From NCBI RefSeq assembly GCF_019448085.1, contig NZ_JAGFNZ010000004.1, forward strand, positions 62,001 to 126,000: DNA of 64,000 nt, written 5' to 3'. Origin of the DNA: Caproiciproducens faecalis. GTDB lineage: Bacteria > Bacillota > Clostridia > Oscillospirales > Acutalibacteraceae. Shown here one piece after another: positions 1 through 64,000 of the stretch; position 1 is the first letter of the stretch, and every line of letters starts with the position of its first letter. The notes under the pieces are model-generated. The model saw only the letters and a program-made list of their open reading frames with translations, ran no database searches and was not told the origin of the DNA. A program made the translations under genes and the position numbers.

Positions 1-401
1 TCGATCATTTGAAAGGTGTTGCCCTCGTGGAGCTCAAAATTAACTTCCGGATACAGCTTGGTGTATTCTGTGATTCGCGGGTCAAGCAGGGGAAGGAAGG
101 AAGAAGAGGTGGCGCCCAGACGCAAAGTACCCTTCATTTTTTCCCCATATTCTCCCAGCTCACGCGCGGCGGCATCGGCCAGTTCCAGAATATTGCCCGC
201 CCGCTTGTAAAGAATAACTCCAGCGTCCGTCAGGGTAATATGCCGTGCGCCGCGCTCCACCAGCTTTACGCCCAGCTCCGTTTCCAGAAGCTGCAGCTGA
301 TGGCTCAGCGGAGGCTGAGAGATGTGCAGCTTTTTTGCGGCCGCGCTGATGCTGCCCTCTTCACAGATTGCCACAAAATACTCCAGACGTTTTAAATCCA
401 T
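1..401 (-). CDS. LysR-family transcriptional regulator, N-terminal part (runs off window)
   Basis: The reading frame starts at the ATG at 401-399, behind the ribosome site GGAGGAA, and leaves the window after about 133 codons. The N-terminus, beginning MDLKRLEYFVAICEEGS, followed by SAAAKKLHISQPPLSHQ and LETELGVKLVER, is the winged helix-turn-helix of LysR proteins (residues 1-60). The start of the effector-binding domain follows, with LRLGATSSSFLPLL. It is divergent from the ABC exporter at 531, which LysR proteins often control, but no operator is clearly visible. The family call is secure; the ligand and targets are unknown because the sensing domain is cut off. Confidence 0.93.
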   Translation of the reverse strand, partial: MDLKRLEYFVAICEEGSISAAAKKLHISQPPLSHQLQLLETELGVKLVERGARHITLTDAGVILYKRAGNILELADAAARELGEYGEKMKGTLRLGATSSSFLPLLDPRITEYTKLYPEVNFELHEGNTFQMI

Positions 402-457
402 GGTTCTTCCTCCGTGATCTATATGAAATAAGTATGGGAAATAGATAAAATCAATAT

Positions 458-486
458 TATTCATATGGGTATCAATATGCTATAAT
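458..486 (+). promoter_or_regulatory. possible promoter of the ABC exporter operon
   Basis: A perfect -10 TATAAT lies at 481-486. The hexamer 17 bp upstream (TATTCA) is a poor -35, so an activator such as the adjacent LysR protein may help. This is inference from sequence only. Confidence 0.4.
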
Positions 487-530
487 AATACACGAAATTC
501 ACAAGATAGAACAGAGGAATGATTTGAAAA

Positions 531-2267
531 ATGCTGAAGCTGGCAAAATACTTAAAAAAATACCGAAAACAGGTCATTATCGGGCCGATTTTTAAGCTGA
601 TTGAGGCAATCTTTGAACTGATCGTGCCGATTATCACAGCAAAGATGATTGACAACGGCGTAAGGACAGGAAACATAGGTTACGTTTGGCGAATGGGTGG
701 AATCATGCTGCTGCTGGGCGTGACCGGCCTTTGCTCCGCGCTGATTTGCCAAAAGCTCGCTTCCATTGCCTCACAGGGCTTTGGAACCGTGGTGCGCAGC
801 GAGCTTTACAAGCACATCAACACGTTTTCCCACGCGGAAATCGACCGGTTCGGTACGCCGTCGCTCATTACCCGCATGACAAACGATATCAATCAGCTTC
901 AGTACGCGGTGGCCATGCTGATCCGTCTTGTCATCCGCGCGCCGTTTCTTGCCGTAGGCGCAATCGTAATGGCAATGCTGGTGGACTTTCCGCTGTCCGT
1001 CGTATTTTTAATTGCGACACCTCTGATTGCTTTTGTTTTATACATCATTATGACTCGTTCCGTTCCGTTTTTCCGCGTTATGCAGAAAAAACTGGATGCG
1101 ATTTCCCTTGTTACCCGGGAAGGGCTGAGCGGTGTCAGAGTTATCCGCGCATTTTCAAAGCAGAAAAACGAGGAGGAGCGCTTCAACGCGGCGGCGGACG
1201 ACCAAACTGGCACCGCTATCCGGGTCGGAAAGCTTTCTGCACTGCTGAACCCGCTTACTTATACGATTATGAATTTTGCGATTATTGCCATCGTATGGTT
1301 CGGCGGCTGGCGGGTGGATTCCGGCGGGATGACGCAGGGCGAGGTTATCGCGTTTGTAAACTATATGACTCAGACTTTACTGGCAATGATTGTTGTTGCC
1401 AATCTGGTAGTCACTTTTACAAAAGCCGCTGCCTCCGCCACCAGAGTCAACGAGGTCTTTGAAACCGTGTCTTCCGTTGCGGAACCCATCGGAGCGTCTG
1501 TTACTCCCGTACCCAACGCGCCGAAGATTCAGTTTAAAAATGTGAGTTTTTCCTACGACGGCCCGGACAAGTATGCGGTTAAGAATCTGGATTTTTCCAT
1601 ATTGCCCGGAGAAACTGTCGGTATTATCGGCGGCACCGGCTCCGGAAAGAGCACACTAATCAATCTGATCCCACGTTTTTACGACGTGTCGTCGGGGGAA
1701 ATCCTGATTGACGGGGTCGACGTGCGGGAATATTCATTTGATGCCCTGCGCGGACAGATCGGAATGGTACCTCAGGAGGCCGTCCTGTTTTCCGGTACGA
1801 TTGAAAGCAATCTGCGCTTCGGAAAGCGTGACGCAACGGAGAAAGAAATAGAAAAGGCACTCAAAATCGCGCAGGCCTACGAGTTTGTTTCCGCTCTGCC
1901 GCAGGGGCTTCAAAGCCCGGTCAATCAGGGCGGCAAGAATTTTTCCGGCGGTCAGAAGCAAAGGCTGACCATTGCCCGCGCACTGGTCGGCAGCCCGCAA
2001 ATTCTGATTTTGGACGACAGTGCCAGCGCGCTGGACTTTGCGACGGACGCGGCTTTAAGAAAATCCATTCAGAAAGAAACGTCCGGCATGACCGTCCTGA
2101 TGGTTTCCCAGCGTGCAAGCACCATTCGGCGCGCGGATAAAATTATCGTGCTGGACGACGGGGAGGTCGCCGGTATCGGCACCCATGAGCAGCTTTTGGA
2201 AAGCTGTCAGGTGTATCAGGAAATCTGCCTGTCACAGCTCAGCAAGGAGGAGGTGAGCACGAAATGA
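531..2267 (+). CDS. heterodimeric ABC exporter subunit with degenerate ATPase site
   Basis: This is a 578-residue half-transporter: an ABC exporter membrane domain of about six helices (residues 15-300), then a nucleotide-binding domain (about 335-570). Walker A is GGTGSGKST near 367 and the signature is FSGGQKQR. Walker B reads ILILDDSASALD, so the catalytic Glu is replaced by Asp, and the H-loop His is replaced by Gln (MVSQRAST). This is the pattern of the degenerate-site partner of TM287/288- or BmrCD-type heterodimers. It overlaps the next subunit by ATGA, so the two are translationally coupled. Likely role is export of a drug or lipid-like substrate; the substrate cannot be read from sequence. 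Confidence 0.93.
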   Translation: MLKLAKYLKKYRKQVIIGPIFKLIEAIFELIVPIITAKMIDNGVRTGNIGYVWRMGGIMLLLGVTGLCSALICQKLASIASQGFGTVVRSELYKHINTFSHAEIDRFGTPSLITRMTNDINQLQYAVAMLIRLVIRAPFLAVGAIVMAMLVDFPLSVVFLIATPLIAFVLYIIMTRSVPFFRVMQKKLDAISLVTREGLSGVRVIRAFSKQKNEEERFNAAADDQTGTAIRVGKLSALLNPLTYTIMNFAIIAIVWFGGWRVDSGGMTQGEVIAFVNYMTQTLLAMIVVANLVVTFTKAAASATRVNEVFETVSSVAEPIGASVTPVPNAPKIQFKNVSFSYDGPDKYAVKNLDFSILPGETVGIIGGTGSGKSTLINLIPRFYDVSSGEILIDGVDVREYSFDALRGQIGMVPQEAVLFSGTIESNLRFGKRDATEKEIEKALKIAQAYEFVSALPQGLQSPVNQGGKNFSGGQKQRLTIARALVGSPQILILDDSASALDFATDAALRKSIQKETSGMTVLMVSQRASTIRRADKIIVLDDGEVAGIGTHEQLLESCQVYQEICLSQLSKEEVSTK

Positions 2268-4012
2268 AACTGTCCACACTAAAGCGCCTGTTCCGTTACG
2301 CAAAGCCGTATTCCGTATTCTTAGCCGGCGCGCTGGTCAGTGCGCTCATTCATATTTCGCTCACCCTTTACGGGCCGATTCTCATTGGGCGCGCAGTCGA
2401 CCAAATCATAGGGCCTTCCAAGGTGGGCCACGGGGACATGATTCCCATTCTTGCCACACTTGCGGGAACGATTCTTATCAGTGCTGTGTTTCAGTGGATT
2501 ATGGCGTACTGCACGAATAAAATTACTTATCATACGGTTCGCGATCTGCGCGTACAGGCTTATCAGAAAATCAACCGTTTGCCGCTCAAGTACATTGACA
2601 GTCACGCGCACGGCGATATCATCAGCCGTGTTGTCAATGATGTCGATCAGGTTGCGGACGGTTTGCTGCAGGGACTGACCCAGTTGTTTACCGGTGTTGT
2701 GACCATTTTGGGTACGCTGGTTTTTATGCTGACCATCAGCCCGGTGATTACGGTGGTGGTGGTGCTGGTTACGCCGCTGTCCCTTTTTGTGGCGGGCTTT
2801 ATCGCCCGGCTTTCCCACAGGCAGTTTGTGGAGCAGCAGGCGACACAGGGTGAAATCAGCGGCTATGTGGAAGAAATGATTAGCGGTCAGAAAATCGTAA
2901 AGACTTTTCTGTATGAAAGCCGCTCGGAGCAGCAGTTTGATGAGATCAATCAGCGGCTGTACAACTGTGGGGTAAAAGCGCAGTTCTATTCTTCTCTTTC
3001 CAATCCCAGCACCCGTTTTGTCAACGGCATTGTGTATACCGCCGTTGCGGCAATCGGATCACTCTGCGCCATTACCGGGCGTCCCGGCCCGCTGACAATC
3101 GGTCAGATTTCGTCTTTTCTGGCCTATGCCAATCAATATACCAAGCCATTTAATGAAGTCACAGCGGTTATTACCCAGATTCAGACAGCATTTGCATCCG
3201 CCGACCGCCTTTTCCTGATTCTCGATGAGGAAGAGGAAACACCGGACGCTCCCGACGCGCTGACCCTGACGGACAGCGAGGGAAATGTAGACGCAGAGCA
3301 TGTTTATTTTTCCTACCGTCCGGAAACGAAGCTGATTCAGGATATGAATCTGAAAGCGAGGAAAGGCGAGCGGATTGCGATTGTCGGCCCGACCGGATGC
3401 GGAAAAACCACGATTATCAACCTTTTGATGCGTTTTTACGACGCGGACAGCGGTACGATTAAAATAGACGGGGTAGATATTAAAAACGTCACCCGCAGCA
3501 GCCTGAGAAAAATGTTTGGTATGGTGCTGCAGGAAACCTGGCTTTTTTCCGGAACGGTGCGCGACAATATTTCGTATGGAAGCGAAAATGTGACGGAGGA
3601 GCAGATCGTTGCCGCGGCAAAAGCCGCACACGCTCATTCGTTTATCATGCGTCTGCCGAACGGGTACGACACCGTGATTTCGGAGGATGGCGGCAACATT
3701 TCACAGGGGCAGCGGCAGCTGCTGTGTATTGCCCGGGTGATGCTGGTGGATCCGCCGATTCTGATTCTGGATGAGGCGACCAGCTCCATCGACACCAGAA
3801 CGGAAATTCGGATTCAAAAGGCGTTTACCGAAATGATGAAGGGAAGGACCAGCTTTGTTGTCGCTCACCGCCTTTCCACCATTAAGGAAGCGGACTTGAT
3901 TCTGGTGATGAACAAGGGAAGCATCATCGAGCAGGGAACCCATGAACAGCTTTTGCAAAAACAGGGCTTTTACGCTAATCTTTACAACAGCCAATTTGCG
4001 GTGGCGGATTAG
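2264..4012 (+). CDS. heterodimeric ABC exporter subunit with catalytic ATPase site
   Basis: This 582-residue partner of the preceding gene has the same membrane-domain plus ATPase order. Walker A is GPTGCGKTT near residue 376, Walker B is ILILDEATSSID with the catalytic Glu, and the H-loop is VVAHRLST. Its signature motif is SQGQRQ rather than SGGQ. In the heterodimer the intact Walker motifs of this subunit face the good SGGQ signature of its partner, and the degenerate site pairs the partner's Asp with SQGQ. This matches the known asymmetric exporters. The gene starts inside the upstream stop codon and ends at a strong hairpin. Confidence 0.94.
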   Translation: MKLSTLKRLFRYAKPYSVFLAGALVSALIHISLTLYGPILIGRAVDQIIGPSKVGHGDMIPILATLAGTILISAVFQWIMAYCTNKITYHTVRDLRVQAYQKINRLPLKYIDSHAHGDIISRVVNDVDQVADGLLQGLTQLFTGVVTILGTLVFMLTISPVITVVVVLVTPLSLFVAGFIARLSHRQFVEQQATQGEISGYVEEMISGQKIVKTFLYESRSEQQFDEINQRLYNCGVKAQFYSSLSNPSTRFVNGIVYTAVAAIGSLCAITGRPGPLTIGQISSFLAYANQYTKPFNEVTAVITQIQTAFASADRLFLILDEEEETPDAPDALTLTDSEGNVDAEHVYFSYRPETKLIQDMNLKARKGERIAIVGPTGCGKTTIINLLMRFYDADSGTIKIDGVDIKNVTRSSLRKMFGMVLQETWLFSGTVRDNISYGSENVTEEQIVAAAKAAHAHSFIMRLPNGYDTVISEDGGNISQGQRQLLCIARVMLVDPPILILDEATSSIDTRTEIRIQKAFTEMMKGRTSFVVAHRLSTIKEADLILVMNKGSIIEQGTHEQLLQKQGFYANLYNSQFAVAD

Positions 4013-4026
4013 CAATCGACAAATAA

Positions 4027-4051
4027 GAACCCCCGGATTTTCCGGGGGTTC
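4027..4051. terminator. bidirectional terminator between convergent genes
   Basis: An 11-bp perfect inverted repeat (GAACCCCCGGA, TTT loop, TCCGGGGGTTC) lies between the convergent ABC exporter and galM. The minus strand has the better T-rich tail (TTATTT), so it clearly serves galM and probably both directions. Confidence 0.85.
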
Positions 4052-4054
4052 CTG

Positions 4055-5113
4055 CTATCTTACCGTAAATTTATAGATCGTTGTATGGCTGTAATTTTCA
4101 CCCGGCTTCAGGTTTTGGAACGGGAATTCCGGGTGATGAACCGAGTCGGGAAAATACTGCGTTTCCATACAAATCGCGTGGTGCGTCAGGTGCTTTTTTC
4201 CCGCCTTGCCGGTGGCACCGGGGGCAAAGCCGTTTGCGGTATAAATCTGGATTCCGGGCATATCGGTAAAGACCGACATCACTCTGCCGCTCAGCTGGTC
4301 GTACAGCTCCGCGGCCTTTTTCATGCCGTCCGCACCTTTAATCACAAAATTATGATCGTAGCCTCCGCAGCTCTTTAAAAGCCTGTCATCCGCTTTCATA
4401 TCCTGTCCGATGGTTTTGGGTTTGTTAAAATCATACGGTGTACCCGAAACCTGCGTCAGTTCTCCTGTGGGAATCAGGTCTGTCCCGACCGCGGTAATCG
4501 TGTCCGCATGGATCTGCAGTTCCTGAGAAAGAATACTGTTGCCCACGTCCCCGCTGATATTGAAATAGGAGTGGTTCGTGAGATTCACCGGTGTTTCACG
4601 GTCAGTCTGTGCACCGTAATCAATAATCAGCGCGTTGTCCGTGCTGAGGGTGTACTTCACTGTTACATTCAGGTTTCCGGGGAATCCGCATTCTCCGTCT
4701 TTGCTGAGATAAGCAAAGGTGGCGGACGGCGCGTCGTCGTCGTTGTCGCTGCATTTCAGCCGCCAGACCCGGTTCTGAAATCCTCCCGGGGCGCTGTGCA
4801 GAGAGTTTTTTCCATCGTTTGCCGCAAGCATATATTTTTGGCCGTCAATCTCAAATTCCGCCCCGCCGATCCGGTTGGCGTAGCGGCCCACAGTGGACCC
4901 GAAAACATCCCCTTTTTCAAGGTATCCGTCCAGTGTGTCATGCCCCAGAACCACGTCGCCGAAATTCCCCTTTTTATCGGTGGTAAGCAGTTTTACAATG
5001 CGGCATCCATAAGTTATCACCTGCGCAGTCATCCCGCTCGTGTTGCGCAGGGTGTAGCTGTCGATGACGGTGCCATCCGGCATTTTCCCAAATACAGATT
5101 TCTCAATGCTCAT
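4055..5113 (-). CDS. galM: aldose 1-epimerase (mutarotase)
   Basis: This 352-residue galactose mutarotase interconverts alpha and beta anomers of free aldoses in the cytosol. Family motifs are present in order: GRYANRIGGAEFEIDG, the catalytic-His motif NLTNHSYFNISG, GYDHNFVI with the substrate-binding Asp, and the catalytic-Glu motif METQYFPDS near the C-terminus. It follows the glucokinase gene by 38 bp on the same strand, so the pair probably supplies and phosphorylates glucose. Length is normal for the family. Substrate preference is not resolvable from sequence. Confidence 0.95.
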   Translation of the reverse strand: MSIEKSVFGKMPDGTVIDSYTLRNTSGMTAQVITYGCRIVKLLTTDKKGNFGDVVLGHDTLDGYLEKGDVFGSTVGRYANRIGGAEFEIDGQKYMLAANDGKNSLHSAPGGFQNRVWRLKCSDNDDDAPSATFAYLSKDGECGFPGNLNVTVKYTLSTDNALIIDYGAQTDRETPVNLTNHSYFNISGDVGNSILSQELQIHADTITAVGTDLIPTGELTQVSGTPYDFNKPKTIGQDMKADDRLLKSCGGYDHNFVIKGADGMKKAAELYDQLSGRVMSVFTDMPGIQIYTANGFAPGATGKAGKKHLTHHAICMETQYFPDSVHHPEFPFQNLKPGENYSHTTIYKFTVR

Positions 5114-5151
5114 CGTTCGGCCTTCTTATAATTATATTTGAATAGGAAAAA

Positions 5152-6105
5152 TTATTTGCCCAGCATTGCCGCGCCGATAATTCCCGCATCATTTCCCAGC
5201 AATGCCTTGCAGATCTTTGTCTGTCCCTGTGCGCTGAGGGAGTACGCTTCCTTGACAATATACTCGCGGAGCGGCTTCAAAAGGGTTTCTCCCTCGTTGC
5301 AGATACCGCCGCCGATGCACAGGATGTCCGGCTGGAACGCGTTGATGCAGTTGACCAGTCCGCAGCCAAGGTATTCAATATATTCGTCCACGACCGCTTT
5401 TCCAATCGGGTCGCCCGCGCGCATGGCGTCAAAGGCGGTTTGTCCGTCGACTTTGTTCAGGTCGCCGTCCACCAGTTTCCAGATAGGGCTGCTGTGGTCA
5501 GCGGATTTTTCCATGGCTTCTTTGGTGGTACGGATTAGGCCGGTGGCGGAAGCGTACGTTTCCCAGCAGCCGTCGCGGCCGCAGGTGCAGTGACGCCCTT
5601 TGAAAACGATGACGGTATGTCCCATTTCTCCCGCGCCGTAGTTGGAGCCGGAGTAAATTTTGCCGTCGATGATGATGCCGCTTCCCACGCCGGTTCCGAG
5701 TGTAATTGCCATCGCGTTTTTGGCGCCCTTGAGCGCGCCCGCCTGATATTCGCCGTAGGCAGCCGCGTTCGCGTCATTTTCTACAATGACCTTTTTATTC
5801 ATTTTTTCCTCGAGATATTTTCTGAGCTCGAAATGATGAAGATACAAGTTATTGGAAAATTCCACCACCCCGGTGTCCGTGTTGACCGTGCCGGGGGTGC
5901 CGATGCCCACCCACGGGACGTCGTCCAAAGTGAGGTTCGCGTTGCTCAGCGCTTCCAAAGCGGTGGAGGCGAGCTGCTCGCACAGATCGTCGGGCGGGCA
6001 GGGCACTACGGTTTTTCTTTTTGCCGTAGCGATGATTTTGCAGTTTTCATCAACAACGCCAACCTTAATATTTGTTCCGCCAAGATCAATTCCCAGATAA
6101 TACAT
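5152..6105 (-). CDS. glcK: ROK-family glucokinase
   Basis: This 317-residue ROK kinase has the ATP-binding start MYYLGIDLGGTNIKVGVV, the sugar-site motif VENDANAAAYGE, the LGTGVGSGI loop and the zinc motif CTCGRDGCWE. It lacks the N-terminal helix-turn-helix of ROK repressors, which favours a kinase. The product is glucose 6-phosphate. It is the first gene of a two-gene operon with galM and is preceded by a good promoter. Glucose specificity is typical for this clade but remains an inference. Confidence 0.93.
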   Translation of the reverse strand: MYYLGIDLGGTNIKVGVVDENCKIIATAKRKTVVPCPPDDLCEQLASTALEALSNANLTLDDVPWVGIGTPGTVNTDTGVVEFSNNLYLHHFELRKYLEEKMNKKVIVENDANAAAYGEYQAGALKGAKNAMAITLGTGVGSGIIIDGKIYSGSNYGAGEMGHTVIVFKGRHCTCGRDGCWETYASATGLIRTTKEAMEKSADHSSPIWKLVDGDLNKVDGQTAFDAMRAGDPIGKAVVDEYIEYLGCGLVNCINAFQPDILCIGGGICNEGETLLKPLREYIVKEAYSLSAQGQTKICKALLGNDAGIIGAAMLGK

Positions 6106-6205
6106 TTTAAATCCCCTTTGTCCGTTATTTCAGAGTACGGCGATTTCCCAGAAAAAAGCTTTTTTAAGGCGTTCGCCATTCGTCAATCTGTCGCAATATG
6201 TGAAT

Positions 6206-6235
6206 AGTATAGCATCATCCCATAGGAATTGTAAA
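6206..6235 (-). promoter_or_regulatory. promoter of the glcK-galM operon
   Basis: Read on the minus strand, TTTACA (6235-6230) and TATACT (6211-6206) are separated by 18 bp, about 100 bp upstream of the glcK start. Confidence 0.65.
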
Positions 6236-6261
6236 CATATTGTGCTCTGCAATACAAAAAA

Positions 6262-6291
6262 TTGTTATGAAGCGAAAACTTGTGCTATAAT
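6262..6291 (+). promoter_or_regulatory. promoter of the sugar transferase gene
   Basis: TTGTTA at 6262 and TATAAT at 6286 are spaced by 18 bp, 35 bp before the GTG start at 6327. Confidence 0.7.
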
Positions 6292-6326
6292 ATGAAAGAT
6301 ACAGAATTTGGAATGGAGATTATGCC

Positions 6327-7004
6327 GTGAATTTTCAAGCACTTCCAAAGGGTATGAAAAACAAATATACAAAGCAATATCTCAGTCTGCTGAACAAGCG
6401 CAGATTTTCGCTTGCCGCGAAACGCGCGTTTGACGTGGTGGTATCGCTGCTGATTCTTGCGGTTCTTTCACCCTTTCTTCTTCTTCTGGCACTGGCCGTG
6501 AAAATCGACTCCAAAGGCCCCGCCTTTTACCGGCAGGTGCGTGTAGGACGCTACAATCAGGATTTTAAGATTTTTAAGTTCAGGACAATGGTTCAGGATG
6601 CTGACAAAATCGGCCCCCCGCTGACGGTGGGCGACGACCCCCGCGTGACACGGGTTGGAAAGCTCATCCGAAAATTGCGGCTCGATGAGTTTTCACAGCT
6701 GCTAAATGTTCTTGACGGAAGCATGAGCTTTGTCGGGCCCCGACCGGAGGTTCGCAAGTATGTAAACGCCTATACGCCGGAGTACATGGCAACTCTGCTG
6801 GTTCGTCCCGGCATCACCGCTACCGCGAGCATCGCTTTTAAGGACGAGGACAGCTTGCTGGACGCGGCCGAAGACCCGGAAAAGGTGTATGTGGAACAGA
6901 TTTTGCCGCCAAAGATGGCGTATAATCTGGAGTATCTGAAAAACATTTCTGTGCTGAAAGATATTAAAATCATGTTTCAGACTGTGGGCGCGGTGCTGAA
7001 ATAG
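6327..7004 (+). CDS. bacterial sugar transferase (polyprenyl-phosphate hexose-1-phosphate transferase)
   Basis: This 225-residue monotopic phosphoglycosyl transferase of the WbaP/PglC type moves a sugar phosphate from a UDP-sugar to undecaprenyl phosphate at the inner membrane face, starting a surface glycan. One hydrophobic re-entrant helix lies at residues 35-58. Conserved motifs follow: KFRTM, the catalytic Asp-Glu in [15 protein letters not shown], and FVGPRPE. The start is GTG at 6327 behind GGAG; an overlapping ATG at 6322 gives only two codons. No other glycan genes lie nearby, so the glycan made is unknown. Confidence 0.93.
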
Positions 7005-7016
7005 CGGATTCATATT

Positions 7017-7056
7017 TCACCTCTGCTTGTTCATACTAAGCAAGAGGTGATTTTTT
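7017..7056 (+). terminator. terminator whose 3' arm contains the ribosome site of the next gene
   Basis: TCACCTCTGCTT (7017-7028) pairs with AAGCAAGAGGTGA (7038-7050) with one bulge and is followed by six T. It ends the sugar transferase transcript. The 3' arm is also the AGAGGTGA ribosome site of the small gene at 7057. Confidence 0.8.
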
Positions 7057-7233
7057 ATGTTCAAATTTGAAGAGTGGCGCAAAAGCCGGAAAAAGGAATG
7101 TACGGATGTGGACAGCATGGCTTCAACGCTTCCGAACATGAGTAAAAGCAAAATTCCAAACGATGTTCTGGGCAGCTATACGGGTATGGCAAGAGACGGT
7201 GAAAAACCCGATCAGGACGCGGATGACCTTTGA
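7057..7233 (+). CDS. small conserved hypothetical protein (58 aa)
   Basis: This 58-residue protein starts MFKFEEWRKSRKKE and ends DVLGSYTGMARDGEKPDQDADDL (motif described in part: GSYTG...QDADDL). I recall the C-terminal pattern GSYTG-x-P...QDADDL from short clostridial proteins of unknown function. The ribosome site AGAGGTGA is well placed, though buried in the preceding hairpin. The protein is charged, without a signal peptide or membrane helix. No function is assigned. Confidence 0.72.
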   Translation: MFKFEEWRKSRKKECTDVDSMASTLPNMSKSKIPNDVLGSYTGMARDGEKPDQDADDL

Positions 7234-7291
7234 ATTTTTGCAATATTTTCAATCCTTGCTTCATAATAATGGATAGACAGTAGGTGATCGC

Positions 7292-8329
7292 TTGTTTAAT
7301 CGTATTATTATGAAAAGAAAAAGATTAATTGCTTTTATTCTTGTCCTCACGGCGGCGGCAGGAATTGCCGCCGCTTCTGGGAATTATGGCGAAGGTGTGC
7401 CCGCGGCAACCCAGACGGAAAGCTCCGCGTCGTCTTCTTCCGGTGACTACATAAAGTATGTGGAGTTTAACGTGCCGTATCTTGCAATGAAAAAAGCGAT
7501 GAATCTGGATATTTCCTCTCAGAAGGAGGAAAAGAAAGTAAGCTGGATTGAATTGCTTGCTTATCTTGCCGCAAAGTACGGCGGAAATTTTTCTCACTAC
7601 AAAAGCAATGATATGGACGTTTTGACGACAAAGCTGAAAACGCAGACTATGGCGGAACTGACTAAGAATATGAAGCTTTATACCTACTATTATAAAGCCT
7701 ATTCGGCGGTTTTGGGCGGTCTTCTCGGTACTTACACTGACAGTACGGGAGAAACAAAATACGGGCTCATCGGATATTCACCGATTGCCAAAACCTTTCC
7801 GTATGAGGATTACGACGATTTCGGCGCATCCAGAACTTACGGATACAAGCGGCAGCATCTTGGCCACGATATGATGGCCGCAACCGGTACGCCTGTGATT
7901 GCGGTCGAATCGGGAATTGTGGAGGCGCTTGGCTGGAATCAGTACGGCGGCTGGCGCATCGGCATCCGCAGCTTTGACAAGCAGCGGTATTATTATTATG
8001 CTCATTTACGGCAGAACCGTCCGTATGCCGCCGATCTTGCAGTGGGGCAGACAGTGACCGCCGGGGACGTGATCGGATATGTAGGTCACACGGGTTATAG
8101 TACGAAGGAAAATGTCAATAATATAAAAGTGAGTCATCTGCATTTTGGTATGGAGCTGATTTTTGACGAAAGCCAGAAGGAAAGCGTCAATGAAATCTGG
8201 GTGGATGTGTACCAGCTGTGCAAGCTTTTACGGCAAAATCAGTCCGAAGTGGTACGAAATAACGAAACAAAAGAGTATTCCAGAAAAAATCAGATTCAAA
8301 TTCAGTATTTACAGGAAAATTCTATTTGA
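7292..8329 (+). CDS. secreted M23-family peptidase (LytM-like)
   Basis: This 345-residue exported protein has a signal peptide (KRKRLIAFILVLTAAAGIAAASG) and a C-terminal peptidase domain. The zinc ligands of the M23 family are visible: HLGHDMMA (H-x3-D), YAHLR, and SHLHFGMEL (H-x-H). It probably cuts peptidoglycan peptides. The start is TTG at 7292 behind TAGGTGA; the in-frame ATG at 7310 would keep the signal peptide but has no ribosome site at a sensible distance. The region between the signal and the catalytic domain is helical and family-specific. An oligomerising SpoIIQ-like role is possible but not shown. Confidence 0.88.
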   Translation: MFNRIIMKRKRLIAFILVLTAAAGIAAASGNYGEGVPAATQTESSASSSSGDYIKYVEFNVPYLAMKKAMNLDISSQKEEKKVSWIELLAYLAAKYGGNFSHYKSNDMDVLTTKLKTQTMAELTKNMKLYTYYYKAYSAVLGGLLGTYTDSTGETKYGLIGYSPIAKTFPYEDYDDFGASRTYGYKRQHLGHDMMAATGTPVIAVESGIVEALGWNQYGGWRIGIRSFDKQRYYYYAHLRQNRPYAADLAVGQTVTAGDVIGYVGHTGYSTKENVNNIKVSHLHFGMELIFDESQKESVNEIWVDVYQLCKLLRQNQSEVVRNNETKEYSRKNQIQIQYLQENSI

Positions 8330-8354
8330 TTTTGCCGGTACGCTATGTTATAAT
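8326..8354 (+). promoter_or_regulatory. promoter of tRNA-Leu(TAA)
   Basis: TTGATT at 8326 and TATAAT at 8349 are spaced by exactly 17 bp, 15 bp before the tRNA 5' end. Confidence 0.8.
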
Positions 8355-8369
8355 AGCAAATGTTAAATC

Positions 8370-8456
8370 GCTGGTGTGGCGGAATCGGCAGACGCAAGGG
8401 ACTTAAAATCCCTCGGTGGCAACACCGTATCGGTTCAAGTCCGATCACCAGCACCA
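8370..8456 (+). tRNA. tRNA-Leu (anticodon TAA)
   Basis: This is a class II tRNA. The acceptor stem GCTGGTG pairs with CACCAGC. The anticodon arm AGGGA-CTTAAAA-TCCCT gives anticodon TAA. The long variable arm CGGTGGCAACACCG is typical of leucine, and the T arm contains GGTTCAAGTCC. The ACCA end is encoded. The last 20 bases are repeated twice downstream. Confidence 0.97.
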
Positions 8457-8493
8457 AAATAAGGGATGCCCGAGAATGGGCATCCCTTATTTT
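8456..8493 (+). terminator. tRNA-Leu terminator (repeat unit 1)
   Basis: A 16-bp perfect stem (8456-8471 with 8478-8493), loop GAGAAT, ends in TTATTTT. It directly abuts the tRNA CCA end. Confidence 0.9.
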
Positions 8494-8629
8494 CGCGTTT
8501 GGTGGTCCAAAGAATCTTGAACCCGGCACAAATCGGGAGATAAAGAGCGGCTGACATAGCGGAAGAAAAACAAAGGGAATCGCGGAACGCGAGCCGTTGT
8601 ACGACCACCCAAGTCCGATCACCAGCACC

Positions 8630-8667
8630 AAAATAAGGGATGCCCGAGAATGGGCATCCCTTATTTT
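8630..8667 (+). terminator. terminator hairpin copy in repeat unit 2
   Basis: This is an identical copy of the preceding hairpin, 174 bp downstream. Confidence 0.85.
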
Positions 8668-8856
8668 CGCGTTTGGTGGTCCAAAGAATCTTGAACCCGG
8701 CACAAGTCGGGAGATAAAGAGCGGCTGACATAGCGGAAGAAAAACGAAGGGACTCGCGGAACGCGAGCCGTTATACGACCACCCAAGTCCGATCACCAGC
8801 ACCAAGTTAAGGGGTACCCCTTGATTTTGCGATGATGACCACAGAAATCTGGGCTA

Positions 8857-9828
8857 CTATTTTTTCTTTCGATAACCGGTGGTAAAATCAACATAGTTGT
8901 TAAGCGGCTCACCGTTTGCGTAAAGCCGCAGGTTCTCCGCGGCGATCCGCACCACGCGCTCCAGTGTTTCCGGAAGATGGTAAAGTCCTGAAATGTGGGG
9001 GGTGACCACCGCACTCGGAATTTCCCAGAGCCGATGATCTTTCGGTAAAGGCTCAGGATCGGTCACGTCGAGACCGGCTCCAAAAAGATGCCCGCTCTCC
9101 AGCGCGTCGCAAAGCGCTTCTGTGTCAATAAGCGTACCGCGGCTAGCGTTCAGCAGAACAGCGCCCTCTTTGAGAAGGGCAAGACGTTCGCGTGAAAAAA
9201 GACGGTTGGTTTCCTTCGTTGCGGGCAGGCAGATGGCGACAATGTCCGCACGGGGCAAAAGGCTGTCAAGATCCGCGGCCAAATGTATTTCGTCCACATA
9301 GTCCGGCTTTTCCGCACAGGTGCGGCGCAGACCGATCACATAAGCGCCCAGCGCTTTTACTTTTCGGGCAAATTCGCCGCCAATATCGCCCAGTCCAATC
9401 ACCAGGACGGTGGATTGATAAATGGATTTTACCTTGCCCTGCCCCTGCCAGAGGTGCAGCTTCTGTGCATCACGGTAGGTGTGAAGGCGCTTTATAATTT
9501 CCAGAAGCATGCCGAGCAGGTGCTCGGAAACAGCAAGGCCGTATGCGCCCGTTGAATTAGTCAGTGCGGTGCCCTTGGGCAGGACATCCTCCTTTAGAAA
9601 GGAATCCACTCCCGCGCTGTGGCAGTGCAGCCACTCCAGATTAGGGGAATTCTTCACATAGTCTGCCGGGGGATTGCCTATAATGATCTGGGCATCCTGC
9701 ACCTGTTCTCTGGTGACGTCTCTGTAGGTGCTGTAAAGAAACCGGCATTCCGGTGCGGATTGTTGAAGCAGGGCTTTGTGACGCGTCTCTGCGGGAAGAA
9801 GAACAAGAACTCGCTTAGAGAAACTCAT
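8857..9828 (-). CDS. D-isomer-specific 2-hydroxyacid dehydrogenase
   Basis: This 323-residue NAD(P)-dependent dehydrogenase interconverts a 2-oxoacid and a D-2-hydroxyacid. The Rossmann motif VLVIGLGDIGGEFARKVKALG is near residue 140. The catalytic Arg lies in NASRGTLID, the Glu in DVTDPEPLP, and the His in TPHISGLYH. The start is ATG at 9828-9826 behind AAGGGAG; the frame stays open a further 27 codons upstream, but those ATGs lack ribosome sites. Substrate is not predictable. Neighbouring asnB is on the same strand 115 bp upstream. Confidence 0.93.
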   Translation of the reverse strand: MSFSKRVLVLLPAETRHKALLQQSAPECRFLYSTYRDVTREQVQDAQIIIGNPPADYVKNSPNLEWLHCHSAGVDSFLKEDVLPKGTALTNSTGAYGLAVSEHLLGMLLEIIKRLHTYRDAQKLHLWQGQGKVKSIYQSTVLVIGLGDIGGEFARKVKALGAYVIGLRRTCAEKPDYVDEIHLAADLDSLLPRADIVAICLPATKETNRLFSRERLALLKEGAVLLNASRGTLIDTEALCDALESGHLFGAGLDVTDPEPLPKDHRLWEIPSAVVTPHISGLYHLPETLERVVRIAAENLRLYANGEPLNNYVDFTTGYRKKK

Positions 9829-9943
9829 GACTGATACTCCCTTGCAATATTTTACCATTTCCTGATATAAAATTTGTTTCATTGTATAACACGGCTGGTA
9901 AAATTGCAATAAGAAGCTCTTCTTTATCTACCGAAGAAAGGGA

Positions 9944-11797
9944 TTACAATTCTATTGCAATCTCGTATTTTTTCAGCCAGTAGTTAATCTGAAGCAGATA
10001 CGCCATCATCTGCGGGCCCGCCATCAGCTGGCCGAACCACGGTTTGCCGTAATCCGACTTTTCGCTGAGCAGCTCCGCTGCGGCGGTTTTGCTGATGAGC
10101 CTGTGAATCGGCTCCTCTTCATCCGACATGATTGCCGCAAGTCTCTGCTTTACAATCATTTCGTAGGCCGGGTTGTGCGTTTTGGGGTAAGGGCTTTTTT
10201 TGCGCATCAAAACATCTTCCGGCAGCCAATCCTTTGCCGCGTCACGCAGCAGGCCCTTCGCCACGCCGCCGTGACATTTGTATTCCCACGGAGTATTGAA
10301 CACATACTGCACAATGCGGTGGTCGGCGTACGGTACACGCACTTCCAGTCCGCTCGCCATACTCGACCGATCCTTACGATCCAGCAGGGTGGACATAAAC
10401 CAGTTGATGTTCAGGAACGATATTTCCCTGCGACGCTTTTCCTGCGCGCTTTCGCCCTCCAGCGTGGGAACGGCCGCAATGGATTCTTCGTACCGCATAT
10501 TGACGTATTCCTCTATGTGCAGTGCGTCGGCAATTTCGGGAATCAGCAGCCCCGTACGGATGGACAGGTCCGGCGACCATGGGAAGCAGTGTCCCTCGAA
10601 CGCTTCTTTTTTGTGGAACCACGGATACCCTCCGAAGATTTCGTCCGCGCATTCTCCGCTGATACCCACCACATGATTTTTTTTAATTAGACTGCAGAAA
10701 TACAGCAGGGAAGAGTCAACGTCCGCCATACCGGGCAGGTCTTTCGCGGCCACAGCGTCATAAAGCTTGTCGGCAAGCGTCACGTTGTTGCACTCCAGAT
10801 AGTGGTGGTCGGTATGAAACGCTTCTGCCATTTTGGCGACCCACGGTTTGTCGGCGCCCGGTTGGAATGCCGTCGGCTTGAAATATTTATCATTGCCGAT
10901 AAAATCAAAGGAATAGGTGGAAAGCGTTTTTCCCTGCGCCTGATAATTTCTTGCCGCCAGCGCGGTGATAATGCTGGAGTCGAGGCCGCCGGACAGGAAA
11001 GTGCACAGCGGCACATCGGAAACAAGCTGTCTGGTCACGGCGTCTTCAACCAGATACCGTACTTCTTTGACGCTGTCCTCGTAGCTGTCCGGATGCTCAT
11101 AGCTTTTCAGTTTAAAGTAGGGATATGTCTCGAACCCTTGGTTGTCAAACACGGCAATATAGCCGGGCTTAATTTCCAGTATGTTTTTAAATACGCCGAT
11201 TCCTGCGGTTCTGGCCGGCCCGATTCCGAATATTTCACACAGCCCCTGCCTGTCGATGACGGGGTTGATGCCGGGGTACTCAAACAACGCCTTGATTTCA
11301 GAGGCAAAAATCAGCCTGCCGTTTTCCATGGAATAAAACAGCGGCTTTACGCCGAAACGGTCGCGGCATAAATAGCAGCAGCCGCGTTTTTCGTCGTCAA
11401 CAGCAAAGGCAAAAATGCCATTCAGCTTTTCCGCGCAGGCAAATCCGAACTGAATGTAGCATTTTAGCAGGACTTCGGTATCGCTTTTGGTTTCGAACGT
11501 GTGGCCAAGTGCCTTCAACTCCGACCGCAGCTCCTCGGTGTTATACAGTTCTCCATTGTAGACGATGGTGTACTGAAATCCGCCGACTGCCGCGGTCATC
11601 GGCTGCTTTCCGCCCTCAATATCCACAACCGCAAGCCGTGTGTGGGCCAGCGCCGCATGAGCCGAAACATGGACTCCGCTGTCATCCGGGCCGCGGTGCT
11701 TTAATTTAGAGCCCATTCTCTTTGCAAGCGCACGCCAGAACAGCGCTTCTTCGCTCAAATTGTCATTATAATCACAGAATCCTGCAATTCCACACAT
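9944..11797 (-). CDS. asnB: asparagine synthetase, glutamine-hydrolysing
   Basis: This 617-residue enzyme makes asparagine from aspartate, ATP and glutamine. The N-terminal class II glutaminase starts MCGIAGFCDY with the nucleophile Cys2, followed by LKHRGPDDSGVH and the AHTRLAVVD motif. The synthetase domain has the ATP pyrophosphatase P-loop SGGLDSS near residue 265. Start is ATG with GAGGG eight bases upstream. It is slightly longer than E. coli AsnB, as usual in Clostridia. It could modify another carboxylate, but nothing nearby suggests that. Confidence 0.94.
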   Translation of the reverse strand: MCGIAGFCDYNDNLSEEALFWRALAKRMGSKLKHRGPDDSGVHVSAHAALAHTRLAVVDIEGGKQPMTAAVGGFQYTIVYNGELYNTEELRSELKALGHTFETKSDTEVLLKCYIQFGFACAEKLNGIFAFAVDDEKRGCCYLCRDRFGVKPLFYSMENGRLIFASEIKALFEYPGINPVIDRQGLCEIFGIGPARTAGIGVFKNILEIKPGYIAVFDNQGFETYPYFKLKSYEHPDSYEDSVKEVRYLVEDAVTRQLVSDVPLCTFLSGGLDSSIITALAARNYQAQGKTLSTYSFDFIGNDKYFKPTAFQPGADKPWVAKMAEAFHTDHHYLECNNVTLADKLYDAVAAKDLPGMADVDSSLLYFCSLIKKNHVVGISGECADEIFGGYPWFHKKEAFEGHCFPWSPDLSIRTGLLIPEIADALHIEEYVNMRYEESIAAVPTLEGESAQEKRRREISFLNINWFMSTLLDRKDRSSMASGLEVRVPYADHRIVQYVFNTPWEYKCHGGVAKGLLRDAAKDWLPEDVLMRKKSPYPKTHNPAYEMIVKQRLAAIMSDEEEPIHRLISKTAAAELLSEKSDYGKPWFGQLMAGPQMMAYLLQINYWLKKYEIAIEL

Positions 11798-11892
11798 ACC
11801 AATCCCTCGCTTTCTGTTATCTTTTTATATTATGCTCATTTGTCATTATGGTTAACAGATCCGCATTGTTTATGTGGAGCAGGGTATGAAAA

Positions 11893-11920
11893 AGCCGTCC
11901 CGCACGGCGGCGGGACGGCT
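11893..11920 (-). terminator. terminator after the DUF1836 gene
   Basis: Stem AGCCGTCCCGC pairs with GCGGGACGGCT (11 bp, 6-nt loop). On the minus strand it is followed by TTTTTCAT, just past the stop of the gene at 11942. Confidence 0.85.
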
Positions 11921-11941
11921 GAATTTTTGGGTTGGGTTGAT

Positions 11942-12520
11942 TTATTTTTCCTTCTTTTCGGATTTGCCCTTTTCCTGTTTCGCATTTTTGCTCTTATCGG
12001 CTTCGGAAAGCTCGCTCAGGATTCTTTCAGCCGCCGTACGGCGCGCGGCGGCTTCAATAGAAAGCTCGATCGCGAGGCGGGTCAGTTCGGCGTCGCCTGC
12101 GTCCGCAGTGGAACGTACGCGGTCACAGACTTCTTTCAGAGCGGCGGTGTGCGCTTCGCTGAAACGGCCGTACATTTCGTCTTTGGAAGCATCATTTAAA
12201 AGTGCTTTCAGCAGGAAAGAAATGTCCTGAATGGATAGAACTTGCTTGAGCATGCAAATGACCATCAGCAGTGCCAGATGCTCACGGGAATATTTTTTTT
12301 GCTCGGGCCGGGGAAGAACTCCGTCTTTTACATAATTGTTAATCATGCTTGAAGTCAGCAGACTGGTGCTGTCGTTTCGTTCAAACAGGCAAAGCTGTTT
12401 GTTCATGTAGGTCAGCACCTGATCCATGTATAAATAAATTTCCGGCAGTCTTTCCCAGTCCACCGCGCTGTATTTTTCAATTTCCTCCGCCCAATTTGTA
12501 ATTTGTTCAGCTGCGCTCAT
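11942..12520 (-). CDS. DUF1836 domain protein, putative regulator
   Basis: This 192-residue protein has the DUF1836 core: SSMINNYVKDGVLPRP, QKKYSREHLALLMVI and LKQVLSIQDI. This region resembles a MerR-like winged helix. The C-terminus is Lys/Glu-rich and probably disordered (KNAKQEKGKSEKKEK). Its start overlaps the stop of the AraC-type regulator by ATGA, so the two are co-translated. The domain is known only as a presumed DNA-binding module, and the target is unknown. Confidence 0.85.
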   Translation of the reverse strand: MSAAEQITNWAEEIEKYSAVDWERLPEIYLYMDQVLTYMNKQLCLFERNDSTSLLTSSMINNYVKDGVLPRPEQKKYSREHLALLMVICMLKQVLSIQDISFLLKALLNDASKDEMYGRFSEAHTAALKEVCDRVRSTADAGDAELTRLAIELSIEAAARRTAAERILSELSEADKSKNAKQEKGKSEKKEK

Positions 12521-13374
12521 CTTACATCCTCCTTTAGTTTTGCCGCGCGTTCATAACTGGGGAAACGGCTTGGCGGCGTACCCGTACATTTCTTAAACAC
12601 GCGGGAAAAATACAACTGATCGGAAAAGCCCGCCGAATAGGCGACTTCGCCAACCGACAGATTTCTGGATTCCAGCAGTTCGGAAGCCTTATTAACCCGG
12701 TAGCGCATCAGGTATTCGTTCGGCGAAAGGGATATATGCTGCATAAACAGCCGGTACAGATGGCTGCGGCTGATTCCAACGCTGGAAGCAATGTCTGTAA
12801 TGCCAATATCGCTCGAATAGTTATATTCAATGAATTTGATTGCCTTCTGCACATATTCATACCCGTTGGTGTGCTGCGCGGAAGGAACTCCAAATTCATC
12901 CATCAGCGCGGCCAGGAACTGCAGCAGTCCGGACTCCATTCTTGCCTCGTCGCTCGGGCTGGAACCGGAAGTGTTGCAGATCTTCATCAACAGCTCCTCA
13001 AACATCCGGTCTTTGTCGTAGTGGAACACAGGGGTGCGGTCCAACAGGCCGGTTTGACCCATCAGCCTTTTTGCGTCACTGCCGTTAAATCCGACCCAGC
13101 AGTATTCCCAGGGGTCTTCTCGGTCGGCAACATAATGAACGACGTGGGACGGTTCCACCAAAAAGCCGTCCCCCGCGGTTAGGTGATAATCTTTTCCAGC
13201 GTTGGTAAACACGCCGTGGCCGGATAAAATATAGTGTATCAGGTAGTGGTCACGCACAGCGGGCCCCCACGAGTGGCAGGCGCCGCACCGCTGAACTCCG
13301 CAGCTGTATACCGCAAGTCCCAGACTGTTATGAAAAGGTACACGGAAAGAGTGCCTGAATTCGTCATTTGTCAT
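12517..13374 (-). CDS. AraC-family transcriptional regulator
   Basis: This is about 285 residues. The N-terminal cupin-like sensing domain has HYILSGHGVF and GDGFLVEPSHVVHY; the C-terminal double helix-turn-helix has ITDIASSVGISRSHLYRLF and VGEVAYSAGFSDQLYFSRVF. The strong AAAGGAGG sits 12 bases before the ATG at 13374, or 9 before a TTG at 13377. The frame is open upstream to 13443 without a ribosome site. It is divergent from the OadG/OadB pair, so control of those genes is a reasonable guess. Sugar sensing is usual for this fold, but no ligand is implied here. Confidence 0.92.
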   Translation of the reverse strand: MTNDEFRHSFRVPFHNSLGLAVYSCGVQRCGACHSWGPAVRDHYLIHYILSGHGVFTNAGKDYHLTAGDGFLVEPSHVVHYVADREDPWEYCWVGFNGSDAKRLMGQTGLLDRTPVFHYDKDRMFEELLMKICNTSGSSPSDEARMESGLLQFLAALMDEFGVPSAQHTNGYEYVQKAIKFIEYNYSSDIGITDIASSVGISRSHLYRLFMQHISLSPNEYLMRYRVNKASELLESRNLSVGEVAYSAGFSDQLYFSRVFKKCTGTPPSRFPSYERAAKLKEDVR

Positions 13375-13566
13375 CAAGAAATTCAGCCTCCTTTCTGACA
13401 TTCGTAATAAATTTATTATAATTCGCATGTCGGATTTATGCAATAAAAATCAAAAAGCAGTAAAATATAATTGAAATAAATACCATTATCGTTTATAATA
13501 AGACCAATTATTAATTATTTGTTCATTTTTATAGAATGAAAATTTTTAGAAGCGAGGAAATAAATT

Positions 13567-13947
13567 ATGAGTCTTGACCAGAAAATTCAACTCTCTATCA
13601 TCATTTTGCTGACTGGCCTTGTCGTTGTGTTCATCGTGCTGATCTTCCTCACATATTTGATAAAGGGATATGGAGCGGCACTCAGAGCAATTCAGTCCGA
13701 TTCGAACGAGAGCAAGGCTTCTGTGCCTGCGGCAACTGCCGCCTCAGTTCAGTCGGTGTCAGTCCCTGCAGCTGGTCCGTCTGTTCAGGCGGGAATTACC
13801 GAAGAGACGGTTGCGGCAATTTCCGCGGCTGTTTATACTTTATACGGCGCATCTGCCGGGAGGGTAGCCAGTATCCGCCGCTCTTCTCAGCCCAGCCGCT
13901 CCGTGTGGGGGATGGCAGGATTATTGGAGAGCACCCGCCCTTTTTAA
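13567..13947 (+). CDS. OadG-like gamma subunit of Na+-translocating decarboxylase
   Basis: This 126-residue membrane protein has one N-terminal helix (LSIIILLTGLVVVFIVLIFL). A flexible Ala/Pro/Ser linker follows, then the family C-terminus, ISAAVYTLYG...SIRRSSQ and WGMAGLLESTRPF. In oxaloacetate and methylmalonyl-CoA decarboxylases this subunit holds the alpha and beta subunits together. It is immediately upstream of the beta subunit. No alpha (carboxyltransferase) or biotin carrier gene is in the window. Confidence 0.88.
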   Translation: MSLDQKIQLSIIILLTGLVVVFIVLIFLTYLIKGYGAALRAIQSDSNESKASVPAATAASVQSVSVPAAGPSVQAGITEETVAAISAAVYTLYGASAGRVASIRRSSQPSRSVWGMAGLLESTRPF

Positions 13948-13977
13948 GTTCAAAAAACAGAGAGGACTGATCCGGTA

Positions 13978-15219
13978 TTGAATATACTGAATGAATTTCT
14001 ACAATCTATCCAAGGCATCTTCCAAACGTCCGGATTCTTTTTGAATGACTGGCGCAACTATATCATGATTGGAATTGCCTGTGTTTTGATGTATCTTGCG
14101 ATTAAAAAGCAGTTTGAACCCCTTCTTCTTTTACCGATTGCGTTTGGGATGCTGCTTGTCAATCTGTTCCCGGCTATTATGGTTCCCCCGCAGACGACGA
14201 TGCAGCTTGTATCCGATTACATGACTGCGCACGGCGGCGCAGCCGGAAATTATCCGATTGTTCTTTTGAACGGACAGCAATATTATCAGGTTACGCAGGT
14301 CGGCGGATTGTTCTATTATCTGTATCAGGGCGTTAAGCTCGGAATTTATCCTCCGCTTATTTTCCTTGGAATTGGCGCGATGACGGACTTTGGGCCGTTG
14401 ATTTCCAATCCGAAGAGCTTTTTGCTGGGTGCGGCTGCTCAGCTTGGCATTTTTACCACCTTTATCGGTGCTGTTTTTCTTGGGTTTTCGGGAAAACAGG
14501 CCGGTTCCATCGGAATTATCGGCGGAGCGGACGGCCCGACCGCCATCTTTGTTACCTCTAAGCTGGCACCGGAACTTTTAGGCCCGATTGCGGTCGCGGC
14601 GTATTCTTACATGGCGCTCGTGCCCATTATTCAGCCGCCGATTATGAAGGCACTGACCACCAAAAAAGAGCGTGGCATTGTAATGGAGCAGCTTCGTCCG
14701 GTTTCCAAGCTGGAAAAGATTCTGTTCCCGATTATCGTTACGGTTGTTGTTTCCCTTTTGCTGCCGGATGCCTGTCCGCTTATAGGAATGCTGATGCTGG
14801 GAAATCTGTTCCGTGAAAGCGGCGTGGTAGGGCGTATTTCCAATACTGCTCAAAATGAACTGATGAATATCATTACCATTTTCCTCGGCGTGACTGTCGG
14901 CGCAACGGCGACCGGTTCGGTATTCCTGTCGCTCCAGACAATTGAGATTATTATTCTGGGCTTGCTTGCGTTCAGCTTCGGCACTGCCGGTGGCGTACTG
15001 TTCGGCAAATTGATGTGCTGGACTTCCCACGGAAAAGTAAATCCGCTGATCGGTTCGGCCGGTGTTTCCGCCGTTCCTATGGCGGCCCGTGTGGCGCAGA
15101 AAGTCGGCCAGGAAGAAAATCCCGGAAATTTCCTTCTGATGCATGCAATGGGCCCGAACGTGGCCGGCGTGATTGGCTCCGCGGTTGCGGCTGGTGTACT
15201 GATTAGTATTCTTGGATAA
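13978..15219 (+). CDS. Na+-translocating decarboxylase beta subunit (OadB/GcdB/MmdB family)
   Basis: This 413-residue, roughly ten-helix membrane protein couples decarboxylation of carboxybiotin to Na+ export. Family signatures are GIGAMTDFGPLISNP, the Na+-site segment IGIIGGADGPTAIFV, and LGVTVGATATGSVFL. The start is TTG at 13978 behind AGAGGA, following the gamma subunit by 30 bp. It also carries the usual C-terminal MHAMGPNVAGVIGSAVAAG. Which acid is decarboxylated depends on an alpha subunit encoded elsewhere. Confidence 0.94.
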   Translation: MNILNEFLQSIQGIFQTSGFFLNDWRNYIMIGIACVLMYLAIKKQFEPLLLLPIAFGMLLVNLFPAIMVPPQTTMQLVSDYMTAHGGAAGNYPIVLLNGQQYYQVTQVGGLFYYLYQGVKLGIYPPLIFLGIGAMTDFGPLISNPKSFLLGAAAQLGIFTTFIGAVFLGFSGKQAGSIGIIGGADGPTAIFVTSKLAPELLGPIAVAAYSYMALVPIIQPPIMKALTTKKERGIVMEQLRPVSKLEKILFPIIVTVVVSLLLPDACPLIGMLMLGNLFRESGVVGRISNTAQNELMNIITIFLGVTVGATATGSVFLSLQTIEIIILGLLAFSFGTAGGVLFGKLMCWTSHGKVNPLIGSAGVSAVPMAARVAQKVGQEENPGNFLLMHAMGPNVAGVIGSAVAAGVLISILG

Positions 15220-15256
15220 GAGGATTTTTTAAAAAATAATTCAATAGAATTAAGAG

Positions 15257-15287
15257 ATACCCGCACTCGGTTCAGTGCGGGTATTTT
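15257..15287 (+). terminator. terminator after OadB
   Basis: Stem ATACCCGCACT (15257-15267) pairs with AGTGCGGGTAT (15274-15284), loop CGGTTC, followed by TTT. Confidence 0.88.
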
Positions 15288-15306
15288 GTGTGGTTCTCTT
15301 TTTCGT

Positions 15307-15335
15307 TTGCTATTATATGCAGAATATTGTATAAT
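15307..15335 (+). promoter_or_regulatory. promoter of pcrA
   Basis: TTGCTA at 15307 and TATAAT at 15330 are spaced by 17 bp. Confidence 0.65.
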
Positions 15336-15403
15336 AAAAGTTATGCAGTAAGAAATCAATGAGCGGACTTCCGCCCAAATTATCAAGTTCTGGCGGTGAA
15401 TTC

Positions 15404-17797
15404 ATGAACAATACTACTACGGATCAAATTATTGGAATCAGGAAAAATGTTCTGAAAAAGGAATTTTCCAGAATGAATGACAGGCAGCAGGAGGCGGTTT
15501 TCAGTGTGAACGGTCCCTTGCTGATCCTTGCCGGTGCCGGAAGCGGAAAAACTACCGTTCTGGTAAACCGTATCGCAAATATTATTCGCTACGGAAATGC
15601 CTACAAAAGCGAAAATATTTCAAATGATCTATCGGAAGAAGACCTCAGTGCGGCCAACCGATATCTGTCCGCAGGAGAGCCTTTGCCTTTTCAGGTAAAA
15701 TGTCACTTTGCGGCAGAGCCCTGCCGTCCCTGGCAGATCCTTGCCATTACGTTTACCAACAAGGCTGCCGGAGAGCTCAAAAACAGGTTGAACAGCATGT
15801 TGGGAGAAGAAGGCGACGACATCTGGGCTTCCACCTTTCATTCTACCTGCGCGCGTATGCTGAGGCGCGATGGTGATAAACTTGGTTACTCCAATCATTT
15901 TACGATTTACGATACGGACGATTCCCGCCGTATGATGAAGGAATGCCAGAAATCACTTGGCATTGACGACAAAATTCTTTCTTTTAAATCCATACTGTCC
16001 GCAATCTCCCGTGCGAAGGACAGCATGATTCAGCCAAAAGAATACCTGCAGCAGGCCGGCAGCGACAACAGGCTGGGGCTGATTGCGCAGGCTTACAAGC
16101 TTTATCAGGCGAAGCTTAAGGAAGCCGACGCCATGGATTTTGACGATCTGATCTGCAACACGGTCTGTCTCCTTCAGCAGCATCCCGATGTTCTGGAGTA
16201 TTATCAGAATAAATTCCGCTATATTATGGTGGACGAGTACCAGGATACCAATCACGCACAGTACCTGCTTGTAAAGCTGCTGGCTCAGAAGAGCACCAAC
16301 CTCTGCGTCGTCGGCGACGATGACCAGAGTATCTACAAATTCCGCGGCGCGACCATAGAGAATATCCTGAATTTTGAGAGGACCTTCCCGAACGCGAAGG
16401 TAATCCGTCTGGAACAGAATTACCGTTCCACCAAAAATATCCTGAATGCTGCGAACGCGGTGATTGAAAACAACACAGAGCGCAAAGGGAAGACACTTTG
16501 GACGGACAACCCTGCCGGAGAAAAAATCGGGGTGCACACCGCTTTCAGCGAGCAGGACGAAGCGGATTACATTGCGAAAAAAATACTGGAAAGCGTAGCA
16601 GTCGGACGAAAATTTGCCGATCACGCCATTTTGTACCGCATGAATTCCCAGTCCAATATCCTCGAAAAAATCTTTATCAAATCCGGAATTCCTTACCGTA
16701 TTATCGGCGGTCTGCGTTTCTATGAGCGGAAAGAAATCAGGGATATGATTGCGTATTTGAGCGTGATTAACAATCCGAACGACGAAATCCGTCTTCGCCG
16801 CATTATCAATCAGCCGAAACGCTCCATTGGGGATAAGACGATTGCACAGGCCACGGAAATCGCCGCCACACTGGGGGAAAGCGTATTCGACATTATCAAA
16901 AACGCCGACCAGTATGAACCCTTGAAGCGGACAGCGCCCAAGCTTCTGCAATTTGCCGCTACCATGCAGGAGCTGATTGACGCCGCGAACGATGAAAATA
17001 CCAGTCTGAATGAACTGTATCATCTGATTCTTGATAAAACAGATTATATCGGCAGCCTGAAAGCGTCCGAAAACGACGACGCTCAGGACCGTATTGACAA
17101 CATTAACGAACTTGCTTCCAACTTAATTAAGTACGAAGAAGACAACGGCGAGGAGGCCTCTCTTTCCGGTTTTCTTGAGGAAGTATCCCTGCTGACCGAT
17201 ATTGATAACTTCGATGCCAATTCCGACAGCGTGGTGATGATGACCATCCATTCGGCAAAGGGCCTGGAATTTCCGGTTGTGTTCCTTCCCGGGTTTGAAG
17301 ACGGGATTTTCCCGGGAATACAGGCAATTTACAATCCCGCGGAAATCGAAGAGGAACGCCGCCTGGCGTATGTTGCCATTACCAGAGCGAAGGAAGAACT
17401 GTTTATCGTTAATGCGGAGAGCCGCATGATTTTCGGGAGCACTTCCCGCAACAAACCATCCCGTTTTATTGAGGAAATTCCAGAGGAACTGGTTGCCCGC
17501 AGCCGTACCAGAGAGTGGAAAAAGCCTGCTCCGGGGATGGCGCTGCCCACTTCCGCTTTTGAGGCCAGAGTGGTGACGACCGAATCAGCCCGCAGTTTCG
17601 GCCCGTCGAACCTGATTCACAGCGAGCCGCCGAAGGTTCAGTTTCAAGTGGGGGACGGCGTTATGCATAAGACGTTTGGAACGGGACTGATTCTTTCTGT
17701 TTCCCCGATGGGGAACGATACTCTTTTGGAAATTGCCTTTGAGAAGGCCGGTACGAAAAAGCTGATGGCGAATTTCGCACGTTTACAGAAAATCTGA
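15404..17797 (+). CDS. pcrA: ATP-dependent DNA helicase PcrA/UvrD
   Basis: This is about 797 residues of a superfamily 1A 3'-5' helicase acting in repair and replication. Motifs in order are MNDRQQEAV (Q), GAGSGKTTVL (I), AITFTNKAAGEL (Ia), VDEYQDTN (II), GDDDQSIYKFRGA (III), LEQNYRST (IV), TIHSAKGLEFPVVF (V) and YVAITRAKEEL (VI). The C-terminal Tudor-like domain (VGDGVMHKTFGTG) binds RNA polymerase in relatives. An insertion of about 45 residues lies between motifs I and Ia. I prefer ATG 15404 (GGCGGTGAATTC upstream) over ATG 15359. Confidence 0.96.
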   Translation: MNNTTTDQIIGIRKNVLKKEFSRMNDRQQEAVFSVNGPLLILAGAGSGKTTVLVNRIANIIRYGNAYKSENISNDLSEEDLSAANRYLSAGEPLPFQVKCHFAAEPCRPWQILAITFTNKAAGELKNRLNSMLGEEGDDIWASTFHSTCARMLRRDGDKLGYSNHFTIYDTDDSRRMMKECQKSLGIDDKILSFKSILSAISRAKDSMIQPKEYLQQAGSDNRLGLIAQAYKLYQAKLKEADAMDFDDLICNTVCLLQQHPDVLEYYQNKFRYIMVDEYQDTNHAQYLLVKLLAQKSTNLCVVGDDDQSIYKFRGATIENILNFERTFPNAKVIRLEQNYRSTKNILNAANAVIENNTERKGKTLWTDNPAGEKIGVHTAFSEQDEADYIAKKILESVAVGRKFADHAILYRMNSQSNILEKIFIKSGIPYRIIGGLRFYERKEIRDMIAYLSVINNPNDEIRLRRIINQPKRSIGDKTIAQATEIAATLGESVFDIIKNADQYEPLKRTAPKLLQFAATMQELIDAANDENTSLNELYHLILDKTDYIGSLKASENDDAQDRIDNINELASNLIKYEEDNGEEASLSGFLEEVSLLTDIDNFDANSDSVVMMTIHSAKGLEFPVVFLPGFEDGIFPGIQAIYNPAEIEEERRLAYVAITRAKEELFIVNAESRMIFGSTSRNKPSRFIEEIPEELVARSRTREWKKPAPGMALPTSAFEARVVTTESARSFGPSNLIHSEPPKVQFQVGDGVMHKTFGTGLILSVSPMGNDTLLEIAFEKAGTKKLMANFARLQKI

Positions 17798-17809
17798 AAT
17801 AGATATCAT

Positions 17810-17839
17810 AAAGCCCGCCTGTAAAATCAGGCGGGCTTT
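17810..17839. terminator. terminator after pcrA
   Basis: A 12-bp perfect stem AAAGCCCGCCTG / CAGGCGGGCTTT with loop TAAAAT is followed by ATTTG. It lies between convergent genes and can serve both. Confidence 0.9.
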
Positions 17840-17868
17840 ATTTGTAAGTGAAAGATAGTTTTTTGACT

Positions 17869-18586
17869 TTATGATCTGCGGGAACGGTCGTTGCAGCCGC
17901 AGTCGCTGACTTTGGGCGGGAAAAACTCGTCGGTCGGAAACTCGATGCGGCGGAACATATCGCATGGATCGTCTGATGTAGTGACACATTCTTTTTCCGG
18001 GATACAGAAGTCGTACGCGGGAATCAGCATTTGCACATTTCTGACAATTTGAACAATTGTAAAGATACCAATTGTAGCATAAACAGTTCGATTGGATGCA
18101 AAGTCCAGCTGACCGCCGAAATGTCTGCAGATTGAGTCGGGAATACGGCAGCAGCTCTCATTGCAATGCGACTGGCAGTCGCAGATTCGTGCCGACAGGC
18201 AAATCGGCTCCGCAACCTGACAGGTTGCTTTCGGGAGCACGTCGCCGCAGACAGAATTTGGGCCGTCGATGTCGTCCTGCGTGCAATCGGAAGTGAACAT
18301 TTTTACATTGCCCTCACTGCCATACAAAATTACCCTTTTGCTGAATATGGATACACCATTTACAATAGCGGGGCTTGTGGCCAACGGACAAAATACGTCC
18401 ACACACACATCGAAGAAAAAGGTCATATCTACCGAATAAAAGCCTTTGTTAAATGGTACCGGCTCCAAATCAAGGAACACAGTAATGACTTCGGCGTTTC
18501 TGAGCCTGACGTTTGTTGCATGTTCAATCAGGTCGTGCTTATCCGGTGGGAAATAAACCCTTAAATCTTCAAGGCAATCTTTATCA
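17869..18586 (-). CDS. 3' part of a conserved clostridial gene interrupted by the recombinase element
   Basis: The frame encodes SDKDCLEDLRVYFPPDKHD, then VFLDLEPVPFNKGFYSVDM, SKRVILYGSEGNVKMF and a Cys-rich C-terminus ending CGCNDRSRRS, about 238 residues. I recall this family (VYDSC-x-DKDCLEDLRV...EPVPFNRGFY) as a conserved, sporulation-associated protein of Clostridia with no proven function. The first usable start inside is a GTG at 18480, without a ribosome site, in the middle of conserved sequence. The frame is open up to 18651 with no ATG, GTG or TTG before 18480. Joined at TGA (18584-18586) to the piece at 22132-22029 it makes a full gene. Confidence 0.8.
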
Positions 18587-18721
18587 GAAGAGTAACCGTG
18601 ATAGAATAGTACTCTTTTAAATTGATTGAATGCAAAGCAGGGGTTGAAGTTTTATTTGTTATTATCATTTATCGTTAATTCTAAGATACCCGGCAGTGCT
18701 ATGTATCGTTACAGGGCAGAT

Positions 18722-18955
18722 TTATGCTGGCACATTCAACAGGATATACTGTTTGACCGGGCATTCATCGATACTTTCATAATCTTTGTATTCTCCGGTT
18801 TCAGAGACTCCTTCAAGGTGGAGAAATGCTGGGTGCATGAACTTGTCGTCAATCTGGCTTGCAACAATGTGCAATTCGATTAAGCCCATTCCGTCTTTTT
18901 CAATTTCCATTATTTTTTCTTTCAAAAGCTTGAGGTTTACGCTAATACTTTGCAT
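18722..18955 (-). CDS. small hypothetical protein (77 aa)
   Basis: This 77-residue acidic protein starts MQSISVNLKLLKEKIMEIEK and contains GLIELHIVASQIDDKF. I do not recognise a family. The start at 18955 has AAAGGA ten bases upstream; the frame is open 13 codons further but lacks a ribosome site. It has no signal or membrane segment. It is the last gene inside the element. The next 253 bases up to the acetyltransferase gene are AT-rich and I see no gene there. Confidence 0.6.
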   Translation of the reverse strand: MQSISVNLKLLKEKIMEIEKDGMGLIELHIVASQIDDKFMHPAFLHLEGVSETGEYKDYESIDECPVKQYILLNVPA

Positions 18956-19208
18956 TTCAAAAACATCCTTTTTTTTTAATTGGTTGCGCAACATTTGTAA
19001 TTTTAAAGGAAATGTTCTAAAATTGCAATAGCGAAAAAAGTCGCAATTATAGAAGTTTTAACGAATGGAAAAAATAGGATAAATAAACAAAATATATGAC
19101 ATAACTAAAATTTTTTTATGAAAAATTCGGAGATTAATTGCTGGAATGAGGACATTATAATCACAAAGAAAAATAAAATTCACATGTTCTCTGTCGAAGT
19201 GAGATGGC

Positions 19209-19496
19209 TTATGACTTGTTTGTTCGAATATCGCAATATTCAGGGTGACTGTCAAACCATTTGACGGCATACGAACAGGTGAGTACTGCCTTGCGCTTTT
19301 GCTCTCTGAGCAAAGAGGCGGAAGCTTCCATCAGTTTGCCGGCGACACCCTGTCCCCGAAGAGAATCGTCCACAAAAGTATGGTCGATGTTTACCGTCTG
19401 TTCATCCATGTCCGGAAAGGTGACCTCGGCAATCACCTGGTGAGATTCATTTTCAGCGTATATACGGTTTTTTTCATAGATCAGTTCCAATTTCAT
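19209..19496 (-). CDS. GNAT-fold N-acetyltransferase, YjdJ type
   Basis: This is a short, single-domain acetyltransferase of about 95 residues. It has the family pattern VIAEVTFPD, then IDHTFVDDSLRGQGVAGKLM (acetyl-CoA loop, with R-G-Q-G-V-A-G-K) and a C-terminal YAVKWFDSHPEY. This small class is widespread with unknown acceptor. The start is uncertain. An AGGAGG sits almost on top of the ATG at 19496, so the TTG at 19490 may be used; upstream ATGs to 19535 lack a site. It is cargo of the recombinase element. Confidence 0.8.
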   Translation of the reverse strand: MKLELIYEKNRIYAENESHQVIAEVTFPDMDEQTVNIDHTFVDDSLRGQGVAGKLMEASASLLREQKRKAVLTCSYAVKWFDSHPEYCDIRTNKS

Positions 19497-19549
19497 TCCT
19501 CCTGTCTGTTTGTAGTATGCCATTTTTTCTTTCATTTTGTCAATGTGTA

Positions 19550-21037
19550 TTATGAATGAATTGGTTTTAAGTAAACTTCCAGCGTAAACTCTCCCGGTTT
19601 CGCACCCTTTTCTTTATTGTAAATAATTTTCCCGATCATTGCTTTTAGAAGCAGGTTCTTTTTTTGTGTAGATGCGGCACCATAAACCTCCAGCAGGGTT
19701 ACTGCTTTTTTACTGTCATTAGGACAGTCGATAGGTAAGGAAGAAGTCGTTGTGTCTTTCATCTTTTGCAGCCTGTTTTCTTTTTCCTTCAGATATGTCT
19801 GACGCTTCAGAAAGGTGTCCAGGTCATACACGCCCTGCTCCAGAAGATCGTGCAGTTTTCCAATTTGCCCCGCAGTGGTTTTGATTTCCGACTCTACGGT
19901 ATTGAGGAATTCCCTGTTTTCCGATTTCGGCCGCAGCGCGGGATTTTTCTGTGAAATCCTGTACTCGCTCATTCTGCTTTTCAGTTCGTGCACAACCGCG
20001 TCTTCGATCAGGGACAGAGCGGAGGACACCATGCAGCCTGGTTTCTGACATAGCAGGTAGGCTCCTCCCTTACGGATCACCTGGCGCTGCATCGGTGCGC
20101 CGCAGTGCGCGCAGTAGACCAGACCGGCGAGCGGGTTTTCCACACTGCCCGTATTTGCCGGCGGATGGGAGCGACAGGCTGCCATTTTCTGTGCCTGCTC
20201 AAAAATTTCATCCTGTACGATGGGCGGATGGATTCCTGCTACAACAGTCCATCTGTCCGGTGAGTTCTGAATGGTGATCTGCTTGCTGTTTCCCTTCGCA
20301 CCCTTACGGATCTGTGTTTTCCGGTTCCAGACGATTTTGCCTGTGTAGACGGGGTTGTGGAGGATTTTCATGACGGATGACCGGCCGAATTTTTCAGAGC
20401 GGTGGGGTTTGGCCCCCATGGCGTTAACCGTGTCGGCAATATGCTGGCAGCCCAGTCCCTTGTTGACGTACAGGTCAAACATCATCCGCACGAAACGGGC
20501 CTCTTCCTCGCAAACCGCTAGTGTAGGCCGCTTGTTGACTGTTGTTTTCACATATCCGTAAGGCGCGTTGGCAACATACCCTCCGTCCGCAATGGTTTTT
20601 TTAATCCCCCGCTGCATCCGGCGTTTAATCGCTTTGAGCTCCTGCCGGGCCATAAAGGTTTCAAATTCGGAGTAGGTTTCATCCATTTCGTTGTTCAGGT
20701 CGTAAATCTTGCGCGGCGTAATGATTTTTGTATCCGCATTTTTCAGCGTTTCAAGAATGACCCCCTGGTCGCTCATGGCACCGCGCCCCAGACGGTCAAT
20801 ATCCATGCACAGAACCGCGTCGTATTCGCCTCGCTCCACGTCGGTAAGCAGCTGCAGCATCTGCGGGCGTGCATACAGGGATTCGCCGGAAACGACTTCT
20901 TCATAAATTTTTGTTATGTCAAGATTGTTTTTAGCGGCGAACTCCTGCAGGGTTTCCCTGTGGCGCTTCAAGGTTTCGTCCACGGTATCACTCAGTTCCT
21001 CCGCCCGGCTTTTGCGCAGATAAATTGCTGTAATCAT
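19550..21037 (-). CDS. large serine recombinase (site-specific)
   Basis: This is 495 residues. The N-terminal resolvase domain starts MITAIYLRKSRAEE with nucleophile Ser10, then VVSGESLYARPQM and CMDIDRLGRGAMSDQG (catalytic Arg). The recombinase domain has APYGYVK and SSVMKILHNPVYTGKIVWNRK, then a zinc ribbon (YCAHCGAPM...LLCQKPGC) and a coiled coil (about 390-440). This is the layout of phage integrases and of SpoIVCA, which excises the B. subtilis skin element. Lying inside the split gene's insert, it is the obvious enzyme for excision. No phage structural genes accompany it. Confidence 0.95.
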   Translation of the reverse strand: MITAIYLRKSRAEELSDTVDETLKRHRETLQEFAAKNNLDITKIYEEVVSGESLYARPQMLQLLTDVERGEYDAVLCMDIDRLGRGAMSDQGVILETLKNADTKIITPRKIYDLNNEMDETYSEFETFMARQELKAIKRRMQRGIKKTIADGGYVANAPYGYVKTTVNKRPTLAVCEEEARFVRMMFDLYVNKGLGCQHIADTVNAMGAKPHRSEKFGRSSVMKILHNPVYTGKIVWNRKTQIRKGAKGNSKQITIQNSPDRWTVVAGIHPPIVQDEIFEQAQKMAACRSHPPANTGSVENPLAGLVYCAHCGAPMQRQVIRKGGAYLLCQKPGCMVSSALSLIEDAVVHELKSRMSEYRISQKNPALRPKSENREFLNTVESEIKTTAGQIGKLHDLLEQGVYDLDTFLKRQTYLKEKENRLQKMKDTTTSSLPIDCPNDSKKAVTLLEVYGAASTQKKNLLLKAMIGKIIYNKEKGAKPGEFTLEVYLKPIHS

Positions 21038-21091
21038 TTTATCACCGCTTTCCTTACCTATATTTATGGAAGAAACAGATCAATATTCCAG

Positions 21092-21124
21092 CCTCCGAAT
21101 CCAGAAGGATGCGGAGGTTTTTTT
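21092..21124 (+). terminator. hairpin with T-run ahead of the small plus-strand genes
   Basis: CCTCCG (21092-21097) pairs with CGGAGG (21112-21117), an inner ATCC pairs with GGAT, and seven T follow. It lies between the divergent recombinase and the small genes, so it insulates them or acts as a leader attenuator. Confidence 0.7.
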
Positions 21125-21196
21125 ATTGTGCCGGAACCCCGTTCTGCACGAATAGGACAAACATCGGCATTCATATTTTTTATAGAGGTGATGCAT

Positions 21197-21376
21197 ATGC
21201 GCGACACAGGGAAGCCGATTGTCACCGTACATATTTTGCCGGGAACAGACGAAGAGATTGCGTGCAACAGAGAAAATCTGCGTTATGTAACGGAACAGAT
21301 CTGCACCGAAATAAGCGGATCGGAAACCAGCGTAACGATTGACTGGGAAGGTGTCGGCGAAAAAAAGTCCGATTGA
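21197..21376 (+). CDS. small element-encoded protein (59 aa)
   Basis: This 59-residue acidic protein begins MRDTGKPIVTVHILPG and includes CTEISGSETSVTIDWEGVG. The ribosome site AGAGGTG is six bases before the ATG at 21197, making this start better than the ATG at 21191. No family is recognised. It is the first of three closely packed plus-strand genes divergent from the recombinase, a place where recombination directionality factors are often found. That role is a guess from position only. Confidence 0.65.
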   Translation: MRDTGKPIVTVHILPGTDEEIACNRENLRYVTEQICTEISGSETSVTIDWEGVGEKKSD

Positions 21377-21393
21377 AAGAGGGGGAAGACCCT

Positions 21394-21528
21394 ATGCAAT
21401 ACAAGGTGCTTCAGGGTTATATGGCGCTTTGCCGTTTTTATGGATGGAAACCGACGTGGGCCGGACTCAAAGCGTTTAACCGCGGTGACCGCGCGAGAAG
21501 TCTGAAAAGGGGGGAGCCAAAAAAATGA
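21394..21528 (+). CDS. very small element-encoded protein (44 aa)
   Basis: This 44-residue basic protein starts MQYKVLQGYMALCRFYGWKP and ends RARSLKRGEPKK. It has a strong GAGGGGG ribosome site. Its stop overlaps the next start (ATGA), so they are coupled. High Arg/Lys content suggests nucleic-acid binding; no family recognised. Confidence 0.6.
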   Translation: MQYKVLQGYMALCRFYGWKPTWAGLKAFNRGDRARSLKRGEPKK

Positions 21529-21677
21529 TGTGCGCGTTATGCAGAAAATGCAAGAGTGGGTTTGACAACAGGGTCTGCCGCCATTTTTGTTCCGCCTACA
21601 AACGTGCTTTTGAACGCAATGTGGAACGGCAGCTGGACGAAACGCTGTTTCGCCGTCTTGCCAGAATCTCCAAATAG
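21525..21677 (+). CDS. small Cys-rich, possibly zinc-binding protein (50 aa)
   Basis: This 50-residue protein begins MMCALCRKCKSG and continues VCRHFCSAYKRAF. Cysteines and a histidine spaced C-x2-C-x2-C...C-x-H-x-C look like a metal site. An Arg-rich amphipathic tail (ERQLDETLFRRLARISK) follows. The GGGGGAG ribosome site lies in the end of the previous gene. A DNA-binding accessory role for the recombinase is possible but unproven. Confidence 0.62.
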   Translation: MMCALCRKCKSGFDNRVCRHFCSAYKRAFERNVERQLDETLFRRLARISK

Positions 21678-21695
21678 ACTGGTGTGAAAAAACAG

Positions 21696-21717
21696 AGCCG
21701 TCCCACACGGGGCGGCT
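21696..21717. terminator. terminator between convergent small genes
   Basis: AGCCGTCCC pairs with GGGGCGGCT around loop ACAC, with one G-T pair. On the minus strand it leads into CTGTTTTTTC, serving the gene at 21726. Confidence 0.75.
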
Positions 21718-21725
21718 GTCGTTCT

Positions 21726-21911
21726 TCATTGATTTTTCATATACTCTGTAATGCGTTCGTGAAAATTTTCATAGGAGCTGCTTCCGTTCAATAGCTTCAG
21801 CTGCATATCATCCGACAGAGAGAAGAAATAGTCCCTTACTTTTCTGTCCCGTTCGGGCAGATTCGAAGGAAATGGGAATTCGTAAAATCCGGTATAATCC
21901 AAACCAATCAC
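21726..21911 (-). CDS. small hypothetical protein (about 58-61 aa)
   Basis: The protein contains DYTGFYEFPFPSNLPERDRK, VRDYFFSLSDDMQLKLL and SSYENFHERITEYM. It reads like a real acidic, helical protein but I cannot name it. The start is either GTG at 21911 or, better placed behind GAGGTGAT, TTG at 21902. It is the first minus-strand gene inside the element, next to the 5' junction. Confidence 0.6.
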   Translation of the reverse strand: MIGLDYTGFYEFPFPSNLPERDRKVRDYFFSLSDDMQLKLLNGSSSYENFHERITEYMKNQ

Positions 21912-22018
21912 CTCAGGAATAGTGTATGACTATTTTACAAAAACATGCAGAATTTTCCTGTCATTTTGTTTTAGAACCAGCGCAGCGGACGTTCAGCTGC
22001 CGCTTGTATCAAGCGTGT

Positions 22019-22132
22019 TTACCGTTCTTCACTGCATGAGTCGTATACGCGCAGTCCGTCTATGCATACAGCTTCATTAAAATTTCCTGAATTTTGCACA
22101 TTTGCAGATGTTTCCGAGCAATTTCCATCCAT
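22019..22132 (-). CDS. 5' part of the interrupted conserved gene, with intact start signals
   Basis: ATG at 22132 follows a perfect AGGAGG with eight-base spacing. It encodes MDGNCSETSANVQNSGNFNE, then AVCIDGLRVYDSC, and stops four codons later. CIDxxRVYDSC is the N-terminal motif of the family whose remaining part lies at 17869-18586 on the same strand. Only codons 1-34 belong to the family; SEER-stop comes from the element end. CATAAAATG at 22188-22180 resembles a late-sporulation sigma-factor -10, but I could not match a -35. The interval 22133-22495 is otherwise AT-rich leader and promoter DNA without a visible gene. Confidence 0.82.
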   Translation of the reverse strand: MDGNCSETSANVQNSGNFNEAVCIDGLRVYDSCSEER

Positions 22133-22495
22133 AAAATAATCCTCCTAACACATTTAGTGAAACCTTTGTTTCTCAATACCATTTTATGGCGGCTGTTTCA
22201 TTGTGTTACAGAAATATTTTCCCATCACGGCTAAGTTTTTTCAAAATAGTAAAAAACTAATAAATTAATATATAATAAAAAATATATAGTATTAATAATC
22301 ATTAAAATATAGTAATAATCTATTTTAAATGAGCAATAAATACAAAATATGATTATTTCAATCCGATTAATTCGTCTTTTTATAAAATCTTTACTATTTA
22401 TATTTTATTAAGATTCTGTTATAATTGTGTTAACCAAATGTAAGAAATTCATCAGGTAAGAATAATCACTCGACAGGACGAAATGAGGTTATCTA

Positions 22496-23497
22496 ATGTC
22501 ACTTGCGCTCATTATCGCACTTCTCCTTGTTTGCGCTTCTATCTTTGTCAACGGCTGGACAGACGCGCCGAATGCAATTGCTACTGTTGTTTCGACCCGA
22601 GTGCTTTCCCCACGGGCGGCAGTTTTAATGGCTACAGCCTTTAATCTGGTCGGTATCATGTGCTTCGGCACTGCGGTTGCCAGTACGATTGCCAATCTTG
22701 TCAATGTCGGAACCGGGTCCAATCCTCTGATTGCGATTTGCGCAGCTCAGCTTTCCATAGTAATATGGTCGGTGTCTGCTTGGAAATTTGGAATTCCAAC
22801 CAGTGAAAGCCACGCGCTGATTGCCGGGCTGATGGGTTCTGGGATTGCCTATAACGGCGTTTCCGCTTTTAAGCTGGCAGAGTTCCAAAAGGTGCTTTGG
22901 GGCATCGTTATCTCGACAGTCGTAGGATTCTGCGTAGCTTATGTTGTGACCAAATTAGTCGGTTTTCTGTTCCGCAGGGTTAAGCGCGCGAAAGCAAACC
23001 GCTTTTTCTCTCTGGGACAAGTTGCTTCCGCCGCCCTGATGGCCACGAGCCACGGAGCGCAGGACGGGCAGAAATTTATGGGCGTTTTTGTACTGGTTAT
23101 TCTTCTTGCGAAAAATCAGCCGATTCCGCAGACCGTTCATATTGATATCTGGATTATGTTCCTCTGTTCCATCGTTATGGCGATCGGGACTTCCATCGGC
23201 GGTTACCGTATCATTAAGACAATGGGAATCGATATGGTAAAATTGGAAAAGTATCAGGGATTTTCCGCTGAGATTGTGGCTTCACTCTGTATGCTGATTA
23301 CGACCGTATCTTCCGGAATTCCCCTTTCCACCACCAATACAAAAGGGACAGCGATGATGGGTGCCGGCGCGGCAAGGCGTTTTTCCGATGTAAACTGGGG
23401 AATAGCGAAAGAAATGGTCGTGGCATGGGTATTGACTTTTCCGGCCTGCCTTATTCTGGGCTATGTTATGACCAAACTGTTTGTGCTGATTTTCTAA
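22496..23497 (+). CDS. inorganic phosphate transporter, PiT family
   Basis: This 333-residue, multi-helix carrier moves phosphate with H+ or Na+. The duplicated PiT signatures are visible: NGWTDAPNAIATVVSTRVLS near the start, and TSHGAQDGQKFMG plus GIPLSTTNTKGTAMMG in the second half. It is followed 67 bp later by a DUF47 protein, the standard partner. A TATAAT at 22420 may be its -10, with no good -35. The upstream AT-rich stretch may hold control sites that I cannot name. Confidence 0.95.
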   Translation: MSLALIIALLLVCASIFVNGWTDAPNAIATVVSTRVLSPRAAVLMATAFNLVGIMCFGTAVASTIANLVNVGTGSNPLIAICAAQLSIVIWSVSAWKFGIPTSESHALIAGLMGSGIAYNGVSAFKLAEFQKVLWGIVISTVVGFCVAYVVTKLVGFLFRRVKRAKANRFFSLGQVASAALMATSHGAQDGQKFMGVFVLVILLAKNQPIPQTVHIDIWIMFLCSIVMAIGTSIGGYRIIKTMGIDMVKLEKYQGFSAEIVASLCMLITTVSSGIPLSTTNTKGTAMMGAGAARRFSDVNWGIAKEMVVAWVLTFPACLILGYVMTKLFVLIF

Positions 23498-23564
23498 ACC
23501 GCAAAACAGTATAGGATATGTAAAGAATAATGAATCTGTTATTTTGAAGGGTAAGGGAACTATC

Positions 23565-24197
23565 ATGAGTAATTTTTTTGCTAAAGGGCCGGACTATTTC
23601 TCACTGTTTGAAAAAGGGATCGGTATTTCCTGCCAGGCTGCAAAAGTGCTTCAGAATTCGTTTTCGGACGGCGCCATTGATAAAAATGAAATAAAACTGC
23701 TCAAAGACATTGAGCACGATGGGGACAAGCACGTTCACTATTGCTCCAACCTCATTGCAGACGCGTTTATTACACCGATTGACCGTTCGGATATGATGGA
23801 TATGGTTCGCGCCATTGAATCAATTACCGACAGTATCGACGATATTGGAAACCAGATTTACATGATGCATATTTCGGGCGCAAATGAGACAACTGTGAAA
23901 CTGGTCGATCTGATTGTCAAAAGCTGCGAGGGACTTTGCACTTTGATGTCCGACTTTAAGCAGTTCAAGAAGAATTTGAAGAGCATTAAGCAGATGTCGG
24001 TATATGTCAATCATCTGGAAGAAGAGGGCGACGCGATTTTCAGCGAGGCGATGAGAGAGCTCTTTGATCCGGAAAACAAGATGGAGATGATCGATGTGAT
24101 CCGTCTTCAGAATCTTTACAATACCATGGAAAATTCGCTGGACTACTGTGAAGACGTCGCCGATATTGTAGAGCAGATTATTATTTCAAACACTTAA
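23565..24197 (+). CDS. DUF47 (PhoU-like) partner of the phosphate transporter
   Basis: This 210-residue all-helical protein starts MSNFFAKGPDYFSLFEKG and contains DIEHDGDKHVHYCSNLIADA and FITPIDRSDMMDMV, both typical of DUF47. These proteins are fused to or paired with PiT carriers and probably regulate them. The ATG at 23565 with AAGGG is preferred over an upstream TTG at 23544. The pair is closed by a terminator. Confidence 0.92.
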   Translation: MSNFFAKGPDYFSLFEKGIGISCQAAKVLQNSFSDGAIDKNEIKLLKDIEHDGDKHVHYCSNLIADAFITPIDRSDMMDMVRAIESITDSIDDIGNQIYMMHISGANETTVKLVDLIVKSCEGLCTLMSDFKQFKKNLKSIKQMSVYVNHLEEEGDAIFSEAMRELFDPENKMEMIDVIRLQNLYNTMENSLDYCEDVADIVEQIIISNT

Positions 24198-24212
24198 GCA
24201 AACCACTTTTTC

Positions 24213-24240
24213 AAGCTCACCTTTTAGGTGGGCTTTTTAT
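24213..24240 (+). terminator. terminator after the phosphate transport genes
   Basis: AAGCTCACC pairs with GGTGGGCTT (one T-G pair) around TTTTA and is followed by TTTTAT. Confidence 0.85.
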
Positions 24241-24277
24241 TTTGGCTGCGGGGAAAAGGGCGGCAAAGATTTTATTA

Positions 24278-24306
24278 TTGAACCGCGCCCAATAGTTTGC
24301 TATAAT
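24278..24306 (+). promoter_or_regulatory. promoter of the thyX operon
   Basis: TTGAAC at 24278 and TATAAT at 24301 are spaced by 17 bp, 40 bp before thyX. Genes to 30449 follow on the same strand with short gaps. Confidence 0.7.
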
Positions 24307-24345
24307 ACTCTTATTAATGACATAAAAGTGTAAAGGGGATTTTCC

Positions 24346-25116
24346 ATGGCAAAGGTTACGCTGATTGCATATACTCCCGAACCGGAAAAAACGGTAGCGC
24401 AGGCGGCAAAGCTCTGCTATTCACCTGCTTCCATAGAAGATATATCGGAAGGACTCACCGACGAAAAGGTTGCGTCCTTTGTGGACATGCTGGCAGAAAT
24501 CGGTCATGAAAGCCCGATTGAGCACGCGTCTTTTACGTTTGGCATCCAAGGGGTTTCCCGTTCTTTTTTGGCGCAGATGACCCGCCACCGAATTGCTTCT
24601 TACAGCGTGCAGAGTCAGCGTTATGTGACGGAGGCCTGCTTTGAGTATGTCGTTCCTCCGGAGATTGAAGCCATCCCCGAAGCAAAGGCGGAGTTCCTAA
24701 AAGCGATGGAAGAAGATCAGAAGCACTATGAAAAACTGACCTTTCTTTTAAAAGAGAAACATAAAAAAGAACTGATGGCCGCCGGAAAAGATGAAAAATC
24801 CGCCGAGCGCGCTGCGCAGAAACAGGCGATTGAGGACGCGCGGTTTGTTCTGCCCAACGCCTGTGACACCAAAATGGTCTGTACCATGAACGCGCGTTCG
24901 CTCTATAACTTCTTTTCCCACCGCTGCTGCAACCGCGCCCAGTGGGAAATCCGCGCCGTTGCGGTGGAAATGCTGCGTCTTGTCCGCGGCGTGGCGCCGC
25001 ACCTCTTCAAGCACTGCGGGCCGCCTTGCCTGCGCGGTGCCTGCCCCGAGGGCAAAATGTCCTGCGGCAAAATCAGTGAGGTGCGCGAGTTTTTTAATGG
25101 AATAGGGGAAAACTGA
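24346..25116 (+). CDS. thyX: FAD-dependent thymidylate synthase
   Basis: This 256-residue flavoenzyme makes dTMP from dUMP with methylenetetrahydrofolate. The ThyX motif RHRIASYSVQSQRYV is near residue 80, preceded by HESPIEHASFTF. Between residues 130 and 160 lies a charged helical insertion, and the C-terminus adds a Cys-rich tail (CGPPCLRGACPEGKMSCGK) common in clostridial ThyX. The gene ends in TGATG, overlapping the thymidylate kinase start, so consecutive dTMP steps are coupled. Confidence 0.96.
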   Translation: MAKVTLIAYTPEPEKTVAQAAKLCYSPASIEDISEGLTDEKVASFVDMLAEIGHESPIEHASFTFGIQGVSRSFLAQMTRHRIASYSVQSQRYVTEACFEYVVPPEIEAIPEAKAEFLKAMEEDQKHYEKLTFLLKEKHKKELMAAGKDEKSAERAAQKQAIEDARFVLPNACDTKMVCTMNARSLYNFFSHRCCNRAQWEIRAVAVEMLRLVRGVAPHLFKHCGPPCLRGACPEGKMSCGKISEVREFFNGIGEN

Positions 25117-25781
25117 TGGGCGGAAAATTAATTACCATGGAGGGACTGGACGGCAGCGGAAAGGCAACGCAGACCGAACTGCTCTGTCAGACGCTGACCG
25201 GGCGGGGCGTGAAGCTGCGCCGCGTCTCTTTTCCAGACTATAACGAACCTTCCTCTATTTTGGCCCAGATGTACCTGAATGGGGAATTTGGTACCAATCC
25301 GGACGATGTTAACGCTTATGCCGCTTCCTCATTTTATGCGGTTGACCGCTATGCGAGCTATAAAAAATACTGGCAGCAGGATTACCTCGCCGGTTCTTTG
25401 ATTATCGCCGACCGGTATACTACATCCAATATCGTATTTCAGCTTTCCAAGCAGCCGCGCGAACTCTGGGCGGATTTTGTGGAGTGGGTACAGGATTATG
25501 AATACAATAAACTGGGGCTGCCCCGGCCTGACCTGACCATCTATCTGAATATGCCGCTGGATGTTTCCCAGAAACTTCTGAGCAGCAGGTACCATGGAAA
25601 TGAGGATAAAAAGGATATTCACGAAAGCAACGCGGAGTATCTGCGTGCATGCCGCAAAAGTGCGGAATACGCCTCGCAGAAGCTGAACTGGAAGATCGTT
25701 CAGTGTGCGGATGACAGGGGCCTGAAGACGGTTGAACAAATTCACGGCGAAGTGATGAAGATTGCAGCAGACGTGCTGTGA
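25116..25781 (+). CDS. tmk: thymidylate kinase (dTMP kinase)
   Basis: This 221-residue P-loop kinase phosphorylates dTMP to dTDP. The P-loop is MEGLDGSGKATQTE, followed by VSFPDY, then IADRYTTSNIVFQ (DRY motif) and a lid around RYHGNEDKKDIHE. Its start overlaps thyX by one base. The variant without the YGGxR-type lid is a recognised clostridial tmk branch. A related deoxynucleoside kinase is less likely given the neighbour. Confidence 0.92.
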   Translation: MGGKLITMEGLDGSGKATQTELLCQTLTGRGVKLRRVSFPDYNEPSSILAQMYLNGEFGTNPDDVNAYAASSFYAVDRYASYKKYWQQDYLAGSLIIADRYTTSNIVFQLSKQPRELWADFVEWVQDYEYNKLGLPRPDLTIYLNMPLDVSQKLLSSRYHGNEDKKDIHESNAEYLRACRKSAEYASQKLNWKIVQCADDRGLKTVEQIHGEVMKIAADVL

Positions 25782-25821
25782 ATTTCACGGACTTTGTCAT
25801 GGGAACAGAAGGACGGATGAT

Positions 25822-26706
25822 ATGATTTGTTTTGCGAACTGGGAAATGCGCGGCGAACTTGCAGAAATCTGGACAAGCTGCTTTCATGAGCCTGTGCGTC
25901 CGGCAAAATATTTTCTGAATAATTATTTTAAGCCTGAAAACTGTCTGGTTTATAAAATGGGGGACAAAACCGCATCCGTCGTTTATTTGCTGCCCGCCCG
26001 GATTCTGGTCGGGTCCGTATCCGTACAGGCGCATTACATCTATGCGGCGGCTACTTTGCCGCAGTTCCGCGGACACGGCTATATGGCGGCGCTGCTGGCT
26101 GCCGCGGCGCTGGTGGGCGCCAACCGGGGCGATCAGTATTCCGCGGTGCTCCCTGCCGAGCCGGAGCTTTACAGCCTTTATGAAAAGGCCGAATACACGA
26201 AATTCTTTCAGGTGAAAAACGTTTCGCTTTCTCTGGAGGATCTCTGTTCATTGGCCGATTCCGGTGTTTCCTCACGCACTCTTTTGACATACAGCCAGAT
26301 GAACAGTCTGCGCGGGGAACAGCTTGAGGGGAAAACCGGTTCCGTGCTTTGGAGTGACGAAGCGTTCGCTTTTGCCGCCGGGATGGGTAAAATCTACGGT
26401 GATAAAATGGTCTGTTCCCGCACCGGAGGAAAATTTGCCTATGCCCTTTGCCGCCGTACGGACACCGATACCTGCGCGGTTCTGGAAATGATGGCGGACA
26501 GCGATACTCTCCGGGATCTGGCGGCGAACATTATCAGCGCCGAGCCTGCGGAGCGCTACACCTTCCGTCTGCCCGTATGGGAGACACTTTTGGGTCAGCA
26601 GGGCGAACCGGCTGATTTCGGTATGCTCAAACCCCTGGGCGGGGCTGTTTGGGACCCGCTGCGGCAGAACGCGGCCGCGCCGTACCTTGGGCTGCCGCTT
26701 GACTAA
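25822..26706 (+). CDS. GNAT-family acetyltransferase, Eis-like two-domain type
   Basis: This is about 294 residues. The N-terminal GNAT domain has the acetyl-CoA motif AAATLPQFRGHGYMAALLAA near residue 85, followed by AVLPAEPELYSLYEKAEY. A second acetyltransferase-like region and a C-terminal part resemble the Eis group, whose acceptors vary. Start is ATG 25822 behind AGGACGGA; the frame is open to 25762 inside tmk. The acceptor is unknown. It lies in the thyX operon with short gaps, with no obvious functional link. Confidence 0.82.
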   Translation: MICFANWEMRGELAEIWTSCFHEPVRPAKYFLNNYFKPENCLVYKMGDKTASVVYLLPARILVGSVSVQAHYIYAAATLPQFRGHGYMAALLAAAALVGANRGDQYSAVLPAEPELYSLYEKAEYTKFFQVKNVSLSLEDLCSLADSGVSSRTLLTYSQMNSLRGEQLEGKTGSVLWSDEAFAFAAGMGKIYGDKMVCSRTGGKFAYALCRRTDTDTCAVLEMMADSDTLRDLAANIISAEPAERYTFRLPVWETLLGQQGEPADFGMLKPLGGAVWDPLRQNAAAPYLGLPLD

Positions 26707-26721
26707 TTTTGGGAGGTGTCA

Positions 26722-27264
26722 ATGATGATTTATCTTTTTCTGGCGGATGGATTTGAAGAAATTGAGGCGCTGGCAGCCGTGGATGTTTTAAGACGTGCCG
26801 GCTGCGACCTTGTTACCGTCGGTGTCGGCGGCAAAAGAATTACCGGAGCGCATAAAATTGAAGTAACCGCCGATATAGAAGAAAAGGAAGCGGTGACGGA
26901 CGGGCTGGACATGGTAGTGCTGCCGGGCGGTATGCCGGGGACGCTCAATCTGGAAAAATCCCCGATTGTAAAGGCGGCTATCCGCTACTGTGCGGAAAAT
27001 GATAAATACATCTGTGCCATCTGCGCGGCTCCCTCCATTCTCGGTCATATGAATCTTCTGAAAGACCATACCGCGACCTGCTTTCCGGGCTATGAACAGG
27101 AACTGCACGCGAAAGCCCTGTCCGCCGAGCCTGTCTGCGTCAGCGGAAAGGTGATTACGGCCAGAGGCGCGGGTGTTGCCGTGGAATTTGCCCTTCAGAT
27201 CGTGGCAGTACTGTTTGGCACCGAAAAATCAATGATGCTTAGGAAGTCGATGCAATGTATGTAA
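26722..27264 (+). CDS. DJ-1/PfpI family protein
   Basis: This is about 180 residues. It shows the ThiJ/DJ-1 fold: YLFLADGFEEIEALAAVDVL at the start, VLPGGMPGTLNL, and the nucleophile elbow ICAICAAPSILG with the reactive Cys. Members include deglycase-like, chaperone and thiazole-related proteins; the exact reaction is not inferable. The ATG at 26722 with GGGAGG five bases upstream is preferred over the GTG at 26716. It overlaps the folate ligase gene by 10 bases. Confidence 0.92.
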   Translation: MMIYLFLADGFEEIEALAAVDVLRRAGCDLVTVGVGGKRITGAHKIEVTADIEEKEAVTDGLDMVVLPGGMPGTLNLEKSPIVKAAIRYCAENDKYICAICAAPSILGHMNLLKDHTATCFPGYEQELHAKALSAEPVCVSGKVITARGAGVAVEFALQIVAVLFGTEKSMMLRKSMQCM

Positions 27265-27851
27265 GAAATATCCGCGAAATCAAAATGAATCTGCGCTCAC
27301 GCTACCGCCAGTTCCGTGAAAAAATGACGGAAAATCAGAAAATCAGCCTGGACTCCACCATTCAGAGCAGACTGCTTGCGCTGCGTGAATACGCGGCGGC
27401 GGACACGGTATTTACTTATGTCAGCAAGCCGATCGAGGTGGATACAATCGCCCTGATTAAGGCCGCGCTTGCCAACCACAAGCTGGTTGCCGCGCCGCGC
27501 TGTGTACCGGACTCCTATGATATGGAATTCTTTTATATCACTTCCCTCGATGATCTGGAAAAAGGCAGCTTCGGTGTGCTGGAACCGATTGTTTCCCAGT
27601 GCCGTAAAGTAACCGATTTTTCCAAGGGCTTCTGCATTGTGCCGGGGCTCAGCTTTGACGCGCAGGGGTACCGGCTGGGCTACGGTAAGGGATACTACGA
27701 CCGCTTTCTGGCGGAATTCGGCGGGAACACCGTCGGCATCTGCTACTCCGGCTGTGTCCAGTGGAACCTGCCCCACGGGTATTACGACAAGCCGGTCGAC
27801 ATTCTGATTACGGAAAAGTATATTAGAAGAATGGCAAACCAGCAAAAGTAA
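27255..27851 (+). CDS. 5-formyltetrahydrofolate cyclo-ligase
   Basis: This 198-residue enzyme converts 5-formyl-THF to 5,10-methenyl-THF with ATP, recovering folate for ThyX-type reactions. The signature VPGLSFDAQGYRLGYGKGYYDRFL is complete at about residue 130 (shown here split as GLSFDAQGYR and LGYGKGYYDR). An N-terminal RSRYRQFREKM helix is typical. The start could be ATG 27255 or the internal ATG at 27285. Clustering with thyX fits one-carbon metabolism. Confidence 0.94.
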   Translation: MYVRNIREIKMNLRSRYRQFREKMTENQKISLDSTIQSRLLALREYAAADTVFTYVSKPIEVDTIALIKAALANHKLVAAPRCVPDSYDMEFFYITSLDDLEKGSFGVLEPIVSQCRKVTDFSKGFCIVPGLSFDAQGYRLGYGKGYYDRFLAEFGGNTVGICYSGCVQWNLPHGYYDKPVDILITEKYIRRMANQQK

Positions 27852-27888
27852 GATTACCATTCTATGTTCAAAACAGGAGGACGTATCC

Positions 27889-29205
27889 ATGAGCAACGAC
27901 AGGGACCTTAACGAGTACCACCAGAAAAAGGTGGAAAGCTTTAAGCTGAATATTCCCGATGAGGATTGGGGCGACACGCCGGATACGGACCTTTCTTCCG
28001 ATCTGCGCACTACGGACGACGCAAACGCGTCCAACACCGTAATCAGCAGTTACAGTGACCCGCGCGAGGCACAGAGGGCAAAGTCCATGCAGGACGAAGC
28101 GGAAATCAAAGCCGAAAAGGCCCATCAGCTTCGCAACAGGGAAAAAGGCAGGAAAAACAAGGCGTTTTTCCGGTTTATCTGGATCATCATGGTCCTGTTT
28201 GCCTCTATTTTATTTTCACAGTTTATGATTACTGGGATTAACGACATGCTTGCAATCGGCAAGGAGAGGGTAAGCGTTACGGTTGAAATACCGAAGAATG
28301 CTACTACCGGGCAGGTTGCCGGGGCACTTAACACCGCCGGCATCGTGCGCGACGTAAATTTCTTTCAGCTCTATTCCAAGCTGACCAAGGCGGACGGCCA
28401 TTACAGCAACGGCAGCTATAAAATCGACACCAATATGGACTATGAAGCCATCATCAACAGCCTTCAGTCCAATATGAACCGTGTGGATACCGTCAAAATC
28501 ACCTTCAAAGAGGGTGCCAACATGCTGGAAATTGCCGATCTGATGGAGAAAAACGGAGTTTGCTCCGCCAAGGAAGTTCTTGCCGCAGTCAATTCGGATG
28601 CTTTTGATAAGAATTACGAAATGCTTCAGGCTATCACCAACGAAAAGGACCGTTACTACAAGCTGGAGGGCTATTTGTTCCCGGATACCTATGAATTCTA
28701 CAAGGACGAAGATCCCGATCAGGCAATTGCCAAGCTGCTCAGCAACTGCAACAAGAAACTGACTAAGCAGATCCGCAACAAGGCGGCGGCCCAGAATATG
28801 ACTATTGACCAGATGATGACGCTGGCTTCCATGATACAGGCGGAGGCGGCGGATAAAGAAGATATGTATAAAATATCGTCCGTTTTCCACAACCGCCTGA
28901 GCAGCGGCGGAGAGGGCGACCTGCTCCGTCTGCGTTCGGACCCGACTACCTATTACCCGTACCGCACCAAGGCGTCGGTTCCGTCCGACATACGCGAAAC
29001 TTATAAGAGCAAATACGATACTTATACTATTAAGGGCCTTCCCGCGGGACCGATCTGCAACCCGGGCGCGGATGCGATTGACGCGGCCCTAAACCCCGCA
29101 AGCACCAATTATTATTATTTCTGCCATGACAAGAACGGAAAAGCATATTATGCGAAGACGAATGCACAGCATGAGGCCAACCTGAAAAAGGCAGGACTGA
29201 AATAG
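27889..29205 (+). CDS. mltG: endolytic murein transglycosylase
   Basis: This is a 438-residue type II membrane protein. It has an unusually long charged cytosolic tail (1-92), one helix at about 93-115 (FIWIIMVLFASILFSQFMI), a LysM-like region, and the YceG/MltG catalytic domain with the active Glu in ASMIQAEAADKEDM near residue 317. The motif LPAGPICNPG also fits. It cleaves nascent glycan strands and sets their length. Start ATG follows AGGAGG. A penicillin-binding protein lies two genes downstream. Confidence 0.94.
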   Translation: MSNDRDLNEYHQKKVESFKLNIPDEDWGDTPDTDLSSDLRTTDDANASNTVISSYSDPREAQRAKSMQDEAEIKAEKAHQLRNREKGRKNKAFFRFIWIIMVLFASILFSQFMITGINDMLAIGKERVSVTVEIPKNATTGQVAGALNTAGIVRDVNFFQLYSKLTKADGHYSNGSYKIDTNMDYEAIINSLQSNMNRVDTVKITFKEGANMLEIADLMEKNGVCSAKEVLAAVNSDAFDKNYEMLQAITNEKDRYYKLEGYLFPDTYEFYKDEDPDQAIAKLLSNCNKKLTKQIRNKAAAQNMTIDQMMTLASMIQAEAADKEDMYKISSVFHNRLSSGGEGDLLRLRSDPTTYYPYRTKASVPSDIRETYKSKYDTYTIKGLPAGPICNPGADAIDAALNPASTNYYYFCHDKNGKAYYAKTNAQHEANLKKAGLK

Positions 29206-29225
29206 AAGTCTTTGGAGGACAAAAA

Positions 29226-30449
29226 TTGACAGATATGAATCAACACGTTGAGCTGTTATCGCCTGTGGGCGATCTGGAGCGGCTCGGCGCGGCAATCAGC
29301 TTTGGCGCCGACGCGGTCTATTTGGCCGGGCAGGAGTTCGGGATGCGGACGGCGCCGTCCAATTTTACAAACGAAGAACTGGCAAAAGCAGTGCAGTATG
29401 CGCACGAAAAGAAGGTATGCGTCTATCTGACATGCAACACCGTACCGCATAACAACGAGCTTGCGCGTCTGCCGGAATTTCTGCAGTTTGCGCAGGATGC
29501 CGGGGTCGACGCGCTGATTATCGCGGACCTTGGGGTCATGGCTATGGCGAAGAAATACGCACCGAAGGTGGAAATCCATATGTCCACACAGGCCGGAATC
29601 GCGAACTATGTCAGTGCCTGTGAACTGTATGATATGGGCGCTTCCCGCGTTGTGCTGGCGCGTGAGCTAAACCTTGGGGAGATTGCGGAGATCCGCGCCA
29701 AAACGCCCCAGGAGCTTGAATTGGAGGCGTTTGTGCACGGTGCCATGTGCGTTTCCTTTTCCGGCCGCTGTCTTTTGTCAAGCTACCTGACCGGGCGCGA
29801 CGCCAACCGCGGTGACTGTGCGCAGCCGTGCCGATGGGAATACGCGCTGATGGAATCAAAGCGTCCCGGACAGTACATGCCGATTTCTGAAGACAAGCAC
29901 GGTACCTATATTTTAAATTCAAGAGATATGTGTATGATCGAACATATACCGGAAATTTTGAAAACCGGTATCACAAGCCTGAAAATAGAGGGCAGGGCGA
30001 AATCCGCGTACTATGTTTCCGTGACGACCAACGCCTACCGAAGTGCCATAGACGAATATTATGCGAATCCGGAACAAAAGGTTTCCCCATGGATTGTGGA
30101 GGAGCTGAACAAAATCAGTCACCGCGAATACAGCACCGGTTTTTATTTAGGAACGGAACCGGGTCAGGTGTACGGGAACGGCGGCTATGTACGGGAGTAC
30201 GATGTCATCGCCGTCTGCGAAAATTACGAAAACGGCGTGGCCACCCTTTCCCAGCGCAACCGCTTTTTCAGGGGAGACACCGCCGACGTGCTGGAGGCTG
30301 GCAACCGTCCATTCCTTTTGCCGCTTGACGAGTTATACGACAGGGACTGGAATCCCATTGATTCCGCACCCCACGCTATGATGACCGTGCTGGTCAAAAC
30401 CGACCGCCCCCTTGTGAAAGGGGCGATCCTTCGAAAGGTGCGGGCATAG
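29226..30449 (+). CDS. U32 family peptidase (PrtC/RlhA-like)
   Basis: This is a 407-residue protein. The U32 signature is LEAFVHGAMCVSFSGRCLLSS, followed by RDANRGDCAQPCRW, whose four conserved Cys (with C in HGAMC) likely bind a metal or cluster. Starts with ELLSPVGDLERLGAAISFGADAVY split around residue 10. Despite the name, relatives include RlhA, which hydroxylates 23S rRNA, so an RNA-modifying role is as likely as proteolysis. TTG at 29226 is seven bases after GGAGG and is preferred over ATG 29235. Confidence 0.92.
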   Translation: MTDMNQHVELLSPVGDLERLGAAISFGADAVYLAGQEFGMRTAPSNFTNEELAKAVQYAHEKKVCVYLTCNTVPHNNELARLPEFLQFAQDAGVDALIIADLGVMAMAKKYAPKVEIHMSTQAGIANYVSACELYDMGASRVVLARELNLGEIAEIRAKTPQELELEAFVHGAMCVSFSGRCLLSSYLTGRDANRGDCAQPCRWEYALMESKRPGQYMPISEDKHGTYILNSRDMCMIEHIPEILKTGITSLKIEGRAKSAYYVSVTTNAYRSAIDEYYANPEQKVSPWIVEELNKISHREYSTGFYLGTEPGQVYGNGGYVREYDVIAVCENYENGVATLSQRNRFFRGDTADVLEAGNRPFLLPLDELYDRDWNPIDSAPHAMMTVLVKTDRPLVKGAILRKVRA

Positions 30450-30490
30450 AAGGATTCCATGCATTGGCAGAAAGAGAAATGATTAAAACG

Positions 30491-30530
30491 CCTCCATATT
30501 GGTAATCCTAACCAATATGGGGGAATTTTT
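30491..30530 (+). terminator. hairpin overlapping the ribosome site of the PBP gene
   Basis: CCTCCATATTGGT (30491-30503) pairs with ACCAATATGGGGG (30511-30523), 13 bp with one T-G pair, followed by AATTTTT and the ATG. It looks like an end-of-operon terminator but also buries the GGGGGAA ribosome site. Confidence 0.7.
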
Positions 30531-32132
30531 ATGGAAAAAAGAACAGCCGCTTTTTTCGGCGTATTCATGCTTTGTATGTTTCTTTGCGTTTTAAGTCTCT
30601 ATACCGTTTCGGACGGCGCACAGCTTGCCGCGACCGCCAACAATCAGAGCAGTTATAAGCTTGTTGTGGCAAAAACAAGGGGAACCATTTACGATTGCAA
30701 TAAAGTTGCTTTGACCGGTGCGGGCAAAGAGTACGCCGCCGCTGTTGCGCCCAGCGTAGAGGGCGCGGCGGCGCTGAGCAAAGTGCTGCCCGAAAAGGAG
30801 ATGGAAGATCTCTATCCGTCCCTGACAGCGGGGAAACCGTTTGCCCTGAAGCTGCCCCAAAGTGTCAGCGCCGGCGGCATCGATGTATTCACCCTGGACA
30901 AAAGGTACGCCGACAAACAGACTGCCGTACACATCCTCGGGTATCTGGACGGCTCCGGCGCGGGCGCGGCGGGCATTGAAAAAGCATTTAACAAGCAGCT
31001 GACACAGAATCAGGGCCAGATTTCAATTACCTATAAAGTGGACGCGGTCAACCGCGTTCTGGCGGGGGAAGACAAAAAGATCAGCGATTCCTCCTATTTA
31101 CAAAACAGCGGGGTTGTATTGACAATTGATAAAAATATTCAGGAGATCGCCGAAAAAGCAGCCGGGAAATATCTGACCAAGGGCGCAGTAATCGTAACGG
31201 AGGTGCCGTCGTGTAAAATCCGCGCAATGGTCAGTCTGCCCGACTTTTCCCCAAACAACATTGCCGCGGCGCTCAACGCAGAGGACTCTCCGCTTGTCAA
31301 CCGCTGTCTTTGCGCGTATAACGTGGGCTCCGTATTTAAGCTGGTCTCCGCTTCCGCGGCACTGGAATACGGTATCTCACCGGACACCCAGTACACCTGT
31401 ACCGGCTCTATTGATGTGGACGGCGGCATTTTTCATTGCTTTAACGGGGAAAGCCATGGCAGTGAAAATATGAAAGCGGCGGTTGCTCAGTCCTGTAACG
31501 CTTATTTTGTCAATCTCATGAAGCAGGTGCCGCAGGCCCAGTTTCTGCTGATGGCTCAGAGCATGGGCTTTGGGCGCTCCTTTGAAATCGCCCCGGGCAT
31601 TACATCGGCTTCGGGCAATCTTCCTACGCTGAAAAGCCTCAATATCCCCAGGGCTTTGGCGAACTTTTCGTTTGGGCAGGGGGATCTCACCGCCACACCC
31701 CTGCAGATTGCGGCTATGGTGAACGCGATTGCAAGCGGAGGGGAGTATACACAGCCCTATCTGTATGAGGGCATTGTGGATGAAAATCTGAATAATACGG
31801 CAAAGGCACCCGCACAGAAAAGCACGCAGGTAATTTCCCAGAACACCGTGGTACTGCTCCGGGATTTTATGAAGGAATCCATTGAAACGGGAACCAGCAA
31901 AAAAGGCAAGCCAACCACGGGCGGAGCAGGTGCCAAGACCGCGACCGCTCAAACGGGCCGGTATGTAAACAGTGTGGAGTCGGTGGAGTCCTGGTTCGCC
32001 GGTTTTTATCCGTATGAGAACCCGAAGTACGTCATTACGGTGTTTGCGGAGGACGGCACCGGCGGCGGCGCGACCTGCGGCCCGGTTTTCAAAGAGATTG
32101 CCGACGCGCTGGCTGCTAAAATCGGCCAATAA
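30531..32132 (+). CDS. class B penicillin-binding protein (transpeptidase)
   Basis: This 533-residue protein has an N-terminal membrane anchor (AAFFGVFMLCMFLCVLSLYTV), a dimerisation domain with TRGTIYDCNKVAL, and a transpeptidase domain. The active Ser sits in GSVFKL near residue 266 and the SxN motif in AQSCNAYF near 320. The third motif reads AKTATAQTG rather than KTG. It cross-links peptidoglycan. Length and the missing PASTA domains separate it from SpoVD/PBP2x; an elongation or sporulation PBP2 role remains open. It is the only gene between its hairpin leader and the alaS promoter. Confidence 0.92.
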   Translation: MEKRTAAFFGVFMLCMFLCVLSLYTVSDGAQLAATANNQSSYKLVVAKTRGTIYDCNKVALTGAGKEYAAAVAPSVEGAAALSKVLPEKEMEDLYPSLTAGKPFALKLPQSVSAGGIDVFTLDKRYADKQTAVHILGYLDGSGAGAAGIEKAFNKQLTQNQGQISITYKVDAVNRVLAGEDKKISDSSYLQNSGVVLTIDKNIQEIAEKAAGKYLTKGAVIVTEVPSCKIRAMVSLPDFSPNNIAAALNAEDSPLVNRCLCAYNVGSVFKLVSASAALEYGISPDTQYTCTGSIDVDGGIFHCFNGESHGSENMKAAVAQSCNAYFVNLMKQVPQAQFLLMAQSMGFGRSFEIAPGITSASGNLPTLKSLNIPRALANFSFGQGDLTATPLQIAAMVNAIASGGEYTQPYLYEGIVDENLNNTAKAPAQKSTQVISQNTVVLLRDFMKESIETGTSKKGKPTTGGAGAKTATAQTGRYVNSVESVESWFAGFYPYENPKYVITVFAEDGTGGGATCGPVFKEIADALAAKIGQ

Positions 32133-32144
32133 CCGACAATTTGA

Positions 32145-32173
32145 TTGACAAGCCGAAGTATTCAGTTTATAAT
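32145..32173 (+). promoter_or_regulatory. promoter of the alaS operon
   Basis: TTGACA at 32145 and TATAAT at 32168 are spaced by 17 bp, a consensus vegetative promoter. Confidence 0.88.
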
Positions 32174-32189
32174 CATGATGAAATAAAAT

Positions 32190-32440
32190 GAATTGTGCCG
32201 GTTCCCCGGCACATCGTTAAAGGCGATAAAGGGTACAAAGGTGCAGGGCACTGCAAAAGAGAGGGAATCCATGGCTGAAAGATTTCCGCGGCCGCCGTCA
32301 CCCAAGCCAACCCGTAGCCCTGCGGCGACGAGCCGCGGCGTCTTCTCCGCGTTAAGGGGATTCAAGCGGCGCTTCGGCGCAATTTGGGTGGTACCACGGA
32401 TTTCTCCGTCCCATTGTGGACGGTGGAGTCTATTTTTTTG
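32190..32440 (+). promoter_or_regulatory. T-box leader controlling alaS
   Basis: The T-box core AATTTGGGTGGTACCACGG lies at 32381-32399, in the antiterminator. A terminator hairpin of CTCCGTCC / GGACGG with GGAG follows, and its T-run is at 32432-32438. Upstream are AGAGAG and GGCTGAAA (32265-32282), which match conserved leader elements. Uncharged tRNA-Ala binding to the leader should allow read-through into alaS. I could not fix the specifier codon. This explains the gene-free interval 32133-32499. Confidence 0.92.
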
Positions 32441-32499
32441 CGGTAAGCCGCGAACGTAATCAATTATTTTTGCCTGACAGGCGGAATGGAGTTATTACA

Positions 32500-35130
32500 A
32501 TGGAGTGGACAGGGTTAAATGAACTGCGTGAAAAATATCTGTCGTTTTTTGAGTCGAAGGGGCATCTGCGTCTGCAGAGCTTTTCACTGATTCCGAAGGA
32601 TGACAACAGCCTTCTGCTGATTAATTCCGGCATGGCGCCGATGAAAAAATATTTTACCGGAGAGGTGACTCCACCGCGCAAAAGAGTGACGACCTGCCAG
32701 AAATGCATCCGTACCCCGGACATTGAGCGCGTCGGCATCACCGCCCGCCACGGCACTTATTTTGAGATGCTGGGCAATTTCTCCTTCGGTGACTATTTTA
32801 AACACGAAGCAACCGCCTGGGCATGGGAATTCTGCACCAAAGTGCTGGATATGCCTGTGGATAAGCTTTGGGTCACGATTTATACCGACGACGACGAAGC
32901 GTTTGAAATCTGGACGAAGGAAGTCGGCATTGACCCGTCCCGCATTGTCCGTCTGGGTAAAGAGGACAACTTCTGGGAGCATGGCTCCGGCCCCTGCGGC
33001 CCCTGCTCCGAAATTTATTTTGACCGCGGGGAGCAGTACGGCTGCGGTTCTCCGACCTGCGGCGTAGGCTGCGACTGCGACCGCTATGTTGAATTCTGGA
33101 ACGTTGTGTTCTCCCAGTTCAACAGCGACGGCAAGGGCAACTACCCGCCGATGGAGCATCCGAATATTGACACCGGCATGGGCCTTGAGCGTCTTGCCTG
33201 CATTATGCAGGGTGTGGACAACCTGTTCCTTGTCGACACCGTTCAGAACATCATGAAACATATCTGCCGAATCGCCGGCGTAAAATACGGTGACGACCCG
33301 AAAAAGGATATTTCTCTGCGTGTTATCACCGACCACATCCGCAGCACTACTTTCATGATCGGCGACGGCGTCATGCCGTCGAACGAGGGACGCGGCTACG
33401 TTCTGCGCCGTCTGCTGCGCCGCGCCGCGCGCCACGGGCGTTTACTCGGAATTGACCGTACATTCCTTGCGGAAGTTGCGCAGACCGTCATTGACGAGAA
33501 TAAAAACGCATATCCTGAACTGGACGAAAAGCGCGCCATGATTACAAAACTCATCGGCGTGGAGGAAGAAAGCTTTGCCAAGACGATCGATCAGGGGCTT
33601 CAGCTTCTGAGCAGCTATATTGACAACAGCGGCAACAAAGTCTTCTCCGGCGCGGACGCATTCCGTCTGAACGATACCTACGGTTTCCCGATCGACCTGA
33701 CGAAGGAAATTCTGGCTGAGCGCGGGATGACCGTTGACGAAGAAGAGTTTAAGCGTCTGATGCTGGAGCAGCGCGAGCGCGCAAGAGCCGCCAGAAAGAA
33801 CGCAGGAGCGGACGCCTGGGAAGGGGAAAGCGACCTGCTTGAAAATGTCCCGGAAACGGAATTCCTCGGCTACGGACAGATGGAAGCCTCGGCAAAGGTT
33901 CTTGCCATCATCCGTGGCGGCGAGCGCGTACAATCCGCGACCGCGGGCGACGAAATTGCGCTGGTGCTCGATAAAACCGCCTTCTACGCGGAAAGCGGCG
34001 GACAGGTTGGAGACACCGGCTCTATTGAATCCGCCGACGCAATGATAGAAGTAAAGAATACCACAAAGAACCATGCGAAGAATTATCTGCACCACGCCGT
34101 TGTAACGGCCGGACAGATCCGTGTGGACGAAGAAGTGAAAGTTTCCATAGATAAGGAAAGACGTCTTGCCATTATGCGCAACCATACGTCTGCCCATCTG
34201 CTGCAGGCCGCGCTCCGCAAAGTACTGGGCGACCACGTTGAACAGGCCGGACAGCTGGTCAATGAAAAGCATGTCCGTTTCGACTTTACGCACTTCTCCG
34301 CCCTGACAGCGGAGGAACTGGGAAAAGTCGAGCAGCTGGTCAATCAGGTGATTTTGAGCGGAACTCCCGTGGAATGCCGTGAAATGCCGATTGAAGAGGC
34401 GAAAAAGCTCGGCGCCATGGCGCTGTTCGGCGAAAAATACGGCAATATTGTCCGTGTTGTTACCGTTGGTGATTTCAGCCGTGAATTCTGCGGCGGTACT
34501 CATATTGACAACACCGCGAAAATCGGCCTGTTTAAAATTGTATCGGAAAGTTCCGTTGCTGCCGGTGTTCGCCGCATTGAGGGCGTTACCGGCGCCGGTG
34601 TGCTTGATCTGCTGAACCGTACCATCGGTGAAATTGAAGAGGCGGCGGCCGCGCTGAAGCTGAACAATTCCTCCGAACTGGTGCAGAAAGCGGTGCAACT
34701 CTCCGCCGAACTGAAGGAAAAGGATAAGACCATAGAAATGCTCAACTCCAAGCTGGCGGGCATTCAGATTGACAGCCTGATTGCCGGAGCTAAACAGGTG
34801 GGCGGGGTTCAGGTCATTACCGCCGTGTTTCCCGGAACAGAGCCGGACGCTCTTCGCGCCCTCTGCGACAAGGCCCGTGACCACGCTCCGAACATGGTTG
34901 CCGTATTTGCCGGAACCCGGGACGGAAAGGCAAACATTGCCGCGTGTGTTGCGAAAGAAGCAATGGCAAACGGCGTCAACGCGGGTCAGATTGTACGCGC
35001 GGTCGCGCAGCTGGCGGGCGGCAACGGCGGCGGCAGAGCGGACAGCGCCATGGCCGGAGCAAAGGATTTATCCAAGCTGGACGGCGCTCTTGCGGAAGTT
35101 GAGAAAATTGTTGCGAATATGCTTAAATGA
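32500..35130 (+). CDS. alaS: alanine-tRNA ligase
   Basis: This 876-residue enzyme charges tRNA-Ala. It has the class II core (FFESKGHLRLQSFSL, RTPDIERVG, DNFWEHGSGPCGPCSEIYF split), the tRNA-recognition domain and the editing domain with HTSAHLL and CGGTH zinc-binding motifs. The C-terminal DHHA1 domain has GGNGGGRADSAMAGAKD. A Cys-rich CGCGSPTCGVGCDC insert lies near 190. ATG at 32500 is preceded by GGAG; the in-frame extension to 32416 is T-box leader. It leads a tight operon through 39989. Confidence 0.97.
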   Translation: MEWTGLNELREKYLSFFESKGHLRLQSFSLIPKDDNSLLLINSGMAPMKKYFTGEVTPPRKRVTTCQKCIRTPDIERVGITARHGTYFEMLGNFSFGDYFKHEATAWAWEFCTKVLDMPVDKLWVTIYTDDDEAFEIWTKEVGIDPSRIVRLGKEDNFWEHGSGPCGPCSEIYFDRGEQYGCGSPTCGVGCDCDRYVEFWNVVFSQFNSDGKGNYPPMEHPNIDTGMGLERLACIMQGVDNLFLVDTVQNIMKHICRIAGVKYGDDPKKDISLRVITDHIRSTTFMIGDGVMPSNEGRGYVLRRLLRRAARHGRLLGIDRTFLAEVAQTVIDENKNAYPELDEKRAMITKLIGVEEESFAKTIDQGLQLLSSYIDNSGNKVFSGADAFRLNDTYGFPIDLTKEILAERGMTVDEEEFKRLMLEQRERARAARKNAGADAWEGESDLLENVPETEFLGYGQMEASAKVLAIIRGGERVQSATAGDEIALVLDKTAFYAESGGQVGDTGSIESADAMIEVKNTTKNHAKNYLHHAVVTAGQIRVDEEVKVSIDKERRLAIMRNHTSAHLLQAALRKVLGDHVEQAGQLVNEKHVRFDFTHFSALTAEELGKVEQLVNQVILSGTPVECREMPIEEAKKLGAMALFGEKYGNIVRVVTVGDFSREFCGGTHIDNTAKIGLFKIVSESSVAAGVRRIEGVTGAGVLDLLNRTIGEIEEAAAALKLNNSSELVQKAVQLSAELKEKDKTIEMLNSKLAGIQIDSLIAGAKQVGGVQVITAVFPGTEPDALRALCDKARDHAPNMVAVFAGTRDGKANIAACVAKEAMANGVNAGQIVRAVAQLAGGNGGGRADSAMAGAKDLSKLDGALAEVEKIVANMLK

Positions 35131-35176
35131 TACTATAATAGTAACGTTGTATTGTTAGAACAAAGGAGGTCTCAGT

Positions 35177-35515
35177 GTGGACTGCGTGTTTTGCAAAATA
35201 GCAAACGGCGAAATTCCCAGTAAAAAAGCGTATGAGGATGACCGTGTGCTGGCGTTTTACGACCTTGACCCTCAGGCGCCCGTGCATATCCTGATTATTC
35301 CGAAAAATCATATTCAGTCGGTGGAAGATATTACGGAAGAGAACAGCGGGATTGTCGGCCATATTTTTGAGGTGGCGGCAAAACTGGCCAAAGAAAACAA
35401 TCTGGAAAACGGATTTCGCGTAGTAAGCAATGTTGGGAAAGATGGCGGCCAGAGTGTGCCGCATCTGCATTTTCACCTGCTTGGGGGCCGTTCCATGAAG
35501 TGGCCTCCGGGCTGA
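35177..35515 (+). CDS. HIT family nucleotide-binding hydrolase (HinT-like)
   Basis: This 112-residue protein starts with a GTG codon behind AAAGGAGG and reads MDCVFCKIANGEIPSKKAYE. The histidine triad VPHLHFHLLGG is at the C-terminus. HinT-type enzymes hydrolyse AMP-lysyl or acyl-AMP adducts, which aminoacyl-tRNA synthetases can produce. Its place directly after alaS is therefore suggestive but unproven. Confidence 0.94.
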   Translation: MDCVFCKIANGEIPSKKAYEDDRVLAFYDLDPQAPVHILIIPKNHIQSVEDITEENSGIVGHIFEVAAKLAKENNLENGFRVVSNVGKDGGQSVPHLHFHLLGGRSMKWPPG

Positions 35516-35554
35516 TAAACAGCGTTTTATTTCAATCGGAAAGGTCGATTTATT

Positions 35555-36094
35555 ATGGGAGAATATTACAAGATGACAATTGCGGGCTGCGAGCGCGAGC
35601 TGCCGATTTGTCCGATCAGCGATACGCTTGACATTGCGGGCTTTGTTATGCTGGGTGACGTGGAAATCACTGAAAAGACAGCGGCTGCGCTTCTTGCAAA
35701 ATGCCCGGAGCATGACGTCGTCGTCACTGCAGAGACAAAGGGAATCCCTCTCTGCTACGAAATGGCCCGTCAGGGCTGCCGCCGTTACATTGTTGCGCGC
35801 AAGAGTGTGAAGGCGTACATGCGCAACCCCATCCATGTAGAGGTCAAGTCCATCACTACGGATCATGTGCAGAAGCTTTATCTGGCGGAAGACGATTATA
35901 GAGGCCTGAACGGAAAGCGTGTCCTGATTGTAGACGACGTGATTAGCACGGGAGAGTCCCTTGCGGCAATGGAGGACCTTGTCAGGCAGTTCGGCGGCAA
36001 TATTGTCGGCCGTGCCTGCGTGCTCGCCGAGGGCGATGCCAAGGACAGGGAAGATATCATTTATCTGGAGCCCTTACCGTTGTTCTTTAAATAA
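35555..36094 (+). CDS. phosphoribosyltransferase family protein (adenine-type)
   Basis: This is 179 residues. The PRPP motif VLIVDDVISTGES lies near residue 128, and VVVTAETKGIPLCYEMARQG matches the adenine phosphoribosyltransferase group. It may salvage a purine base or be one of the regulators built on this fold. Length and lack of a DNA-binding domain favour an enzyme. It sits in the alaS-comEC operon with 39 and 27-bp gaps. Confidence 0.85.
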   Translation: MGEYYKMTIAGCERELPICPISDTLDIAGFVMLGDVEITEKTAAALLAKCPEHDVVVTAETKGIPLCYEMARQGCRRYIVARKSVKAYMRNPIHVEVKSITTDHVQKLYLAEDDYRGLNGKRVLIVDDVISTGESLAAMEDLVRQFGGNIVGRACVLAEGDAKDREDIIYLEPLPLFFK

Positions 36095-36121
36095 TTCGGA
36101 CATTTAAAATTCGGGGGAGTT

Positions 36122-38344
36122 ATGATGAAGCGGCCGCTTGTGTTGGTGGGTTTTTCTTATCTGCTGACACTGGCGGCCGCCGTTTATTTTGGCCCGTATT
36201 TGTCGCTTGTTTTCGCCTGCCTTTCGCTTGCAGGCTTTCTGATTACCATGCTGGTGCCAAAGGCGCGCGCAGCCGCCGTGTTTCCTGCCGCTTTGATCGC
36301 AGGCTCACTGGCATTCGGCAGCTTTTACGCGTATCATCAGTCACTGATAAAGCCGGCGGAGCAGCTTGCCGGGCAGGATGCGGTGATTGACGCTACTGTC
36401 TGTGAGCTTCCTTATCAGGCGTACAACCGGTTTTATTATATTGTGGAAGTCAATGACATCTCTCTGAAAGACGCCCCCAGGCCGCTGAAAATTCGGATTT
36501 CTTCGCAGAATGCGCTCCTGGTGGAACCGTATTCGCATATTAAAGGGAAGGTGCATCTGTTTCTTCCACAGGGGGGAGAAGGTTTTTCCTCCCGCTCTTA
36601 CTACGCTTCCAAGGGAATCACTTTATTTTCCTACCTTTATGAATACGAAAATGTGCAGGTAAGCCCTCCGACCCATAAGCCGCCGTATTATTATGCGCTG
36701 AAGCTGCGGTCGGCGCTGCTGAAATCCGTTCGTTCCATGCTGCCGCCCAACGAGGCTGATTTGGTGAACGGGGTTCTTTTCGGCGATCAGACCAGCCTTT
36801 CTCCGCAGGTGACCTCTGATTTCCGCGCAATCGGAATTTCGCACATCCTTTCCGTTTCCGGGCTGCATATGACGACGATGGCCGAGCTTTTGCTGATGCT
36901 TCTTCTGTTTTTCAGGATTCCAAAGAAACCCGCTGCTGCTATGGCCGGTGCCGGCGTCGTCTGCTTTATGGCAATTACCTGCTTTGTCCCGTCCGTCACG
37001 CGCAGCGGGGTGATGTGCCTGATTTACCTTTCGGGAATGCTTCTTTCCCGCCATCCGGATTCGCTGAATTCCCTGAGTATTTCCGTGTTGCTGATCGGTT
37101 TAGCCAATCCGTACGCCGCCGCGGACGTAGGGCTGCTGCTCTCTTTTTCGGCAACGCTGGGATTGATTTTATTTTCCGGACAGACGGCTGGCTATTTAAA
37201 CCGAAAATATGATAAAATAAAGAAGATCCGTCCCTTTGTGCGTGGGGTGAACGGAATATTGGGGACCACCGTATGGGCAGTGCTCTTTACGCTGCCCATC
37301 GTCATTCTTTCTTTTGGCAGCGTTTCGCTTGCCGCACCGATTGCCAACCTTCTGGAGCTTGTACCCTCCACGCTGATGATGAATTTTGCGGCCATTGCCG
37401 CCGTTGTGAATCTGGTTGCGCCGCAGTCCTTTCTTGCCATGCCGTTTGCGCTGGTTTCGGGACTGCTGGCGAAATATATGCTTGCCTGTGCGCACTGGCT
37501 GGCACAGCTTCCGTTTGCCTCTGTTTCGGCCTCCTACAGCTTTGTCCGAATCTGGCTTGCCGGAACGATTCTTTTGGTTGCCGTAACGGTTTTGCTGATG
37601 AAAAGCAAAAAGCTGTTCCGGGTCACCGCGCTGCTTTCACTGATTTTGCTTCTGACCGGTATTTTCTCTTACCAGCTTTCCATGCGCAACGTGACCCGTC
37701 TGGCTGTGCTGGACGGAGCAGAGTCGGTCGTCCTTACCCGCAACGGGCATGCGGCGGTCATTGGCTGCGGGGGCTTTCGCTCCGATACCGTTGCCGAATA
37801 TCTGCGCAGTCAGGGAATCAAAAAACTGGACGTCCTTCAGCCGCTTTCCCTGACGGCGGAGGAAGCGAAGAACACCGCGGAACTGATGGCGGCCTTTACG
37901 CCGGAAAAACTTGTGATTCAAAACGATGGGATGATCGATACATTTATTCGCAGGGAAGCGTCCAAAACAAAAAATGTCGAAGTCTATGATTCCTTTGCCG
38001 AGACAAAATTGTGGAAAAATACGGATGTACAGGCGAGATTTGACGGTACGGCGGGTACGGTGAGAGTCACGACCGGCAATGTGTCGGTGCTGGTTTGTCC
38101 CAGCGGGGCAAAACTTACCGGATTATCTCAAGAGTGGCTTGCCTCTGATTTTGCGGTGGCTGCCGCTGTACCGGAGCATGGGGAACTGCTGCGTCCCATG
38201 ATAACTATTCTCTCAGCGGAGAAAGAGGAACTGGGACAGGATGTTTTACAATTAAAGAAGCTGAATCCCATCATAACGGGCGGCGAAGGAAATATTGTAC
38301 TGCAGTTCCGGGAGGACGGAACAATGGAATTAAGGAGGGAATAG
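36122..38344 (+). CDS. comEC: ComEC/Rec2-type DNA uptake channel with inactive beta-lactamase domain
   Basis: This is 740 residues. N-terminal helices and an OB-like domain (DUF4131) are followed by the competence domain with LVNGVLFGDQTSLS and ISHILSVSGLHMT, about ten helices in all. The C-terminal region (from 530) aligns in shape with the metallo-beta-lactamase domain of ComEC, but the metal motif LTHPHADH is replaced (LQPLSLTAEEAK). The nuclease role must therefore be absent. It imports single-stranded DNA in transformable relatives. holA follows after two bases. Confidence 0.9.
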   Translation: MMKRPLVLVGFSYLLTLAAAVYFGPYLSLVFACLSLAGFLITMLVPKARAAAVFPAALIAGSLAFGSFYAYHQSLIKPAEQLAGQDAVIDATVCELPYQAYNRFYYIVEVNDISLKDAPRPLKIRISSQNALLVEPYSHIKGKVHLFLPQGGEGFSSRSYYASKGITLFSYLYEYENVQVSPPTHKPPYYYALKLRSALLKSVRSMLPPNEADLVNGVLFGDQTSLSPQVTSDFRAIGISHILSVSGLHMTTMAELLLMLLLFFRIPKKPAAAMAGAGVVCFMAITCFVPSVTRSGVMCLIYLSGMLLSRHPDSLNSLSISVLLIGLANPYAAADVGLLLSFSATLGLILFSGQTAGYLNRKYDKIKKIRPFVRGVNGILGTTVWAVLFTLPIVILSFGSVSLAAPIANLLELVPSTLMMNFAAIAAVVNLVAPQSFLAMPFALVSGLLAKYMLACAHWLAQLPFASVSASYSFVRIWLAGTILLVAVTVLLMKSKKLFRVTALLSLILLLTGIFSYQLSMRNVTRLAVLDGAESVVLTRNGHAAVIGCGGFRSDTVAEYLRSQGIKKLDVLQPLSLTAEEAKNTAELMAAFTPEKLVIQNDGMIDTFIRREASKTKNVEVYDSFAETKLWKNTDVQARFDGTAGTVRVTTGNVSVLVCPSGAKLTGLSQEWLASDFAVAAAVPEHGELLRPMITILSAEKEELGQDVLQLKKLNPIITGGEGNIVLQFREDGTMELRRE

Positions 38345-38346
38345 CA

Positions 38347-39396
38347 GTGCCGGAAATTACCGAAGCGGAACTGAAAAAACAAATTGAAAAAGCGGATTTT
38401 TCAAACCTCTATTTGCTGCACGGGGAAGAGAAATACCTCGTCGGATTTTACGCGAAAAAACTGATCGCTAAGGCCGCGGGTACCGCGTTTTCCGATTTTA
38501 ATTTCCAGCGCTTTGACGATACGGCCTCCATAGACGCGATTGCGTCTGCGGTGGAAGCACTGCCGTTTATGGCGGAACGCAAATGCGTTGTGGTATCCGA
38601 CCTGGATGTGGAAAGCCTGCGCGCGCAGGAAGCGTCCAAGCTGGACGAACTCCTGAAAAGCGTGCCGGATACGACCGTGTTGGTCTTTTATCTGCCGTCC
38701 ATTGAAATTGATTATAAGGCAGATAAAAAATGGAAAAAATTTATCGATACCGTCAGCCGCACAGGCGCAACGGTTCACTTAAAAAGACGTTCCGGGCCGG
38801 ATCTTGAAAAGGCACTGTGCTCTGCGGCCTCCAAACGCGGCTGTGAGCTTTCCAGGCAGAATGCCGGACGTATTATCGGTTACTGCGGAAACGACCTTCA
38901 GACGCTGTTTAACGAGCTGGAAAAGTTATGTGCATATCAAAAAGAAGGCGCGATCAGCGCACAGACGATTGACGCTCTGGTGGTTAAGAATCTGGAAACC
39001 CGGGTCTACGATCTCTCCAAGGCGATTATTGCGGGCCAGTACGACAAAGCCTATGGGATTCTGGATTTGCTGTTTTATCAGAACGAGGAGCCCGTTTCCG
39101 TTCTGGCGGTGCTTTCTTCCGCCTATATCGATATGTACCGCGTCAGGGTTTCCATACAAAGCGGATTCAGCGCGATGGAACCGGCGAAACATTTTGACTA
39201 TGCGCGCAAGGAATTCAGGCTTACCAACGCGGAAAGAGACGCCAAAAAACTCACTACGCCCGTGCTGCGTCAAAGCCTTCAGGTGCTTCTGGGGGCGGAC
39301 ACCGCGCTGAAAAGCGCACGCGGTGACCGGCGCATTATTATGGAAAAGCTGATTGCCCAGCTTTTACTGATTGCGGAAAAGGAGAAAACGGCTTGA
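38347..39396 (+). CDS. holA: DNA polymerase III delta subunit
   Basis: This 349-residue clamp-loader subunit starts with GTG behind AAGGAGG. It has the HolA N-terminal pattern NLYLLHGEEKYLVGFYAKKL, a helical middle domain and the C-terminal collar segment (ALKSARGDRRIIMEKL). Adjacency of comEC and holA is common in Firmicutes and supports the call. It overlaps the next gene by TTGA. Confidence 0.94.
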   Translation: MPEITEAELKKQIEKADFSNLYLLHGEEKYLVGFYAKKLIAKAAGTAFSDFNFQRFDDTASIDAIASAVEALPFMAERKCVVVSDLDVESLRAQEASKLDELLKSVPDTTVLVFYLPSIEIDYKADKKWKKFIDTVSRTGATVHLKRRSGPDLEKALCSAASKRGCELSRQNAGRIIGYCGNDLQTLFNELEKLCAYQKEGAISAQTIDALVVKNLETRVYDLSKAIIAGQYDKAYGILDLLFYQNEEPVSVLAVLSSAYIDMYRVRVSIQSGFSAMEPAKHFDYARKEFRLTNAERDAKKLTTPVLRQSLQVLLGADTALKSARGDRRIIMEKLIAQLLLIAEKEKTA

Positions 39397-39989
39397 TTAA
39401 AGTAAAGGAAGCAGTCATTGTGGAAGGAAAATACGACAAGATTAAACTTTCCTCCATCATTGACGGGTTAATTATTGAAACGCGCGGATTCCGAATATTC
39501 CGTGATAAGGAGCAGATGGCAATGATCCGCCGTCTTGCGGACAAACGCGGGATTTTGGTTCTGACGGACAGTGATTCCGCCGGATTCCTGATCCGCAACT
39601 ATCTTTCCGGCGCGGTCAGTGCCGATAAAATCAAACACGCCTATATTCCGGATATTTTCGGAAAAGAGAGCCGTAAGGAAAAGCCCTCCAAAGAAGGAAA
39701 GCTCGGCGTGGAAGGCGTTCCGGTTCAGGCTATTGTCGACGCGCTTCAGCGTGCAGGCGTTACCTGCAACGCCGATGAGGCGCCTGCGGGCAGGAAGATC
39801 GCCAAAACAGATCTGTACCTTGCCGGCCTGTCCGGTGGGGCAAACAGCGCTCAGAAAAGGGCGGCGCTTTTAAAAGAGCTTGCTCTTCCGGAGCATCTGG
39901 CGGTTAATTCCATGGTCGGCGTTCTGAACAGCATTATGAGTTACGACGAATTTTGCAGTTTAATTGACAAACTTTTTAAAAATTCTTAG
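39393..39989 (+). CDS. Toprim/DUF4093 protein, ribonuclease M5-like
   Basis: This 198-residue protein has a Toprim domain: EAVIVEGKYDKIKL with the catalytic Glu, then VLTDSDSAGF with the D-x-D metal site. The remainder matches DUF4093, as in RNase M5, which matures 5S rRNA. A charged insert (KESRKEKPSKEGKLG) follows the Toprim core. The start is a TTG overlapping the holA stop, so it is coupled. The specific RNA target is inferred from the family only. Confidence 0.87.
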   Translation: MIKVKEAVIVEGKYDKIKLSSIIDGLIIETRGFRIFRDKEQMAMIRRLADKRGILVLTDSDSAGFLIRNYLSGAVSADKIKHAYIPDIFGKESRKEKPSKEGKLGVEGVPVQAIVDALQRAGVTCNADEAPAGRKIAKTDLYLAGLSGGANSAQKRAALLKELALPEHLAVNSMVGVLNSIMSYDEFCSLIDKLFKNS

Positions 39990-39997
39990 AATAAGGG

Positions 39998-40027
39998 TTG
40001 ACAATTTGCTTTATATAATGATATAAT
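39998..40027 (+). promoter_or_regulatory. promoter of tRNA-Leu(GAG)
   Basis: TTGACA at 39998 and TATAAT at 40022 are spaced by 18 bp, 16 bp before the tRNA. Confidence 0.85.
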
Positions 40028-40042
40028 AACTCTCGCTGAGTC

Positions 40043-40127
40043 GCGCGAGTGCTGGAACTGGCAGACAGGCACGTTTGAGGGGCGTGTGTTGTATGACGTA
40101 TGGGTTCAAGTCCCATCTCGCGCACCA
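40043..40127 (+). tRNA. tRNA-Leu (anticodon GAG)
   Basis: Acceptor arms GCGCGAG and CTCGCGC pair. The anticodon arm CACGT-TTGAGGG-GCGTG gives GAG. The long variable arm and the T arm GGGTTCAAGTCCC are typical, and ACCA is encoded. Confidence 0.96.
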
Positions 40128-40133
40128 ACTTAT

Positions 40134-40161
40134 AAAACCCGGTTCGTAAGAACCGGGTTTT
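40134..40161 (+). terminator. terminator after tRNA-Leu(GAG)
   Basis: AAAACCCGGTT and AACCGGGTTTT form an 11-bp stem around CGTAAG, followed by TCTC. Confidence 0.9.
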
Positions 40162-40382
40162 TCTCTATTTAACAGGGATGTATAGGCCTAAAGTTAGCGT
40201 AAGTTTGGAGCGATGGCAGTGCTCTCATTTCGGAAACATTTTGTTCATTCTGTTGTTCCTGCAGTTTTTTTATTCTGTCAGGCATAAGTGGTTTTCTTGC
40301 GCTTTACAACGCAATTCGGGGATGCTATACTGAAAATTATTCAATATAACATTGTAGATAAGACAGGAAAGGTAGATGTTTT

Positions 40383-40745
40383 ATGAATTGCTGCTGGTGT
40401 ACGATTACCACGGAAAAATTGAACGAATCGGTGGCCTTCTATACAGAGGTTGTCGGGTTATCGGTAGAACGGCGTTTTTCTCCCGCTCCGGGTATGGAGA
40501 TCGTTTTTTTAAAAGACGGCAAGGGCTTTGAGATTGAGCTGCTGCAGAACGGCAGATCCGTCGGTGCGGAGAGGGAAGGCATCTCTCTGGGCTTTGAAGT
40601 GAACTCTCTGGAAGAAACGCTTGCTTTGGTTAAAGCCCAAAATATTGCCGCTTTCGGAGGCCCTACAAAAGTACCGGGAGTTACTTTCTTCTTCGTAAAG
40701 GACCCGAACGGCGTTTCCATTCAGTTTGTGGAGAATCACCGCTGA
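40383..40745 (+). CDS. VOC superfamily protein (glyoxalase/bleomycin-resistance fold)
   Basis: This 120-residue protein has paired beta-alpha-beta units. The first is LNESVAFYTEVVGLSVERRF, with FEIELLQNG supplying a metal-type Glu. The second is VTFFFVKDPNGVSIQFVEN, with the closing Glu. Such proteins include lactoylglutathione lyases, dioxygenases and resistance proteins; the substrate is unknown. It stands alone between a tRNA and a membrane protein gene. Confidence 0.9.
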   Translation: MNCCWCTITTEKLNESVAFYTEVVGLSVERRFSPAPGMEIVFLKDGKGFEIELLQNGRSVGAEREGISLGFEVNSLEETLALVKAQNIAAFGGPTKVPGVTFFFVKDPNGVSIQFVENHR

Positions 40746-40823
40746 TTGTGGAGACTGTTTTAAAAGGAGAAAACTTCTTCTCATCCTTGCTTACTCAGAA
40801 AATTCTGTGATTAGGTGATAAAC

Positions 40824-40857
40824 AAACCCTGAAAGTCATTTTGATTTTCAGGGTTTT
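40824..40857 (+). terminator. terminator after the VOC gene
   Basis: AAACCCTGAAA and TTTTCAGGGTTTT form a stem around GTCATTTTGA, ending in TTTTC. Confidence 0.8.
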
Positions 40858-40916
40858 CTCTATTTTTGCATTCTCTCTCATACATTTTAAAGAAATGCCT
40901 GAGAGGGGGAGTCAGT

Positions 40917-41480
40917 GTGAAATTGCTTTTATCAAAGCAGGTAAAAAAGTTCATGGGTATGGTTTTCGTTGTCTGCCTGTTGCTGGCGGTGGTTCTGAAT
41001 ACGGCGGGGTACTTTCTTGGGTGTAAGTACATCAGTGTCGCTGCAGCGATGGTGGAGGTGGACAAATATGAAGTCCGAAGCCGGCTTCTGCTGGATGCAG
41101 TCGACGAGCTGGGTGTGTGTACGCCGGAGGCTGCAGCCAAAGTATGGGCGGAAGGACTGCAAAAGAGAAACGGAGCCATGCAATATTCCGTAATGGGTTC
41201 ATCTCTTAAAAAGGAGTATCTGAAACAGCTGAGTCAGTACAATGCCAATTGGGTTACGGGGGTGTCGAGTCCCTGGATTACAGGCTATAAAATTACCAGC
41301 CAGACACAGACAGACAGCGGTCAGTCCGTGATTGGGCTGTCTTTCTCCACCGCGACTTCCAGCGGCCCCGCCGGAGATTACCGTGCGGATCTGACCATTG
41401 CCAAGGACGGCGATTTTTGGAGAATCATTAAAATATCAGCGGAGGAGGGACTTCGCCCCTATATGGGAATTCCCGGCTGA
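40917..41480 (+). CDS. membrane-anchored hypothetical protein (187 aa)
   Basis: This 187-residue protein has a short cytosolic N-terminus, one helix (FMGMVFVVCLLLAVVLNTAGYFLG) and an extracytosolic domain containing TPEAAAKVWAEGLQKRNGAM and GVSSPWITGYKI. The second half looks like a small NTF2-like or DUF4829-like beta domain (LTIAKDGDFWRIIKI), but I cannot name the family with confidence. The start is GTG at 40917 behind AGAGGGGGAG. A strong terminator follows. Confidence 0.72.
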   Translation: MKLLLSKQVKKFMGMVFVVCLLLAVVLNTAGYFLGCKYISVAAAMVEVDKYEVRSRLLLDAVDELGVCTPEAAAKVWAEGLQKRNGAMQYSVMGSSLKKEYLKQLSQYNANWVTGVSSPWITGYKITSQTQTDSGQSVIGLSFSTATSSGPAGDYRADLTIAKDGDFWRIIKISAEEGLRPYMGIPG

Positions 41481-41501
41481 CAAGACCAATGCTTAAAAAG
41501 G

Positions 41502-41546
41502 AGCTGCCGCAAGACGTTGATCGTCTTGCGGCAGCTTCTTTTTTAT
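41502..41546 (+). terminator. strong terminator after the membrane protein gene
   Basis: AGCTGCCGCAAGACG pairs perfectly with CGTCTTGCGGCAGCT (15 bp), then TCTTTTTTATT. Confidence 0.93.
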
Positions 41547-41606
41547 TGGGGGTTTGTTGAATGGCTATTTGAAACTATGTGAAAGTTCAGCGGAGTTTTT
41601 TATTTC

Positions 41607-42863
41607 TCAGGCAGTTTCGGTGCTCATTGCTTTTTTACTGTCCTTTTTAACAATGAAGAACAGGACAAGAGCAAAGACAAAGCACAGCGCCGCCATAGCG
41701 AGAGCATAGACGAACATCATGTTATAGCCCGCTTTGCCGGGATTCGCATCCATCCAGCTGCCGATCATGGTGTACATGAAGATGTCGGGGGAATAGCCCA
41801 GGAAGGATACAAAACCGGAAACACGTCCTGTGGCGTTCACCGGCAGATGTGCGTCGTCGATGATGGCGAAGTACATGGAACGGACAACATAAATGATGAA
41901 CAGACCGAAGATGAAGTTTACAATGACAATATTCAGTACTGCCGCGGATTCAGGCAGCACCAGGAATCCAAGGAAGGAGGCGATAAACAGCACCGCGCAG
42001 CCGATGATGACTTTGATACGGGAACCGATCTTATCAGCCAGGAATCCGCCGATAACGCCGCCGACAGCCTGAATGACATAACGGAAGGCACCAAGTGTGG
42101 TACCTACGGATTCCGGAGCACCGTATACCTTTACACAGTAGGTGTTCAGGTAGCCCAGCATCCCATAGATGCTGTATGCGGTAAAGACGATCGCGCAGAT
42201 TACCCATACACGGGGCAGTTTCATGGCGTGCAGCATTCCTTTTGCAATGTCGAGGACGCTTTCGGTGTTTTCTTCACTTTTTGTATCTTCAATAAAGAAC
42301 CAGTTGAGGATACCGATAATGATAACGACAATCGCGCAGACACGGATGGCCCACTGTGCGCCGAGAACCTTATCTGCAAAATGATTGTAAGCCGCCATCA
42401 TACCGAATACCAGCAGTGCGTTCATGATGCCTCGAAGACCTTCCTGCAGGCCGAACAGACGGCCCTGTTCCTCGCTGGAGCCCAGCATACGGGTTGCCTT
42501 GATGCAGGCCGACCAGTATGTAATGATGGTGGAAATACCCATCAGGACAAAGATGATGCGGCAGACATTATAGCCGGGGAACATGGAGAACCAGAGTCCC
42601 AGAACACCGGTTACGATGAATGAAAAAGTCAGCAGTTTCCTTGCGGAGAATTTGTCGGCGATCATACCGCCGACAAAATAGGATAACAGTGCCATGGAAG
42701 CATAGCCGGATGAAAGAAGACCCATCTGTTCGTTGGTCAGCTGCATCGCGTTCTGGATCTGAACATAGAAAGTTTCACGGATATACGGTAATTGAAAAAT
42801 GATGCCGGCACCTGCGGCAAGCAGGAGAAGAGTACCATATTTTTTGATAAATGCCTTGTTCAT
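41607..42863 (-). CDS. major facilitator superfamily transporter
   Basis: This 418-residue, 12-helix carrier has the inter-helix 2-3 motif GGMIADKFSARKLL and the equivalent GGFLADKIGSRIKV in the second half. A clear GAGGAGG lies nine bases before the ATG at 42863, and its own promoter and attenuator leader precede it. It is divergent from the FAD-oxidase operon and shares its leader type, so it most likely imports the substrate of that pathway. The substrate itself is unknown. Confidence 0.92.
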   Translation of the reverse strand: MNKAFIKKYGTLLLLAAGAGIIFQLPYIRETFYVQIQNAMQLTNEQMGLLSSGYASMALLSYFVGGMIADKFSARKLLTFSFIVTGVLGLWFSMFPGYNVCRIIFVLMGISTIITYWSACIKATRMLGSSEEQGRLFGLQEGLRGIMNALLVFGMMAAYNHFADKVLGAQWAIRVCAIVVIIIGILNWFFIEDTKSEENTESVLDIAKGMLHAMKLPRVWVICAIVFTAYSIYGMLGYLNTYCVKVYGAPESVGTTLGAFRYVIQAVGGVIGGFLADKIGSRIKVIIGCAVLFIASFLGFLVLPESAAVLNIVIVNFIFGLFIIYVVRSMYFAIIDDAHLPVNATGRVSGFVSFLGYSPDIFMYTMIGSWMDANPGKAGYNMMFVYALAMAALCFVFALVLFFIVKKDSKKAMSTETA

Positions 42864-42940
42864 TAAATTTTCCTCCTCGTTTTGATTAGCTGCAGGATAA
42901 TGAGAAATCTTCCAAAAGTACCTGTGCACAGTAAATTTGG

Positions 42941-43060
42941 AAAAAAAAAGAATAACTTCAACTCATCCGCGCAAACGGCGAATCAGTTGAAGTTACCCAA
43001 TCTCTCAATCTCTCTGATAGTAACTGATGACAGTATACAGCAAATATCCCAAGTTGTCAT
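42941..43060 (-). promoter_or_regulatory. promoter and attenuator leader of the MFS gene (copy 3)
   Basis: On the minus strand, ATGACA (43060-43055) and TATACT (43037-43032) are spaced by 17 bp. The transcript then has AGTTAC (43025-43020), a 23-nt loop with two AGAGA motifs, and GTAACT (42996-42991). GTAACTTCAACT can instead pair with AGTTGAAGTTAT (42963-42952), which is followed by nine T. The two stems exclude each other, as in an antiterminator/terminator switch. Confidence 0.82.
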
Positions 43061-43109
43061 TAAACAAAAACGCTAAATAAAATTTAGAATAACTGGACAA
43101 AATAAACAA

Positions 43110-43219
43110 TTGACAAATAAAGAGACAGCCGTTATACTGAAGTCAGTTACCAAAGAGAGTAAGAGAAAGTAACTTTTTAATGGGCGTATACCCATTTGAA
43201 AGTTGCTTTCTCTTTTTTT
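43110..43219 (+). promoter_or_regulatory. promoter and attenuator leader of the FAD-oxidase/Etf operon (copy 1)
   Basis: TTGACA (43110) and TATACT (43133) are spaced by 17 bp. AGTTAC (43145-43150), an 18-nt purine loop with AGAGA-N3-AGAGA, and GTAACT (43169-43174) form one stem. AGAAAGTAACTTT (from 43164) can instead pair with GAAAGTTGCTTTCT (43198-43211) with a T-run after it. The layout is the same as in the MFS leader. Confidence 0.85.
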
Positions 43220-43257
43220 ATTGGTCAAAACCAGAAGAAGAAAAGGAGTAATAAAGC

Positions 43258-44709
43258 ATGGCACTAATGAAACGAGAACAAATTGTTGAAGGCCTGATTG
43301 AAATCCTGGGAAGTGAAAACGTCATTACGGATGAGCAGGTTCTTAAAGAGAGCAGCAATGACCGTTACAGAAAATATGAACAGGTCTGCGAAGTATATAC
43401 TCAGCCGATCCCCGCTGCAGTTGTTTATGTACACAGCACGGAAGAGGTTGCTCAAGTACTGAAATTCGCAAATGAATATCAGATTAATATTGTGCCGCGT
43501 ACCGGCCATTCCGCTATTGAAGGCGGACTGGAAACCGCTCTGGAAAATTCGGTTGTCGTGGATGGTTCTAAGATGAACAAAGTACTGAAGGTAGATAAAT
43601 ACAATATGCAGGTTACCTGCCAGTGCGGCGTTCCCTTACAGGATCTGGACGATATGCTCCAGGAGCAGGGCTACACCACCGGCCATTCCCCGCAATCCAA
43701 ACCGCTGGCACAAATGGGCGGCCTGGTTGCGACCCGCAGTATCGGCCAGTTCTCCACTCTGTACGGCGGAATCGAAGATATGGTTGTCGGTTTGGAAGCG
43801 GTTTTCCCCAACGGTAAAATCTGCCGCATTAAGAATGTTCCGCGCCGTTCCGTCGGTCCGGACATCAGAAACATTATTATCGGCAACGAAGGCGCCCTCT
43901 GCTACATTACGGAAGTAACCGTCAAAATCTTTAAATACCGTCCGGAAAACAACTGCTTTATGGGTTACACGCTGGATAACATGAAAACCGGTTTTGAGGT
44001 TCTTCGTGAAGTGATGGTGGAAGGCTACAAACCGTCCATCGCCCGTCTGTATGACCCTGCCGACGGCGGCATGAGCTTCTCTCATTTTGCAGCTCCCGGT
44101 AAGAGTGTACTGATCTTTACAGCAGAAGGCCCCGCAGCAATCGCCGAAGCCACAGCCGCAGGCATCAAGGAAATTGTTTCGCGGTTTACGGAGTGTGAGC
44201 CGGTCGATCCGAAATATATTGAAAAATGGTTCAGCCACCTGAACTGGGGCGCAGAGCAGATTGCACAGGAGCGCGAGGAAATCAGGGCGACAAAGAACAT
44301 CGGCATCACCACCGAGGTTTCCGGCTGCTGGGACTGCATTTATGAAATCTATGACACCGCCCGCAAGCGCATCATGGAAGAAGTGCCGGACATCACGCTG
44401 ATCGGCGGCCATTCCTCCCACAGCTATATCAACGGCACCAATATGTACTTTGTTTACTATTACAACATCGTCGACTGCCCGCCGGAAGAGGAAATCAACA
44501 AATACCACAACCTCATCAATCAGATTATCTGTGAACAGGTTGTTAAATACGGCGGATCCATCGCACACCACCATGGCCTCGGCAAAGCCAGAGCGCACTA
44601 CGTTCATGAGGAATACGGTTCATCCTTCTATATGCTGGACACCCTCAAGAAGGCATTTGACCCGAACGGCATCATGAATATGGGAACGCTGATTCCACTC
44701 AGAAAATGA
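43258..44709 (+). CDS. FAD-binding oxidoreductase 1 (VAO family, GlcD/AGPS-like)
   Basis: This 483-residue flavoprotein has an FAD-binding domain (about 45-225) with PRTGHSAIEGGLE and GGLVATRSIGQFSTLYGG, and a C-terminal substrate domain ending SIAHHHGLGKARAHYV. The triple-His motif is typical of alkyl-DHAP synthase-like and D-2-hydroxyacid dehydrogenases. It is followed without a gap by EtfB and EtfA genes, so it probably passes electrons to that Etf. The likely substrate is a hydroxyacid or polyol derivative. The AAAAGGAG site and attenuator leader precede it. Confidence 0.88.
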   Translation: MALMKREQIVEGLIEILGSENVITDEQVLKESSNDRYRKYEQVCEVYTQPIPAAVVYVHSTEEVAQVLKFANEYQINIVPRTGHSAIEGGLETALENSVVVDGSKMNKVLKVDKYNMQVTCQCGVPLQDLDDMLQEQGYTTGHSPQSKPLAQMGGLVATRSIGQFSTLYGGIEDMVVGLEAVFPNGKICRIKNVPRRSVGPDIRNIIIGNEGALCYITEVTVKIFKYRPENNCFMGYTLDNMKTGFEVLREVMVEGYKPSIARLYDPADGGMSFSHFAAPGKSVLIFTAEGPAAIAEATAAGIKEIVSRFTECEPVDPKYIEKWFSHLNWGAEQIAQEREEIRATKNIGITTEVSGCWDCIYEIYDTARKRIMEEVPDITLIGGHSSHSYINGTNMYFVYYYNIVDCPPEEEINKYHNLINQIICEQVVKYGGSIAHHHGLGKARAHYVHEEYGSSFYMLDTLKKAFDPNGIMNMGTLIPLRK

Positions 44710-45527
44710 TGAAACTGTTACTTCCATTTTCCATAACTCCGGATCTGGAGGCCCTTTCCGAAAAGGATTGGGTCTTCACATCCGATTTAAAAGTTGATAC
44801 TTCGTTTACGCCGCTAGACTGGAATAGCTTTGATGAAAGTGCGCTGGAAATGAGCCTGAAGCTGTCCAATCAAGCTGAAGGCTCTTTTTGTTTTTATCGG
44901 TATGCGCTGACAGTCGGAGAAATGCCCTGCGACCGGTTTTTGAAAACGCTAGCCGCTCTGAAATTCGACGAGCTGTTCCGGGTTAACCCCGGCGACGCGG
45001 ATCTGCGGTTCCGGCCGGAAGTAATCGCCCGGATTATTGCGTCCTTTGCGCAGACATACGCCCATCCGGATTTTATCTTGATGGGGCGGCAGAAACAGGT
45101 TGGCGACAATGCGTGCACGCCCCTTCTGACGGCGGAATTGCTGGGGTGGCCGTGTGTTACGCAGGTGATTGAAATTGAGCCGGCGGATGAACATCGGCTC
45201 CGTGTCACCAGCGCGGTTGACGGCGGGACAGCTGTACAGACCATTTCCGCTCCGTGCGTGCTGAGTGTCGGTGACGCGCCATGCACTTATCTGCGTGTTC
45301 CTACACTGAAGGATAAAATGACGTATGGGAAAAAAGCCATTACTGTGATGAAGCTGGAGGATTTTCCGGAAGCAGAAGTTTTGCTTTCCAGCCCCAATGC
45401 GGAGCTGTGTTCGCTGACTCCCATTCACCGGGAACGGGAGGGCGTTTTGATCGAGGCAGACACTCCGGAGGAAAAGGCGGAAATTTTATACCGGGATTAT
45501 CTGAAAGGCAGGTTGGAGCGTTTATGA
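44706..45527 (+). CDS. etfB: electron transfer flavoprotein beta subunit 1, divergent
   Basis: This 273-residue EtfB-like protein starts MMKLLLPFSITPDLE. It keeps the family layout (DFILMGRQKQVGDN, LGWPCVTQVIEIE, TYGKKAITVMKLED). The bifurcating-type flavin motif, seen as DGDTAQV in the second copy at 47990, reads VGDNACTP here. The second FAD may therefore be absent or bound differently. Start and stop overlap both neighbours (ATGA), so FAD oxidase, EtfB and EtfA are made together. Confidence 0.85.
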   Translation: MMKLLLPFSITPDLEALSEKDWVFTSDLKVDTSFTPLDWNSFDESALEMSLKLSNQAEGSFCFYRYALTVGEMPCDRFLKTLAALKFDELFRVNPGDADLRFRPEVIARIIASFAQTYAHPDFILMGRQKQVGDNACTPLLTAELLGWPCVTQVIEIEPADEHRLRVTSAVDGGTAVQTISAPCVLSVGDAPCTYLRVPTLKDKMTYGKKAITVMKLEDFPEAEVLLSSPNAELCSLTPIHREREGVLIEADTPEEKAEILYRDYLKGRLERL

Positions 45528-46483
45528 AAGCAATATTGGTACTGAACGCCTGTGCAAATGATTACCGGATACAGTCCCAATTTCTGGCCGGATTTCTTCA
45601 GCAGCGCACAAAGGGAGTCGAAGCGGATACTGCCGTTGTATTCCACACACAAGAAGCGGACCGTGCTGAACTTTTGTCTTCTGTACCGGCAAAAGAAGCA
45701 ATCCTTATCTGTCTGACAAAGGCACGGACGGAAACCATGCTGAATCAGCTTGAAAAACTGGGATTCGAGCAAACGGATCGAGTTTATCTGTTTGCCGGTA
45801 ACTGCTTCGGGTCGGAGCTGGCTGTCCGGATGGGCCAACGCTGCGGAGGAACCTTTCTGACCGGTGTAGACACTGTTCAGTGTACCAAAGAGGGGATTAC
45901 CGTCACGAAATCTGTATACAGCGGGCATATGGAGGCGGAATTCGCCCTCAAGAGAGCGCCGTACTGCCTTTCTGTTTCCAGATCCAGCGCCGAGCCGGTA
46001 ATGCAAAAGGGTCCGACCGCAGAAATTCTGGAGGAATGGACCGCACGGGAAGATACGGAAAACGATTTTTCCGAAGACTATACTTTGATTCCCGGAAACG
46101 AGGAGAAAAATCTGGAAACCGCTCCGTTTCTTCTTGCGGCAGGATCAGGAGCCAAAAATAAGGAAGGAATAGAAGCTATGGCTCAGGCCGCCGAAAAAAT
46201 GGGTGCCGAATTCGGGGTCAGCCGCCCGGTAGCCATGAGTGCGTGGGCGCCAATGAGCTGTCTGATCGGTGTTTCCGGCGCAATGATAAAGCCGGAGATC
46301 TGTATTGCGGCAGGCGTTTCGGGCGCACCGGCTTTTTACGCGGGTATTGAAAAAAGCGGCTTTATTGTTTCTGTCAATTCCGATCCCAGAGCGCCGATTC
46401 ACCGGAAATCCGACATTGCAATCGTGGATGACTGGCATACGGTTTTAAAGCATCTCAGCGATCAATTTCCGAAAAGCCTTTAA
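45524..46483 (+). CDS. etfA: electron transfer flavoprotein alpha subunit 1
   Basis: This is 319 residues. The C-terminal FAD domain is clear: GVSRPVAMSAW, IGVSGAMIKPEICIAAGVSG and VSVNSDPRAPIHRKSDIAIV. The N-terminal domain (MKAILVLNACANDYR) is diverged. It pairs with the EtfB encoded just upstream. The ATG at 45524 overlaps the etfB stop. The frame is open upstream to 45407, but that is etfB sequence in another frame. Confidence 0.9.
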   Translation: MKAILVLNACANDYRIQSQFLAGFLQQRTKGVEADTAVVFHTQEADRAELLSSVPAKEAILICLTKARTETMLNQLEKLGFEQTDRVYLFAGNCFGSELAVRMGQRCGGTFLTGVDTVQCTKEGITVTKSVYSGHMEAEFALKRAPYCLSVSRSSAEPVMQKGPTAEILEEWTAREDTENDFSEDYTLIPGNEEKNLETAPFLLAAGSGAKNKEGIEAMAQAAEKMGAEFGVSRPVAMSAWAPMSCLIGVSGAMIKPEICIAAGVSGAPAFYAGIEKSGFIVSVNSDPRAPIHRKSDIAIVDDWHTVLKHLSDQFPKSL

Positions 46484-46537
46484 AAGCAACCCGAAAGAAC
46501 AAAGAATGATTATAATCTGATAGTGAGGTATCATTGC

Positions 46538-47953
46538 ATGAACAGCCGTCCAATTTTTCCTATGGACGAATCGTACGAGGAATATATTCACGATGAGTCT
46601 CAATTTTCCGGCAGTGCACAGAGCATTTCGTTTCCGCGCAGCGAAGAAGAGATCTGCGCGGTAATCAGCGAAATGCGTGAACAGCAGATTCCGGTAACCG
46701 TGCAGGGTGGCAAGACCGGGATCGCCGGCAGCGGGGTGCCGCTGGGCGGGCATCTGATGAATGTGGCCGACTGCAGCCGGGTACTGGAATATTCCGAAAC
46801 GGATGGAAAATATCTGCTGACAGTGGAACCCGGTTTGCGCTTGACGGAACTGAAGCAGGAGATGGCAAAGCTGGGCGGACCCGTCCACCTTTTCTGGCCG
46901 CCCGAGCCGACGGAAACTTCCGCGACGGTCGGCGGCGTTGCCGCTGCGGCTGCGTCCGGAATCTGTTCCTATGCTTACGGAGGCGCAAGGCAGTATTTTG
47001 AAGCGGCACGCGTCGTTCTGGCTGACGGTACTGTGCGGGATATTCGGTGCGGGGATCATTTTCTAAAGGTAAACGGTGAACAGCTTGATGAGCTGGACGC
47101 GTTCCTTGGCAGCGAAGGAATGCTCGGTGTTTTCTCCGCTTTGACTCTGCGGCTGATTCCCTGCCCTGCGGAACAGTGGGGAATTGCTTTTTTCTTTGAA
47201 AACAGACAGGACGCTTGGCGTTTTGCGGATGAACTGCAGTCCGACCCGGTCAGGTCAGAAGAAGCACAGGTGACGGCGGCAGAATATATCGACGGGAATT
47301 CCATCCGGCTTGTGGAAAGCAAAAAGGAACTGCTGACCAAACTTGGCAGCATCCCTCCCATTGACCCCACTTTTGACGCGATGATCTATCTGGAAATTGC
47401 GGGGGAGGAAGCCGGCATCGAATCCGCGGCGGAAATTCTGATGGAGCGGGCGACCCAGTTTGGAAGCGACCCCGACCGTGCGTGGGCGGTATCCGGGGAA
47501 AAGGAAATCGAGTCTCTTCGTACTTTCCGCCATGCGGTTCCGGAAACGGCCAATCTTATTGTGGAAGAAAACCACCGGAGCAATGCTGAAATTACCAAAT
47601 TATCCACTGATATTTCTTTTGAGGGAAAATCATTCACGCAGATTATGAACTGGTATGAGGAATGTCTGAAAGACCTCCGGCCTGCTCACTGCATTTTCGG
47701 CCATATCGGGGAAAACCATTTGCACTGCAATCTTTTTCCCAAAAATTCTTCGGAACAGCAGCAGTGCGAGGCGTGGATGAGCTGGATGCTGCAGGAGTCC
47801 GCGGGGCTCGGCGGCTGTGTCGTTACAGAGAACGGGGTCGGCAAACTGAAGCGGCGCTGGCTTCCGTCAGATAACGCGCTGATTTCTCGGATGCGCAAAT
47901 TAAAAGAAATTTACGACCCGACGAACTTCTGGAACCCCGGCAATATGTTTTGA
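46538..47953 (+). CDS. FAD-binding oxidoreductase 2 (GlcD/D-lactate dehydrogenase-like)
   Basis: This is 471 residues. The FAD-binding motif is VTVQGGKTGIAGSGVPLGGH, then TSATVGGVAAAAASG. The C-terminal FAD-oxidase domain has FGHIGENHLHCNLFP and GLGGCVVTENGVGKLK. It matches the glycolate/D-lactate dehydrogenase group that pairs with EtfAB in LctBCD-type complexes. It begins the second FAD-oxidase/EtfB/EtfA module, 54 bp after the first. ATG 46538 follows GTGAGG; a GTG at 46523 is the alternative. Confidence 0.91.
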   Translation: MNSRPIFPMDESYEEYIHDESQFSGSAQSISFPRSEEEICAVISEMREQQIPVTVQGGKTGIAGSGVPLGGHLMNVADCSRVLEYSETDGKYLLTVEPGLRLTELKQEMAKLGGPVHLFWPPEPTETSATVGGVAAAAASGICSYAYGGARQYFEAARVVLADGTVRDIRCGDHFLKVNGEQLDELDAFLGSEGMLGVFSALTLRLIPCPAEQWGIAFFFENRQDAWRFADELQSDPVRSEEAQVTAAEYIDGNSIRLVESKKELLTKLGSIPPIDPTFDAMIYLEIAGEEAGIESAAEILMERATQFGSDPDRAWAVSGEKEIESLRTFRHAVPETANLIVEENHRSNAEITKLSTDISFEGKSFTQIMNWYEECLKDLRPAHCIFGHIGENHLHCNLFPKNSSEQQQCEAWMSWMLQESAGLGGCVVTENGVGKLKRRWLPSDNALISRMRKLKEIYDPTNFWNPGNMF

Positions 47954-47989
47954 TAAATCCAGATCGTGGAAGATAAAGGGAGGGAAAAT

Positions 47990-48769
47990 ATGAAAATTGC
48001 GGTTTGTATGAAGCAGGTTCCGGCGGAATCCCGCGGCTCCATGAACGAGGAGACCGGTGTGATTGTCCGTGCGGGACTGCAGCCGGTGGTGAACAATTAT
48101 GATCTGAGCGCGCTGGAAGCGGCCCTTCGCATCCGGGAGTGTGTTCCTGCGGAAATACATGTTTTCACAATGGGACCTTCCAAAGCGGAGGAAGTGCTGC
48201 GTACCGCTTTTTCCATGGGAGCGGACGCCGGATATTTAATATCGGACAAGGCGTTTTCCGGTGCCGACGTCCTTGCCACTTCGTATACGCTGCATAGAGC
48301 GATTGAAACGGCGGGACAATATGATGTAATCCTGTGCGGCAGACAGACTACCGACGGAGATACGGCTCAGGTCAGCGGGGCACTAGCGCAGTGGAGAAAT
48401 CTGCCGCACGTCAACTGGGTGTCGGCAATTGAAAATATTACGGAATCAGCCGTGACCGTGGAACAGACGGTTGAACGGGAAAAGGTTCGCCTGCTCCTGC
48501 CCCTGCCCTGCCTGCTGTCCGTGGAGCGGGAAGGATTTTTGCCGCGAATGCCGTCTCTTCGTTTGAAAATGGCGGCGGGGAAGAAGAAGATTACCGTTGT
48601 CACGTTAAAGGATTTGTCCGATCAGGATGCATCCCATTACGGTCTGAACGGCTCTGCAACAAGGGTCAGAAAAATTTATCCGCCGCCGCGTATGCAGCAC
48701 AAACCACTTTTTTCGGGAAGTCCGGACGAGTGCGCGGAACTGATTTTGCGGGAAACGGGAATGGGGTGA
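47990..48769 (+). CDS. etfB: electron transfer flavoprotein beta subunit 2
   Basis: This 259-residue EtfB starts MKIAVCMKQVPAESRG. It has YDLSALEAALRIRE and the flavin-binding GRQTTDGDTAQVSG motif, as in bifurcating Etf proteins, where the beta subunit holds the electron-splitting FAD. With EtfA and the FAD oxidase it could oxidise a hydroxyacid by coupling NAD+ reduction to ferredoxin oxidation. That mechanism is known for LctBCD and is inferred here. AGGGAGG precedes the ATG. Confidence 0.94.
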   Translation: MKIAVCMKQVPAESRGSMNEETGVIVRAGLQPVVNNYDLSALEAALRIRECVPAEIHVFTMGPSKAEEVLRTAFSMGADAGYLISDKAFSGADVLATSYTLHRAIETAGQYDVILCGRQTTDGDTAQVSGALAQWRNLPHVNWVSAIENITESAVTVEQTVEREKVRLLLPLPCLLSVEREGFLPRMPSLRLKMAAGKKKITVVTLKDLSDQDASHYGLNGSATRVRKIYPPPRMQHKPLFSGSPDECAELILRETGMG

Positions 48770-48773
48770 AGAG

Positions 48774-49751
48774 ATGAATCAGGACATTTTAATCTGTCTG
48801 GAAGTAAATGAGAACGGACTGCATCCTTCGTCTCTGGAACTGATCGGGAAAGCGCTGGAGCTGACCCAGCCCTGCGGGGGAAACATCTTCGGCGTTGCGT
48901 TCGCCCGCAATACGGAAACGCTGTCTGAAGAATTGCGCGGCCTTCCGCTCAGAAAGGTATATGTCTGTCCGGCCTGCCGCACCTTTGACGCGCAGGAATG
49001 TGCCGCAGCCGTTGTGGAGTGTGTTCGTCTGCTTGACCCGTCGGTACTGCTGATTGCCGGAACCTGCTTTGGGCGGGCAATGGCTCCGCGCGTCGCCGTG
49101 GCCTGCCGCACCGGTTTGACGGCGGATTGTACAGAGCTGGAGCGCACGCCGGAAGGCGGCCTGATCCAGATCCGACCCGCCTTCGGGGGCGATATCATGG
49201 CCAGAATCGTAACCGACCACACGCGCCCGCAGATGGCCACGGTACGACCCGGCGTCATGCAGTCCTGCGCGCGTGGCGGGAACCAAGTACCGGAACTTTG
49301 TGTTTTCAATATCGAAACTTCCGGTCGTATCGATTTGCTGGATATGCAGCCGTTAAAGCTGAAAGCGGGCATTGCCGAGCAAAAAATACTGGTCGCGGCC
49401 GGCCGCGGTGTGAAAAGGAAAGAGGACCTCGAAATGCTGGAGCATCTGGCTGAACTGATGGGAGGCGCACTTGCCTGCTCGCGGGCGCTGGTCGAAAAGG
49501 GTCTTCTGCCGCACGAAAAGCAGATCGGTCTGTCCGGGGCGACAGTCAGTCCGGATTTGCTGCTTACCTGCGGGATTTCCGGGTCGGTGCAGTTTCAGGC
49601 GGGGGTGCGCCGGGCGAAAGCAATTATTGCCATCAACAGCGATCCCGAAGCAAAAATATTTGATCTTGCACACATCCCGATTCTGGGAGATTTGTATGAA
49701 ATTGTTCCTAAACTGATTGACCGGCTGGAAAAGAAGGAGTCTTTTGACTGA
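48774..49751 (+). CDS. etfA: electron transfer flavoprotein alpha subunit 2
   Basis: This is 325 residues. The alpha-FAD domain contains GGALACSRALVEKG, IGLSGATVSPDLLLTCGISG and IAINSDPEAKIFDLAHI. The N-terminal domain retains FGRAMAPRVAVACRTGLTAD. It starts four bases after etfB ends. No extra ferredoxin domain is present, unlike some Etf alpha subunits of lactate-oxidising acetogens. Confidence 0.94.
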   Translation: MNQDILICLEVNENGLHPSSLELIGKALELTQPCGGNIFGVAFARNTETLSEELRGLPLRKVYVCPACRTFDAQECAAAVVECVRLLDPSVLLIAGTCFGRAMAPRVAVACRTGLTADCTELERTPEGGLIQIRPAFGGDIMARIVTDHTRPQMATVRPGVMQSCARGGNQVPELCVFNIETSGRIDLLDMQPLKLKAGIAEQKILVAAGRGVKRKEDLEMLEHLAELMGGALACSRALVEKGLLPHEKQIGLSGATVSPDLLLTCGISGSVQFQAGVRRAKAIIAINSDPEAKIFDLAHIPILGDLYEIVPKLIDRLEKKESFD

Positions 49752-49825
49752 ACCGGAATTGAAAAGGTGGACACTGCGGCGTTAGACGTTTGCGAATCCT
49801 AAAATCTGTGGAGGAGGTAACCCCT

Positions 49826-50953
49826 TTGATCCGATTTGAGAATGTTACGAAGGCATTTAAACAAAACGAAGTAATTAAGAATTTGAGTTTTGAAATTCAG
49901 GACGGGGAAATGGTTGTTTTGGTTGGACCCAGCGGATGCGGCAAAACCACAACACTGAAAATGATTAATAAACTGACAAGCCCGACTTCCGGCAGAATCC
50001 TGATCGACGATCAGGATATTGCGAAGCTGGATACTGTCAAACTGAGAAGAAGAATCGGGTATGTCATCCAGAAAACCGGACTTTTTCCTCATATGACTGT
50101 AAAGGATAACATAGAGATCATTTTGCAGATAGAGGGCATTGACGCGGCAAAAAGAGAGCATATCACTTCGGAAATGATGAGAATTGTGGGGATGGACCCG
50201 GAAGCGTATCTTTACCGCTATCCTTCCCAGCTGAGCGGCGGTCAGCTGCAGAGAATCGGCGTTGCCAGAGCGTTTGCATCCGACCCGAAAATCGTACTGA
50301 TGGACGAGCCGTTTTCCGCATTGGATCCGATTACCCGCGCTCAGCTCCAGTCGGAGCTTGTTGGGCTGCAGACCCGGCTCAAAAAGACCGTTGTTTTTGT
50401 AACGCACGACATGGATGAAGCGATCAAAATAGCCGACCGCATCTGTATTCTTGATGGTGGACGCATTGTTCAATATGACACACCTGAGAACATCCTGAAA
50501 AATCCGGCCAATGAGTATATTTCTGATTTCGTAGGAAGAAAGAGAATCTGGAATATCCCCGAGCTGATCCGTGTCAGGGACATCATGCTGATTAATCCCG
50601 TCAGCTGCACTCGGAACACAACTCTGTCAGAGTGCGCGGAGCTTCTGGGAGCCAATGAAATCAACGCCCTCCCGGTTACCGACGGGGAAAACCGCTTGAT
50701 TGGCATTGTATACGGTGCTGATCTTCAGAAACAGTCCGACCGCACCGGCCTTGTCGGTGAAATAATGAAGACAGAATTCCCGACAACGGCTCCAGAAAAA
50801 AATCTGCTGGAAATTCTCGGTTTCATTCGGGAGCGCCAGCTTGATTTTGTGCCGGTGGTGGACGAAGAAAACCGTCTAATCGGACTGATTACATCCAAAA
50901 ACCTGATGACTGTTTTAAGCCAGCAATTTGTAGATACGGAGGGTGAACGATGA
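49826..50953 (+). CDS. betaine/choline/carnitine ABC transporter ATPase with CBS domains (OpuCA-like)
   Basis: This is 375 residues. The ABC domain has Walker A GPSGCGKTT, signature LSGGQLQRIG and Walker B IVLMDEPFSALDP, followed by two CBS domains (about 250-370), which sense ionic strength or nucleotides in Opu systems. The start is TTG at 49826, six bases after GGAGGAGG. It overlaps the permease gene by four bases. It lies 74 bp after etfA with no terminator, so it may share the Etf transcript. Confidence 0.93.
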   Translation: MIRFENVTKAFKQNEVIKNLSFEIQDGEMVVLVGPSGCGKTTTLKMINKLTSPTSGRILIDDQDIAKLDTVKLRRRIGYVIQKTGLFPHMTVKDNIEIILQIEGIDAAKREHITSEMMRIVGMDPEAYLYRYPSQLSGGQLQRIGVARAFASDPKIVLMDEPFSALDPITRAQLQSELVGLQTRLKKTVVFVTHDMDEAIKIADRICILDGGRIVQYDTPENILKNPANEYISDFVGRKRIWNIPELIRVRDIMLINPVSCTRNTTLSECAELLGANEINALPVTDGENRLIGIVYGADLQKQSDRTGLVGEIMKTEFPTTAPEKNLLEILGFIRERQLDFVPVVDEENRLIGLITSKNLMTVLSQQFVDTEGER

Positions 50954-52524
50954 CGGAATTTTTTGCAAGCTTCTGGAACATCCGTGAACAGATCCTTTCC
51001 CTGCTGCTGGATCATATTCACTTGACGATTCTCTCCGTGGGAATCGCGGTTTTGATCGGGATTCCCGTCGGAATTCTCATCAGCCATTCCCCCAGACTCG
51101 CGCAGCCGGTTCTGGGAATGACAAATATTGTGCAGGCAATCCCCAGCCTTGCCATGCTCGGATTTTTAATTCCGTACCTTGGAATCGGTACGGCGCCCGC
51201 AATCTTCTGTGTAGTAATCTATTCCCTGCTGCCCATTGTAAAAAACACCTGTATCGGTTTAAATAACATAGATCCTGATACGCTGGAAGCGGCCAAGGGA
51301 ATCGGCATGACGCAGGGACAGGTCATGGGAAGGGTACAGCTGCCGCTTGCGCTTCCCGTCATCATGGCCGGTATCCGAATCGCCGCGGTTAACGCGGTGG
51401 GCTTCGTGACCATCGCCGCTTTTATCGGCGCGGGCGGACTTGGGTATCTCGTGTATTCGGGTATCCAGACCAGCAATACCTATCTGATTTTAAGCGGTGC
51501 GATTCCGGCCTGCATTCTGGCTCTGGTGGTTGACTTTGTTGTCGGTTTTTTAGAAAAGATCGTTACCCCGGTCAACCTGATTAACCCGACAATCGATATG
51601 AATAAGGAAAAAGTCCGCCGTCACAAAAGAAAACGCTGGATTGTTTCCGCCGGTGCGCTGGCCGTGATGGCCGCGATCATTATCGGCTCTGTTGCCCCCA
51701 TCAACAAGGCGGAGGGCAAGGTGATTCATGTCGGTTCCAAAAATTTTACCGAACAGCTGATTTTGGGAAATATCTATGCTGATCTGATTGAGGACAAAAC
51801 GGATATCAAAGTGGTGCGCGATTTAAATCTGGGCAGCACCGATATCTGCTATAACGCGCTGAAAAGCCGCCATGTCGATATGTATGTGGAATATACCGGT
51901 ACGGCGTACGGCAGCCTGCTTAATCAGGGCTCCTCTACCGATAAAAAACACATCTACTCCACCGTGAAGGAACTGATGGCCAAGCAGGGGATAGAGGTGC
52001 TGGACCCTATTGGTTTCAACAATTCCTTTGTGCTGGCGGTTCGTCAGGATACAGCGGACAAATATAGGCTGAACAACATTTCGGACCTGGAAAAAGCAAG
52101 CAGTCAGCTGATTTTTTCTCCCACTATAGAATTCAATAACCGCAAGGACGGAATTACCGCTCTGTACGATGCCTACAATCTGAAATTCAAGGGAACTTCC
52201 CCCATCGAGGGCGGGCTGGGCTATACGGCCATTGCCAGCAAGAAATGCGACGTCCTGACAGCATACTCCACGGACGGACTGCTGAAAACCTATCAGCTCA
52301 AAGTTCTTGAGGATGACAAAAACGCTCTGCTTTCCTATTATGCCATCCCAATGATCAACGAATCGGTCCTGCTGGAATACCCGGAGCTCAAGGATGTCAT
52401 CGACCTGATGACGGGACTGCTGGATGATGAATCCATGCGGAATCTCAACTATCTTGTCGATCAGGAAGGTCAGTCCCCGGAGGATGTAGCGCTGAACTTT
52501 TTAAAAAGCAAGGGCCTGCTGTAA
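50950..52524 (+). CDS. fused permease and substrate-binding protein of an Opu-type ABC transporter
   Basis: This is 524 residues. The permease part (1-215) has the transport motif EAAKGIGMTQGQVMGRVQLP. A further helix at about 232-250 anchors a substrate-binding domain (255-524) starting HVGSKNFTEQLILGNIYADL, the OpuAC/ProX-like class. Permease-binding protein fusions are known for OpuBB/BC and ChoS. The ligand is likely a quaternary ammonium compound. Whether it serves osmoprotection or feeds the neighbouring oxidases is open. Confidence 0.93.
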   Translation: MTEFFASFWNIREQILSLLLDHIHLTILSVGIAVLIGIPVGILISHSPRLAQPVLGMTNIVQAIPSLAMLGFLIPYLGIGTAPAIFCVVIYSLLPIVKNTCIGLNNIDPDTLEAAKGIGMTQGQVMGRVQLPLALPVIMAGIRIAAVNAVGFVTIAAFIGAGGLGYLVYSGIQTSNTYLILSGAIPACILALVVDFVVGFLEKIVTPVNLINPTIDMNKEKVRRHKRKRWIVSAGALAVMAAIIIGSVAPINKAEGKVIHVGSKNFTEQLILGNIYADLIEDKTDIKVVRDLNLGSTDICYNALKSRHVDMYVEYTGTAYGSLLNQGSSTDKKHIYSTVKELMAKQGIEVLDPIGFNNSFVLAVRQDTADKYRLNNISDLEKASSQLIFSPTIEFNNRKDGITALYDAYNLKFKGTSPIEGGLGYTAIASKKCDVLTAYSTDGLLKTYQLKVLEDDKNALLSYYAIPMINESVLLEYPELKDVIDLMTGLLDDESMRNLNYLVDQEGQSPEDVALNFLKSKGLL

Positions 52525-52529
52525 AAGGT

Positions 52530-52558
52530 TTGTATAAAGAAAAAGGGCGTGGTATAAT
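52530..52558 (+). promoter_or_regulatory. promoter of the glpP-like gene
   Basis: TTGTAT at 52530 and a perfect TATAAT at 52553 are spaced by 17 bp. It lies directly after the transporter stop. Confidence 0.65.
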
Positions 52559-52619
52559 AAAGTCAAACTGAAGAATAAGGTACCAAATGGATAGCCAAAT
52601 CGACAAACAGAGGTGCAAT

Positions 52620-53195
52620 ATGAAGTTAACAACGGAAGAATTCTTGGAAAACACAGAAGTCTGTCCGGTCATAGCGGCGATCAATAAATGGGAAGCCGTA
52701 GAGAATTGCGGAAAAGTGGACTGTAAAATGGTCAACGTTCTGTTCGGGGATATCTGTACCATTTCAGATATTGTCAAAAAGCTAAAGGAAATGGGAAAAA
52801 CCGTTTTTGTGCATGTTGATCTGATTACAGGTTTTGCAAGCAAGGAAGTCTGCGTGGATTTTATTCAGAAGTACACGGAAGCAGACGGGATTATCAGCAC
52901 AAAGCCGTTCCTGATTAAGCGTGCCAATGAATTGGGACTGTTCACGATCCAGCGCTTTTTTATGATTGACTTTATTACCTACGCAAATGTGGTTAAGCAT
53001 GTTCACGCAACGGACCCGAACGTGGTCGAGCTGCTTCCGGCAGGTTTATCGAAGGTTATCCGGTATTTGTGCAGCGAAATTGACCGGCCTGTGATTGCGG
53101 GTGGCCTGATTCTGGATAAGGACGATGTAATCGGTGCGCTCAGCGCCGGGGCAATTGCGATATCCACCACGAATCAGGAAATCTGGCGGGACTGA
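52620..53195 (+). CDS. glpP: GlpP-family glycerol-3-phosphate-responsive RNA antiterminator
   Basis: This is 191 residues of a TIM-barrel-like protein. Motifs match GlpP throughout: CPVIAAINKW, KTVFVHVDLITGF, ADGIISTKPFLIKRANELGL, FTIQRFFMIDF, VELLPAGLSKVIR, RPVIAGGLILDKDDV and AIAISTTNQEIW. In B. subtilis, GlpP with glycerol 3-phosphate stops termination in the glpD leader. Here no glycerol genes are nearby, but three attenuator leaders are, one directly downstream. The ligand may be another phosphorylated polyol. ATG 52620 follows AGAGGTG; ATG 52587 is possible. Confidence 0.9.
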   Translation: MKLTTEEFLENTEVCPVIAAINKWEAVENCGKVDCKMVNVLFGDICTISDIVKKLKEMGKTVFVHVDLITGFASKEVCVDFIQKYTEADGIISTKPFLIKRANELGLFTIQRFFMIDFITYANVVKHVHATDPNVVELLPAGLSKVIRYLCSEIDRPVIAGGLILDKDDVIGALSAGAIAISTTNQEIWRD

Positions 53196-53259
53196 GCAAA
53201 TAAACATACAATTCTGCAATTTGTACAAAATTTTTTAAAAAAATTCGCACAAAATAGCA

Positions 53260-53362
53260 TTGACAAACAGATATATTTTCTTTATACTAAACACAGTTAC
53301 TAAAGAGATGAAGAGAAAGTAGCTTCAACACAGCGTTATGCTGTCTTGAAGCTACTTTTTTT
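53260..53362 (+). promoter_or_regulatory. promoter and attenuator leader of the dehydrogenase-kinase operon (copy 2)
   Basis: TTGACA (53260) and TATACT (53283) are spaced by 17 bp. AGTTAC (53295-53300), an 18-nt purine loop with AGAGA-N3-AGAGA, and GTAGCT (53319-53324) form one stem, with one G-U pair relative to copy 1. AGTAGCTTCAA (53318-53328) can instead pair with TTGAAGCTACT (53346-53356), which ends in seven T. The rest of the gene-free interval 53196-53496 shows nothing else clear. Confidence 0.85.
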
Positions 53363-53496
53363 GTTGCATGAAAACTCTTTTTATGTTTTCGTGCGTACAA
53401 AAATAAGTGTCGGGAACAGTATAGTGTGCAGATACTGTTTGATGGTGCGGCTCTTTGTCTTACAAACACAATACATAACTTATGGAGGTAAACATT

Positions 53497-54279
53497 ATGA
53501 GCTTCGATATCAATGATTTTTCTTTGGACTTTTTCAGCCTGAAAGGCAAAAACGCGGTTGTAACCGGCGGTAACAGCGGTCTGGGACAGTGCTTTTCACT
53601 GGCATTGGCAAAAGCCGGCGCAAACGTATTTGTTGCCAGTTTTGTTGAGGACGACGGAACAACACAGAAGCTGATCGAGGAAGCCGGCAGCAAGATGGGC
53701 TTTATGAAATGTGATCTTACTGAAAAAGGCGTACCTGGGAAAGTAGTTGAGGCTTGTGTCAACCAGTTTGGCAGCATCGATATTCTGATTAACTGCGCCG
53801 GTATCTGCAAACTGAACGATGTTCTGGACTTCGACCGTGCCGACTGGGATCCAATGATTGCGACCGGCCTTACCGCAGCTTTTGAACTGAGCCATGAGGC
53901 TGCCAAATACATGATTCCGCAGAGAAGCGGTAAAATCATCAACATCTGCTCGCTGTTCTCCTATCTGGGCGGACTGGGTTCCCCGGCATATGCCGCTATG
54001 AAGCACGGTATTGCGGGCCTCACCAAAGCCTATGCGGACGAGCTTGGCAAATACAACATTCAGGTTACCGGCATTGCTCCCGGCTACTACGCTACCAACA
54101 TCACAGTAGAAACCCGCAGCAACCCCGTTACCAACCAGAGAGTGCTTGACCATATTCCGGCCAACCGCTGGGGTGAAAGACAGGATCTGATGGGAACCGT
54201 TGTGTTCCTTGCCAGCCACGCTTCCGACTATGTCACCGGCACACTGGTTGTCGTTGACGGCGGCTACCTGGTTCGCTGA
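53497..54279 (+). CDS. short-chain dehydrogenase/reductase (KduD/gluconate dehydrogenase-like)
   Basis: This 260-residue NAD(P)-dependent SDR has cofactor motif VVTGGNSGLGQCFSLALAKAG, then INCAGICKLND, the catalytic Ser in NICSLFSYLGG, Tyr/Lys in SPAYAAMKHG, and GIAPGYYATNI. This subgroup includes 2-deoxygluconate and gluconate 5-dehydrogenases and polyol dehydrogenases. TGGAGG precedes the ATG by eight bases. It is cotranscribed with the FGGY kinase, so it probably makes or uses a ketose or polyol that the kinase phosphorylates. Confidence 0.93.
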   Translation: MSFDINDFSLDFFSLKGKNAVVTGGNSGLGQCFSLALAKAGANVFVASFVEDDGTTQKLIEEAGSKMGFMKCDLTEKGVPGKVVEACVNQFGSIDILINCAGICKLNDVLDFDRADWDPMIATGLTAAFELSHEAAKYMIPQRSGKIINICSLFSYLGGLGSPAYAAMKHGIAGLTKAYADELGKYNIQVTGIAPGYYATNITVETRSNPVTNQRVLDHIPANRWGERQDLMGTVVFLASHASDYVTGTLVVVDGGYLVR

Positions 54280-54351
54280 TTTTTTATAGCGCGGCGGGGA
54301 GAGTGATTTCTCTCCGCCCCAACACTATCCGAAAGGCAGAAGAGGTTTGGA

Positions 54352-55782
54352 ATGAGTAAAAAATACATTTTGGCCGTTGACGGCGGTTCTCAGAGTTCAA
54401 AAATCGTAATCTTTGATCTGGAAGGAAATATTGTCTGCGAAGAGAAAGAAAACCTCAGGCCGGTGAATCTTCCGTCGCCGGGAGTCGTAGAACATCCCGA
54501 TGACGATCTGTGGGATTCCATTGCGGTGGCAAGCAAAAAGACGCTGGCAAAATTTAACGGCGACGTTAAGGACATTATGGCGGTCGGGCTTTGCACCATC
54601 CGGTTCTGCCGGGCGCTCCTGAAGAAGGACGGTTCCCTGTATTCCCCGGTTATGAGTTGGATGGATCAGCGCGTTTCCCGCGTGCATGAGCAGGTCAGCG
54701 ACGACATCGCTTATGTTACTACTTCATCCGGTTATATCACTCATCGCTTTACCGGCAATTTTAACGATACAGCCGCAAACTATCAGGGCGTATGGCCGAT
54801 GGATACAGACACATGGCAGTGGTACGAGGACGACAAGAAGATCGCCGAATACAACCTTACCCGCGATATGCTGTTCCATTTGCAGATGCCCGGGACCATT
54901 CTTGGCTATGTGACAAAGGAAGCCTCAGAGGCAACCGGTATTCCGGAAGGACTTCCGGTTGTAGCTACCTCAAACGACAAGGCGGTTGAGGCGCTGGGCG
55001 CGGGCTGCACCGGCGAAAAGACGGCGTTGATCTCCCTTGGTACCTACATTGCCGCCATGGCTCAGGGACACGACAACCCAAAGAATACCGTAAATTTCTG
55101 GAGCAATTTTGCTTCCGTCCCCAACCAGTATCTATATGAGAGCAACGGCATCCGCCGCGGTATGTGGACGGTCAGCTGGTTCAAAAATGTGCTGGGTGAC
55201 AGCTACGCAGACAAAGCCAAATCCATGGGGATGTCCGCAGAAGAGCTTCTCAGCAAAGAGGCGGAGAAGGTTCCCGTTGGGAGTGATGGCCTGATGACCG
55301 TTCTGGACTTCCTGGCTCCCGCGGATCAGCCGTTCAAAAAGGGCACCATGATCGGCTTTGACGGCCGTCATACCCGCGCACATATGTACCGTTCCATTCT
55401 GGAAGGGATTGCTATGACCATGAAGAGCCGTGTGGACGAGATGTGTGAAGAGCTTGATGTGAAGCTGGACAATATCATCATTTCCGGCGGCGGTTCGAAC
55501 AGCGATCTGTTTATGCAGATTTTCTCCGATGTTTTCGGGATTCCCTCTTCACGCAACGTCGTGAACGGTTCTGCGGCGGTCGGTTCGGCAATTTGTGCGG
55601 CGGTTGCGGTAGGGGCTTACAAAACTTTCGACGAAGCTGTCGCTCACATGGTTCACATGCGTGACACTTTCCAGCCGAATCTGCAAAATACCGAGAAATA
55701 CGCAAGGATGAACGCAGTCTACCGTGACATTACGAAATGCACGGATGATCTTCTGAAGCGTTCCTATGAAATTTTCAGTTAA
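54352..55782 (+). CDS. FGGY-family carbohydrate kinase
   Basis: This 476-residue sugar or polyol kinase has the N-terminal phosphate loop LAVDGGSQSSKIVIFDLEG, then WMDQRVSRVHEQ. Its C-terminal ATP site has ISLGTYIAAMAQG, FDGRHTRAHMYRSILEGIA and IISGGGSNSDLFMQIFSDVF. It resembles xylulokinase-type members but the substrate is not diagnosable. Its product is a natural candidate ligand for the GlpP homologue. A terminator closes the operon. Confidence 0.92.
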   Translation: MSKKYILAVDGGSQSSKIVIFDLEGNIVCEEKENLRPVNLPSPGVVEHPDDDLWDSIAVASKKTLAKFNGDVKDIMAVGLCTIRFCRALLKKDGSLYSPVMSWMDQRVSRVHEQVSDDIAYVTTSSGYITHRFTGNFNDTAANYQGVWPMDTDTWQWYEDDKKIAEYNLTRDMLFHLQMPGTILGYVTKEASEATGIPEGLPVVATSNDKAVEALGAGCTGEKTALISLGTYIAAMAQGHDNPKNTVNFWSNFASVPNQYLYESNGIRRGMWTVSWFKNVLGDSYADKAKSMGMSAEELLSKEAEKVPVGSDGLMTVLDFLAPADQPFKKGTMIGFDGRHTRAHMYRSILEGIAMTMKSRVDEMCEELDVKLDNIIISGGGSNSDLFMQIFSDVFGIPSSRNVVNGSAAVGSAICAAVAVGAYKTFDEAVAHMVHMRDTFQPNLQNTEKYARMNAVYRDITKCTDDLLKRSYEIFS

Positions 55783-55800
55783 CTCATTTTAATAGACATC

Positions 55801-55842
55801 GCAGAAATGCTGCAGAGCGACTGCAGTATTTCTGCCCATTTT
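55801..55842 (+). terminator. terminator after the kinase gene
   Basis: GCAGAAATGCTGCAG and CTGCAGTATTTCTGC form a 15-bp stem with one G-T pair around AGCGA, followed by CCATTTTT. Confidence 0.85.
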
Positions 55843-55865
55843 TCGGTTGAGCGCGGGGGAGCGAT

Positions 55866-56642
55866 ATGAAATCGAAACCTTTAATCTTAATAACCAATGA
55901 CGACGGAATTCATTCCCCGGGTCTGCGCGCGGCGGCAGAAGCGGTTGCCGATTTGGGCGAACTGCTGATCGTTGCTCCGCACTGTCAGCAGACCAGCATG
56001 GGACGTGCCTTTCCTCGTACGAATGATCTGGGCATTATAGAAACAACCTTTCTGACGATTAACGGGGTGCCCACCAAAGCCTACGCGGTACACGGATCCC
56101 CAGCTTATGCGGTGGCACACGCCGTGCTGGAGCTTGCGGACCGTAAGCCGGATTTGTGTGTCAGCGGCATCAATTACGGGGAAAACCTGGGTACCGTCGT
56201 TACCTGCAGCGGAACTTTGGGCGCCGCGTTTGAAGCGAATTCCCATGAAATTCCCGCGATAGCGGCTTCCCTGCAAATCCCGCTGCATCTGCAGAGAAAA
56301 ACGGATTACAGTCCGGCGGACTGGAACGCCGCGGCGGAAATAACCAGAAGGGCGGCGCAGGCCGTACTCAAAGACGGGATGCCCGACGGCGCAACCGTGC
56401 TGAATATCAACGTCCCGGATCAATTACGGGATGTGGATCATTATCATATTACGCGGCAGAGCCATCAAAATTATTTCTGTTTTATCCGGCCGGAAAAACG
56501 TGATTTTTCAAAAAAATTTGAACTGAAATCCCAGCTGTCCGTCGATATGGATACTCTGGAGCCGGACAGTGATATTTATGCCGTTTATATAGACAAAGCC
56601 ATTTCCATTACACCAATGACTTGGAATATGACAGCGGTCTAA
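55866..56642 (+). CDS. surE: 5'/3'-nucleotidase SurE
   Basis: This 258-residue phosphatase starts ILITNDDGIHSPGLRAAAEA with the paired metal-binding Asp, followed by APHCQQTSMGRA, SGINYGENLG and the SGTLGAAFEA loop. It dephosphorylates nucleoside monophosphates and short polyphosphates. It is separated from the kinase by a terminator, so it is probably an independent gene. Length is standard. Confidence 0.95.
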   Translation: MKSKPLILITNDDGIHSPGLRAAAEAVADLGELLIVAPHCQQTSMGRAFPRTNDLGIIETTFLTINGVPTKAYAVHGSPAYAVAHAVLELADRKPDLCVSGINYGENLGTVVTCSGTLGAAFEANSHEIPAIAASLQIPLHLQRKTDYSPADWNAAAEITRRAAQAVLKDGMPDGATVLNINVPDQLRDVDHYHITRQSHQNYFCFIRPEKRDFSKKFELKSQLSVDMDTLEPDSDIYAVYIDKAISITPMTWNMTAV

Positions 56643-56744
56643 AAGAGTCCGGAGAAGAGGACAGGCACACAGCAGGAACGCGGCAATTTTCATTTATAAA
56701 GGCTTTGGCCAACAGTTGAGGAATGCAAAACGGAAATGATGATT

Positions 56745-56772
56745 GAGGCGGCGATAAACCGCCTCTTTTTTT
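56745..56772 (+). terminator. terminator after surE
   Basis: GAGGCGG and CCGCCTC pair around CGATAAA, followed by seven T. Confidence 0.9.
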
Positions 56773-56848
56773 ATGCATTCCCGATTTGGTATTTTTTTCC
56801 TGAAAGCTCTTTTCCGGAAAATATATTGATGAAAGGTTGAAAAGTAGA

Positions 56849-58927
56849 ATGTTTCATTTCTTTAAACGTTCCGCAACAATTCGGGAAGTTTCTCACAAGT
56901 CCATTAAAAAATCCAGTTTGAAGAAAAAGCTCAGCATCATTTTTGCCATTGTGATTGCAGTTCCTTTTGCAGTGATGTCCCTGTTCATACTGCCCAACCA
57001 GATTCAGTCACAGTACGTCGAGTCCAGCAGCCAACAGCTGAAACTGGCTGATAAAAACATGAATACCTTCTTTTCGGAGATTCAATACAATCTGGATTAT
57101 ATGGCGCCCGCCAGTCTGATGAAAACTTCGAAGGGGCATTTGACCAGCTATGTGAACAAAGGGGAAACTGACGACAGGGTCATCCGGTCTTCTCAGGCGG
57201 GGGGAATGGAGCAGCAAATTTTCCAGTCGTTTGATTCTTTTCGTCAGGCTCACCCCTACGTCACCTATGTTTATTACGGACTGGAAAGCAAGGAGTATAT
57301 GCAGAGCCCGGAAGGCGGGGCGGTGGTGCCAAACTATGACCCGACCCAGCGGCTGTTTTACACAACCGCAACCGCTGGCAAAGGAAAATATGTATATACA
57401 GAGCCGTACGAAAACGATGGGAACATCATTCTCGGACTGGTAAAGGCCGTGTATGAACGCAACAATCTGCTTGGCGTTTCCGGCATTGACGTCAATTTGA
57501 ATTCCATGACGGAAATGCTCAATCAGGTAAAAATCGGAAAGAGCGGGTATCTGCTCCTAGTCCATCAGAACGGAACCATTATTTCCGATTCCATGGATCA
57601 GAAGCATAATCTTAAAAAAATAGACGAGCTGAAAATCAGCGGTATGGAGAATATTGCAAAAATAACCGATGGTGTAAAAAACACCTCTATGGGAGGGCAG
57701 AAATTCCTTACCAATGTTTATACCTCTCCCAATACGGGCTGGAAAGTCCTTGCAATGATTCCCCAGAAAGAAATTGACACAGCGACCTTTAGCGTTTCTT
57801 CGGCGGTGCTTCTGATTGCTTTTTTGACCCTGCTGATCGGCTTGGCTGCCGTGTGGAAATTTACAGACTCCATTCAGATCCCGCTGAAAAAGCTCAGCCA
57901 GCGGTTGGAGCTGCTTTCCCATGGAGACCTTCATTCCGAAGTCCCTTCCGTGAAGACAAAGGATGACGTCGGAATGCTGGCTGATTCCCTGTTTTATACA
58001 GTCGATAATATGAAGAATTATATTGCGGAAATTGACACCGCGCTGGGAAGTATTGCGAACGGACGGCTTGATTTCGAACTCAAGCAGGAATTTTTGGGTG
58101 ATTTCGTTTCCATCAAAGCATCCATTCGCAAAATTACGGATTCTTTGAATGGTACACTGACGGAAATCAGTCAATCGGCCGCACAGGTGAACTCCAGCTC
58201 AGCACAGATTGCCAATGGAGCGCAGGCGCTGGCGCAGGGAGCAACGGAGCAGGCCAGCTCCGTGCAGGAACTGGCGGCTACTGTTACCGAGATTTCCAAC
58301 CATGTGAAGCAAAACGCGGAGCATGCTTCACAGGCCAATAAAAATGTTAGTCTGGTACGCGAAGAGATAGAAGCCAGCAACCGACACATGGAGGAAATGG
58401 TATCTGCAATGGCGCAGATCAATGAATCCTCCGGGGAAATCGGAAAAATTATCAAAACTATTCAGGATATTGCCTTCCAGACAAATATTCTTGCTCTGAA
58501 TGCGGCCGTAGAAGCAGCCAGAGCCGGAGCTGCGGGCAAAGGGTTTGCCGTTGTGGCGGACGAGGTTCGCAATCTGGCAAGCAAAAGTGCTCAGGCGGCG
58601 GAAAATACCACCTCTTTGATTGAAAACTCCACCAAGCAGGTAGAAAACGGCACAAAAATTGCGGACGAGACAGCAAAAGCGCTCCATCAGGTGGTAGAAA
58701 GCGTGGAATCTGTTTCGAATGCCGTGAATGAAATTACAAAAGCGTCAGGCCGGCAGGCAGAATCCATCAGTCAGGTAACACAGGGCGCCGACCAGATTGC
58801 CGCGGTGGTGCAGACCAACTCAGCAACGGCGGAAGAAAATGCCGCCGCAAGCCAGGAGCTTTCCACTCAGGTGCAGGTTATGCGGTCCCTTGTCGGTAGA
58901 TTTCATCTGAAAAAGCTGAACAGTTGA
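56849..58927 (+). CDS. methyl-accepting chemotaxis protein with Cache sensor
   Basis: This is about 692 residues: helix 1 (about 27-50), an extracellular double-Cache domain (50-300, with [17 protein letters not shown] and [14 protein letters not shown]), helix 2 (about 316-338), HAMP, and a long signalling coiled coil. The hairpin tip [20 protein letters not shown] is standard for MCPs. It would signal to CheA/CheW encoded elsewhere. The ligand is likely a small molecule such as an amino or organic acid. ATG 56849 is chosen over TTG 56837 because AAAGG abuts the latter. Confidence 0.94.
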
Positions 58928-59066
58928 CGTTACTCTGTTTTTCGGATGCGGGAAAACCAGATAAGTTTTTTGCAAAGAAGAAATCTGTGCTAAGAAGCAG
59001 CTGCACGGAATACCATTATCAATGTAAGGCGATTTTCTGACAGTACTGAAAGTGTTTTTAAAAAGG

Positions 59067-59097
59067 AAGCAGGCAGAGTAGTTTACTCTGCCTGCTT
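59067..59097. terminator. 14-bp perfect hairpin after the chemotaxis gene
   Basis: AAGCAGGCAGAGTA and TACTCTGCCTGCTT pair around GTT. There is no T-run on the plus strand; the minus strand has CCTTTTTAA. It probably stops read-through. The rest of 58928-59202 shows no gene. Confidence 0.65.
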
Positions 59098-59202
59098 TAC
59101 TGATATTTAAGTGGTTGGATGGGAAAATAGGAAAGATAGGAAACAGACCACGGCTTACGGAATATTGTGATATGAGTCCATTTTTCAGATTGAGGTGATT
59201 AC

Positions 59203-59367
59203 ATGCAAACGGTTATCATCAGATTCTTTGATAAAAAAGTGGGATACAAAGCCGCGAATTTTCTGAGAAGCCTAGGATATGAGGTAAATTCCATCGGACA
59301 AACTTACTGGAACAGCTTTTATCCGTTTGCCTCGTGCATCCTTCTGGAGATCAGCTATGAAAATTAA
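59203..59367 (+). CDS. small hypothetical protein (54 aa)
   Basis: This 54-residue protein starts MQTVIIRFFDKKVGYKAANF and contains LRSLGYEVNSIGQTYW. The ribosome site GAGGTGATT is well spaced. The pattern suggests a compact alpha/beta fold. No family is recognised. It ends six bases before the convergent enolase stop, so it has no room for its own terminator. Confidence 0.6.
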   Translation: MQTVIIRFFDKKVGYKAANFLRSLGYEVNSIGQTYWNSFYPFASCILLEISYEN

Positions 59368-59373
59368 CGCCGG

Positions 59374-60704
<1,331 letters not shown>

Positions 60705-60713
60705 TTTTAATAT

Positions 60714-60742
60714 AAAATAACACAATTCACTGAAATTGTCAA
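60714..60742 (-). promoter_or_regulatory. promoter of eno
   Basis: On the minus strand TTGACA (60742-60737) and TATTTT (60719-60714) are spaced by 17 bp. Confidence 0.65.
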
Positions 60743-60862
60743 TTGGTGTCATTTATTTTATTTTGGTTTTTATAAAAAATGAGAGAAAAATTATTTTGGG
60801 TATCAGACGTAAAAATGCACTCTGCATCAGGAGTGGAAAATGTTAACATTTGGTATATTTGC

Positions 60863-60891
60863 TTGATAATTGCCACTTTTTAGGTTATAAT
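60863..60891 (+). promoter_or_regulatory. promoter of the secreted SH3/lysozyme gene
   Basis: TTGATA at 60863 and TATAAT at 60886 are spaced by 17 bp. The transcript would have a leader of about 140 bases before the TTG start. I see no known riboswitch in it. Confidence 0.8.
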
Positions 60892-61036
60892 CGAACCAGT
60901 AATGTTATCAAATGAACAGGATAGACGAAATCGTTTGGCGACGTGTTTATTTTATGGAACGGGAACAAAATTATCCGCTTTTCGGCACGGCTGTCAATCT
61001 GTATTGAATAAATACTACATAATTGGAGTGAATGAA

Positions 61037-63982
61037 TTGAAAAACCTGAAGAAGCGAATTGTTACAGGGGCAATTTCGCTTGTTTGTGCAGCGGGGGTTA
61101 TGGTAACCCTGCCGCCTGCTGTTTCAGTAGCGGCGGCGGCTACCGCACAAACAACGGATTATTTGAACCTGCGCGAAGGCGCGGGTCTGGATAAAAAAGT
61201 CATTTTAACGCTGAGCAAAGGGGTTACCGTCACGGTTCTTGACTCGTCCAACGCAACGTGGGCAAAGATTCAGACCTCTGGCGGGAAACAGGGGTATTGC
61301 AGCAAGCAGTATCTCAGTATTTCCGGTACTTCCGCCGGAAATACCGGCTCCGCTGCTACGGGAACGACAGCCGTCACTACGGCGTCTTTAAATATGCGGG
61401 AGGGCGCCGGTACCTCCAATAAGATTATTGTTACTCTTTCAAAAGGAACTTCCGTTAAGGTAATCGACAGTTCCAATTCCTCTTGGCTGAAGGTTCAGAC
61501 GGCGGACGGAAAACAAGGTTACTGCAGTAAAGAATTTTTAAGTGTGACTTCTTCGTCGGGTTCGGGTAATACCTCCAATACCGGTTCTACAAATACCGGT
61601 TCCACGACGACGGTTTCTGCTCTTACAACGGATTATTTGAATCTGCGCGAGGGTGCGGGTTCCAATTACAAAGTGATTTTGACCATCAGCAAGGGCACAA
61701 CGGTGAAGGTACTGGACAACTCCAACGCCCAGTGGGCAAAGGTTCAGACCAGCAGCGGCAAGCAAGGATACTGCAGCAAGCAGTATCTGAACATCAGCAC
61801 TTCCGGCGGTACGACGACCAATAATCCGCCTGCAACCGGTACGGGAACAACGACCGGGACGGCGGTGACGACCTCTTCACTGAATATGAGAAGCGGTGCG
61901 GGTACCACTTACGGGATTGTCGCTACGCTGGCCAAAGGGGTCACCGTTACCGTAACGGATAATTCCAATTCTGTCTGGACGAAGATCAAAACGTCGGACG
62001 GAAAAGAAGGCTATTGCAGCAAACAGTATTTGAATATCAGTATGTCCGGCGGTACGACGACCAATAATCCGCCCGCCACCGGTACGGGAACAACGACCGG
62101 TACGGCGGTGACGACCGCCTCCCTGAATGTACGCAGCGGTGCGGGCACCAATTACAGTGTGATTGTTACGCTCGCAAAGGGCGTTACCTTGACGGTAACG
62201 GACAATTCCAATGCGTCTTGGGCAAAAATCAAGACCTCCGACGGGAAAGAAGGTTATTGCAGCAAGGAATTCCTGAATATTACGCTCGGGCAGGATAACA
62301 CGGGTTCCAATAACGGAACGGAACCCAACACAGACCCCGGAACGGGAACCGGTTCCGATGATAATGCCGATACAGGCGACACGGGCTCTGATTCCCACAC
62401 CATTACGGGTGCAAGCGTAACGGCGGATATGCTGCGGCTGAGGGAATCGCCGGATACAAGCGGCAAAATCCTTGCAAACCTGCCGAAAGGGACAAGCCTG
62501 ACGGTGCTGGACACTTCCAATTCGGCCTGGACAAAGGTACAGACCGCAAGCGGAGTAGCGGGCTACGTCAGTTCGGAATATATCCAGATTCATTACTCCG
62601 ACGATACAACAAACACGACTGCGCTTTCGCTCTCCACCACTTCCCAGAGTATCCCGGTGGGGAAGACGCTGTATATTCAGGCGAATATTTCCCCGAGCGG
62701 AACCTATATTAACTGGACAAGCAGCAATCCGAATGTTGCTACGGTATCCAATGGATATGTCTATGCCGTTTCCAACGGCACCGCGCTGATTACGGCCAAG
62801 TCGGGAACCTACACGGCGACTTGCAATGTGACCGTAACCAACGCCGAACCGGTGAAAACCGCTTTTGCCTCTCCGAATATTGCAAGTACGGGCGCGACGG
62901 TCACGCTGACCGCGGTAACCGATACGACACGCGATGGCGTGCAGTTTGTCATTACCATGCCGGACGGCAGCCAAAAGGCACTGAACGCCGATTCCTTTGT
63001 TGAAGAGTCCAAGCAGAATACATATACAAAAAAATGGACTGCCACAACAACATTCAGCACAGCCGGTACTTACTCCTTCACCGCTTATTCGTCGCTGAAC
63101 GGAAGCATGAGCTCCACGGGCTACACGACTAACGCGTATGTTTCCAATCAGCAGGATTTTATCACCTCATCAAGTGAAGAACGCAGAGCCAGCGACCAAA
63201 TGATTTCTCTGATTGCGAAATGGGAGGGGTACAGCTCAACGGTGTACGCCGACCAGCTTACGTCCAATCAGGTACCTACCATCGGTTACGGCTGCACCTT
63301 CGGGGCTAACGCAGTCTTCTACAACAATATGACGGAAACGGAAGCCTGGTCGCTTCTGGTCAATAAGATCAATAATTCTTCCTATACATCCGAACTGAAC
63401 AAGATGATTCAGAACAATCATTTCCTGATGAATCAGAATCAGGCGGACTGCTTAATCAGCTTTGCCTATAATGTCGGCGCGGGCTATTTCAACAGTACTG
63501 CGGAAATGGATTTCAGAAGGATTATGAAAAATGCGGTGGTTCCGCCGGCGCTTTTCTCCGGTGAAACGCTTGCCGCAACCGTCACAAAGGACACCATCGT
63601 CAGGGATCAGCCCAGCATCGGCGGCGGAGAGGTCTGCAGCGTAATCTCAGGCACTTCGCTCCTCGTTACGGAGTGCAACTTTGCAAATACAAAAGACGGC
63701 TGGTACAGAGTGCAGCTTTCAGACGGCAGCACCGGCTGGGTCAATTCCGGTTACATCAATCTATCAAACTCCGATTCCCTGACCCATGACCTCAATTACA
63801 CCAACGCCTCCGCGTTCGGATCGGACCTCATCCGCTGGAATCAGGCGGGCGGAAAATTCTACACCGGACTGTTCTACAGACGGCTTGGCGAAGCGAATGT
63901 TTACAATTACGGCGACTATGAAGCAGTGAAGTTCAACCGGTACAATTACACCTATCCCAACGCGGCGGCCGGACTGAGCTGA
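61037..63982 (+). CDS. secreted multi-SH3, Ig-like, GH24-type lysozyme
   Basis: This is about 981 residues. A signal peptide (KNLKKRIVTGAISLVCAAGV) is followed by six bacterial SH3 repeats (about 38-520). Each has TTxxLNxREGAG, then KGxxVxVxDxSN and GYCSKxYL. A BIG2 Ig-like domain follows (about 525-605), then a second beta-sandwich (605-700). The lysozyme domain starts LIAKWEGYSSTVYADQ with PTIGYGCTFG (catalytic Glu, Asp and Thr). A seventh SH3 (about 840-913) interrupts it before the closing LIRWNQAGGKFYTGLFYRR. It should cut peptidoglycan outside the cell. TTG 61037 is chosen (GGAGTGA upstream); the frame is open to 60902. Confidence 0.9.
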   Translation: MKNLKKRIVTGAISLVCAAGVMVTLPPAVSVAAAATAQTTDYLNLREGAGLDKKVILTLSKGVTVTVLDSSNATWAKIQTSGGKQGYCSKQYLSISGTSAGNTGSAATGTTAVTTASLNMREGAGTSNKIIVTLSKGTSVKVIDSSNSSWLKVQTADGKQGYCSKEFLSVTSSSGSGNTSNTGSTNTGSTTTVSALTTDYLNLREGAGSNYKVILTISKGTTVKVLDNSNAQWAKVQTSSGKQGYCSKQYLNISTSGGTTTNNPPATGTGTTTGTAVTTSSLNMRSGAGTTYGIVATLAKGVTVTVTDNSNSVWTKIKTSDGKEGYCSKQYLNISMSGGTTTNNPPATGTGTTTGTAVTTASLNVRSGAGTNYSVIVTLAKGVTLTVTDNSNASWAKIKTSDGKEGYCSKEFLNITLGQDNTGSNNGTEPNTDPGTGTGSDDNADTGDTGSDSHTITGASVTADMLRLRESPDTSGKILANLPKGTSLTVLDTSNSAWTKVQTASGVAGYVSSEYIQIHYSDDTTNTTALSLSTTSQSIPVGKTLYIQANISPSGTYINWTSSNPNVATVSNGYVYAVSNGTALITAKSGTYTATCNVTVTNAEPVKTAFASPNIASTGATVTLTAVTDTTRDGVQFVITMPDGSQKALNADSFVEESKQNTYTKKWTATTTFSTAGTYSFTAYSSLNGSMSSTGYTTNAYVSNQQDFITSSSEERRASDQMISLIAKWEGYSSTVYADQLTSNQVPTIGYGCTFGANAVFYNNMTETEAWSLLVNKINNSSYTSELNKMIQNNHFLMNQNQADCLISFAYNVGAGYFNSTAEMDFRRIMKNAVVPPALFSGETLAATVTKDTIVRDQPSIGGGEVCSVISGTSLLVTECNFANTKDGWYRVQLSDGSTGWVNSGYINLSNSDSLTHDLNYTNASAFGSDLIRWNQAGGKFYTGLFYRRLGEANVYNYGDYEAVKFNRYNYTYPNAAAGLS
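61802..62287 (+). repeat. 243-bp tandem DNA repeat within the SH3 region
   Basis: The linker TCCGGCGGTACGACGACCAA recurs at 61802 and 62045, exactly 81 codons apart, and the SH3 units between are close copies. This shows recent domain duplication inside the gene. Confidence 0.85.
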
Positions 63983-64000
63983 GAAGCGGGGAATCGATTC

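Follow-up and report, generated by a model that had tools for sequence, protein, structure and literature searches.

The window analysed in this study is a stretch of 64,000 nucleotides from Caproiciproducens faecalis. On its minus strand, a gene of 272 codons is interrupted after codon 34 by an element of 3,445 bp (22030-18586), which encodes a serine recombinase, as do the sporulation gene-intervening elements skin, gin, SP-beta, vfbin and yin. The features of the locus, read from the 5' end of the split gene, are as follows.

22180..22205, minus strand: sigma-K-like promoter of the split gene (CACA, 13 bp, CATAAAATG; motif match)
22031..22132, minus strand: 5' piece of the split gene, codons 1-34, with an AGGAGG ribosome site upstream; it lies before the same junction in eight congeners
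22029..22030, minus strand: attL core dinucleotide GA (window and congener junctions)
18586..22030, minus strand: intervening element, 3,445 bp (junction comparison; 2.7 to 3.9 kb in eight congeners)
21921..21948, minus strand: sigma-E-type promoter upstream of ORF61 (GCATGTT, 13 bp, CATACACT; motif match)
21726..21911, minus strand: ORF61, the first gene inside attL, a candidate recombination directionality factor (congener comparison)
21525..21677, plus strand: small divergent cysteine-rich ORF, 50 aa, in seven genus elements
21394..21528, plus strand: small divergent ORF, 44 aa, in five genus elements
21191..21376, plus strand: small divergent ORF, 61 aa, a second candidate directionality factor; a similar frame is in 9/9 genus elements
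21061..21088, minus strand: weak sigma-E-like promoter upstream of the recombinase (two mismatches; motif match)
19550..21037, minus strand: large serine recombinase, 495 aa, with Resolvase, Recombinase and zinc-ribbon domains
19209..19535, minus strand: GNAT-type acetyltransferase cargo (PF14542), in five genus elements
18722..18994, minus strand: ORF90, conserved cargo, in seven genus elements
18584..18585, minus strand: attR core dinucleotide GA (window and congener junctions)
17869..18585, minus strand: 3' piece of the split gene, codons 35-272 (238 codons) and the stop

The element splits one open reading frame, which precise excision would restore in frame, as judged from the joined sequence and from whole relatives. 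On recomputation, the coordinates, the strand order of the two pieces, the TGA common to both junctions and the 3,445-bp distance given in the preliminary description were right, and the 272-codon frame that it predicted after joining is open. It had also given the residues at the join as the family consensus, and this holds in our alignment of 56 whole relatives (A3), in which the join region reads RVYDSCSDKDCLEDLRVYF. The 3' piece belongs to an orphan family and has no Pfam or NCBIfam match.

The gene is split at the same codon in 8 of the 11 genus genomes examined, including that of the window. In one congener (G005) the gene is whole, with zero gap exactly at the join that the preliminary description had predicted, and 228 of 271 aligned residues match between its protein and the joined window protein. 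Another genome (G006) has the recombinase together with the 3' half at this same codon, on a contig that lacks the 5' half. The best explanation of these loci would be that the element has been kept by descent in the genus since its insertion.

The claimed crossover at GA is supported by the symmetry of the rebuilt circle site, which is best at GA (13/25 positions, against 3 to 9 in four adjacent registers), and by the junctions themselves, since GA is common to attL and attR in all eight congeners having both. The base preceding GA is unlike between attL and attR in two of these (G007 and G008). In most elements the half-sites of the circle site are palindromic around the core, ranging from 13/22 positions in the window to 21/22 in G382, compared with 5/22 in the attB control; symmetry is low in G008 (8/22), and the half-sites of G298, read by eye, agree with a GA core. 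The att sites of the window element have a short common core and inverted-repeat half-sites, as in sporulation gene-intervening elements, weakly so in G008.

In another family, the G425 assembly holds the whole gene together with a 42,272-bp contig that terminates in precisely 95 bp from each of the gene flanks, the two flanks overlapping by the 2-bp core. This element is 42 kb. The two forms could reflect a strain mixture instead of excision. Frame restoration, site specificity and maintenance of the recombinase are supported by the genus comparison, the G005 join and both forms in G425. Across the order, the gene is split on one contig in at least 24 of 327 gene-bearing genomes, at several sites and with at least two recombinase lineages; recombinases at site 1 fall into more than one clade of the tree (two changes forced). 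In G037, from a related lineage, this gene is broken into three segments with the central segment in reverse orientation; rebuilding it would take a single inversion plus a single excision.

ORF61 is found at the split-gene locus in G000, G010, G002, G004 and G008, and weakly in G006. It is more than 70% identical in G010, G002, G004 and G008, and its median dN/dS is 0.10 (7/15 pairs usable). It was not found near attL in G001, G003 or G007, and the G003 homologue sits on a separate contig; ORF61 was therefore rejected as a directionality factor for the whole genus. The sigma-E-type motif before ORF61 is the only match with one mismatch or fewer on either strand of the window, and equally good matches arose in 1 of 300 shuffles. 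By motif match it precedes ORF61 in 5/5 close congeners and is absent in G003 and G006. The sigma-E-like motif of the recombinase is similar in G010 (two mismatches) and G002 (three) and is not conserved in other genus copies, so it was dropped as general evidence.

The sigma-K-like promoter of the split gene is kept in 9/9 genus copies, whole-gene G005 among them. A mother-cell-type promoter core with at most one mismatch precedes 61/74 whole relatives versus 78/386 control upstreams (p=1e-24). A looser sigma-G-like pattern with at most two mismatches is also somewhat enriched (68/74 versus 280/386), probably because its -10 has CAT in common; for this reason our claim for the gene is limited to a signature of mother-cell type, drawn chiefly from the -10. 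For the split gene itself a sigma-E promoter was rejected, as it is not enriched (9/74 whole relatives versus 30/386 controls). The gene is missing from 11/20 genomes lacking SpoIVA versus 57/375 genomes bearing it (p=9e-5), a modest co-occurrence, and nine SpoIVA-lacking genomes in the survey keep the gene. As read from sequence, the split gene represents a conserved orphan family whose promoter signature is of the mother-cell (sigma-K/E) type, and its product is a putative spore-envelope protein.

In the window genome, sigK and cotJC are also split, each beside a serine recombinase. The window gene is not sigK, and the sigK element is a separate one elsewhere in the genome, so the window element is not skin in the strict sense. 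The sigK and cotJC elements have zero sigma-E matches with one mismatch or fewer. For the recombinases of this genome at C1:20-23 kb, C1:769-772 kb and C2:420 kb, a split gene was not recognised in the ORF lists. In G001, the neighbouring gene cphA was rejected as the one split by the second recombinase: cphA is whole, and the split gene is cotJC.

We consider it highly probable that the feature is a skin-like gene-intervening element, which would be excised in the mother cell through a sigma-E-driven element protein. A large serine recombinase would have put the element into a GA dinucleotide within a sporulation gene of the mother cell, and this gene would stay split during vegetative growth. 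Sigma-E in the mother cell would induce a small protein encoded by the element, with ORF61 as the likeliest candidate, and this protein would switch the recombinase to excision. Recombination of attL with attR would then release the element as a circle and restore the 272-codon frame under the gene's own promoter of sigma-K/E type. The deletion would be free of cost to the germ line, since the mother cell dies. Mother-cell timing of the excision and the role of ORF61 as the directionality factor are both plausible. The developmental excision put forward in the preliminary description is retained as a suggestion, to which the promoter motifs, the modest SpoIVA co-occurrence and the interruption of sigK and cotJC in this genome point.

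The element might instead be an ordinary mobile element whose excision is infrequent, can occur in any cell and does not depend on sporulation; a minority of cells would then carry the whole gene, as in an active lysogeny that is not under developmental control. The recombinase belongs to a phage-integrase-like family (40.7% identity to the best phage match), the G425 element reaches 42 kb, and the recombinase's own promoter motif is unconserved. This account is nevertheless unlikely, given the sigma-E motif that five congeners have ahead of the element's first gene, the mother-cell-type promoter of the host gene, the splitting of sigK and cotJC in the same genome and the persistent occupation of one codon across most of the genus.

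The preliminary description had offered as its alternative a passive insertion that inactivates the gene; on this account a dead or selfish element would have disabled a dispensable gene. The gene is absent from 68/395 order genomes and is therefore not universally needed, and recombinases are truncated in some other splits (L228, L230). However, the start-less 3' half contains no stops in 10/10 genus copies and has a dN/dS of 0.08, with which this alternative fits poorly. Recombinase decay, which had been named as part of a refuting outcome, was not seen: the recombinase is uninterrupted in 9/9 genus loci, with a median dN/dS of 0.14 (17/36 pairs usable). Such purifying selection on uninterrupted frames argues against passive inactivation; the 5' half has likewise been preserved along with its promoter, and G005 and G425 both show an exact join. 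We regard passive insertion as very improbable. That the two conserved halves are translated separately and cooperate without DNA joining is scarcely credible, since no ribosome site was seen at GTG 18480, the first start codon of the 3' half, the 5' half has just 34 codons, and the halves meet exactly where whole relatives run continuous.

In the skin element of Clostridioides difficile, as described in PMC5025042, a large serine recombinase lies inside the split sporulation gene sigK, and a small directionality factor controlled by sigma-E confines excision to the mother cell. The window element similarly has a large serine recombinase within a split gene, and one of its small genes may encode a sigma-E-controlled directionality factor. 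The window element differs in its host gene and in being 3.4 kb with no phage structural genes seen, and its directionality factor is a candidate. The non-prophage element gin in gerE of Bacillus cereus has a serine recombinase, a directionality factor and inverted repeats around a central dinucleotide (PMC5595907). The window element shares these traits, its directionality factor again being a candidate; gin, however, is 28.6 kb with three recombinases, whereas the window element has one recombinase, occupies an orphan gene and persists in most of the genus. Precise excision of the SP-beta prophage rebuilds the spore-envelope gene spsM in B. subtilis (PMC4191935); unlike the window element, SP-beta is an active prophage, and spsM is unrelated to the window host gene. 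The integrated and excised forms of yin in yabG occur together in one culture (PMC10747680), as both forms are held in the G425 assembly; yin belongs to one strain, whereas the window element is a genus-wide trait.

The hosts of such elements named in PMC5595907 and PMC10747680 are sigK, spsM, spoVFB, gerE and yabG. Among the matches listed in our literature searches, neither the orphan gene nor a split cotJC was seen mentioned, papers in which the word cotJC occurs being left aside. We tentatively suggest, at somewhat less than an even chance, that the mother cell of this genus undergoes a programmed multi-site edit, in which no fewer than three genes of the mother cell (sigK, cotJC and the orphan gene) would be stored in pieces and then rebuilt by differing serine recombinases at each sporulation, with sigma-E starting the order; G037 would then be a bacterial counterpart of ciliate gene unscrambling.

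In conclusion, this study adds a new host, a widely conserved gene without a name that has been invaded repeatedly and independently across the order, and points to this orphan gene as a candidate spore gene deserving a name. One element has long been retained at one codon with an apparently sigma-E-driven small gene, and the question of its persistence, as a tamed timer or a tolerated parasite, is therefore directly testable. Comparison of intact, G005-like congeners with split ones bears on why such elements persist.

The orphan gene, an unnamed gene of 272 codons, lies in two pieces separated by 3,445 bp in the window:

22132-22031, minus strand: 5' piece of the orphan gene, 34 codons, with an AGGAGG ribosome site ahead
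18585-17869, minus strand: 3' piece of the orphan gene, 238 codons and the stop

When the pieces are joined in the sequence by crossover at their common GA, the join is open and the 272-codon frame is regained, which bears out the preliminary description's claim that such a frame could be restored. The element between them encodes first ORF61, then a set of three small divergent ORFs, followed by a large serine recombinase, a GNAT acetyltransferase and ORF90. The recombinase (495 residues) has Resolvase, Recombinase and zinc-ribbon domains; its closest phage relatives are 41% identical and its top match among viral contigs 38% identical. No phage structural genes were recognised within the 3,445-bp element.

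The window's own genome, G000 (3.0 Mb, 8 contigs), was compared with ten genomes of the same genus returned by search. The synteny is constant wherever visible: a PiT transporter, DUF47 and thyX lie to one side of the locus, uvrD/pcrA to the other. Both halves are split after the identical codon in 8 of the 11 genomes (G000, G001, G002, G003, G004, G007, G008 and G010) by elements of 2.7-3.9 kb, and the recombinases of the seven other split congeners are 60-76% identical to that of the window. In G006 the 3' half is accompanied by a recombinase at the window's codon, the 5' half not being found on this contig, and no 3' half was found in the fragmented assembly of G009. In G005 (64% complete) the gene is whole and gap-free at the join that the preliminary description had predicted, so that an intact homologue fits this join. 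Internal stops were found in none of nine genus copies of the recombinase, and the 3' half, which lacks its own start, is stop-free in all ten genus copies, including that of G005. Median dN/dS was 0.14 for the recombinase (17 of 36 pairs, dS under 2) and 0.08 for the 3' half (30 of 45 pairs), compared with 0.04 for the flanking PiT gene (25 of 36 pairs); these values are rough, many pairs having been saturated at silent sites and dropped. Such values and stop-free frames would not be expected of a dead gene.

A profile built from 16 whole proteins detected the orphan gene in 327 of 395 genomes of the order that were at least 90% complete, and 48 genomes, made up of those with several or partial matches and a few from an earlier search, were re-searched. 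In a phylum sample 39 of 249 genomes matched, mostly weakly and partially outside the order. In at least 24 of the 327 genomes a single contig carries pieces separated by more than 1 kb, all split counts being lower bounds because very short 5' pieces can escape detection. The split is at the window's site in 10 genomes, at this and a second site in one (G037), near residue 156 in 11, near residue 76 in one and near residue 240 in one (G370, at C25:10199-13591 and C6:9847, besides a split at the window's site). In at least nine more genomes the pieces are on different contigs, for which contig breaks alone could account. A serine-recombinase match adjoined a piece in all 21 of the 24 split genomes that were fetched. 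The residue-156-site recombinases form their own clade (tree support 100/99, four rows); those of the window's site fall in another large clade with the genus cotJC recombinases and are not one clade themselves. These separate clades at different sites indicate that unrelated recombinase lines entered the orphan gene, which, on this sequence comparison, is a repeatedly invaded gene.

The elements vary in content. Four residue-156 elements (L228, L229, L230 and L231, from G308, G318, G362 and G184) measure 1.4-1.9 kb and hold little beyond the serine recombinase, whose frame is shortened to 306 codons in L228 and 331 in L230. Cargo in G022 (L061 4640-12300) presumably corresponds to genes for ferrous-iron uptake plus a metalloregulator, and that in G049 (L062 9570-13290) to glucosamine-phosphate deaminase/deacetylase genes. 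In G037 the gene is in three pieces (L059 4529-4624 and 16635-16787; L060 14633-15232), the middle one inverted and bordered by two recombinases; reassembly of the gene would take both inversion and excision, unless the contig is misassembled.

A further case, G425, belongs to another family of the order and has both forms in one assembly (L150, L151 and L152). The gene is whole on contig C1, whereas contig C6 (42,272 bp) starts with exactly 95 bp of the left gene flank and finishes with exactly 95 bp of the right flank; the two flanks overlap by GC on C1, and the C6 recombinase is 54% identical to the window's. A strain mixture is the alternative, but the simplest reading of these sequences is that precise excision would have occurred in part of the population. 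The common core is GA in 14 of 16 tabulated elements and GC in G425; the remaining one, G298, fits GA by eye. Since the host codon at that place in G425 begins with GC, the core follows the host gene. For the window's circle site, 13 of 22 half-site positions agree with the reverse complement; elsewhere the number ranges from 8 (G008, the weakest of the rows in register) to 21 (G382, the highest), and the attB control gives 5.

The orphan family has no Pfam or NCBIfam name and no PDB relative by sequence search. CACA-13 bp-CATAAAAT(G/A) is common to the upstream regions of all nine genus copies examined, including that of G005. Just upstream of this promoter, in a genus-common block (window 22188-22220), TGTAACA is similar to the opening bases of KRTAACARK, the SpoIIID motif given for C. 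difficile in PMC5025042. A sigma-K-type core (AC, 12-16 bp, CATANNNTA) with at most one mismatch preceded 61 of 74 whole relatives versus 78 of 386 other upstream regions of the same loci (p=1e-24), and a stricter form 19 versus 25; sigma-E and sigma-A patterns were not enriched in this comparison. The orphan gene was absent from 11 of the 20 SpoIVA-lacking genomes versus 57 of the 375 that have SpoIVA (Fisher p=9e-5), by a hand count in which 48 gene-less genomes were inferred by absence among the matches listed; it was present in nine genomes without SpoIVA.

Ahead of ORF61, which is the element's first gene after attL, lies GCATGTT-13 bp-CATACACT, with a single mismatch to the sigma-E consensus used here. 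No other sigma-E match with one mismatch or fewer occurs on either strand of the whole window, and the motif persists in each of the five congeners whose ORF61 is more than 70% identical; equally good matches arose in 1 of 300 shuffles for the window and 0 of 300 for the other four. Near attL without ORF61, a one-mismatch match was found in G007, a two-mismatch match in G001 and none in G003. In C. difficile, CD1234 is a small sigma-E-controlled protein that times excision of the sigK element (PMC5025042). From this motif analysis we infer a similar layout in the window element, in which ORF61 would take the part of the small protein.

Two other genes of G000 are split:

G000, C1, 570838-578553 (L223): split sigK, a serine recombinase lying immediately next to the tail
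G000, C2, 286367-296574 (L199 1368-11575): split cotJC, pieces about 9.6 kb apart

G000 sigK breaks off prematurely at ...GISRSYVS. The residues of its end, SYVS-RIEKKSLGALYKRFTK, are found about 7 kb from there, 20 bp past the recombinase end. In G002, G004 and G008 the sigK match breaks off at this model position too, and in the other seven genus genomes it is full-length; the tail was found in G000 only, G002, G004 and G008 being covered over 6-7 kb. The PF05067 gene, which we take to be the spore-coat catalase gene cotJC, is split in 8 of the 11 genus genomes (G000, G001, G002, G003, G004, G007, G008 and G010), twice in G003, G007 and G008, giving three pieces. Its recombinase ends 45 bp ahead of the 3' tail in G000, and in other congeners the pieces are separated by 8 to 164 kb. 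The gene is intact in G006, only its 3' part, adjoining a recombinase, was found in G009, and G005 gave no match. In G001 (L064 7740-13083) the cotJC-splitting recombinase adjoins a whole gene, presumably cyanophycin-synthetase-like, and another that is presumably cyanophycinase-like. No sigma-E match with one mismatch or fewer was found in the G000 sigK and cotJC elements; any timing signals of these elements would thus be different.

Neither the orphan gene nor a split cotJC is mentioned in the titles and abstract openings of the literature searched. PMC5595907 and PMC10747680 name sigK, spsM, spoVFB, gerE and yabG as hosts of sporulation gene-intervening elements. This kind of element is already known; what is unusual here is its spread and the companion split genes.
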